This document shows positions 1 to 64,000 of a stretch of DNA of 64,000 bases, in pieces. Made by a program: the position numbers and the translations under genes. The number at the start of each line of letters is the position of its first letter. Position 1 is the first letter of the stretch. The notes beneath the pieces were generated by a model. The model was given only the letters and a program-made list of their open reading frames with translations, searched no databases and had not been told where the DNA came from. Location of the stretch: the NCBI RefSeq assembly GCF_020382885.2, contig NC_058515.1:5997223-6061222 (forward strand). The letters run 5' to 3'. The stretch comes from Scatophagus argus. Lineage: Eukaryota > Chordata > Actinopteri > Scatophagidae.

Positions 1-39
1 GGTTATGGGCCCAGCACGCTTCCGCTGCGCCACTCTGCT
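1..39 (-). tRNA. Initiator tRNA-Met (CAU), 5' half, cut by window edge
   Basis: The reverse complement of the first 39 bases starts AGCAGAGTGGCGCAGCGGAA and ends in GGGCCCATAACC. This is the 5' half of eukaryotic initiator tRNA-Met: acceptor strand, D-arm with internal A box, and anticodon arm with the CAU anticodon in the GGGCCCATAACC stem-loop typical of the initiator. As far as I can recall the eukaryotic sequence, no base differs. The T arm, B box and terminator would lie left of base 1, so I cannot tell whether the gene is intact. A tRNA-derived pseudogene is the alternative, but the lack of divergence argues for a real gene. Confidence 0.88.
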
Positions 40-3000
40 TCTTTTGAAAACCACAGAAAGAGTGCTGCATCTGTGAAAAGCAACTCGTTTTAAATTCGCC
101 TCACAGAAAGGAGCATTCTTACATAACGCAGCCATTGTTTCCTTCTGACAGAGAGGGGAGGGAGTAGGGAGAGTGAAAAGGGGAAGGAGGGGGCAAGGTT
201 CAGAGGGTGAGGGGGGGTACAGGTGTAACAGTAGAGCAGGTCAGTCTAACGAACAGGGAGTGTGTGAATAAGGAAGCCTGAGAGGAAGAGGAGGGAGATC
301 ACTACAGTGTGCATGATAAAAACGTTCCTTAATTCTTCTTGGTGAAACGGGGAAAAAATGTCAAATTGTCTACATGTATTGTATAATATCTGGAGGACAT
401 GGCGGTGTATGTCTGCTAATCTTTTATTCACATAATCATGTATGTCTGTGGTAACTGTACTAAATGTGATGAACTAATTTGTATTTGTCCATATTAGCTC
501 TCCATTCATCCCAGGAAAGACAGTTCCTCTTTGAACAGTGTGCCCTTTGTCCATGTGAGAGAAATGAGGCCACTCACTCTCATCTGATGAGAAAGAAGGC
601 AACAATGACATGAAGACAAACAGGAGGGAATACTGGACAAAAAAGACAAATGGAAGAGGAGATAGAGAGATTTGAAGTAGGAACGTCTCGGCCAGTGCTT
701 TAACATGAACTCACAATATCCAAGTGATATCAGCGGTACAGAACATAAAGCAATAACGTTACACAATGTGACAAAGTCCCTGTGAAGTACGCAAAGCATT
801 ACTGAATGTGAGTGTAAACAACTTTCTCTGCAAAATATTCTCTAAATATCAGTGGCTTTTTCTTTTTCCTGACATTACACCGCTATATTCAAAAGAAACA
901 TTGTACATTACTTTGCATTTGATGGGAACAAAGGTTCAAAAGCTGAACAAGTGAATCTGTGAACTTAATGTCTTTTTATACACCGAGTGACAGCAGTGTT
1001 TCCTCAAATTCCACTGGTTCAGTGAGAACTGACTACACTCTGCAGTGAGCCTGAAAACAATGAGATGAAAGCACGAGACATCAGCCAAACTGGTCTAAAC
1101 TGGCCCGGGTCTGCCTTGCTTTGCTTGCTCTACCCCACCCCACCCCCCAACCACCACCACCACCAAGCTCATGCTGTCTTGCAAAATAAACTCTCTCAGG
1201 GGGTTCAGACAGGGATTTATAGGGAGGCCATGTGTTTGTGAGAGTCCCTCCAGCCCTGCCTATGCTCTAGTTTAGTTTTGTTACAGAACAATGTAAGGAA
1301 AATGTAGACATGATTAAAAGTTTTTTGGAAAGAAAAAATAACTTCAATCTATAGGGCTACTTGCAATATGGGTATTTGAAGTATAGTCTAAAATTGTTTG
1401 TTAAGTCACTTTAAGTCTGTGGAAAAACTTACAGGCATGACACTTTTGTGACTTACAAAAGCAGTAACTTATATCTTTTTCCGACTCTGAATCATTAATG
1501 TATGTACATGAATCCTGCCTCAGAGAGAACAGGTAAAACCATGCAGCACTTTTGCCCTCCTCTCTCTCTCTCTGTCCTTCTTCTGTGTGTTTCTGAGTGT
1601 GTTTCTATGGGTGTGTGCAGTCTTGCGGACTGATTTGGTGATACTGGTCACCTCCTCTCCTGCCAAGCGTGAACAAAGCCCACTGGTTTTCCAACAGAAC
1701 AAGTCTCGGAGTGAATGATTTCACAAGTGTCCTCTGTGAACTTCATCTCCACCGTTGGGTTTGCATCACGTGCGCTGTGGTGTCATGTAAAGTTTCAAAT
1801 GCTGCTTGCATGATAATCTGTTATCTTGTAAGTTCTGGTGTTAAGAGGTGTGAGGATTCAGCAGGATTCAGGCAACACGTGGGAATATACTGAAAACAGC
1901 ATAGTCTGTTTGTAGCTATGCTGTGTTTCCCTTAATACCTGAGGCCAAGCTGCCTTCCAAATTTTGCTACAGCCTCAGCTCATAAACATGTTTACATCCC
2001 TACCCCCCTCTGTCTTTTTCTGTCTGTCCTTCCCCTCTTCTTCAGGCTCCTCCTCCCTCCTCTTGTTTCCTGAGCACAGCCACTCATCTGTCTCTTCCTC
2101 TTTCCTTGTTCTTTTTCCCCCTAATATCCAACTATCCAACATCAGTGTTTCTACATGTTCCCTTTATTGTCTTTAGTTTATGAAAGCAGAAAAGGAAAGA
2201 AAACGTGGAAGCCATGATGAATAACAGAGAAACATTGAAAGTCCCTTAGCTGTTTTCACTCAAGGCGAGTCAACAGCACAGTGTGTTCACATGAGCCGGC
2301 AGTCCGCAGCTCTGTCACAAGCCGACTCTGCCAGGCACACGTGATCCCCAGGCCCAGATAAAAACAGATGGTGTGTGTTTGAGTTTGTCTGGAAGAAAGA
2401 AGTAGATGGCATGTTCTTGCTTTGCTCCTGTCAATATCTAAACGGTCACTGGAGTTTCCAGTTCTGGTTGCCAGTCTCATCATGTTGAAAGCTCATCATG
2501 ATTATTGAAGTTATTGAACCTATGATTTAACAGGTTCTAAGGTCACAGATCCTCACAGCAGCCCCAGACCTAAATATAGAAAGGCCTGCATTTAGAAAGA
2601 TGTGATTTGGATGTGTTTACACTGAAGTGTCTGAACTATCTGTACTCTCTCAGCAGCATGATTCCTTGTAAAACAAATAAAGGAACAGAAGACCCACAGT
2701 AAATATCTGTGGGAACAGCTGCCAGCAGACCACAATTTTAAAACCCACATAAACAGAATAGAATCAGCTTTTTTTCCCACTTTGCTTTACCATATAATAC
2801 CCCCAGGGCAATAGGATTGGGATTCAACACACAGGTGTACAAAACAAGCATACAGACGTAAAGGTACAGTTACACCAGAGCAAAATGGTGGGAGGAAGAA
2901 AACAGGAAGGGTAAAAGACAAAAAGACACTGGGGAGGGGGTGGGGGTTGGTAAAGGAAGAAGATACAAGATAGGATTTACAATGAAAGAGCAGCGATTTC

Positions 3001-4790
3001 AGCTGCATAGTCATCCTCGTTCAAACATGATGTCAAACAGATAATTCAGTTAATGTTATTTGCAGTTAGTAAATATTTGACAATTGAATAAAAATTGCAA
3101 AGACAATACTCTTAACTATGGTTACATTGATTACTGAGTACTTTATGCACATGACATAGAGATTTTGTGGGTGCTTTTCCAAGAGGTTGGCTGTCTACTG
3201 CAGCTCTGTGGAAACCAACAACACACTGAACTAGTTGGAAACCAACATTGCTGTTTAGCTTAGCTGATCACACATGCTCTCCGTCAACACAGACTGTGTT
3301 ATTCAGTAATATCATTGATTGTCAACAGTCATTTGACCAGCCTTTGTTCAAATCGTGCGCACTGAAATAAAAGCGAGACGTCAACAACAACAACATGACC
3401 TTTCAAAATGCTAGGGATCGACAAGCTATTTTTAAATCCACACACACACACACACACACATACAGAAAAGACTCATGTTGCAGTTGGACAACATGCTTTG
3501 CACCACAGATGCTGTTTTAAAAGTCTGACTGTATATATTAGTAATTATTATTATGGGATCCAATTATTATTGGATGTCTCTGGATTATTTGGCTATCAAG
3601 TGCTCCAGTCCAGTCAACAGCTTGCAAAAGCAAACCATCAAATGCATTCATTTTTCAGTCACTGGTTTAAGACATCAGCAATGCTGTTCAATTACTAAGA
3701 AGTCACCTACATGTGATTTTTACTGCATTATGTTGTACTGGTTAGCACTATACTGTGAGTATGATCATATCATACTGAACAGATTATTCAGTGAATGCTT
3801 GTCACTTAGTTAATGGTGGGGGAGGTAATGCAAATGAGGTGTGTATGTAAAAAAGGTAAAAGAGAAGTGGGCTATGAGTAGGAAGAGGGTGTTAAAATAG
3901 ATTAATGAAGAACAGAGTGGTAATCTCAGACATGCAGATGGTATATGATCAATCAGTCTATCAGTTGGTCATCAGCACTTCTTGTGCAACTGATTATCTT
4001 TAAGAAAGGTTTCCCAACTGAATATGTTAGCGACTTTCCCACTTTTCCATTGTCTGTCACTCAAGGATTTTGCAGCATAATAACTTTCCATGTTTAAAGC
4101 CTCGATGGCAAATGTTTTCCAAATCCATCTCCTTCAGCTCCTATTTAGAGTCTGGGCGAGTGACAATTTCACTAGAGCCTCTGGCAAAATAACTCTGCAT
4201 TCTGTGTCTGTGTTGAACAAAAGTGGGGCAAAGGCTCAAACAGGTAAAGCCAGACACATAACATCAGAACCTGCTGCACTATGTTCTCGTGCAGAAAAAT
4301 AGAAAGAGCAGAAGGATAAAGCCGCACAAAACAGAAATACTCAAGTCAGGTCAAAGTACCTCGAATCTGTACTCAAATACAGTAGTTGAGCCACTTGAAC
4401 TTAGTTACATTCACATCTGTTTGATGTCAGTGTCATAAGTCATAAGTAAAATGTTTCTAGAACCCGCAAACAAAAATTAGTGCAAATAAATAATGAGTGG
4501 ATATAAATGAAATGGGTAGTTGTGTACATTATGTGCATGTATACATGTGTATTTACAGTGTGTATGGCATGGTGTACTTGTTTTTTTAGTCTTCTGTAGC
4601 GGCTGCCATGACAGTATAAACATGAGCACACAATCGACATGAATAGCTTAACTGGTTTGTGCAAAAGCAAATGTGCTTATTGAATAAAGCAGAGACATTT
4701 TGACAACAACATGAAAGTGTATAACCTGAACCCCAAAGCTGTGCTATGAAGTTACTTAGTCGTTTAACGTGGAGTGTATTTCTGAGAACA
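40..4790. other. Intergenic region with no recognised gene
   Basis: No open frame here shows a recognisable protein family or clean exon borders. It holds purine-rich stretches (about 150-215 and 2880-2950), a short (CA)n at 3440-3461 and AT-rich unique-looking sequence. It separates the tRNA gene from the slc3a2 promoter. Confidence 0.6.
3440..3461. repeat. (CA)n microsatellite
   Basis: About 11 uninterrupted CA units. A chance open frame runs through it as a His-Thr repeat. Confidence 0.9.
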
Positions 4791-4849
4791 GAGAGAGAGA
4801 GGGGGAGGAGGGGGAGATTACTGGGTCGTCCCTTTGTAGGCGGAGAAAC

Positions 4850-4964
4850 GGGGCCACTACAAATACCCAACCAACGTCTTTGTACCAGGATTAGTTCAGA
4901 CCTAAGGGTAAACGACTGGTAAAGACAAACCAAGCCGAACGGACCATACGTTGTTTTTTTACAG
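4850..4964 (+). promoter_or_regulatory. slc3a2: slc3a2 promoter-proximal region and probable non-coding exon 1
   Basis: After a purine run at about 4790-4815 comes a CpG-containing stretch ending in ACAG|GTAATG, a good splice donor with GT at 4965. The first coding exon begins with an acceptor at 6173 and has its ATG only 15 bases later, so an upstream non-coding exon is required. This is the best candidate. The transcription start is not visible, so the left edge is approximate. Confidence 0.5.
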
Positions 4965-5114
4965 GTAATGTTGAATTGACCTTATCAAATCTGTATCCTG
5001 AGAACAAATTCAGCACTGTTTTAACTGCATTACAGCGTCGTGAGTGGAAAGTGAAGTAACCACGGTGTCCTCGTGTACCTCGTGTATTAGCAGATGACGT
5101 ACGCGGCAGGCTCG

Positions 5115-5123
5115 ATTTCATCA
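5115..5123. promoter_or_regulatory. Candidate amino-acid response element (CARE/AARE-like)
   Basis: The sequence ATTTCATCA, reverse complement TGATGAAAT, fits the C/EBP-ATF composite consensus TGATGXAAX. It lies about 150 bases into the first intron of slc3a2. Slc3a2 is a known ATF4 target in mammals. The match itself is seen; the function is inferred and a nine-base match can occur by chance. Confidence 0.3.
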
Positions 5124-6187
5124 TCTTTAGCGAAGACGAATTACACGATGTCAAGCACATTTTAGGGCTGTCGGTTGCGTTATTCGTGTATTAATGTATG
5201 TATTTTGCTTGACAAACGTCTATAATGAGTTGGGCAGGTGTTTGTCCTTACACGAGTGTTGTTATCGAACCAGAACGAACCGGCAAACTAATTACTTACT
5301 AAACTAATTACTACTTCCGGTAGAATTGACAAATAAAAGATTATGTTTAATGTCGAACAGTGCACTTAAAAGTGGTCATAAAGGGAGACATTATACTCAT
5401 AATCATTGATAAGCTATGCTAATATTCATCATCGTAAGGCTGTTTTTGCAACAATACTCTTTAACTGTCTAATAAATAAATTCGACAGCTCGGACCGGGA
5501 AAAAAATGCGGTAATAAAGCCACAAAAGTAACTGACGTGCCAAATGTGTTTGTGCAAGAGTTTGTGGGTGCACGGGAGTTATTTGTTGTAAAACGAATAG
5601 CAAATGATAGTTATTAGATAAGCTATTCATTGCGCTTCTTTAATGTTATCCACTTTTATTTTGAAGGTGACCTTCCGTTGATGGAGGAGCTCGTAATAAA
5701 CCTTTTCAAATTAGTTTGGTTAAACAAAGTTCAGTGTTAAACAGCTAAAATTAATTTTCTAGAGAGTTTTGTGTTTACATCTGATCTGTTTGTCGAACAA
5801 TAGCCCGGGATGCTAAGCTAGCTAACAGCCAACTTTGTGTTTACAACTGGTGCTAACGTTAATTAGCAACATCCATTTTAATAACAGTTTCTGCTAAGGA
5901 CCTGAGGAAGGTACTGCATATAACAGGTATTGGACTAACTACTAACTATTCAACTGGCAAGAAATTTGAAACTCCTTTCGAGTCTTTGTTCTCTTTATCA
6001 CTCATGATCATGTGTTTTGTTTTTTACGTTATGTCCAGTGAAACAAGGCTGTTTTTTGCTGAGACTGTTAAGGGTCGTTCCTCTTTTTTTCCGAAGAAGA
6101 GCCTGAATAATATGACACTCTATCATGTCTGTCTCATTTTGTCATCCACCGCCTGTGTCTTTATCTCTTCAGAGATCAGATTTGACC

Positions 6188-9100
6188 ATGAGTAAGGACA
6201 CAGAAATCGACATGAAGGAAGTGGAGCTCAATGACCTGGACCTTGAGAAGCAGCCCATCACAGGTGACGGCCCAGCTGCAGGTGGAGAGAAGAATGGCAG
6301 CGTCAAGCAGAAGGTCCCTGAGGACGAGGTCACATTCACTGGCCTGTCCAAGGAGGAGCTGATGAAGGTTGCTGGCACTCCAGGGTAAGGGCTGTTGGAC
6401 AAAAGTTGCTATAGATGCCCTTTTTTAAAAAATTATTTATTTATTTTAACAACATGGCTCTTGTATTGGTGTGGTGATCTTAAAATCTCTTTCTCATCAT
6501 TTGTGTTTAGATGGGTGCGAACCCGCTGGGTGCTTCTTGTCCTGTTCTGGCTGGGCTGGGTAGGCATGCTGGCTGGAGCCATAGTGATCATCGTTCAGGC
6601 CCCTCGTTGCAAACCCATCCCTGAGATGAACTGGTGGAACGAAGGACCTTTGTACCAGATCTCTGACGTTAAAGCTTTCGCTGATGAAATGAAAGGTAGA
6701 CTATCTTTAATGAATGTGGATGTTCATAGTCAAAATAGTATGTTTTTATTCCTTTCGGACTTTTAATGTTAAGGATCCTTTTCTTGCTGATGTTTGCGTG
6801 TTTTTCATTATGTTGCCACCCCTTCTCCCCAAATAAGACTCTGACAACACCTTTACAAAGTAGTCTGGTTAGGCCTGCGGTAACCCAATGTAATTCATAG
6901 CGGATAACTCACAAGGTCTTAGGTTTCCTTAGTTCTACACGGCCTATTTCAGCTGGCCAGATACCAAACTGCTGACTAGGCTCACAACGCGTGACTCACT
7001 GTCTAAAGGACAGAAAAAGCTTACGAGTCATGTCTTTCATATCTCTCCTACTTAAATGTGAGGTTAAAGTTGAGCAACCCCATACAGTACAAGTTTCTTA
7101 GACTTCATTTTAGATCTCAGCATTGATAAAGTTAGGATCTTTCAGGTTTAGTCTTTATTTTGTTATTTTCATTTTAACCAGTTTTTAAATAAATAAATAA
7201 AAGACAGGAAGGAAAGAGAGATTCATCTTCTGTTCTTAAAGTGAATTTAGAGGAAGTAGTCATGGTTTCCAACAGGCCTTTGGCAGAATTCCAATGACAA
7301 CATGTGACCTGGTAGTTTTTTGTGTGTAAAAAGACCTCTTTGTGCTCAGGCTTCACATGGCTAGCAAAGGGTGTGGTGGGAGTCATTCACATGCTCTTGC
7401 CTTGAACCAATACCTAGCTGAAAAGGGCACCACCGTCTGGCTTAGATGTCTCCTGAACATCAAAATGTGTCTTCAGCCTTCTGCCCCCTCCTCTTAACAC
7501 CACCCTTTGGCACATCAGCACTGTTGTCTTTTCTTACAGTGTGAAATTTACACTGACACAACCTTTCATTCGTCTTCCCTGTCCCTCTTTTTGTCTCTAG
7601 GTATTGAGAATAAGTTGGACACCATAAACCAGCTGAAGGTGAAAGGTCTGGTTCTCGGCCCTTTTCATACTGTCCAGGCCGACCAGCCCGACACTCTGAA
7701 TTTTGAAGAGCTCAACCCTGTGCAGGGATCGAAGAAAGCCCTGGTTGATGTGGTGGATAAGGCCCACAAGAAAGGTACGTTATTTTGATGTAAAAACTCA
7801 GATCAGTACAGAAGTAATTCTCAGTTCGTGGTGCCAGAACAGCATCCAGTGTTTGCTAGGTTTTGTTGGATTTTGGACTGCTGAATCTTAGATGCTTGCT
7901 GACTGTTTTTACTTTTCTTTTTAGGCATTTCTGTAGTGCTTGACCTGACTCCTAACTACCTGGGGACCGCTCGCTGGTTCAGCACTAATGTTGCTGATGT
8001 GATGGAGAAAGTCAAGGTAGGACATGCGTACCATGTTGTGTGATTCTTTATTCACTAGCTTTTGAGTGTATTCACAAAGCAATACACTTCAGGTCTAAGT
8101 GTAGCACTGCTAGAAAGAATCCACGTCATTGAACCGTTCTTGTTGTTGAAACTAAAGTGCTCCTGTTGTCTTCCAGGCTGCGGCGGAGTACTGGCTGAGT
8201 CTGGGCGTCGATGGCATCAAGGTACCTGACCTCGCTTTTGTCGCCGGCTCTGCTGAATGGTCAAAGCTGCAGGATGCTGTCCAGGCCAATCGCACTAATG
8301 ACAGCAAGAAGAGGTTAGTTTGAGCAAAGGCAAGCCCACAAATGAGGCCTGAAATAAATACAGTTTTTAAACTTGTTGAAGAAACTTTTGGGTATCTTGC
8401 CCTGGAAAGCATTGGTAAAATGTTGTCTATCAGAGTTTCCTGAGAGAAAGTTAAAAGCATTCCAGTTTTGCAGTGGACTGTGGGTCGATTGGGTGGGGGG
8501 TGAGGAGATGTTCACAACCCTGTGTCACTTTGCACACTCTCATGGTAAAGCGACACCCTGTGGATTGTTTCATGAATTACACAAAATTGACTTTTTCAAA
8601 TCAGATTTAAAAAAAGAAAAATTGAGGGGATTATTTCCAGATCTTTAATTACCTAATCAGAATTTTATACCATAATTTTACATATTCTTCTTTCAAACAG
8701 CTAAAAGAAAAAAGGTGGCTCCTTTGCATAATGTGATTGATCTTACCATGCTGTCTTTCTCACAGAGTGCTGATGGGTGTGGTAGAAAATATGTCCGCCA
8801 CAGAGGTGTCTCAGCTCGTCAATACGTCTGGTGTGGATCTCATCCTTTCTAACCTACTCAGCAGCGAAAGTGGAGGTAGGCTGGTGTGCCCCATTTGTCT
8901 CACCGTGCATGTGTTTCAAGAGTTTTATCTTTCTAATTTAGTTGGCTCATATCTAGTATTTTGAATACAAAATGATGTAGTCAGAGTCACAATATTTGGA
9001 CAGAACACATGCAGCGTTTTTTCTTTTCACTTCTCCTTATTTTGTGTATTTTACCACCTGTTGTACTGTTCTTGTGTATTCTACCACCCAATGTACTGTC

Positions 9101-10221
9101 CTCATTTTAAGTAAAGTTCCAGTCTTCCTGCAGAGTATCTTTGCAATCTCCATTTTTACTTTCTTAGTGTGTAAATGTGGAACAAACCTTTTCACAGAAA
9201 CAAAATGTCCAATTTTGTATGAAAACCAACCATTTGCTGCAAAATATATATGTGCAGGTATGGAGCGCATTCAGGCCCTGGACACCCTTAACCTTAAACA
9301 AAGAAGTCTGGGCTGGGGCCTTGGGGCCACACAGCAGGACCAGCTGTCTAAATGGGCAGTGACTCCAGCCCTTATTCGTCTCTATCAGCTCTTGCTGTTT
9401 ACCATGCCTGGAACCCCAGTGTTTACTTACGGTGACGAGATCGGCCTTCGGGCAGGAAATGTAAGTTAAAAAACAGAAACAGATGTTGAAATGTTTCAAT
9501 AACCTCACAGCTGTTGCAGAGAATAACCTTTGTCCTTTCCCTTTTTGTCTCATTATCAGGATTCAGAATCTCCTAAGATGGTTTGGGACATAGAGGAGAA
9601 ACCTGACGAAGGAGCTGCCGTCAATGAAACAGCTGAGGTAAGAATGTGTTCAGTGAATGTCCGAGTCCTTGAGCAAGCCAGTAAAGACATGGTCAAAAAC
9701 ATTTATTTGCTAAGCCCTTCTAAATCCTCAATTCTCACATTTTCAGGCTGAGCGACAGGAGCGCACCAGCATCAGGAAGTGGTTCATATCCCTCAGCGAC
9801 TTGCGAGGCAAAGAGCGTTCTCTCCTCCACGGAGACTACTACACTCTCTACTCCTCTGCCTCCTCCCTCTCTTTCCTTCGTCTGTGGGACCAGAGCGAGA
9901 GATACATAACCGCTGTCAACTGGGGAACAGAGGCTCACGAAATCAATTTCACATCAGCAAGTAAGTTCAACAGAAATTTATCCTGTCAAGTCATGATGTG
10001 TTTTATCCAGTAGCTTAACAGTAGTTTGTTTTTTTTTTTGTTCTTTTTTTTTTAACACACTGATCTTTGTTTCTGCAGAGGGATTGGAGTTGCCAGAGAC
10101 AGCTAAGGTGAAGCTGTCAACTGACGAGGAAAACCTGAAATCGGACTCAACTGTCAGCTTGGACAAAATCAAGTTAGGACCCGGACAAGCAGTGCTGCTG
10201 CAGTTCCCCTACAAGGGGTAA
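6188..10221 (+). CDS. slc3a2: Solute carrier family 3 member 2, 4F2 cell-surface antigen heavy chain (CD98hc)
   Basis: Ten coding exons join in frame: 6188-6384, 6511-6695, 7601-7774, 7925-8016, 8177-8313, 8766-8875, 9258-9460, 9560-9637, 9747-9960 and 10079-10221. They give 510 residues, against about 529 for a common human isoform. All introns are GT-AG. The protein is a type II membrane glycoprotein that pairs by disulfide with LAT-type light chains (such as SLC7A5) and carries them to the plasma membrane. Residues 1-71 are cytosolic and acidic, about 72-95 form the single membrane helix, and Cys99 in QAPRCK matches the cysteine that bonds the light chain. The ectodomain is alpha-amylase-like, with DLTPNY, GVDG, PGTPVF and YGDEIGL; as in the family it acts as a chaperone subunit, not an enzyme. 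Five N-glycosylation sequons are visible (NRT, NMS, NTS, NET, NFT). The C-terminal QFPYKG parallels the human end. The start was chosen because the acceptor at 6173 leads straight into this ATG. Confidence 0.97.
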
Positions 10222-10857
10222 AGATGGCGCCAGACTATAGGAAAGCCACCTAGAGATTAGATGTGGTTCAAAAAGACACAAAGTCAGTCTTAATCTTTAG
10301 GAATAAGATGGTAAAAAGATACAGGACATTCATTTTTACTGCAGTTTACTTAGTCAGATCATTTATGAAGTGAGTCAAAGAAAATCAAACGGTCGGCCAG
10401 TACAAATAAACTTGTCATTTTTATAACATTAACATTAACACTTTTTTTCTTTCTAGTTTTATTGTTTTTCTTTTTGATGCCAGGCAAAAATGCAGCAGAC
10501 TTTTAGACACGCACTCAACTGAGCATCTGAGCATTTTGTCAGTTTTGTTGATCTGCATGTTGTCCAAAAAATTGTGAAATACATTCCATTCTTGTCCTCT
10601 GGGCATTCCTTTAGCAGTTCTTACATTGTGTTTTCTTTTCTTTATTTTTTTTATTCTGAATTTTAGGAAATACTGTTTTAATGCCAGTTCTGCTTTGTAT
10701 TGTATTTTTTTCTAACAGAAGACTTTTACCACAGGAAAAAAAACAAGTTAACATTGGACATGTGTGGTGAATCAGTTTGAAGTATTTTAAGAGTGCTGTT
10801 AACAAAAAAATTGCTGCAAATGGCATCAGGTCTGACAAGTGAACTGAACTGTAAATG

Positions 10858-10863
10858 AATAAA
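10858..10863 (+). terminator. slc3a2: slc3a2 poly(A) signal AATAAA
   Basis: A canonical AATAAA lies 637 bases after the stop codon and is followed by a GT-rich stretch (about 10872-10895), as expected for a cleavage site. Confidence 0.75.
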
Positions 10864-10899
10864 CTGTACTGAAAGTTGTGTGCCGACCTCTCGTGTTTT

Positions 10900-13480
10900 A
10901 TAGTTTCATTCTCTTAAAAGCGAGTTTTGTGTTTAAGTATGTTCTTTATGCCGGAGATAATATCAGACGAGACGTTTTATTTTCAAAACGTACAGGTGTG
11001 TGTAAGTGTGTCACAGATGTTAACAGAGGAAGCACGTCTTTAAATTTTATCATCCTCAGATGAGTGGCATCAGCTTATTATAGCTGACATGAAAATGTTC
11101 ACTATGCGAAAACGTTTCTCTAAATGGGTCACACGCTGACGGCCTTAAAGGAACTACAGTCACAAACCCTGCTAGATGTCACATTTTCAAGATTTTCCTT
11201 TGATATAACACTTCCATCCCAGATAACTCACAAAAAATTCATCTGAAATAAAAATGAATGAAGAGCTTCCTGCCCCGGCGCATTTCGTAGTGGTCTCTGC
11301 ACTCTTCTCCTAAATCAGGTGATTTTTGACATGAACTTCCTGAAAGATGAATCAGCCAGCACTGAGAAAATCAGGTAGATGAATCTGAGAGATACTAATA
11401 CCCACAGTTGTTTGTATGATAAGCAAAAGGACTGAATTCACTCTGGCGCTTTTTGAGAGAAATTAGCCATGTGATTGAAGACCTGTCATTTTTTGTTCTT
11501 TGAAAATCTCTGTGATGATTTAGAAGATGGCTGAAGAGACATTTTCACATATAGTAGACCTACTTGCACTGAAACATCATCCACAGGAACAATAGGTTTA
11601 CACACTCAATGATAAAACCTTTTTTTATTATTATTATTTTATTATTATCTGCTCTAAATTTTGACATGTTTAGTTAGAATGGCACAGCAAAAGGGCAGAA
11701 GAGGAGAGGAAGATTCCAGTTACTACGAACCATAAGGGCTTGAATGGATTTGAAAATGTTGCTTTTGTGCCAACACCAGATTACACCTTTAATTCCACAT
11801 GAACCGGAGCCCAGGCTGAGGTCTTTGGCATGCCATTGTGTTTACTGGCTTAACATTTTACTCAGTCATGGAAAATATGTATCTAAATAATTAAAAATGA
11901 AATTAGAATTTTAGGTATAAAACATACTATCAGATCTTGAGATATGACACACAGTTTTTAATTCAGCAAGCCAAAGGTATGTGATGAGTAACATTTAACA
12001 CTGTAACATTTAATTGCTGCGGTCACATGAAGACATCAGTTTAAAAAAAAATCCAGTCGCTCCTGCCATTCTGCATAATGAGCACTTTTAATTTATTGAT
12101 GGCATAATTATGTATTTATTTATATCTATGTATCCATTTTTTTGAATGACAATATTGAAGTTTTAATGGTTTCTTGTTTCCTAAAAATGTTGTGTTTGAA
12201 GACAATCAGCTGTAAATTTTGGTGTTTAATCTTTAATGGTGATTATGTGTTGTGTAGATGTTTGACTCCATACAAATCAAATGAAGAAACCAAAATTTAT
12301 GTAACCAACCACACTGGCAATCCTTAAAAAGTCTTTCGCTCAAATGTTTAAATCTTACCCTGCATTGTTTAAAGTTTATAGTGTTCATTTCTGACCGGTT
12401 TGATTATTATCTCGTGTGACGTGATGTCAGCATACTTGGCCATTTCTCATTCAAAACATCGATCTAAAACCATCCCTCTGATAAAAATGTCAAACAGTCC
12501 CTTAAATGGCTGAAACTAAAGTTAATTCTCGGCAGAGTTTCAGGGTCTTGGTACAATACGGGGCCGCCGTGTGGCTGCGGTATCACAGGGGAGGTTTGAA
12601 GTTGACAATACCGGGAATCAGAGCCCGTCTCAGCACCTCTGTGCGCACCCCACGCCGATGTGAAACCCAACCACCGTCTCACCCACTGTCATGCACACTC
12701 ATGACTGACTCTCAGTCTGAGTCTGACACACACATATACACACACCTTTTTACATCATGGTGACATGAAGAAACATGACCTTTCATCAGCTTTCAAGGCT
12801 TTTCACTGTGGAGAGACACATTATGTTCTACACTGAAGCAAAGCAGTGTGCGACACTCTCACCTGTCGCTTCTCAATGGAAAGCCCTCTGCTCTAAAAAC
12901 ATGAAACCTATGAGTAAAAACATTTAAGACTTACTCAATATGGACTACCAACTTACTTAACCATTTAATATAGCACCGATGGAAGAATCCATGCTTCATG
13001 AGCAAATAAATAAATCCCTCCGTCACTTTGGCTGACGGGGTTTGACAACGTTCACTGAAACTCTGCTTCAAACAGTTTCACACATTCACAACACTGTGAG
13101 TGGTCGGCTAACGTGTAGCTCATCGGGAACATTTTGAAGTTCTCTGCTTCGTTCAAGGACAACATAAGGTTAGTTTCTTAAAACATTTGTGCTTCTATCC
13201 CTGCTGTCTGATTTGTATTAATGATTATTGTCAGGGCTTCAGAACATGGCGGCATTGTCACTCCTCTTAAGGCTTAACAGGGCTGCGTGACTGCCTGTCC
13301 CGTTTACGGTTTTGTAACAAGGAAATAAAATGCAACATTGGAAAACACCAGAACCAAAAACGCCAGTGTACCTATTATAAATCCACCAGATTATTAAGTC
13401 ACACAGTTCAAATTTACACATGTAACAGCAATGTATTTCAGTCAAATTAAAATCAGAAACACACTGTTAATTAAAGTTTG
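10900..13480. other. Intergenic region between slc3a2 and the convergent acidic gene
   Basis: Mostly AT-rich with no recognised gene. A GC-richer island at about 12500-12690 is open on both strands (12506-12763 plus, 12464-12682 minus), but I recognise no family and see no convincing exon borders. slc3a2 and the minus-strand gene converge here. Confidence 0.5.
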
Positions 13481-13487
13481 CACCATA

Positions 13488-13493
13488 TTTATT
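13488..13493 (-). terminator. Candidate poly(A) signal for the acidic gene
   Basis: AATAAA on the minus strand, about 190 bases past the stop codon that closes one open frame of the last putative exon. It is the first canonical signal after that exon. Confidence 0.4.
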
Positions 13494-13680
13494 ATTCTTT
13501 TCTTTTGTCCTAGAATGAACCGACTCACTTTCTTAACTGACTCGACTTCTGAGTCCAGATGCTGTGAGGTGGTGGCAACCTCCGGTGTGCAGGTCTGTGA
13601 GGAGCATCCCAAACCCACCAGCACAGAAGAAGTGAATGGAAACAACAACATCCCCTGTGCTGGTCAGGCCCGGGCGGCCC

Positions 13681-13982
13681 TCATCGTCTGGACGTGTAGG
13701 TGTAGAGGCTGGTGTCAGGGGTTGCTGTGTAAAACAGAAATAAGACAGAATGTGAGAATTGGATAATCTTTTTTATATATATATATAATCAATTTTACAA
13801 TCACAATAATAAATAAATAAAACAGATAAACAGATAATAAACAAATAAAACAGAACAGAATCAGGGTCATAAATGTACTCACTGGGTCTTGGGGCCGGGA
13901 CGCAAGTGTTGTACTGAGACAGCTTCAGTGGTTTGCTGTGGTCCTGGAATGATTGGTTGGTTGATGTCCACTCTCAACTGCC
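13681..13982 (-). other. Two putative 3' exons of the acidic gene, reading frame unresolved
   Basis: On the minus strand an acceptor (TTTTCAG after a pyrimidine/GT tract) opens an exon at 13982 that ends before GTGAGT at 13883. A second acceptor (TTTTACACAG) opens an exon at 13724. At least two frames of the first are open for most of its length. One frame runs across both exons and ends LYTYTSRR at 13681, but it meets a TGA at the very start of the first exon. These may be coding, 3' UTR, or remains of a decaying gene. I cannot decide from sequence. Confidence 0.4.
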
Positions 13983-14039
13983 CTGAAAACACACACACAC
14001 ACAAAAAAAAAATCCATTTTGGGCTTTTGCATATAAAAT

Positions 14040-14114
14040 CCTTGCACTGCACATCCATCCATCCATTTTCTATACCGCTTATTCGTCAGGGTCGCGGGGC
14101 CTTGCACTGCACAT
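14040..14114 (-). mobile_element. 45-bp retroelement tail with 15-bp target-site duplication
   Basis: The minus strand reads GCGGTATAGAAAATGGATGG, the end of an ATGG-tailed retroelement common in fish (LINE/L2-type or a SINE sharing that tail). It is flanked by perfect copies of CCTTGCACTGCACAT at 14040-14054 and 14100-14114. The 45 bases at 14055-14099 are therefore a severely 5'-truncated, recent insertion. It lies in the intron between two putative exons of the acidic gene. Confidence 0.8.
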
Positions 14115-14211
14115 ATAATCTCAAATTCATATTCACATATAAAGCTAACTGATCTGGAGTCACTAATTTATGTAAAATATTGGTATATCCGTAGTCTCAG
14201 TAATCACTCAC

Positions 14212-17200
14212 TCAGCCAGCTGACAGAAACGTGCGCACCACACTCCATACGGTCCTGCAGTAATCCCTCTCATCTGGTCCATATCTTCTCTGTCCTCGTG
14301 GAAATCCCAGTCTTGCACTTCTCAGGTCAGCATACACATCTGTGGAAACAAAAAAGAAAACAGGAAACTACAACAAAATGAATTAGAATCAATCAGTTAT
14401 TAAATTAACTGGAAGAATTGCGGGAGACTTTCATCAAAAATTTTCTACATTTTCTACTTCACCTCTAAGCCTAACCATCAACTAAAATTTCTAAGATTCA
14501 CTGGAGACTTTTCATAATTAAGTAGTTCATAAGTAATTAGTAACTTACCTGTCTGTTGTGTCTGATTCAGCCACCTACACCTAACTAAAAAGACATGATA
14601 ATCTAAAATCATGTACTAAATTGAATTACTGGTAAGTGAAATTCAGACTTGCAGGAGACATTTCATTAACTTTTAACTTACCTGTGTCTGTTATAACCAT
14701 CTAACTATTAACTATTAATTTACTATTTATTTAACTATTCAATAAATTAAATTATAATTTGCAAGACAGTTCCGTTGATGTTGAAATTACCTGCACCAAT
14801 GATGCTCCTTGCTTTCTTCACACCTCTGCTTCTTCATGCTTACATGCTCCATGTCACACTCTTCTCTGCTCCTCTTTGTGGATGAGCTGAGGCCTGAGGT
14901 TGAGGGAGAAGCCTCTTCCTGCCTTTGGGAAGCCAAGGGGAGATCTTCTGGAAGTGGGTCTGCTCGCTGCTGAGGAAGCTCCTGATGCTGGACAATGAGC
15001 TGCTGAGGAACATCAACAGGAGAAGGAGAACGATGTAATCGCCATCCCTGCCAAAAATTTTCCCTTGGCAACTGCTGGATGAGAGGGGAGCGAGGTCTGA
15101 AGTCCTGATCATCATCACCTTCATCTTCAATATCCTCAAGCAGGGACTCATAGCCAGAATCTTCGCTGGTCCAGTCAGACAAGTCCGAATTGTCATCGTC
15201 CTCAAACTCATCATCATCAGTGTCTTCATCGTCCTCAAACTCATCATCATCAGTGTCTTCATCGTCCTCAAACTCATCATCATCAGTGTCTTCATCGTCC
15301 TCAACATCATCCTCATCTTCAAGAACAACCTCAACCTCACCTCCCTCTTCCTCATCTTGGAAGATGTTGATTGGGCGATTGTGACCTTCGTCATCATCGA
15401 CAATCCCGACTACTTGAGGGAGGTCATTTCCAGCCTCATCATCGTCAGTGTCTTCATCTTCCTCGAGCTCATCTTCATCCTCTTCAACCTCATCGTTGTC
15501 GTCAGAAGAGAGTGGGGGATTGTCCTGACCTTCATCTTCAAAAACAACCTCAACCTCACCTTCCGTTTCCTCATCTGAAGAGATGATGATGGGGAGATCG
15601 TGACCTTCGTTGTCATCGATAATCCTGATGACTCCTGCAGGACGTTCAATGACGTAGTTCACACCACCTGAGGAGAACAAAGTTAAGGAACCTTGAAACT
15701 TGATTTCAAATTTCAATATCTGTCATAACATTTAATATATGTGGTTACCGTAAACATGCAAATGTAAATGAAGATCTACAATCCACATGACACCAACACA
15801 TGACAGGCCCTTTTCACAGTAATATCAAAGACTGCAGGTCTCCATTACTATGAACAGAATGAGAACAATTTGATGCTGTATTTATGTCCCACTTAATAGT
15901 TACCATTATTTACTCCACTTAATCACCTGGAAAAAATTGTAACTGTTCATGAACTTGGAAGAAACTTATTCACAGGAAGCCAAATATCGACAAGTATCGA
16001 GTTTAGGTCATTGTGTCAAATTAAAAATCTTTACAATTTACGCACATACAAAATGGCGAAATCTGAGAACCTTTAAACCCCCCGTTTGTAGCAGCTCAAT
16101 GCTGTTATAATGTTGAGACCATATTCAAGGCAGTTGGTTTGTGGGCAAGAGTTTCTCAAATGTTCTTAACACAGAAAACATTACAAAACATAATAATAAT
16201 AATAATAATAATGGTAATAACATTATACGAGGAGATTAGGAGATTTGGCGTTATGCGCTGCGCGCGCTTTTACGCACAGTTCTTCCCACGTCTCGCGCAT
16301 GCATCAGAAATGTTAAATAACAGGGAAACTATGGGAAGGCGAAGGACTATCAGACATGATTCTCGGGGGAAAATGTGATCGATCTGTCAGTGGTTCAATT
16401 AATCGACTGACAAAGGCATGTATTCTTTTGCATCCAATAACTAAGTGAATCATGTGTACTCTGGTTAATAAATCATGTGCAACCAACAACAGAACTTCTC
16501 TAAAATAGGAACAATGAACTCTGTACAGACCATACTGGTAGTTTCTAACTCCTTATCGTCACACTTCATGAGCTGCATATCAAGATGTGTGAATGAGACG
16601 GCTGCATCCCGGACGCATGGCGCCCACATGCTGCCCCGTACAGCTGACAAATAGCTCGAAAATAAAACACCAAACTAACGACAAAAGAGTTTTTCAGTGG
16701 TATTATGCAAATACCAATATGTCCAGTACAAGTTGTGTTTTGACAGTACTCAGCAGCTTAGATTGGTCCACAAACAGTCAGACATCGTTCATTTATCAAC
16801 TCCAATAAAGCCGAGCTCTTTGGTAATTTTGAAGACTCGCTGAAAATAAGTTTGTAAACTTTAAAACGAATAAATGTTTCGGTATCAGCTCCGGATACAA
16901 GTCAAGGCTCAAAAATCAGACTAAACAAGAACACAGTAAGAACGTACAGGGCTGATAACAGCTGTACGTCCTGCCGGCCCGACATTCTGACATTCAGAGA
17001 TGATGGTTCCATCGTCTTAACATTAACATGTTAATTAATAGTCACCAAATCTATGCCAACAGCCCTAATGATATAGCATCATTTAGCTACTTTTACATTC
17101 AAAACCTTTCACTGATTTCTTGTACGGATAAAACTGTAAAGAGTTTAATGAGGGTTTAACAACGAATCTGTCACAAATAAAACACTAAAATCATTTTTTC

Positions 17201-17280
17201 TTACCTGCCATGTCGTTGTCCAACTCAAGGGCCACTTCCGTCCGAAAGGGTCCCTCGTTGACGGGTCTGCTGAAGGCCAT
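14212..17280 (-). CDS. Unrecognised, very acidic, probably nuclear protein with SIM-like motifs
   Basis: Minus strand. Exon 1 (17280-17205) starts MAFSRPVNEGPF and ends in a CAG|GTAAG donor in phase 1. Exon 2 (15667-14791, 877 nt) follows a CTCCTCAG acceptor and joins in frame, giving 318 residues up to a GCAG|GTAATT donor. Residues 38-71 and 111-144 are two copies of a module (IIDDNEGHDLPIII... and IVDDDEGHNRPINI..., each ending GEVEVV[FL]EDE). An Asp/Glu block follows, with DEDTDDDEFED repeated, to about residue 184. Then come DSGYES (195-200), a Pro/Gln-rich stretch, and KRSR...KKQR (290-307), a bipartite nuclear localisation signal. LPIIISSDEE (50-59) looks like a SUMO-interacting motif. 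A 32-nt exon (14580-14549) and an exon at 14339-14212 can extend the frame to 370 residues, but that stop coincides with a donor; using an internal acceptor, the 14339 exon instead reads EVQDWDFHED.... I recognise no family and infer no function. Exons 1-2 are well supported; the 3' end is not. Confidence 0.6.
14411..14705 (-). repeat. Three degenerate tandem copies around the 32-nt exon
   Basis: On the minus strand three segments (about 14705-14645, 14587-14491 and 14485-14411) share GTTAG near the start and GTCTCC[TAC]G near the end. The first two also share an exon-like core: TGGTTATAACAGACACAG and TGGCTGAATCAGACACAACA, each followed by AGGTAAGTTA or CAGGTAAGTTA. The middle copy holds the usable exon; the first has an in-frame TAA. 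The region is AT-rich, so the similarity needs alignment. Confidence 0.4.
15193..15291 (-). repeat. 33-bp in-frame tandem repeat, three perfect copies
   Basis: Three identical 33-base units lie at 15193-15225, 15226-15258 and 15259-15291, with a diverged partial unit after them. Each encodes the 11-residue acidic unit EDDEDTDDDEF in the minus-strand gene. Perfect identity, including synonymous sites, points to recent slippage or homogenisation. Confidence 0.9.
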
Positions 17281-17470
17281 TTTCAAGCTCTTCAGTTTTC
17301 CTCAATAATTCAGTGATCCGGTAGTTTTGTTTTTCAGCAAGTTTTCCAAACGATGCTTTCCAGCGCTCAAATTCTCCAAAAGAGAAAACTTTCCACAGTT
17401 TAGGTTTGCCAGAAGTCAACTCGTGCCAAAGTCCAAGTGAAAAGGGAAGAAACAGAATATTCTGCGGCCT

Positions 17471-17476
17471 TTTATA
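17471..17476 (-). promoter_or_regulatory. TATA box of the acidic gene
   Basis: The minus strand reads CATATAAAAGGCCGC, a consensus TATA box, about 195 bases before the chosen ATG at 17280. Transcription would start near 17445. This is downstream of the ATG (17503) of a 92-codon overlapping frame, which supports MAFSRP as the true start. Confidence 0.6.
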
Positions 17477-18638
17477 TGACCTGGGTCGACATTCTGTTTC
17501 CATGGAATTTACAGACGCACATGTACGGTAGTTGTATTTACATTTTTTCCCATATCTGTGAAATATATTTTTGCTTTATTTGTGCTTTTTTTCCAGTAAT
17601 GTATTTGCAACCATTCGGTTTGCTTTCATTCTTGCAGAACTGCTATGTAGCAACATGGAGACCATAAGTTATGTTCTTGTTATAATTACATTGTAAATGT
17701 CATACAACCAGTTAACTTCGGCAAATACCGCAGATCTGAATTGTTACTGAAAATTTAGGGACAAACTGCTCAAAGAGATTAAATAGACCAGCAGATGATA
17801 TGAATTGTCCAACTTTTATGTCTGCATTTGTGGATCTCTCTCTCTTTTTCTGACTTGCTCTCCTTCAGAAGATGAAAAATGTTCAAAATCCCCCAGGCCA
17901 CAAATTTTTTAGCAACTATTAATAGTGATAGTTGAGACAACTAGTAAAAAAGGACCCGTTTGAAAAAGACAGGTTGGCATGATGGCATCACCCCCGCCCA
18001 CACATTGGCTCTATTTCTACCCCATGTTGAGAAGCATTTTACATCTTGATGTGTAGCTGTGATCATCCATTCCCGTTATTGACTCTCAAAAATGACACAG
18101 CACCTGATGTGTGCATAATGGTGACAGTTGGTGTAACCATTTTGAGTCAGGTGTCAGGCCCCTGTCAGTCTGTCAGGTCTTGGCACAGACCTGTAAGCAC
18201 CTATGCTGTTCAATGCCCAGAAAGTCAAATTTTGGGCATGTCCCTGCATACAGGTTGAGAGATAAGTGTAAAGATAAGTTCCAGAGCTTGTAATCCCAAC
18301 AGTTTAAAAAAAGTCAACTCCTCCTGCTGGTAAATGGCTGTGGAGAGTGCAGAATCTGGATCTTTATTCATCCAGAAGCCCCAGCTCTGAACCCAGTCAT
18401 CACCTCCAGAGCTTACTGGATCTCAGCAGCTGAGCAGCAGCTGCACATTTTCTACACTGGAATGGCACCATAGAGGGCACTTCATCATGTTTTATCAGCC
18501 ACAGAAGCAACCAATAGGGCACTTCTGCGCCTTTTCAAAGATTTAAGAGACTGAAACCAAATGCAAATATCTGCTCAAAAGTTTAATTTATGCATAAGTG
18601 ACATGCTCCGTATGAACATGTACTGAATACATTTGATT

Positions 18639-18662
18639 TGTGTGTGTGTGTGTGTGTGTGTG
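18639..18662. repeat. (TG)n microsatellite
   Basis: About 12 uninterrupted TG units. Confidence 0.9.
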
Positions 18663-18839
18663 AGTTTGTGGCCCTGTGAAAGCCAAAAGAGACCATAAGA
18701 GAAAATGAGGGATGAGAGGGAAGAAAAAAGCCCCAACTCAAACTGAAAGTGGGTGTATGTGTGCATGAGTGTGTGTGAGAGGTTGAAGCCACACACTAGG
18801 GTGTTTTTCTCTTGTTTCCAGCATCATTATGACACAGCT

Positions 18840-18844
<5 letters not shown>

Positions 18845-18902
<58 letters not shown>
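18845..18902. repeat. Compound (CT)n(CA)n microsatellite
   Basis: About 17 CT units pass directly into about 11 CA units. Confidence 0.92.
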
Positions 18903-18903
<1 letters not shown>

Positions 18904-21900
18904 TGGCATTATGACGAGGTAGATGAAAGGCTGAAAGATCAACTGAAAGAATGATGGCTGATCATCTTTAGTGAAACTACATCTCTCGTTCGTCGGCTCT
19001 CTCTCCTCCCCCCTTTCTCACACACATGCCGATCTACCGCCCGACCATACACACATGTATTTCACTGGCACTGACACATCTCTCATCGTAATGACAACTT
19101 ACCAGGTACGCCTTCATTTTTATTCTGTTTACATTTTAGTTTTATTTTTTGCTTGAGGATATTACAAGGCAGGAGTGTTTTAGAGTGAGTGTAGAGGAAG
19201 TTAAGCTTCATCCAACGTTAGCATTATTAGCATACTCTCATAACACTAAAACACACCTGCCTTAACTTGTAGCTATCAGAGCCATTTTTTCCTCACTTAG
19301 CTACTAAAAGGTACAACTGGAACATTTTTGGGATTTCATGGGTTAAATTATTAGATTTGAACATCCAGCCATGTGAATGTAGATGAATCCAGATAAAATT
19401 CAGGGATCTGCTCTGTTTAGGTCACAAAGGAAGAGATCAATTTTGCAACGCGACGGTCACCTTACTTGGAGTAAAATCTATCAATTCATTCTAATCAGAA
19501 TACTACTTTGACTGACTGAACATCTGATAAGTCTGATTGAACAGCTGCATATTGCACGACTAAAGCAAGATTTTTCTTTCTCTACATCACTTGTAACATT
19601 TCAGTGTTGTTGCCCACAGTATATTGGTGTTTGCACCAAACATACCCTTACATAGACAGGCTTAAAACCGCATGCTTGACTTTGTTCACCGTGAACACGT
19701 TGCAAAGATAACATGATATGATCGCCAGGGCCTCAGTTTATTCTCTGTCCCACTTACAGTTAACCGTATTAAGATTATTGTTTTGTTGGGATCCATCTGC
19801 AAAACAGGTCCACATGTAATTTGAAGTCTGGGATGTAACCATAAAAGCCGTTAATTTGTTAAGCTTTGATAAGAATGTGAATCTACACTCAGTGTTGATG
19901 AACTTCATAGTCATTATGGAGAATGTCTGTAAGTTTATCCAAAAGTTGGAAAGAGTTTGTTCTTGTCATCGTCGCTGCTTTTTGACCTCCTTTGATTCTG
20001 TGACCTCCTTTGACATCTGCACACAGAACGAGGGCAACAGCCTCTATTGTGTTTTTTACGTTATGAAGTCAAACTTCAGCGTCTGTGCCAACGAAGGCCC
20101 GAATTAAAAACATCTGCACTCAACGTTTTCGCCCCTCAACATGAAAATCAAAGCTCGAGTAACCAGAATTGAGTCGAGTTCTGGTCTCCTTGTTCCAGCA
20201 TTTGTCTTTAAATGGCAGTAGCAGTGCTGTTCATGGGCTTCCACATTCTGTCTGGATGAAGGGGTGAAATGAGGAAACGGAAGAAGATTGCAATGGGTTG
20301 CAGCGCATTTCAGTTTTATTCAGAGACATTTGGCAGGGAAATCAAATAATTATTTCACTGTTAACTGTTGTATTGCATTATTAGGTCTTACAATGTTGAT
20401 CAGTGTTCGACACAATGGACTAAAACACAAACTAAATGAATTCCTTCCCTTCGAGTACAGCCTCGAGCAGAACGCGTGCCTCTGACAACAATTATAGACC
20501 TAAGTGTTCGTACATCAGCTTTAAACATCTTGACGCTGCAGTTTTTTCCTTAGGCTTCTCTGCAAAAGTGCTGGAGCTCTTTGAAGTAGCATAGGAGCCG
20601 CAAGCGAACAGCAATTTAACATTCTGCCATGTATTGTGGACTGGATTCAGGTTTGACTCTTGGTTTTGGCCACTGCGCAACAGCAATGTGTTGTCAGCCT
20701 TTTGTGTGTCACTATGGCTTTAATTTTCAAAAGTTTTCCAGGGCTCGCTGCAGGGAGGGATCCCAACCGTGATGCCGCGGAATGGTGTGTTTCTGCGGAT
20801 GAACAATTTGACATTTAGTATCATGGGCCGAAAGCTAAATTTTAGCTCCATAAAGCTATAAAAACTTTTCCCACTCAGTTTGCCTTTTGTCAGACATTGC
20901 CTGAGCCGACTGAATCTGATGTGTTTTTCAAACAGCGTTTTTTGATATTTTTTGACACAAAGCTGCTGCTGGTGAAGTATCAGGAAAACATACAGTGCTT
21001 CACCTTCAACCATGAGAACCTGTAGCTCTCACAGTTGCTGTGAGCCAGCTGTGGGTCATGCAGACACTCAGCTTTTGAGGACAGACAGTTACGTTGTAGT
21101 CATCGCCTTGAACACGTTCCAGTATTCTTCCCCTGACTGATGCTCCTCAGTAACGTCATTGCTGATTAGCTTACGATGTTCCTGTCTCTTTACGGTGCAG
21201 TGAAACCAAGTGCGTGTGACTTAAAATTGCTTGACTACAAACAGGATCACCATTCAAATTAGTATGCGACTTCTGATCACTTGGCTGCAGCAGCGATGAG
21301 TTAGGTGTGTCAAAGTAAAGGATGTAAACTTTTGTCAAATCCATATTTTTTGTGCTTATATTTGCACTTATTTCAGATCAGACTCGAGAGACTCCTTCTC
21401 GCTTGTACATTCAAATTATTTTCTTTTGATCAGTGTCAAAGATCCTAAGTACATCCAGTGCGATTTAAAGATACAAAAAAGTCTATAACAACACAATTTT
21501 TTCCTACTTGATTTTGCCATATTTACTTTATCACAGCATACTGGTGTTATGCAGAAATCAAAGTCGCTGACTAATGTAAAGCTACAACAGCAGGAAAACT
21601 GGAGCGTAGAAGGCTACAGTGACACATAGGACATCCATTGTCAGTCAGCATGGGAATAATGAAATGCATCCATCTCATCCATCTCATTAGCAGCAGCAGG
21701 CAGACTGCACGTAGATATGACTGTAAAGTGTTTGGCTTCCTCACTTCTGTTGTTATTTATTATGAATGCAGCGATCCTTACCTTACCACTTACACGTTAC
21801 ATACTTACACTGTCAATAAACTAAACAAATCCTTCAAAAAACAAAAAAGAAAATTCTTTAACTGCAGAACTTGTAAACAGAGGGGCATGACGGCCTTCAA

Positions 21901-24900
21901 AATCTAACGTCAATTTGCGGGAAAATTACTTTTTTAATTTTGAATCAGTTTTATAATCCAATAGTATTAAACAGGATCATTGGTTAAGTTCATCCACAGG
22001 TTTTGTGTTGCCGTCATTAATCAACAAATACAATAACATTTTCTATTGTCCTTTGTGGGGAAATTATGATGATATAACCTGAACAGTAAGCCGTGATTGG
22101 GGTTTATATTTAAAAATCTAATCAAATAACAATTTTCATCACTGACACTGGAGTTCTATATCAGGAGAATGAATTAACTGCAAATCATTTTATTCTAAAT
22201 AATTCAAAAATGCAGTGCAGTCTGTCTTAATCATTTTACTGACAGTTACTGACACTTGAGTTCTTTGGTGTTATTTTCCATATGCAACAGTGTATTTTAT
22301 CATATACCTGCAATACCGCGCACCAAATCCACTATTAATATGAATGTTGTTATAGTTTAAAGGAAGAACACCTCTACTGGTGATATCACAGGAATTTGGT
22401 TTATGTATTCGTAAAATATGCATTTTACAGGCCGCCTTCTTTCAGGTCACCTTCTGTTGACCTCTGACCTTTTGTTTGAAAATATTAATATATTCAGAAG
22501 CCATTTACAATTATAAATTACAGTCACTATCGTTGGTATTTTCTACACCCAATGTACGGGGAAAATACAGTGAAGTAGTAATAGTGTCATATTGTAGCAG
22601 CCGTGGCATGTTTTGTGGCTTTGTGTACGTTCAGACTTAATCACAATACAATTACAGACTTAAGATAGAAGGACGTAATGGCAAAGTTGCCATTAATTTG
22701 TGTGCACATCTACAACATGATGCTGCAGAAAATGTTAATGTCGAAGCTTGATAACTTTCTTAGCGCTTGAGAAGCTCACTGAGGAGTCCCAGATTTGGTT
22801 TTAGATAGTACAGCTTGAACTTGGTTGTCACCGTCACAATGGTCTTCCATAGGAATGCATACTCAACTTTTTGCCACACTTTACCATGTGTGTTTAGAAA
22901 TGAAGGTCCATCACATGAAACAGAAAAAGATCCACGGTTAAACCGCGTATATTGAAGCGAAAGGAAATTAACACTGTACTGTTGTTATTGTATTTGATCA
23001 TTTCATGAACATTTTACAAAACTTTTAGGTGACTCATCCTGTGGTGCAGACCGAAATGGCTTATTGTGCATGAAAGAAGCATTCCTTAGAAGTTTGTAGC
23101 ATTGCAAACACAGGTGCACACTACTTGTTCTCTGAACATTTTCTGTCTTATGAGCTTGTATTAGATACGAAAGGCCCTGACAAGTTGTTTCAGGCCCACA
23201 TTTAATACTGAGAGCATGGAGGGAGCACCAAATGCATTAAAAGGAAAATGTGTTTTATTTCCAACCACATTATTTTTCAGTTAAAACACATTAGCCTGTT
23301 TGGATTTTCCCTAAACGTTTTCTTCCCATAACGCAAACCCGCCTGGGGTCCCAACAACAAAGCTGTGAATGTCTGCTGTGTGTGTCATGTTTGCATGTGC
23401 TGAAATAGTGATCATAGGTCCAATCAGACATAAAGTTTCGCTGCACCCAAACTTTGCACAATACTTCTACATGAATGTGTAATTTGCTTAAAAAACCTTC
23501 CCGTCTTCTATGTAGCTTCTATTTTACGTGCTGTCTGTCATGCTATGCTGTCTGACAGTGTCTGGACACTTTCCATAGCCGTTCTTGACACTTGGGGATC
23601 ATTGTTTAATAGAAGTACACTGTCTTTTTGAGTAAATCTCTTGAAATTATTCAATCAGAGTTGCTTTTTAACGTTGAGCACTTTTATAAAAAGGCGTTAA
23701 AGTTTTTGAACAAAAATCTTTTCAGTTATTACGTGAGCAGCGGTTTAGTAGCAGTTTCACTTGTGTGCATTCTGTATTTTTAAATACATTGTGATGGATT
23801 TTAAGTGACATGGCACTGTCTTGTACTGTCCGTTATGCATGCTTCAGTCATCAGCGTGGACCATTGTCACTAAGGTTATCGAGGGCGAATGAACTTGGCA
23901 TAATGGTAGTGCTGGTGTTATCTGGCGGTTTAATTTCTCCCTCATCCATTCAGATTCTATGTTTCCGCCAGTCATCACTTCTTTTCACAGTGACAGAGAG
24001 ACAGCTCGGTGAAAAAATAAGTCGAAAGAAAAGTCCAGAAGAGCAGATCTGTTTCCCCCTCCTCTGCTCCCGCAGGTTTTTATGGTGAATTTGAGAGAAA
24101 ACGAGAAGCGTCTCCCCCGACAACACTCCTCCGCGCTCCCCTTCCATCTTCTCACATCCTTTCATTCACACATTTTTTTTTCATTTGGCTGTTTTCTCAA
24201 GGTTACCATCTGCATACTCACAGGGGGCACAGAGAAATTAGCAAACACTGTCAGAATCGTTTGTTTAAAGAAGGAACACATTCAGTGTTGAGTTTTAGAT
24301 ACAGCGAACAGAAAGTCAAGAAACCACGTTAATTTCAGCTTTGGCTTTTGAACGCTAAAGTTAATGCCTCACTGAAAGTGCAGAATAGATCTTTGAAAAG
24401 TTAATTTGAGGGATTTGATTCGAAAAACAACCTTCTTTTCTTCTAGTCTTTTCAACCAGTCATTATGATGTTTTTTTCTCTCTGCACTCAGTTACTGAAT
24501 ATTCTGAAAGGACAGTAGTTTTTCCTAAAATTCAAGACTAAATTGTGAGACGAGTTTAGGGACTTACAAGCGTGACACTTTGATTTCAACAAGGCGATTC
24601 CCATGTTGGGTGAGTACAAACCATGTGAATGAAATATCTGGGGAAAAGCGCTGTGTTAATTCGCTTTCAGCGCACACTTTTCAGGAACCTGATTCATTTT
24701 GGTAAACTCTGGAATAGCACAGTCTTAGTCCCTGCTCTAACTGCATGTTGTTGGCTGCAAGTGTAAGGATAGAAAACACCAGGAAACCGTCTTCCTGGTT
24801 CCTAACCACAGCAATGACTCATATGTTGACATTTATAAAATGTTTTATATGCAGGATTTATTTTCTTGTATACTGAAAATGTTTGACATCGGCTAAAACT

Positions 24901-25162
24901 CCTTACATTTAGCACAGAATAGGGTATACATTGATGAAGTGTAATGTAGATGAGTCATCTGCAGAAGCCTACTTTGGCTTCAAAAATCATGATATAATAG
25001 ATCAATAAAATAAGGTGATCACACATGCTAATTTTGAGGTTATTGTGTCAGGCAGTTTGTGTAGTTACCACATTATTATCTATTATGCATGTTAATCCTG
25101 AGGTTTCCAGCAATGTGAAGTGTCACACTGTACAATTGACCTCAGCATTAACATGATCTCAC

Positions 25163-25164
<2 letters not shown>

Positions 25165-25202
<38 letters not shown>
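25165..25202. repeat. (AC)n microsatellite
   Basis: About 19 uninterrupted AC units. Confidence 0.92.
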
Positions 25203-25209
<7 letters not shown>

Positions 25210-26454
25210 AGTGACACTCTGACTCTGACTCTGGCTCCTTTGTCTCATGCTCTTTTTGTCCACTCTGTGTAACATGATGAAGTGATTTATTCTAGATCCT
25301 GATCAGCAAACAAATTGATTCTATGATTCTATGCGCTACTTATAACTGTTCATTTACAACCAATAAATGTTCTGTTCAGAGATTACATTTGAAAGCCAAA
25401 ATTGAACATTGAAGACATTTAGACTGAAATACAGTTTGTGTCCAATTTGCAATCACTGCTCGCACGCAGATCACTTATGGCGGCCACACATTTCACGAAC
25501 GACTGTCGCTCACAAATTGCACATAAATGCATGAGTGTCACACGGCCTCGCGTGCTCATGTTTGTGTCGCAAGTGTAGTGTTTGTTTAGATGAGTGAAAT
25601 GGTTCAAGAAGAAATGGTGTAAATCTGTTAAAACGGGTCCCGTGGCTGAATTTGCAGCGATGTTCTGGCAAGTTTTGTATCAACAAGGTCGGGCATCATA
25701 GGTCAGTGAAAATAACTGTTTTATCTGAGAGATATTTATCCATGATTTTCTGTGTGAGTTATTTATAGCAGGTGCTGCCTTCTTCATACAATATTCACAG
25801 TTTTCTGGGCTTAGAAAATACTAAAATACAATTGGTGTACTTTCAATTGGGAGGGAAAGACACTTCCTTAGAGCTCCTGTGAGATTTTATGTGTTTACTT
25901 TGCACATTTTATCAGTAACCATACACTTTTTCATATACCATATAAATAATATTTATAAATGTACCTTTGACTGACATTTTTAAAAACAGTAGTGTAGACT
26001 GCAAAAGATCATTTAGTTGACTGTCCAAGAGGCTCATAAGTAAATCATTTTCTTTTCGTTTCTACTCTTGTGTCCACAGAGTCTTAAGTATGCATTTTGA
26101 CTAAATAGCTCATCCCATGCAAGTGACGCCAAACAAAACTGCTGTAAATTATTTCAAGTCTGGCACACACATACCTTAAGAAAATATTGGATACAGTGGA
26201 AACGTATATATACTGTTATTTCACGCCACACAGTTACTCCACATATAGTACATCTTACTGCTTTCTACTTTATTTTATACAACAATAACTTAATAAGGAT
26301 GAAGATCAAATGGCTTGTATGATATAATAAATTCCTTTGCTTTTAACAGCTAATAATAATATTGTGTGCAAAAGGTAGACCTGACATCATCTGGGTCACC
26401 AACAGAATAAAAATATACGTTAAAAAATCTTTACCATTCTTAGTGATTGGCAAG

Positions 26455-26490
26455 AATTTCCCTTCAGGGATAAATAAAGGAATTCTGATG
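26455..26490 (+). mobile_element. Retroelement 3'-tail-like fragment
   Basis: AATTTCCCTTCAGGGATAAA followed by TAAAGGAATTCTGATG resembles the 3' tail shared by many fish retroelement copies (ATTTCCC..GGGATTAATAAAG..TTCTGAT). It is short and I cannot assign a family. Confidence 0.4.
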
Positions 26491-26696
26491 AGTTGTTGTT
26501 TATTCACTTTTTCCAATTTCAGAGTTTTAGGTCTTTAGGACTTTTACTTTATATTAACAAAGTATTTTGATATATTAGCAATAACCTCAGAGAGGAAACC
26601 AGCGAACATGTTAGGGTTCTGAAGCAGAATAGCTCTGGAATTTAGTACCGTTTAATTTAAAGTGCTTGTTTGCTCCTTGTTTTGTCTGTAAAAGGC

Positions 26697-26698
<2 letters not shown>

Positions 26699-26739
<41 letters not shown>
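26699..26739. repeat. (GT)n microsatellite
   Basis: About 20 uninterrupted GT units. Confidence 0.92.
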
Positions 26740-26741
<2 letters not shown>

Positions 26742-27079
26742 CGTGTGTATATGTGTATATCAGAAGTTACTGAAGTTGCTCACAGACTAGCAGAGCTTTC
26801 AGTGGTCGTGGTTCAAATTACGTCTGCAAGTGTGAGTAGGTTATATGAGATAACAATTAGTAGAAATCGGCATATCAGCATGTCAAACATGCCTACTCTG
26901 TGTGTGTGTGTGTGCGTGTGCGTGCTTATGGTCGGTGAGTGAGTGGGTGGAGCTGGAGGGTGTTTAGAGGGTTCCCTGAACCTCATCGTTCGTCGCCACC
27001 TTCCTTCCTGTTTTATTCTCTCTCACTTCCTGTCAGCTGACTCAGCCAGAGAATCTTGATCTGGTAAACATCTACGCTA

Positions 27080-27200
27080 TCGCCTCTGCACACGCACTCC
27101 CACACACAAATGCACGCACACGCTCACACAAACACACACACATGCACACACACACACATACACACACTGTCTCTTTGGCTCTCTCTCTCACACACACACA
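27080..27200. repeat. Imperfect CA-rich microsatellite block
   Basis: CA and CT dinucleotides with frequent interruptions across about 120 bases. Confidence 0.75.
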
Positions 27201-28045
27201 CAAAACATACCCACTATGTAGCCACACAAAGATGTCTGCATACGTTGACACATTCACATAATTTTTCACACAAACACACACCATGCCATCATATGTTACA
27301 CAGTCAAAAAGTTCACCCAGTGTATCACTTTACACAAACAGCCTATAATAAGCATGTGTTTTTGTAATTAAAGGTATAAAAATGCATTTTATTTAAATTA
27401 CTGGTGTGAAAGTTTTATAAGATTTAATGCATCTTGCACACATCCCTGAGTGTTTTAGTAACTCAACCTCAACATGAATATCTTCAGAAAGAAAGGAACT
27501 ACACAAAAGGAACTACTAAAAGAAGAAGACTACCAAAAAGGGGGGTGGGACTATAGAAAAGAACATAGATTCACACCAAGAAGGCATAAAGGACACAAAG
27601 ACAAAGGGAAGCAGAGAGATGAAAAGGCGGCGAACGACAGAAGAAGAAAGGCGGGAGAGGAGAGAGACAGAGAAAATAAAAGTTAGGCGCATGATGAGAC
27701 ACGGAGAGAGATAAGGATGGAAAGAGAGACAGAGATGGAGGAGGGGGGCAGAGAGATAAAGATAGCTGAAAGGAGGGAGATCCGTCAGCGTTTGTTTCCT
27801 CAGGATGTGGTTACCACGACGACAAAAAGGCAGAGAGGCAACATCACTCCCCGCCGGTCCCTTCTGACACCTGCACACCAGTGTGTGTGTGTGTGTGTAT
27901 ACATGTCTTTCAGTGAGTAACTTAGTGAGTATATGTGTGCAACCGTGTGTGTATGTGTTAGTATGTGTGAAAAAGAAAGCATATGCGTTCTGTGTGTCAG
28001 TGGTTGTGTGTGTATGTCCATTTTGCTGTTTGTATGTGACAGACC

Positions 28046-28047
<2 letters not shown>

Positions 28048-28088
<41 letters not shown>

Positions 28089-28100
28089 TGTGTGTGTGTG
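28048..28100. repeat. (GT)n microsatellite
   Basis: About 26 GT units with one interruption (TCTG). Confidence 0.9.
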
Positions 28101-29246
28101 AAGTCAACGCACAGCAAAGAGAAACAGACAGAAAGGAAGGACTACGTTAGAGGTTGATCTGAAGGGGAAAATATTTAGACAAACACTTGAGACGGTGGTG
28201 AGCGAAAGAGCAAAAAAAGTCAGAGAGAACAATGAAGAAAATCAGAAGAGCGACTAGTACCCGAAAACGTGAACAACAGAGGATGAACATGATGAACATC
28301 TGTGGAAAGAAAATTAAGCGACAAGGACTGGTAAAACAAAACCTCAAAACGCATACAGTGTATTTGTCTCTTCATCTCATCTTCTTTCGCTCTTTCTCTT
28401 TCTGACTCAGTGTCCTATTTAGAGCAGAATGTGGTTTCAAGAAAGAAAGAAAAGAAACAGAAGAAGAACAACGCAATGTAAATGTCTGTACTTAAAGTGA
28501 ATTTCTTTCAATTTGCCGTCCTCTTCAAATGTTGTTTTTATGAAGGAGATTATATTGTAAATAATAAGGGAAAAGAAAATAGTTTGTTCCACCACTTATG
28601 TCCTTGCAATGTTTTTTTTTTTTTCTAATGAAGTGCTTGCTAGCTAAATTGCCATCACTTTAGCTTCTTCTTCTCCTTCTTCTCCTTCTTCTTCCTCTTC
28701 TTCTTCTTCTTCTGTGGTATCAATTTGGCACACTGCTCCTTCTTTTTTTCTACATACTTCACTGCAGGCATGTCCAACTGACAACAACTGATAATCTGTC
28801 ACCTGTTATTCAGGCCAGACAAAACCAGATGGTATCAGTCAGGATGGCCTGTTTAAGCATGAATGCTAAAAATAAAGCTGCTAATAGGAGCTTGGTTTGG
28901 ATCAGAAAAGGCACAGTTTCTGTTATTCAATTGCCATGACATAAACCTTACACTGTCACTAAATCTCACTGGTCATTTCAGTATTAGAGCAAATCAAACA
29001 TGCCTCGAAATATAATGGAGGCATTATGATAGGTAAAAGTTAACAAAGAAAAATAAATGACTTGAATAAAAATGTTGCAGAAAAATACTGTTAAAAGTAC
29101 CTCACAGAATCTGGAGTCTGTACTGCTGAGTAGCTGCTAAGAACTACTGCTAACGTTGTGTCATGACTTTAACTTTGTAAAATCAGACTTTTACAACAAT
29201 TCTGTTTGTTTCCTGTAGGTACTCTAGCTGCACCCAGAGAGTCATC

Positions 29247-32200
29247 ATGGATGACCGTTTATCCACTCAGTCCTTCCCCAGCCTTCCCCACCATCGCCAC
29301 CACCAATCCTTTCACCTCACTTTGCCCAGTCATCAAAGCCCCGAACTGGGATACCATTCCTCTCAGCCTGTCCTCGCCCCGCTGGAACAATATGCAAGTA
29401 GAGGAGAAGAATCCACGACCTCCCTCCCGCCTACAAGCACGTCTTCGGGTGGAAGGAGGAGTGGGGGTGACAGGGGCTTGATAAACACAAGTAATAGCAG
29501 TTTGGATGGAGATGTAAACTTGGGCGGCCATCTTGGTGGAGATAGTGGGCTAGGCAGTCATTTCAGTGACACTTGGTTTGGCAGTAGCAAGAAGGAGAAC
29601 GTTTGGGAAGATGGCGAGAGTTGTGAAAGCGTCACAGATAATTTTTATAGCAAAAACGATTGCTACAATAACTCAGTTGATGTTTTTCACAGCATGAATT
29701 GTGGCAATGAGGAAGGAGTCAAGCGTAGACCCAGAACAAACTATAATCATTATGCCCATGTCTGCTATGAAACTAAAAGCGAAACAGTTTGCAATAGGGA
29801 GGATAATGTTAGCCACTTTTCTAAACAAACTCCTTCCTATAACAGAAGTGCAACAGGAAGCTTCAGTGACGGCAGTGTAGATTATTGTGTGACCGATGCA
29901 AGAGTAAGTGATAATTATTTAGGAAGAGAAGATGATTATGGCTCCAACTGTGGCTCAGGGGAGGATCAGCTTCAACCAGCAGAGGTTGAGGCACGCTGGC
30001 TCAGTGTATCTCCCTTGAGTCAGACCGGAGAGAACAGGTGGAGAGAAAAAGCAGACACCCACACTCTGGCCTCAGCATGCTTACCACAGAGATCATCCAT
30101 CGGCGTCAGCAGTGGCACATACACTCAGAAACTGGACTCCTTCTCCGAGGCATTCCTCACCCAACGAAAGCGAATATTTCCTGTGATTCCCACTGGAGAT
30201 TCCTCTGGGCAGATCTGGGATTTTGGATTAGGGAGAGGAGAAAGCCCTGGATTGGTCAAGTCAGGACACAGCTGTGCTTTTGATTCAGACTCCTACCTGC
30301 CTCCCTCCTCCTCCTCTTCTTCACCCGCTCATCCTTCTCTTGTGTCATTCCCCTCTCCTCCCACATCATCTCATCTCATGTCTTCCGTTCTTAGTCCTCC
30401 TCCCACACCTCTACCGCCTCCTTCCCACTCACCCTCCAAAATGGACTCTCCCAGTGCATTTGGGGGTGTTGGACATCCAGTGTCCCAGGGCGGAGAAGCA
30501 CTTGGTGCGCTCCAGTTTTTTGCTTCCCGTCTTCAGTCTCTCCCATCCATCCATTCCTCTGGGATAATATGGAAGTTTCCACTGCTGGCACACAGCTTTT
30601 CACAGTCTTCCGGTGACCCCAGCAACATCGAGAGCAACCTGAGATCTTCTCATAGTGGTGACTATGGCAACACCACAGGTAAAATATTGCTTGTGCATTA
30701 TTGTGAATGAAAGTCACAAAGGAACAAAAGTTACAAAGGAACAAAACAAAATAGATTAAAGTACTCGAAAATGAAATAAGATAAATGAACTTTATTTTCC
30801 CCCTTACAAAAAACCCCCACATATATACCCACAGTAAATGCCCACATGCATATTTACGAGACATGTGGGTTTTCGAAGGTGAGCTTGTGAAATTTCCCGT
30901 TTCCTGTATGCAAATTATTTTTTCACTTTTCACATTTTCATATTTGAAACCCTTTATAACAGTCATCTTTGGTGCTAGTTTGCACCATGTGTAAAATGAA
31001 ATGCATAATTGTAACAGCTAGAGATGGGAATTGATAAGATTTTACTTATGTCAATGCCGCTGTCGAATCTGCTTAATGGTCTGATTCTTAAATCATCCCC
31101 TTAATGATTCCTCATCTACTTTCTGTGTAGAAACTGTTTTATTATCTTTAAGTCGGAGAACGTTGATAGGTGACTCAAACTAGCTGTAGTCTGAGAGCTG
31201 TTTTAGTGACAGTCTGTCATCATCTCAAATGGATGAACTGAGAGGACATTTGTACGGCATTTAGGCTTTAAGGTTTTCTTAGTAAAAGAAAAATCTGATT
31301 AGCCTGCCTCTCCTCAACGTTATCTGCTCCTCTCTCATATCTGCCCTCGGAGACTGTAATGGATGTGCTGCTCATTTGGGAAGCAGAGGCATTTGTGTAG
31401 CATCTAATGAATGACATTGAAGAAGAAGAAGAAGAAGAATCAACTTTATTGGCAGTATATATATTTTTACATACACATACTGAATTTGACTACTGCATTT
31501 ATCCCATCCTTAGTTGAACACACACATGCAACACCCTGCAAATTACATGCAGTGAAACACACACAGGAGCAGTGGGCAGCATCAAGTGCCCGGGGAGCAT
31601 ATTGGGGGGTTATGTGCCTTGCTCAAGGGCAAGGACTCGGAAGGAGCAATTTGCAAGAAATGGCTGGTAATTTTTCTTTAAAATCATCTAATGAACTACC
31701 ATTGTGAACAGAGAGTGAAGAAACAACAGTGTTGATGTTACGTCATTGACATCTACATAATATGACAGAGACTGGACTATTGGTCAATTTGCAGCTGGTT
31801 GTCTAGAATCAGTTTTCAATTCCCATCCTTAGTGACGACCAACGTATAGTGCAGTCAACATTACTGTATACTGCATGTGTTATTTGCATTCATTTGTGGG
31901 TTTTCACAGGAACAAGAATGTTTCCAAATACGCAGATTGTCTACACTGATAACATTGTTTTGGACTATGTTTTTTCCTGTCTTGTTTTGTCTGACTGTCT
32001 GCTGCGCTGAAAATGATCCAGCCAGTCAATTACAACACTGACTACGTCATGACAATATCATCACTTTCCTGTTTTCTCCTGTTCCCCTCCACAATATCAT
32101 TTTTCCAGCCTCACAAAACATCATTAAGTCTCCAGAATCATCATTCCTCACATCGTTCCACCCACCAAGTACCCTCTGTCCCTCCAATACTCCATCCCTC

Positions 32201-35200
32201 CATCCTTCGTTCCATCTTCCATCTCACCGTTATGAGGCAGCAGAAAAGATGACCCCTTATGTGGCGACCCAGAGAGCAAAGAATGGATCAGCCAATCCGA
32301 ACCAAACACAGCTACTGGTACGAAACAGCACTCCCGCTATTTTTCACCACAGGAAACAATCTGAGTGATTCTAAGGAAACCATTTGACTTGTGGGTAGAT
32401 ATTTCCACTTGCAAAGAGACAAGAAAGGCAATTTTCTTTCTATGCATCCAAAGACTATGAGGTCCAGCTTGGGTCAAAATTATAGATAATCAGGATGCAT
32501 GGATGTGAACTTACATTTGAAGTTGATTAGTATCCTGGCTGACTTAATATGATTGTAGCTACACAAATTTTTCTCCAGTACTTTTGTTTATTGCCAAAGT
32601 ATTCAGTATTTTGCCAATTAACAAAGATCTCCTCCGCCACAACTGCAGTTAAACACTTAACTTCCTAACCCATCTCTATGTCACTCTTTCCTTGGTTTGT
32701 CGGCAAGTCTTGAATCTAGTTGCAGGAAGCATGCAGGCCAGAATCATGTATTAAATACTTTCTGGAAAGTAGAAGTAAAGGCTTTTTGAGTAAAAGCTAA
32801 ATTAAAAATGTTAAAGCAAGCACACACATTGCTCCTTCGAAGCTCTTGAACTCGTGAACATCCATGATATTTTCGCATTGGAGTTGCCAGTGTGGAACTT
32901 TGTCGACACTCTCCCATTGACAAACCCCAGGAGACACTTGCCCCAGCTGGAGGAGCTGTGAAGACATAGTGGGCGGATACGTAAATGATTTGTCAAGAAA
33001 TTACGTTAGTTCTAACTGCATTACTGTTTCTAAAAACCACAGTCTTAGTCTGGGTTTTTATTTTTAGACATGGTGACTAGATGCAGTACATACATGAGAC
33101 AGATACAAGTAATTTCTCCTGCTTCCAAGCTATGTCATGGACCCAACTCGTACATTAGTATGAATAGTACATTTGTTGTTTGAAATGCCTGTGAAGGGAA
33201 CACTACACTTTTCTTTCTGGCTTTTGTTTTTGACTGTATATTAATCCAGAGAATACAATACTAACAGTGTAACTGCATATTCCTTTGCAGCAACAGGCCT
33301 CCCAGATCTATGCTGGAACTCCATTTCCCAGCATCCTTCACTCAGGCAGGCGTCAAAAGAGAAGCCACTACACTCCTCGACCCCTCCTCAATCCTGCTCG
33401 TAAGGGGAAAGGTCTGTACTCTTCTATCTCATGTCTCCACCACAGAGAAGAGGAAACAGCATGCCGAGAAGATGAAGATGAGGGTGGTGTTTTACCGTAA
33501 GTAAAATACCTTAAATAAAATTGATTTGTTGGTTACATTTGTAGTTAGCATGACATCTAAGGAAAGTTTGACTTTTGCCTTGGCTTTGTTTTAACTTTGT
33601 ATTTTGTTGTAGATCTCGATAAGCATTCCAATTCAGGATTTCACTTTCTTCCTTTTCTTTCCTTCGTCCTCCTTTCCTTCTCTTCAGGTATATCAACGTG
33701 GGTCATGATTTCCAGGCAGAGCTCCCTCCATGCTTTGTGGGTGACGGGGATTCAGTGGTGGGGTCACCAGAGCAGGAATCCCCTCGGGAACAGTTGCTCT
33801 GGAAACCGTGGGATGAGCTGGAGGAGAGTACCAATGTACAAGACCAAGGTAAATAGCATGCTCAAATAAAGCTCTTTTGAAACTTTGTTTTGCAGTCTTG
33901 CAGTAGCGCGACTAATTGTACAAAAAAAAAGCCAGTTTAAATGTCAAAGGTACCTGATTTATGAATTAAATATTTTAATGTAGTTATAATGATCTGTGTG
34001 ACTTTATGTGTGTGTGTGTGTGTGTGTGCATACACAGTGGAGAAGCTGTTGTCCATGTGTAGTTCCAGCTGTTTACCAGGAGGGGGCAGTAACACAGAGC
34101 TGGCTCTGCACTGTCTGCACTACTGTCAGGGAAACACAGTGGTAATACTGAGCGTTCTTTGTTATTTATTATAAACTATATCTTTTACTATGCACTCATT
34201 GCATCATTTTCCTCTGTCATTCCTCCATCCATCCCCACTTACATTCACCTATTCTACTTTGAGAACTCTTTCTTTCTTTCTCATTCTTTCAGTATCCAGT
34301 AAATTATCTCCAGAAACATTGCATGCTTCATCTTTCTCCCCTCTACCTCCTCCATCCCTTTCTCCTGTGCAGGCCACAGTGGAGATGCTGCTGTTCTCAC
34401 AGCTCTCACCAGCAGGAGACTACCACTACTCTGGTAAACCTCTTTTTTAATTGTAGGGTTTCCTATGACTGGTAAAGCACCACAACTATCACCTAATGTA
34501 CAGATAACTTTTTGGCTTGATTGTGGATATTTAGCCTGAGTTAAAGCCACTGTCACCCTGTCATTTTTTTGAGCTTAATGCAATTCAAATCAAAACAGAA
34601 ACAGGAAGAGAAGTCAAATGAACTATAATTTGTTGCAGTGAACATAGTTTAGTGTTTCAGTGCACAGTTGTATGCATAACAAAATGTGAGTTAGCAAAGA
34701 AGCAACCATTCCCACTTCACATACAATAATAGCTTTTGTACAAGACTAAACCTCTTTCATCACATGTCAGCCCCACCCCTCTCTCTCTTTCTGTCTCCTT
34801 TCAAGTCCAACAAGAACCACATAAAGTACAGCGTAGACATTGTTCTGCATAGTACTCTCCACTCAGATGACCCTCCTGACAACAAACTTAACATTTATAT
34901 GTCTAAAATCTCTCTGTCTTAAACACCCACTCCAGTTACTAAGCACAGGCACATGGTGCATGCAAGTTGCGTTGCTAATGTGGACAGTCACTCCACATTT
35001 CACTACAGGGGTTGCATTACTTGGCATAGCAACAAGTTGTGCGTAGCAGGATAACCTATTGGTCTTTGTTTTCATTGTTTCTCACGCCCTCTTTTCTCTC
35101 TCTCTCGCTCTGTAGGTAGTGATTTTTGGACAGACAATGAAAAGGGTCTCTTCAGTGCAGCTCTGGGAGCATATGGAAAAGAGTTTTCACTCATACAGAA

Positions 35201-36706
35201 AATGGTATAACTCATAATTTATTTTGCAGCGTTTTAATGGTTACCCTCTCAGTACGCAAAGATGTCCTACACACATGTATAGACCCAAACTATTTCTGCA
35301 CCTATTTATATTTAGATGAGTTTTATTATCAGATAGTTGAAACAACACGTAGTAGCAGTCAACCGTTGAGCCTGTGGAATGATGACTGTGCTAAACCAGT
35401 TTTAATCTGATAACAGAGATGCCAGAGTCAAAAGGTCACACTATCAGGATGACATCTGATATTATTAGCTATGTGTGTTTGTGATTGCATGTGTTTGTGT
35501 GTGCATGTTTCAGGTGAAGACTAAGACCGTGTGCCAGTGTGTTGAATTTTTCTACCTGAGCAAGAAGCTCCAGGACAAGCAGAAGAAACAGAAGGAGGAC
35601 GAGAACAGAGATGAGGAGATGGATCAGCAGAAAAGTGTAAGCCCACTGACGTTTCTTTTTGTTCGAGAAGCAACAACTCTCTTTCTCAGTCTCTTTCTGA
35701 TCTTCTCCCTTTTGCTCTTCTTGTTGTGCTGTGGTGATAAGTCTACTCTGTGGTTCTCTAATGCGTCAAGCATTCTCATCCCCAAGAGATGGGACTCATA
35801 AAACATAAACAAACAGAAACAAAGAGAACAGAATAATGTGCTTGGCAAAAGAAAGGATAAATTCTTGTCTTGTGTAATTAGTTAAATGCATTAAATGCTT
35901 ATCCAGTGTGGAATGTGGCTTAATGAGTCCTTCAGAGCATGGTAGCTTACAATTGGTTTTGTTTCCATAGATAACGCCCACCTACCAGCCAATGAAGAGA
36001 CAGTTTGGGCTGGAGGAGGCAGTTCCTGTACCTCCATTGGCCAGCTTCTTCCCCTGCAAACTGTGTGGCAAGTGAGTAGCACCAGTCATACTCGAGAAAG
36101 CTTCAACACAAACTCCCTCTGTGTGTGGCTTCAGGGTGAGCCAACAGATGGTTTAGATTTCCAAGCCTTCTTTAAATCCTGGCTTTCTCTTTTCTCTTTC
36201 CTTGCTGCAGGATGTTCTACAAAATCAAGTCTCGCAATGCTCACATGAAGATCCATCGCCAGCCGCAGGAGGATTGGTCCGACAGGCAGCTGCAGCACCA
36301 GCTCCTCACCCAGCGTCTAGGTAGTAATCTGCTCCCGCCCAAGGCCCCATCCCGGAGCTTTTCCTCCTCTGGCCTCCCTGGAACCACAAGCAACAACAGC
36401 AATGCAGAGAATGTCCTCAACTCTCTGACTAGTAGCAACGCTATTTCCCCCAACAATGCCTGTGTCCCAGATCCCAGCACTGTGGTAACATATAGCAACA
36501 TTGCTGCGTCCAACTGTCATGCAATCATTAATACTGATGGCACAGACTCAAATCAAAGAGAGCCAACCACTGTGTTACCTTTCCACCAATCATGGAGCTC
36601 ATTTGGACCCGGTCCCGACCCCGCTACTTTCTACTGCAACACAGAAGGGAAAGACGACACAGGGTCAGGGACAGTGGCGGGAAAAGATTCAATTAGCTGG
36701 CAGTAG
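29247..36706 (+). CDS. ELM2-SANT-C2H2 protein, TRERF1/ZNF541/MIDEAS family (HDAC1/2 complex scaffold)
   Basis: Ten coding exons join in frame: 29247-30678, 32109-32317, 33291-33496, 33688-33848, 34038-34141, 34373-34433, 35116-35204, 35514-35636, 35971-36071 and 36211-36706. They give 993 residues. Family members use ELM2 plus SANT to hold HDAC1/2 in nuclear repressor complexes. The first exon encodes 477 residues, low-complexity and Ser/Pro-rich; it contains KLDSFSEAF at 295-303, which recalls an N-terminal TRERF1 motif. ELM2 begins YINVGHDFQAELPP at 617 and continues through LALHCLH. SANT begins DFWTDNEKGLFSAALG near 727 and contains TKTVCQCVEFFYL. A lone C2H2 finger follows, with C824, C827, H840 and H844 in CKLCGK...SRNAHMKIH. 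The ELM2-SANT-finger order matches TRERF1 and ZNF541. No zinc finger is present before ELM2, unlike both of those. The C-terminal tail fits neither, so I give no symbol. Exon 29219 opens with an acceptor, so 5' UTR exons lie upstream. Confidence 0.92.
31440..31632. mobile_element. Interspersed fish repeat in intron 1 of the ELM2-SANT gene
   Basis: After an AGA run, the segment reads through TTTATTGGCAGT, CTGCATTTATCCCATCC, GGAGCAGTGGGCAGC, CCCGGGGAGCA and TGCCTTGCTCAAGGGC. This series is familiar from a repeat scattered through teleost genomes. I cannot assign its class. It is truncated here after the CTCAAGGGC block. Confidence 0.65.
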
Positions 36707-36913
36707 TGTTTAACTTTCGCAAAAGCATTACTACCATTGAGGTCTAACATTCAACAAAAGTGTGCCTTTTAATTCAAACTGAGTGTTCAAACTTCAGAAC
36801 CCTTTTTAAACATAGTATAAGAAAACATAAGGATTTTTTTTGTATGGTTTTGCTGTAAATTGTGTAATTAAAGGTGTCACATATTTAAATGTTTTTTAAG
36901 CATCTGACATTTG

Positions 36914-36919
36914 AATAAA
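36914..36919 (+). terminator. Poly(A) signal AATAAA of the ELM2-SANT gene
   Basis: Canonical hexamer 208 bases past the stop codon, followed by a T/GT-rich stretch. Confidence 0.7.
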
Positions 36920-36949
36920 ATTTCTAACCTTAAAGTTGTTTCTTAATGT

Positions 36950-37412
36950 TTCAGTACAACCACAGCGTGTTGCATTTGCATGAATTAAAAAAACGAAACA
37001 TAACACGTTAATTCGCAAGCTTTATATCTGGAGAGAGTCAGGTTAATTGTTTCCGGTCATTTTACTGAGCTAGCTGTCTTCCAGGCTTCATATTTTCATA
37101 TTTAACAGACAGACATGAGAACGGTATTGATCTTCTCATCTGACTTAGGGCAAAAAAAAAAAACAAATAAGTGTGTCTTCCAAAATATTTAACTAGCACT
37201 TTAACTTTTTGCGCAGGTTTTAGATGACGTGAGAACAAGCCAAATTGTCTTCACCGCACACTCAGATATCCACAAAGACACACACAGCATGTTGAAAGGT
37301 TTTGATATAACACCATAATGGGCTAATATTGACCTTGGCAGACCATCTCCTCTCTTATAGCTGTCTGAGGCCTTGTGTGTCCAGAATTGACCTGTTGATG
37401 GTTAACTACATT

Positions 37413-37454
<42 letters not shown>

Positions 37455-40400
37455 TTTGCAGGAGAGAGTAAGTCAGGTTGATCTGAAATGAAGCAAATGA
37501 ACGCATGATGATGCACATGAACAGCATCCTGTTTGCTGTTCTTCAGCTAAAAGCAAATTTCAAGCACCTACAAGTTGATTTCTGCGCTGACTACAAAGAA
37601 TGTCTTATCTTCACTTTACTTCTCTTTGCTTACAATTCACCTATACTGAATAGGTCAGTTACATATTAATCTCTCAGGCTGTGAATATTCTTTGGCACCA
37701 TGTCTTCATGAGTGTTACTGCCACTGTGACAGTGATAACAGTGTTTGTATGGGTGTGTATGGTACATATACATATGACAAAGAGTCATATGTCCCTCTAC
37801 ATTTCTTTGTTGAAGAAAAGCTGTGAGTATGTAAGGTACTTGAGTGCAGGAATATGTGTTTGATCGACTTCATGTGTCTGTGTATGGGCCTGTTCATGTA
37901 TTTGTGGGCATAATGTGTTTACCTTTGTGTGATTCCTCCCCCTTGAACACTCTTTCCCTCTTACAAAAGTCCACAGTGTCCAGCACAGTTTGTTTGCCCA
38001 TAATCTTTCCAACACCCCCGTCTCCCTCTTCTGTAATGCCAACTGTTTCGAGTTAATAAATGTGCTCAAGCAGAGCACCTCTTTGGATCATGTTGTCCGT
38101 ATGCTTTATAGTTTCAACTACTCAGAGCTATGATAACCATCACGATGGTTTTGTGTGTTCAGATATTTTGTTCTTGTGCTGTCTCTGAGTAGGACGAAAC
38201 TAAATGTGCACTGGCCGTTTTTAGAGAGAGAGGGAGTGAGAGCACAAGCATGCAGATGAAGGGGGGGGCAGAACAGACCAATGGGGTGAGGGAAGAGGTG
38301 GGGGAATGCAGGAGAGAAAGAAACAGAGAAGTTACTGAGCAGTGGCCATTCACCTCTTCATGGAGAGCAGCTCTTTGCCAGCTGACTGAGTCACCGCCCC
38401 CACCACAACCCATCCCCACTTTCTCTCATTTGCTGCTTTTCTTTTTTTTCACAATCAGAGGGGTACCAGCAGGCAAAAGCAGCTTTTTTTGAGTGACAAG
38501 GGTACAATGCTTAAGAATGCTCTGTAAACAAAACTGCACTACTTTTATTATAGCAAACATATTTCATCCTCATCTCCTGAAGAAGAAAGTCTTAAATTGT
38601 GAAAACTTCCTCTGCCCTTCATGGGCAAATGAGCATATAGATATAAGAACAGAGGATTAAATCTGCAGGTTTTATCACTTGTGAGATAGCACAAGGGGGC
38701 CGACTGTTGTCATTGACACAGTTGGAGGTCGGGCTCTGTTATGTAATAGTTGACACAGCAATTACATTATTGTGGAAAAACTGGAACTTTTATTCACTAT
38801 CTCCCTGTTACTGACATTTAATATCATGTGGTGGGCAGAGCTATACAAGGCTCAATACTTATGTTATAGATTGGCCAAATCTGCAGTAGCCTTGTACCTT
38901 GAGGTACCACATACCAAGTCTTTTCCACCAAGAAATAGGCAGCAAAACTTAATTAGCACATTAGAAATCAGTGTCAGTGTGCTACTGGGCCCTGAAAGGG
39001 TGGAAGGACATTTGAATGATAAATATTGACCCTCACCAAACACACTATAACGTTTGCGCACCCTTTTACGCACACAAAATGACAGCAGAGTTATTACTGA
39101 GCGTCTGTCAAACAGGGAAGGAAACCCATAAAAATTCTTTTAGCTGCGTCCAATGTGGCCTAGCTACAAGAGCAGTGGTGACGCAACACCTTGGCACACT
39201 TGTGGTTGGCACACTTGGCACTTGTGAGATGACTGGTTCTGAAGGTGGTGTGTGAGAATCGATGAGAGTATGGTATTAATCAGACTGCCTCAGACTGAGA
39301 GGGAAGCAGCATGTACGTAACAGAGGAGGACAAAGAGCAGGATGATTAAAGTTCAGTGAGAGAGGGACAGTAAGGCAACTGGGAAATAAGGTCATTTGAA
39401 CTGATCAGGTATCAAAATCCTGCTGTAACTTAGATTAAGTTAGTATCTCTGTATCTCTCTCTGTATTATCCAACTAACTCCTTTGAATGTAACATTGATT
39501 GTCATGAAAAAATCTGCTCCTGCCATAAAACCGGTTGATTTTGAACATGTTCTGTTAGGAATGTCATTGACACAGACTGTGTTATCAGGAACCGATAACA
39601 GAACACACACAGAGTTGAGAAACAATCATACATGAGTGAACCTGTGCCAAGTCTCTGTGTGTGATCATGTCTGTGTGCGTAACTTAAATGCTACATGTAA
39701 ACAGGTGGACTGGTGGGGGAAAAAAAAGCAACAAATTAGAGACCTATTTTCACTGAAAAATAAAAATAATAAAAATAAATTAGGATAGCATCAAGTGATA
39801 GGCATTTACAGGTTAGGATCAGAGATAAACATGTGATGAGTGAAATGCTTTAATGCAATGTTCTCATAGTGTCTGTTGTGTGGTTCTTGGGATAAAAGCA
39901 TAGTTGTCTATTGTCCACTTTACAAAGCAGGCCTACAAAGAACCATTTCAAGGGCCTGTAATCAAATCCCATTCTTTTCAGTTGTTTCCTGAGTTTTCTT
40001 TCTTTTTTTCAATGTCCACCACAACATTTCCAGCACCCACTTTTTTCATCTTGTTTCACTTCTCAGCATTTAATCGAGCATTTAGGATCAAATCCATATC
40101 AGTTGCTCAGATAATAATGTAGGTCACACACAAAAGCAGGAAGAGAACTAATCAACTTGTATGAACACACATATTCATGGCAAACAAGTGGGCCTTCAAT
40201 AAGGAAGGAGGAAAGAGATGGCTAACTTAACTGTATTTCAAAAGTGAATGTTGTGTGTTTTCTCTGGTTTGTCAGTGCAGAACTGACTTATCTGTGTCTT
40301 TCATTTGTCATTTGGTGCTGGACAGGTAGAACTTTAAAATTAAATTAAAGAAAATTACTGACAGTTTTAGCAGTTTTAGTTTTATCTAATATAACTGTAC

Positions 40401-40950
40401 GTTTTCTGTTATAAAAATGTCTGCTGCAAAAAAAAAAGCTATATAGACCAATAAATCAAAGCCAACTTCTCTCATGTTGCAACTACATGCTTTATTTTTT
40501 ATTCTATAATTACTTTCATCATATTTTTTATGATTATTATAATTATTATTTAGGCAAGACTTTGTCCTAACTTTTTTTTAGAAGCCAGTGGAAACACTGC
40601 TTGGCAACGTTGCGTTCAGGGTCATTGTAATACGCAAGCTTGCTCCCTGTCACATGGCCTATTGGGATTCTTGAAAAGAACAGGGGTATCATTAGCCTAT
40701 TACTAATATCACTTGTGCGTTTCCTTCTATGACAAGTCAAAATGCCTGCTTGTGTTAGGCTAAAAAAAGTTAGCCTAACAGTTACAAAAACTTACATAAT
40801 ATAGCAGAGAGCTTTATTATACAGGGGTGTCGTTAGTCTCGTGCTCTTTAAATGGTGCCGCTCGCTGCGTGCTCTCATGTCCTGTTCTGTGATTGGTCGA
40901 AAGCAGAGGGGGGATCGTCCCTGGTTGCAACACGTCAAAGACAGGGATGA
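36950..40950. other. Intergenic region with no recognised gene
   Basis: No conserved protein or exon chain is visible. It holds a (GT)n tract at 37416-37449, AT-rich stretches and short chance open frames. It separates the ELM2-SANT gene from the pyruvate carboxylase promoter. Confidence 0.5.
37416..37449. repeat. (GT)n microsatellite
   Basis: About 17 uninterrupted GT units. Confidence 0.92.
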
Positions 40951-40959
40951 AAGCTTATG

Positions 40960-40961
<2 letters not shown>

Positions 40962-40997
<36 letters not shown>
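40962..40997. repeat. (GA)n microsatellite upstream of the pyruvate carboxylase promoter
   Basis: About 17 uninterrupted AG units, roughly 380 bases before the TATA box at 41345. Confidence 0.92.
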
Positions 40998-41000
<3 letters not shown>

Positions 41001-41344
41001 ACAGGAGTAGGAGGCAGGCGCAGTAGCAGAGGTCTATATCCGCCAGACGGAGACGAACGGTGCCAGCTGCTAGCTAAGTTAGCTATAGTAGGCAGTTAGC
41101 AACTAGCTCCAGAGTCCTAGCGCCTGTACAACACAAGAGAGACTGAGCAAGTGTTCGCCTGAGTGTGTGCATGTGTGTGTGTGTGTGACAGCGTGTGTCG
41201 ACGCTTTGAGCGCCCACTCGACCGTCCCGAAGTCACTCCGTCTGTACCTGTGTGTATAAACCCCCCCCTCATATCGCCCTCTTCCTCTTCCGAGCAGCGG
41301 TGTGACTGTGATTGAGTTTGTGGGGTTAGCAAGCAAAGAACACA

Positions 41345-41441
41345 TATAAACACACTCTTGACTGTCGACTTTTTACACTCGGTGTCCGGTTACTCAACAG
41401 CGGATTTACAACCTTTACTGATACCGGCAGAGCACCAGCAT
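41345..41441 (+). promoter_or_regulatory. pcx: Pyruvate carboxylase core promoter and non-coding exon 1
   Basis: TATAAA at 41345-41350 is followed about 90 bases later by the donor CAGCAT|GTGAGT (GT at 41442). An exon from about 41375 to 41441 has no usable reading frame to the next exon. That next exon, at 51935, carries the ATG one base inside, so a non-coding leader is required. An inverted CCAAT (GATTGGTC) lies near 40891-40898. The start site is inferred from the TATA position; other leader exons may exist. Confidence 0.5.
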
Positions 41442-44400
41442 GTGAGTACTGATGAGGAACGTGCGTGTGTACGGCTATGAATGGGTCTTGTGTGTGTATG
41501 CGGCTGTCATTGAGTGCATTTGTCCTAAACCTGGTCTTCCTGAGTATCTGACTGGTTGCATGTGCATGTGTCTGGCTGTCAACGTGGTAACAGATGATGC
41601 AAGTGTAGCGAGTCCAGCTGTCATAGCTGCACAGTTGCTATATTATTACAGTAACAGCTATGCATTAAATGTCTGCTTAGAAAGTAAATACTGTACTTCT
41701 GTACTTTGTAAGCTACGCTCGCTAAGTTCAGTCACGGCTAACTCTGACCTTTTAGCTGAAATATGCTCACATGAAATCGAACTCCTCGTAGTAGTAGTTA
41801 GCAAAGTGGGATCCAAGAGCTCTGAAGTTGTTGCAAGAGTTTCTCAAAATTAGGAGCTTTTTCAATGGAGTTTTGTATCTGTATGATTTGACACAGTGAC
41901 TAGACATGCAGCAATGTCTTCTCTTGTCATAGTTTACCCAGTTAGCCTACTTTCTCAGCTGCAGAGGGGGTTGGGAGGTAAAATAAAATCCCATAGTGGG
42001 GCTCCCATACTGGATCAAGGTATTTATCCTGGTATTTTAAAGAGCAGGAGGCACTGCATTAGGGACTACATTTCCCCATGTGCTAGTGTTGTAAAAGAAT
42101 TAATCTTTACATGTTGGAACCTGTAGATTGCATAATATGCTAGTTTGAAGCTGCACATAAAATGAGTTGTAACTGTGTGTGTGTTTGTATGGGTAATGGC
42201 CAAAGTTTCTCACTGATCCTCTGTGTTGCTGAAGTTTGAACTCTGCTCTTTCACCTTTTGACCTATGCATGCGTGTCTGTTGGGTCAGAATCCTTTGTCT
42301 GTACAGTTTGTTCATCCTCAAAGCAGCCCCTGCTCTGCTTTAAACAGGGGTCCATACAAAACTCTTGTCCCATCCCAGAGCTCAGCCAAGCCCAGTGGGA
42401 GCTGTGCAGTGATCAAACAGAGGACAGTTATCTTCACAAGTCATAAGCAGAACTTGCAGTGAATCCTCTAGCAGGGATGTGATCGTAGATATGCAGGAAA
42501 GAAAAGAGGTAGTCTGATTTTTGTCTTGGGTCTCTTAAAGTGACTGTATTGGCTTTGTGTGTTTGATGGACATGTGCCATTCAGTCATTCACCTTGATGT
42601 TAATCTTTGTCGCAATAATCCCAAAGTAAGAGACTGAAACTGTTCAAAGCAAATGGGATACATTATAGGTTCAGGAAAATGATGCACAGGTTTTCATGCA
42701 TCCCTCAAAATTTGTTACTCAAAATGAAACAACTAAAGGCCCTGAGCTTCTCATAAAAACTGTTTCACTGCTCAGTTCTGGAGGAGCAACTGGACAGACA
42801 GGACTAGCTTAGCTTTAGACTGCAACAAAGCAATATATAGAAAGTAAGCATTTTGAGTTATAATATAGCCTACAGACATTTACACAGTACGTCTGATGTT
42901 ACTATCATCTGTAGTTTGTAACTGTTCAGTTTAGATTATATCTGGTAGGATGCAGGGAGCAAAGGGAGGTTCAGAGGATATTATATTTCCACAAACAAGG
43001 CTTAAATAATGTGATATTTTTGTTGGCAAGCCTTTAAAATCGTATCCTTGAGACTTTCAAAATCAGTTTTCATGCTTTTTAGGATAAATTGAATTGAAGT
43101 AAGAGTCATAGATGTTAGGGAACAGTGCAGAGAGAACATTTTGAACTTTGAAAGTGTTTTGCGTCAAAAGTAGTAAAGTTGCACGTTTGCATTGTTTTTT
43201 TTTTTTTTTTTCATATTTCAGTACGCACTGTTGCAGACTTGCCTGACTCCCTTAGCATCTTTGGGTCTTTTAGTGCTCTCAGCTAATTAGGGTCCTGACC
43301 TGTTGTTGGGCTTCTCATGATATGAGTTAAAAAATAGCATAATATGTCCTTCCTGGGAAACGCTGAATCATCTCCTTTTCATACTACCAGGGCACCATCC
43401 AGCAAATAGCTGTGATGGGTGTAGGAGTTTGAGTGGAGTCTGGAAGCAAGTGGTAAACAAACGCAGGTCTGTCAATGGTGAGAATAGACTAGCAGTGTCC
43501 AGGGACTGTTTTTCTTCAAATTGCTTTCTGAAGCGGATGTCATAAAGATGATCTTTTTATCCTTAATGGTACCTTTTGTTGTTGTGTTTTGATGAAGAGC
43601 CAGTCTGGAGCCAGTGGAGCCAGTCTGTTTTGAGAAGTTCACTCTTGCTATTGTTGCAGGCGTAACTAAACTGCTCCTCTGCTACGCCCATCTTGCATCA
43701 CTTAAGAGACACTCTGTCCTGGCAGTTACGGGCTTGTTTAGGTGTGACACCCAGCAGGAGAACTGACTGCTCAACAACGGTGTTGGCTCCTAAGAGGTTA
43801 GCATACCATAGCCAAACTAATGTCACCAAATCACACAATGACTAACTGAGGTAGTGGTAGACCCAGCAACTGCTGTGTACTGCAAGGTAAATTACTGTTT
43901 TTGTCATGTCATGTCATGTCATGTCTGATGATTAGCAGAATCATGAAACCCTGCATGAAGGTCTAGCTTTGGCAAAGCCCTGGAAGCTTCTTCCCTCGAG
44001 GTTCTGTGAGGTCAAAGAAGGTCGAGTAAAGGCTCGCACCATGTCACTCATGAAGCTTTCATGTTCTTTGCAGCCCCTCACCCACATTGAGCCACAAGAA
44101 TGTTTGAGCATTTGATAACTAACTAACTACACAGGACCTATTCTGTGATCTCTTGTCTTAATTCGGATTTCGGAGCAGACATTTTTTGGTATAAAAGGAC
44201 ATTTTAAGTATCTCGTAGACAGAGAGTAAGGTTTAGCAGAATATAGCCTGTAGGCTCATTTCAGGGTTTTATGGGACAATTCCCTCTTGTCTCATCTACA
44301 TTTCTCTGGTCAAGAATGCTCTTTGTGATTTTGTTGAAAAATGTCCCTGATGGCCTGTGATGGACCATCCAAAATGTAAATATGAAAAATAGTCTAAGAC

Positions 44401-44737
44401 AGCAGCATGCAATTATTACTTAAGAATTATGTCATAGATCTGGTGTTTTTTTTTCCCCAAACATATTATATCTTTAAGGAGCAGCCTGGAGCAGCAGGGG
44501 GCTGGAACTTTGTGTTGACGCAGCTGCTAAAGAGGCTGAGCGATAGTGAAAGTCAAGAACATAATGAAGCAACTTGCTTTGGCTCTAACAGTCCTGTCGA
44601 TGTACCACGCATTGTATTTTATATATGAATATGACTAGTTTCACTTTTGTCTTTGTTACTTTGTTCAGGGTTAGAGTTAAAACACTTGAAGTCAGAGGGG
44701 AGGTCTTTTGAATGGTAAGGACACTTAGTAAAGTATT

Positions 44738-44873
44738 AATGTCTTGCTCAAGGTAGAGGATTTTTTTGTTTACATCGTTTCTACAAAGTACAGCTGGCTG
44801 ATTGTGAATTCAAACCCATGACTTCCCTTCCCACAAGCCCAATATTCTGACCTTTATGCCACCACTGCCCAGT
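44738..44873. mobile_element. Fragment of the same repeat family as 31440-31632
   Basis: CTTGCTCAAGG, a TTCAAACCCATGACTTCC block and GCCACCACTGCCC match the second half of the teleost repeat whose first half sits at 31440-31632. Old and diverged; in the first intron of pyruvate carboxylase. Confidence 0.45.
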
Positions 44874-45028
44874 TTTTAGTCCAGTCACAAGCATCTGTTT
44901 TGTCTGCCTCGGTAACCCTGTTCTCGCCGTCTAAGCATGTGTTGTTGGCTGAGCAACTGGTGCTTGACGATCTGACACAGTGGCTCTTAGTCTATCCCTG
45001 CTGCGTGGAGAGGCTGTGTGTTTAAGTT

Positions 45029-45453
45029 ACATTATATGGACAAAAGTATCCAGACATGCCTCTTTATGAGGATGTTTTTCAGGGGTTGGGCTCAGCCCCT
45101 CACTTCCAGTGAAGGGAAATCTTAATGCTTCAGCATACCAAGACATTTTGGACAATGCTATGCTTCCTTTGTGGCAATAGTGTTGGGAGGGCCCTGTTCT
45201 ATTCCAGCATGACTGTGCCCCAGTGTACAAAGCAAAGTCCATAAAGACATGGTTGGATGAGTTTGGTGTGGAAGAACAGAGATTGTGAATCAGGTCTTTT
45301 CATCCAACATCAGTGTCTGACCTCACTATTGCTCTACTGCATGGATGGGAGGCTTTTACAGCTGCAAAGCTGTCTATGTATTTAGAATGCTATGTCATTA
45401 AAGTCTCTGTTGGTGTAATGGTCATATGTCCCAAGACTTTCGTCTGTATAATG
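45029..45453 (+). mobile_element. Internally deleted Tc1/mariner-type element, copy 1
   Basis: The left end reads ATTATATGGACAAAAGTATC and the right end CCAAGACTTTCGTCTGTATA, inverted repeats of one another with mismatches. The interior (AAGGGAAATCTTAATGCTTC and GACATGGTTGGATGAGTTTG) is shared with the copy at 62972-63482. The part coding for the last catalytic Asp segment is missing here. Dead and non-autonomous; in intron 1 of pyruvate carboxylase. Confidence 0.75.
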
Positions 45454-48049
45454 AATTTCAGATAGGAACTTACGATAGGAGGACACATGCTGATCTTTGA
45501 CCTCTCATTATCATTACGCGCAGCTTCCTATGTGGTTTGTTTACATTTAGGTTAAGGGGTAAACCTTCTATGTAATTATTACGAAATTATTATATGCTAT
45601 TGTGTTTGAAGAGCCCTGACCCGTTTGTACATCAGGTCAGAGGCAGGTAGGACAGAGGAGGAGACTGCTGAGGTGTAGGGAGTGTGGATGAACACATTAA
45701 TATTTTCAATTTGATGGTTTCCCCCCGCATCAAATGACAAAATACATTTTCAACAATCGTGTGGATTGTTAGAGACCGTTTCACTGAGTCAGCCGTCTGT
45801 TTAAACATGTTGAGGCTAGGGCTTTGTGTCATGGTGCATGTTGAAAGTGATGTGAGGTGTTTTAAGATCCAACCTTCTCAGAAGTCCAAAATAAGTATGT
45901 CGTTGTGTTTCCTAACCCGTGTATTAAGGAGAGTCATGTGATTTTTGGCAGGTTGCATTTAAGGTCACCAAAGAGCTCATCTTCACCCTTAGTAACAGAG
46001 CGATCTCTCTTATGGTGGTATCATTTACAGTACAACAGGGCTTTCCCCCTCTCTAGAGAAGAATATTGAGAGATTTGCTGTAACGGATAAAAATTTCATG
46101 TTATTTTACAAATGTTGGAAGATAACCACATGTATGTACTTGTCTCAGGATCAGGCAAATAGGGGCAAAGTTAATACTAGTTATGTATGTCTGTGTGTCA
46201 CAGAGTCACGGGCTGCATGCATCAAAACAGAGCAGAACTTTGATCTCTAAGAAGTTAATGTATGAACCAGAAGTCAGCTTGGTTCTAATGGGCTGAAACA
46301 CGCGCACAGGTTGTTGTCAGGACCTTCTGTCTTTTAGGAAGTGGAGGGTTTGTTGTGATTTAGATGTTCTGTCAGGCAGATCGCCGAGTACAGTTTAGTT
46401 ATTGATAAACTTCATTGTGAGGACATTTGTTGTACTTGTTTGTGTGTGCGTGTGTGAGAGAGAGAGGGAGGGACCGAGACAGAGAGAGGGAGAGACCGGG
46501 ACAGAGAGAGAGGGAGGGACAGACAGAGAGAGAGAGTGGGAGGGAGAAGGAGGAAGTGTCATGGAGTCCGTTTGACATAAAGCATCTGCATTCCATTTGG
46601 CCTTTCATAACTGTAATTTAATTCAGTGCTTGATTTCAAGCTGAATTCAGGATTGAACGGTTTCAGCCTGGCGGAAAGCATAGACATTAGTGTCAGCAGA
46701 GGTTCATATTGATGCTTGGAGGCAAACAAGTAATAGCAAATGTGTCTCATGGTGCATTTTGTCCATGTGTGCGGACACTACAAGTCCTTTGACACCTTCT
46801 CAGTGCTTTAGTCTCGACTGAACTGTGACTTTTCCCTACTACAGCATAGTTTGCAACTACCTTTGAGCCTCCAGACTGAATCTTGCGGAACTAAACACTG
46901 TCGCTGAATTGGATCTGTTGCCCGAGCTGTTGTGTTCTCAGTGATTACAGCGACATGACTCTTCATCATGTGGGATCATGTGAAACTGAAGTCGGTTGCT
47001 GATAAAATGGGCTGGGTTGAAGTGGGTCGGTCCATTCAGATGTGAAACAAGGACAAGCTCAAGATGCAGTTTATTAGTTTTCAACTAAAAGTAGGGACCT
47101 ACTGAAAGGTCTGCTTAAAGGACCGTTCCAACTTTACCAAATGGCTCTAGTTTTAATGGATCAGACACATTATCTTTTGAAATGTTAATACTTTGGATAA
47201 TTGTTCAAGATTCTGTTTTGTTTTTACAGTCAGCTGAAACAGGGCATTGATTTGCTCTGTGATAAAACTGATAACAGTAGAATCGATGCCTTTCATTGAT
47301 GATCATGATGCTTTAATTTCTAATTTAAAAAAATGCACCCAAAATAGGAAAGTAGAAGCACATACAGTAAGCATACCAAATACAAGCCTGTGTGGAAAAT
47401 GGTGTTTTAACTCCTCTGATGCATTTATTCACTGACGACCTCTTAAAATGCATCTCATGTTATTCTTTCTGGCGTCTAATCGATACAGTTTGATATTGTG
47501 CATTGTCACACTGGGATCACATGAGCATTCTCACTGATCCCAGTGAGTAAGCCTTGTAATCCACCTGGAAGAGATTTGTTAAGAGTTATATGTGTGTGTG
47601 GGGGGGGGGTTATATGTGTGACTTGGATTTTCCGTCACTCTTGATTGAAGTAGTCCACATTAACAGTAACACCCACACAATTTAATGCAATCAGTGCTAT
47701 CACCTTTCAAAGAACACCCTTTTGATAAAGTTTGTTTTGCACGGCTGTTGTATCAGTCTTGTGTGTGTGTGTTTGCGTGCTGTGGTGTGCTTGCTTGCGT
47801 GTCAGATGAAGTTTGAACCGAGTGACTTAAAAGTCCCTCAAATGATTGACCGCACTCGGTGTGTTTGTCAACAGTTAAAGAGTCACCGCTCAGAGCCGCA
47901 AACTGATCAGTCCGATCAGATCAGCCCCTCGTGATTAAAAGACATCGACTGGTGGAGTTGCATATGCTCAGCACTATATGATAAAGCTACTGTATTTGGG
48001 GTTGTAGTTGGAAGAAAATGAGTTAACTATTTTAACCATTTTAGTCACT

Positions 48050-48300
48050 TTTCTAAAAAAGTTTTTCAAATATTTGCTGGCTCCACCTTCTTGAATGTAA
48101 GGATTTGTTCCTTTTCTTTCATATTTTTTTTGATTTTGGACAGTTGGTCAGACACAATAAACAATTTGAAGACGTCACTTTGGGTTTGGGAAAATGTCAT
48201 GAGCACTTTTCACCTTTTTTTGACATTTTGTAGACTCATCAACTAATCATAAAAAATAAAGTAATCGATAATGGAGATAATCGTGAGTGCACCTCTAGTT
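48050..48300. mobile_element. Interspersed fish repeat, probably DNA-transposon-derived
   Basis: The order TTTGCTGGCTCCACCTTCTT, GGACAGTTGGTCAGACA, GAAGACGTCACTTTGGG and AATCGATAATGGAGATAATC matches a repeat I recall from many teleost genomes. The class is not certain. It lies in intron 1 of pyruvate carboxylase. Confidence 0.6.
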
Positions 48301-49360
48301 GTGTACATCGAAACGGGTGATAAGGTTGATATTAATGGCAGCAATTACTCCTATCTTTTACTGACTACTGTATGTTGTACTATTACAGTCTTGTACATGA
48401 TAATATACATTCCTGCTTTATCTGTTGGAGCCACATGGAACCTAAGTTGAATTGTATTTCATTTTCACTCAGGTAACTGTGCGCAAGTGGAAACTTACAC
48501 ACGGTTCACTTATATGTTAAAGAAATTATTTTTAAGTGTTCTACACATTGGAAGTGGTTTACAAGTCAGAGCTTCCTCTATGAGTCAGGCACCACAATGG
48601 GCAAATGTTTTCCGTTGTGAGTCCCCACGTGCTAAAATGTTTTTTTCGTTTTGAGATTTTCAGTGTTCACCTGCTCCTTCAGGATTTCAACTGTGTTACA
48701 GTGTTTTATTTCCCTTCTTTCTTGTATATGTTAGGCTAAGTCCTGACACCAGAGACAGAATAAAGAGACAAACCAGCAATTTGACATTGAGACACTAAAC
48801 CAAAATTGCCCTCAAGTTGTTCTGCCGCAGCTTGAGTGTCCCCATCGTTTGACATTCCTTTCATACCACAGTTCATCCTTGAGTCCGCCTTTTTGTGTTT
48901 TGGTGGTGCGAACCACTCGTCATCACACATTTTATTGTTGACTCAGTCCGTCAGCGCAGGGGAGACGGGAAGAAAGGGGTGGATGAGCTACATTGCAAAA
49001 ATGTCGAACTGAGAGAAATCTGAGAACCAGAGAATGACAGTTGAGTTCTCAGTCATTACAGCAGCTGTTTGCAATGATTTTTTACAACTTAGCATGTGGG
49101 TGGGGAGTCGTTACTGTGCACTGTTTCAGGCCAGGAAGTTTCTTTCCACTGCAGGCCACAGGCTCTGGTAGATTTCCAGCTTTTGGGAGATCAAAGAGTG
49201 TTTTAAATAACAGGAAACGGCTGAAATCAAGGCAGTGGGTGTGTGTTAATATTTTAATATCGTTTTGTGAGGACATTAAATTAATGCCTGTTGGTTTGTC
49301 CTTGTTACTGGTCATGTTTGTACAGAATGTCGCCTTTAAGAAAGTTAGTAGTTTTCATTT

Positions 49361-49361
49361 G

Positions 49362-49391
<30 letters not shown>
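49361..49391. repeat. (CA)n microsatellite
   Basis: About 15 uninterrupted CA units. Confidence 0.9.
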
Positions 49392-49392
<1 letters not shown>

Positions 49393-49798
49393 ACTTTGAC
49401 TTGATTGTAGTACAGATGTGAAAGTATTTATCATGTGATAGGACACAGGGATAATGTAAGACAGAGTGAACATGTTCAGGCCTCGTATCCACATGTGTCC
49501 TGAATGATCCAATCACAAGAGGACAGCTTTAAGTACAGCATTTCACAACTGGCATCCATGTGTCTCTCCACCTGTGTCTCCAGTGAGCCCTTGTGACTGG
49601 ATCTCACGTCCCTGCTCCATATGCAAATAAACAAGCTCATTAGTTACTGTGTACTCTATTTGTTAAATTTGACCTTTACTTAGAGCTGTCTGCTTTTGAT
49701 CACATCTTTCAATGCAGATGTTAATACCAGGTCTTCACAGAGCCATTTTTTGGCCTGGCCTTCATATTCACATTGCTAATGCAGAATATATATCATAC

Positions 49799-49819
49799 TA
49801 TATATATATATATATATAT
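49799..49819. repeat. (TA)n microsatellite
   Basis: About 10 TA units. Confidence 0.85.
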
Positions 49820-51645
49820 CTTTATCAGAGACCATATCACTCAGTGCTCAGCTCTGGTAAGATGTTGAAAGTCATGCAGGACCTGTTTTTCCCTATCTGT
49901 CTAGTTTGTTTGTTCTCCTGTTCGTCTCCGGTCTGTGGTTGTCTCCCTATCCTATTCAGGCCCAAGGCAACTGTATCTGTTTCACTGTGTGACACTGTTG
50001 CTTTTGTGTAGGTTCAGTATACTGTTTCAGCCTGAGCTAACACTGCATTCGGTCGTCAGACAGTCTCAGAGTACTCACTTCACTGTCAGAGTCAAGAATC
50101 ATCTGCTGTCTGTGCAGCTTTTGATTATTTTATCAATCAAATATTTCCTATTTCCTAACTATTTATCGCATCACTAGAGAAGAAATACCTTTTTTTGTAT
50201 ATATTATATTTTATTTTTATTATATATATATTTCATGTTTCTGTATCATTTTTTGTTTGATTTAGTTCATTATTAGTGGCATTTGGTCAGCCTGGTCTCC
50301 ACTGACTGCATCACTGTTGTTTGACCACAGTGTGGCAGCAAAGGACTGTCTGTGAGGTGTAGCCTTGTAGTCAGACCAGAAGAAGAGGATTCTGCCTTTG
50401 CAGTCTCATGCTCATAGTGAGACATCTGCTACCATTTCCCCCACAGTGGATGATACAGTTTTTTTCATCCTGAGGAGGTAGTTGTTGGCTTTTTACACCT
50501 TAATGGATGTGTTAATGTATCTGTAAGCCTTTGTGGACATGTGTTGAGTTTATCTGTATGTTTGGCAATAGGATGCTTCAGTTCAGTAACTGTCGGTGTT
50601 AGTGGCATTTTTGATTGTAAATGCAGGTGCAATGAATGGTTTGTTTCTGTTTGTTTAGCTCTTGAGTGTAGTTGAAAACACTGAGTAAACACGAAACTAA
50701 AAAACGTAGCTCAGCTGATAATGAATTTATGACAAAGGGCTGCTAATTACTGTACTTTTAGGCCAAATTTGCATTTCTAAGAAAATTATCAACAAGTTTG
50801 CGTCGTTCTTATAATTAAATCCTAAAAATAGGATCAATGTTAGCAGCTTGTCCGGTTCAGTCAGCTTGTATGTTTTGTGTCAGAAATCTCTGGTATTGGA
50901 TAAAGATCATTTCTGCCTTCATTGTTTTAATTTGGGAAGAAAAGACTCCACAAACACACCAGAAAATTGTTGTCCTTAATTAGACACACCTGCAGCTGAG
51001 TGGCAGCCAGCCAGGGAAGAAGAGCAGCAGCTGATTGGCTGACTAACTGGCAGCATCTTCCTTTTATGGAAACCTCTTTCTAAACTTGTTTCTCCCTGTT
51101 TCATATAGTGTGTCCATACACTCAGTGTAGACATAATCAACATGTTAATTAAATTGATAACTGTTGTGGTGTATTTATTGTTATATAAGATATAAGATCA
51201 TTTCAGAATATCCCCTTCAGCAAATTTGGTTTTCTGGTTAATTTCTGTCTTTTCAGTGTCTCGCCAAAGCCAGATCATCGTATGAATAAATAATATATGC
51301 ATAGATTTTAGGGCTAAAATCATTGGTCCTAAGCTGTCTCACATTCACGCTTAATGCAGGTTTTTCTATTCAAGTACAGGAGTCATCCAACCTTCCTGCT
51401 AACTATCAGCATGTCACCAATTAAAATGTTATGAGAAAATACAAGTTAAAAGACGCATGCTACCAGGGGCACCAACTTAATAGAGCCTGCATGGCACTTA
51501 AGTAGATTTAATCTCTTTTAGAAAGAGCTTACACGTCTTGTTTAATCATTTTCAAAGTATTATCCTCTGATTCGGTTATTTTCCTGATCCTCGCGTCTCC
51601 CTTTTACTTACTGGGAGGCCATGAGGTTAAGTTTTGAGTGTTCAG

Positions 51646-51857
51646 AGACATTGTAAATGTTTTTGGGGGGGCTTTTTTTTTCTTTTATTCAGAAAGGACA
51701 GTTAAAGATATGACAGGAAAGGGGGCAGAGGGAGGGAGGGGACAGCAAAGAAGGCACAGGTGGGAGTCGAACTTGTGGCCACTGCAGAGAGACAGACAAC
51801 CTCAATACTTGAGTCGCATGCTCTACCAACTGAGCTACAGGGGGTCGCAGACATTGT
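51646..51857 (-). mobile_element. tRNA-derived SINE with target-site duplication
   Basis: On the minus strand the head has an A box (TAGCTCAGTTGGTAGAGCAT, near 51837-51818) and a B box (GTTCGACTCC, near 51772-51763). The spacing and inserted bases rule out a folded tRNA. A tRNA-unrelated body (TCCTGTCATATCTTTAACTG) follows, then AATAAAAG and an A-rich tail near 51670. AGACATTGT flanks the element at 51646-51654 and 51849-51857. The insertion ends 77 bases before the first coding exon of pyruvate carboxylase, in opposite orientation to the gene. Confidence 0.85.
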
Positions 51858-51935
51858 GAGTTGTTTAATGTTTTTTTTTCTCTCTCTCCACCCCCCCTCT
51901 CCCTCCCTCCCCCTCCCTCCCTCCCTCCCTCCAGG

Positions 51936-64000
<12,065 letters not shown>

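Follow-up and report, generated by a model that had tools for sequence, protein, structure and literature searches.

A gene on the minus strand of a 64-kb stretch of the Scatophagus argus genome (NC_058515.1; hereafter the window, whose coordinates are used throughout) is probably a spliced, intact, protein-coding gene of the TATA type, and a young member of a family that is duplicated and lost quickly. The structure of the gene, a layout that it has in common with its paralogues and the breakage of the other close copies are established here. Because broken relatives populate the same genome, the locus points to rapid gene turnover and not to a lone mystery gene. By analogy with prothymosin or with the acidic part of GCNA, the product most likely resides in the nucleus and binds basic proteins as a polyacidic, disordered chain, and its sequence suggests that it is possibly short-lived through a DSGYxS degron.

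RESULTS

Gene structure and promoter

The initial annotation had described two exons that join in frame across good splice sites, and this description holds: the donor GCAG/GTAAGA and the acceptor TTTGTTCTCCTCAG/GTGG (slashes mark the splice points) delimit a GT-AG intron, and the joined exons form one open frame of 318 residues followed by TAA (Table 1). An open run of at least 290 codons within the 881 nt of exon 2 arose in 0 to 0.1% of simulated sequences (nine Markov settings, i.e. three source sequences by orders 1–3, with 2000 simulations each). Because a run of this length is nearly absent from such simulations, the exon 2 frame is not a product of chance. Three open pieces downstream (13.5–14.3 kb), considered as possible further exons, gave no Pfam match, and neither did a 116-aa open frame that spans the promoter and exon 1 (17225–17575).

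Table 1. Features of the gene and its surroundings (window coordinates)
Feature	Position	Strand	Remark
Conserved upstream promoter element CATGGAAACAGAATGTCGAC	17485..17504	-	19/20 bases same in C13 locus
TATA box TATAAAAG	17469..17476	-	read in sequence
Exon 1, coding part	17205..17280	-	ATG at 17280, last base 17205; 25 codons and first base of codon 26
Intron 1, GT-AG	15668..17204	-	splice sites read from sequence
Exon 2, coding part	14787..15667	-	first base 15667; TAA ends at 14787
Internal repeat, first copy	15531..15632	-	residues 38-71
PIIISSDE, sole SIM-like motif of ELM forward type	15570..15593	-	residues 51-58
Internal repeat, second copy	15312..15413	-	residues 111-144
In-frame acidic minisatellite, 33 bp, 3.8 copies	15193..15317	-	
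DSGYES, beta-TrCP phosphodegron-like	15144..15161	-	residues 195-200
Bipartite NLS-like motif KRSREECDMEHVSMKKQR	14823..14876	-	residues 290-307
Possible polyadenylation signal AATAAA	13488..13493	-	read in sequence
Duplicated segment carrying the gene	11599..26708		left end exact in three copies; right end approximate

The proposed TATA box, TATAAAAG, was also confirmed, the transcription start itself being an assumed position, and the 5'UTR, of an assumed 165 nt, is free of ATG. TATAAAA is likewise present in the C23 copy, in the C21 relative L018 and in 9 of the 10 aligned array copies, and the corresponding position reads ATTTAAG in the C14 relative and TATATTA in the C13 relative. The donor GT is kept in the C23 copy and in the C14, C21 and C13 relatives, and the array type reads AT. 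The donor, TATA box and 5'UTR of the window gene align with those of the older C21 and C14 relatives, and a 20-nt promoter element was the top local match when the window was compared with the C13 locus. This promoter and exon-intron structure, common to older paralogues, supports the earlier view that the gene is real or recently real. The element together with the TATA box was also considered as a promoter common to other genes, and this candidate was rejected: the combination occurred at four places, two of which are the window gene and the C23 copy, and the remaining two, which have different spacers, were taken as chance (backward control, 0).

Relatives within the same genome

The gene had been regarded as an orphan, a label that does not stand, since relatives in its own genome make it part of a multi-copy family. 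A comparison of exon 2 with the genome gave 31 matching pieces, window included, a count in which several pieces represent a single locus and some match the acidic tract only. The C23 copy, 315 kb from the window gene and 94–99% identical to it, is broken by one TAG and by deletions. The C15 copy (73–87% identical) has a broken frame and no match to the promoter and exon 1. Four decayed exon 2 copies are located on C2, C8 and C21 (two of these on C21), and 13 further copies consist of the promoter and exon 1, with the donor GT absent in 10 out of 10 aligned. Older relatives are found on C5, C14 and C21, and a distant C13 locus, on partial assessment, has an open tail exon. Noncoding divergence of the copies is about 2% and 12%, and the others are far older; among the closer copies, the window gene is the sole intact one. 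The traits shared by the family are the TATA box, a short exon 1, the GT-AG intron, an acidic exon 2 and a tail of the form STSG..KR..KRQR.

No known family had been recognized in the protein, and our searches agree with this. In Pfam, the 318 residues gave no match above the cut-off, with DUF7767 alone listed (E = 3.7). For the C21 relative, a KIND match (E = 0.016) fell below the cut-off, and the C13 frame had no match. PDB contained no relative of the window protein (one chain, gamma filamin, E = 0.56), at its gathering scores Rfam matched nothing in the window, and 0 of 18 candidate stretches from viral contigs were believable relatives. Among prokaryotic genome contigs, 1 of 174, from Eubacterium, matched 43 residues of the Q/E-rich tract at 51%, which was taken as chance. 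Five motif strings of the family were absent from the literature searched. As to the neighbours named in the initial annotation, the SLC3A2_N domain was confirmed, but the ELM2-SANT gene was not, with neither a Pfam match in the open reading frames scanned nor a candidate exon. Pfam also confirmed, within the window, an ATP-binding piece like that of carbamoyl-phosphate synthase.

Protein composition and motifs

The window protein has a pI of 4.05 and a net charge of –95. Asp and Glu account for 36% of all 318 residues and for 54% of residues 40–214; accordingly, the description ‘mostly Asp/Glu’ applies to this stretch but not to the whole protein. The internal duplication claimed earlier is evident from the two repeat copies and, in addition, from the 33-bp minisatellite (Table 1). 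AlphaFold2, run alignment-free on the frame of exon 2, returned a mean pLDDT of 43 with 0 residues at or above 70, and this low confidence is weak, model-based evidence that agrees with disorder of the protein.

The bipartite NLS reported toward the C-terminal side is present as an NLS-like motif. The C23 and C15 copies have two or three modules of this kind, of which the first is the counterpart of the window motif; the second, kept in both, is gone from the window copy. Of the 5 sequence types, 3 keep DSGYxS and all keep DSG. The degron-type pattern DSG-x(2,3)-S/T occurs in the window protein and the C21 and C14 relatives but not in the C15 copy or the repeat-embedded type, and a pattern of this type arises in 4.2% of shuffled window proteins.

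Rates of change and constraint

We compared the window gene with its relatives at three depths. Compared with C15, the dN/dS values were 0.99 and 0.69, nonsynonymous sites had changed as much as noncoding ones (Fisher, P = 0.77), and no difference between synonymous and nonsynonymous rates was found (P = 0.65); in this comparison, the gene is evolving at the neutral rate. Compared with the C23 copy, 0 synonymous and 10 nonsynonymous changes were found. The older comparison with the C21 relative (45 and 44 codons) gave dN/dS values of 0.56 and 0.53, with P = 0.037 in a pooled Fisher test on rounded counts, and a ratio of about 0.55 indicates constraint. The fast sequence change fits either selection for charge and for a handful of short motifs, or a function being lost.

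A rival explanation is that the gene is a very recent pseudogene, namely the remaining copy of a family that is dying out, functionless now and yet to gain a stop, which we consider unlikely but credible. The ratios near 1 against C15 and the 0:10 count against C23 agree with it, as do the breakage of both nearest copies and the truncation of the window copy at its C-terminus; moreover, under neutral substitution by itself the frame would have stayed open since the C23 split with a probability of 0.71. However, the window copy retains its TATA box, its ATG, the two splice sites and an uninterrupted run of 318 codons, and an open frame since the C15 split is less expected under neutrality (0.12 × 0.009–0.20, i.e. 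the probabilities on the window branch that the ATG is kept with no stop and that no frameshift occurs, computed on a copy that was singled out for being intact).

SIM-like motifs

The initial annotation had called the protein SIM-bearing and a possible SUMO reader. We counted motifs using the ELM forward pattern as printed in PMC5098910 and, in addition, the second ELM orientation. The first description is correct insofar as one motif, PIIISSDE, matches the forward pattern with acids next to it, but by the ELM patterns the number of SIMs is not clearly above chance (1 versus 0.95 expected, P = 0.64; 3 versus 1.38 in both orientations, P = 0.14), which leaves the second description weak. Looser patterns, picked after the sequence had been viewed, gave 5 sites versus 0.49 in shuffles (0 out of 5000 shuffles reached 5), and DL(P/S)IYIS and GEVQV are present in the C5 and C21 relatives, although the ELM forward pattern scores zero in these same relatives. 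On balance, a multi-SIM reader of SUMO chains is quite improbable.

Duplicated segment

The gene lies on a duplicated segment, of which three copies were found; all three begin at an identical base and have unrelated flanks, a feature in favour of the gene being carried by, or descended from, a mobile element. Furthermore, the two decayed exon 2 copies on C21 (of four in all) adjoin reverse-transcriptase stretches (one above and one below the Pfam cut-off), and the C2 locus contains retroelement-like peptides, recognized by eye. Nevertheless, we regard this origin as very improbable: inverted terminal repeats and target-site duplications were not seen at the segment copies, the left end was found at 3 places only, and the retroelement peptides sought were absent both from the C8 locus and from 3.4-kb stretches around 10 array copies.

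DISCUSSION

We favour an intact young gene within a family of rapid turnover. The gene would be transcribed, and its NLS-like tail would carry the product into the nucleus, where the disordered polyanion may bind basic partners, for example histones or other basic proteins attached to DNA, and serve as their chaperone or sink, in the manner of prothymosin alpha. Phosphorylation of DSGYES may then allow SCF-beta-TrCP to remove the product.

These results indicate that an apparent orphan, as judged by protein search, can be the survivor of a family in which copies turn over fast and the promoter is conserved, and the graded ages of the copies make the gain, change and loss of motifs traceable in an acidic disordered protein. 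A more speculative idea, to which we assign little probability, is an intragenomic arms race, in which an acidic nuclear protein is selected for rapid change and the promoter, exon 1 and intron 1 are amplified on four chromosomes, partly near retroelement fragments. Such cassettes could influence the intact gene via small RNAs or transcript interference. Ampliconic germ-line conflict genes offer a parallel, and if it is expressed in the germ line, the window gene would be a candidate for genome conflict.

Among known systems, the acidic part of GCNA is described in PMC5098910 as very acidic, repetitive, predicted to be disordered and fast evolving, with SIM-like motifs, and mouse GCNA as this acidic disordered part alone (pI 4.17). 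The window protein is similar in its pI, repeats, low AlphaFold2 confidence and NLS-like tail, but differs in having no SprT or zinc-ribbon part. That the gene is a GCNA paralogue reduced to the acidic disordered part, as in mouse, can, on sequence comparison, practically be dismissed in spite of this similar general character: the SprT-like protease domain, zinc ribbon and HMG box of the ancestral protein were not found by Pfam in the 318 residues, and the protein matches neither of the two SprT stretches of its own genome (tblastn, best E = 0.48), of which the one on C12 looks like gcna (it has an SprT-like domain and, below threshold, a match to the zinc ribbon) and the one on C19, judged by eye, looks like sprtn.

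The UBA2 C-terminal domain (UBA2_C, PF16195) shows a weak profile likeness to the tail, and only in a scan restricted to the C-terminal 129 residues (E = 0.067; 14.2 bits versus a cut-off of 25). Substrates of beta-TrCP such as Emi1 carry the degron DSG-x(2,3)-S/T, of which DSGYES is a putative counterpart in the window protein. Prothymosin alpha combines a disordered, polyanionic chain with a bipartite NLS (KR-x-KKQ(K/R) type) close to the C-terminus. The window protein, a probable disordered polyanion with a similar NLS-like motif toward the C-terminus, resembles it in these respects, but is longer and contains internal repeats, DSGYxS and a P/Q/S-rich stretch.

Gene anatomy and open frame

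As the initial annotation had proposed, exons 1 and 2 join in frame across a GT-AG intron downstream of a TATA box, and the coordinates of this 318-residue gene were confirmed (see table). No ATG was present in the assumed 165-nt 5'UTR. We simulated sequences by combining three source sequences with Markov orders 1–3 (nine settings, 2000 runs each), and a run of at least 290 open codons in 881 nt, as found in exon 2, appeared in 0 to 0.1% of simulations. The open frame of exon 2 is therefore not a by-product of composition.

Features of the gene and its surroundings in the window
Feature	Position	Strand	Remark
Promoter element, 20 nt	17485-17504		shared with a locus on C13
TATA box TATAAAAG	17476-17469	minus	read in sequence
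Start codon ATG, context AAAATGG	17280	minus	read in sequence
Exon 1, coding part	17280 to 17205	minus	joins exon 2 across GT-AG intron
Exon 2	15667 to TAA at 14787	minus	two exons together, 318 residues
Second open frame, 116 aa	17225-17575	minus	other frame, over promoter and exon 1; no Pfam match
Open pieces with splice-like borders	13480-14340	minus	downstream of stop; possible 3' exons; three of them lack a Pfam match
Direct copies around 46-bp piece	14041-14114		piece at 14055-14100

Copies in the same genome

We searched the Scatophagus argus assembly itself (570.7 Mb, 48 contigs), and the copy counts are lower bounds. Exon 2 DNA matched at least 31 pieces including the window, several of which fell within single loci and some of which covered the acidic tract only. 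The C-terminal 129-residue query matched at least eight places, the window among them: a copy on C23, 315 kb from the window gene, with one TAG; a copy on C15, whose matched part contained no stop; four places, one each on C8 and C2 and a pair on C21, all interrupted by two or three stops; and an older place, also on C21, bearing a single TAG. The query with promoter plus exon 1 gave at least 17 matches, namely the window, the C23 copy (98%), 13 near full-length copies on C2, C8, C13 and C21 (82–83%) and two partial ones. The gene had been regarded as an orphan; these matches indicate instead that it is a member of a family.

The promoter, exon 1 and intron 1 of the family are amplified in repeated copies on C2, C8, C13 and C21 (L041-L050, L052). 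In the 10 of the 13 near full-length copies that were aligned, the ATG was always kept and TATAAAA was kept in 9, and the splice donor GT was changed to AT in all 10. Repeated pieces of intron 1 also surround the decayed exon 2 copies. Among these, L012 (C21) contained a reverse-transcriptase stretch above the Pfam cut-off, L015 (also C21) a weaker one and L013 (C2) retroelement-like peptides recognised by eye; none of the peptides sought were present at L014 (C8) or in 10 array stretches of 3.4 kb. Long proline-rich repeat frames of ~25 residues per unit, open in several frames, lie near the decayed copies L013 and L014.

The segment bearing the gene was found three times: in the window (11599 to ~26.7 kb), on C15 and on C23. 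The copies match in blocks, with gaps; block identities were 73–87% for C15 and 92–98% for C23, the latter range omitting one 75% block that falls within that copy's acidic repeats. All three copies begin at the same base (TACACACTCAATGA; window 11599, C15:20833120, C23:5695114) with unrelated flanks, and the left 402 bases of the segment matched these three places only. Neither terminal repeats nor target duplications were evident at the segment copies. C15 showed no match to the window stretch containing the promoter and exon 1, and therefore does not carry the same gene in working form. Within the window segment, two perfect 14-bp direct copies (ATGTGCAGTGCAAG) enclose a 46-bp piece resembling the tail of a common fish SINE; this is likely a truncated retroposon insertion.

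Older relatives and the promoter element

In L018, an older relative on C21, the TATA box, a short exon 1 (ATG, GT donor) and an exon 2 beginning GGVNY were all recognisable. L016 (C14) follows the same plan with its start codon and acceptor AG lost, and L017 (C5) is a truncated piece. As these relatives show, the family's gene plan is old. A more distant locus on C13 (L051, L053) contains a 209-aa open frame ending in STSGLKSSTRRSREEDDEEQATTKWPRWSDDSDSD. Its tail, used as a 40-residue query, matched the window protein at 51% over 35 residues (E 0.027) and the four decayed copies at 53% over 34 (E 0.001–0.002). The 20-nt promoter element showed 19 identities between the window and L053; no stretch is better conserved when the window promoter is compared with this C13 locus. 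The tail match and this element together appear to link the C13 locus to the window gene. In the form searched, the element followed by a TATA box occurred at four places genome-wide, two of which were the window and the C23 copy.

Rates of change and selection

Pooled noncoding divergence from the window was ~0.118 for C15 and 0.018 for the C23 copy. Against C15, dN/dS was 0.99 across 113 codons at the C-terminal end and 0.69 across 106 codons in the repeat block, and the nonsynonymous change separating the window and C15 copies did not differ from their noncoding change (P = 0.77). Compared with the C23 copy, which additionally has the TAG and a 6-bp gap, 158 codons showed 10 nonsynonymous and no synonymous changes. 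Against L018, dN/dS was 0.56 and 0.53 (45 and 44 codons), and constraint was significant at P = 0.037, calculated from rounded counts. Since constraint is found against L018 and nonsynonymous change against C15 approximates noncoding change, the family was constrained in the past and its recent copies evolve at the neutral rate.

Had the window branch evolved neutrally since the C15 split, the probability of its keeping the ATG and avoiding stops would be 0.12, and that of avoiding frameshifts 0.20 (intron 1 rate) or 0.009 (all noncoding). These values speak for selection on the window frame until recently, but they carry no correction for this copy having been singled out for its open frame.

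Protein character and possible function

The protein has a pI of 4.05 and a net charge of –95, and the hyper-acidic character ascribed to it holds for residues 40–214 (54% D/E, only two K/R). The internal duplication is borne out: residues 38–71 recur at 111–144 (dN/dS 0.69 over 34 codons), and a 33-bp in-frame minisatellite follows the second copy. AlphaFold2, run on the exon 2 frame alone with no alignment, gave a mean pLDDT of 43.1. The putative bipartite NLS reported at the C-terminal side is likewise present; the C23 and C15 copies carry two or three modules of this kind, of which the NLS-like tail of the window protein represents the first, and the window copy stops early, with AT-rich DNA where the second would stand.

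The protein had also been described as SIM-bearing. One SIM-like motif, PIIISSDE, fits the ELM forward pattern, and by the ELM patterns the number of motifs is not clearly above chance. The forward pattern, as printed in PMC5098910, gave 1 match against 0.95 expected (P = 0.64). With the second ELM orientation added, there were 3 against 1.38 expected (P = 0.14). A looser pattern set, picked after the sequence had been read and not relied on here, yielded 5 against 0.49. The DSG of the sequence DSGYES is unchanged across all five aligned sequences. DSGYES itself fits the beta-TrCP degron pattern, which the C21 and C14 relatives retain but which is missing from C15 and the repeat-embedded type.

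Structure, charge, motifs and copies are observed features of the gene. The protein may act in the nucleus as a polyanion with basic binding partners, and the putative phosphodegron might drive its turnover. Membership of GCNA was rejected: separate SprT loci exist on C12 and C19 of this genome, and neither is matched by the window protein. In character, prothymosin alpha is one of the two closest to the window protein. The acidic part of GCNA, as presented in PMC5098910, is the other.
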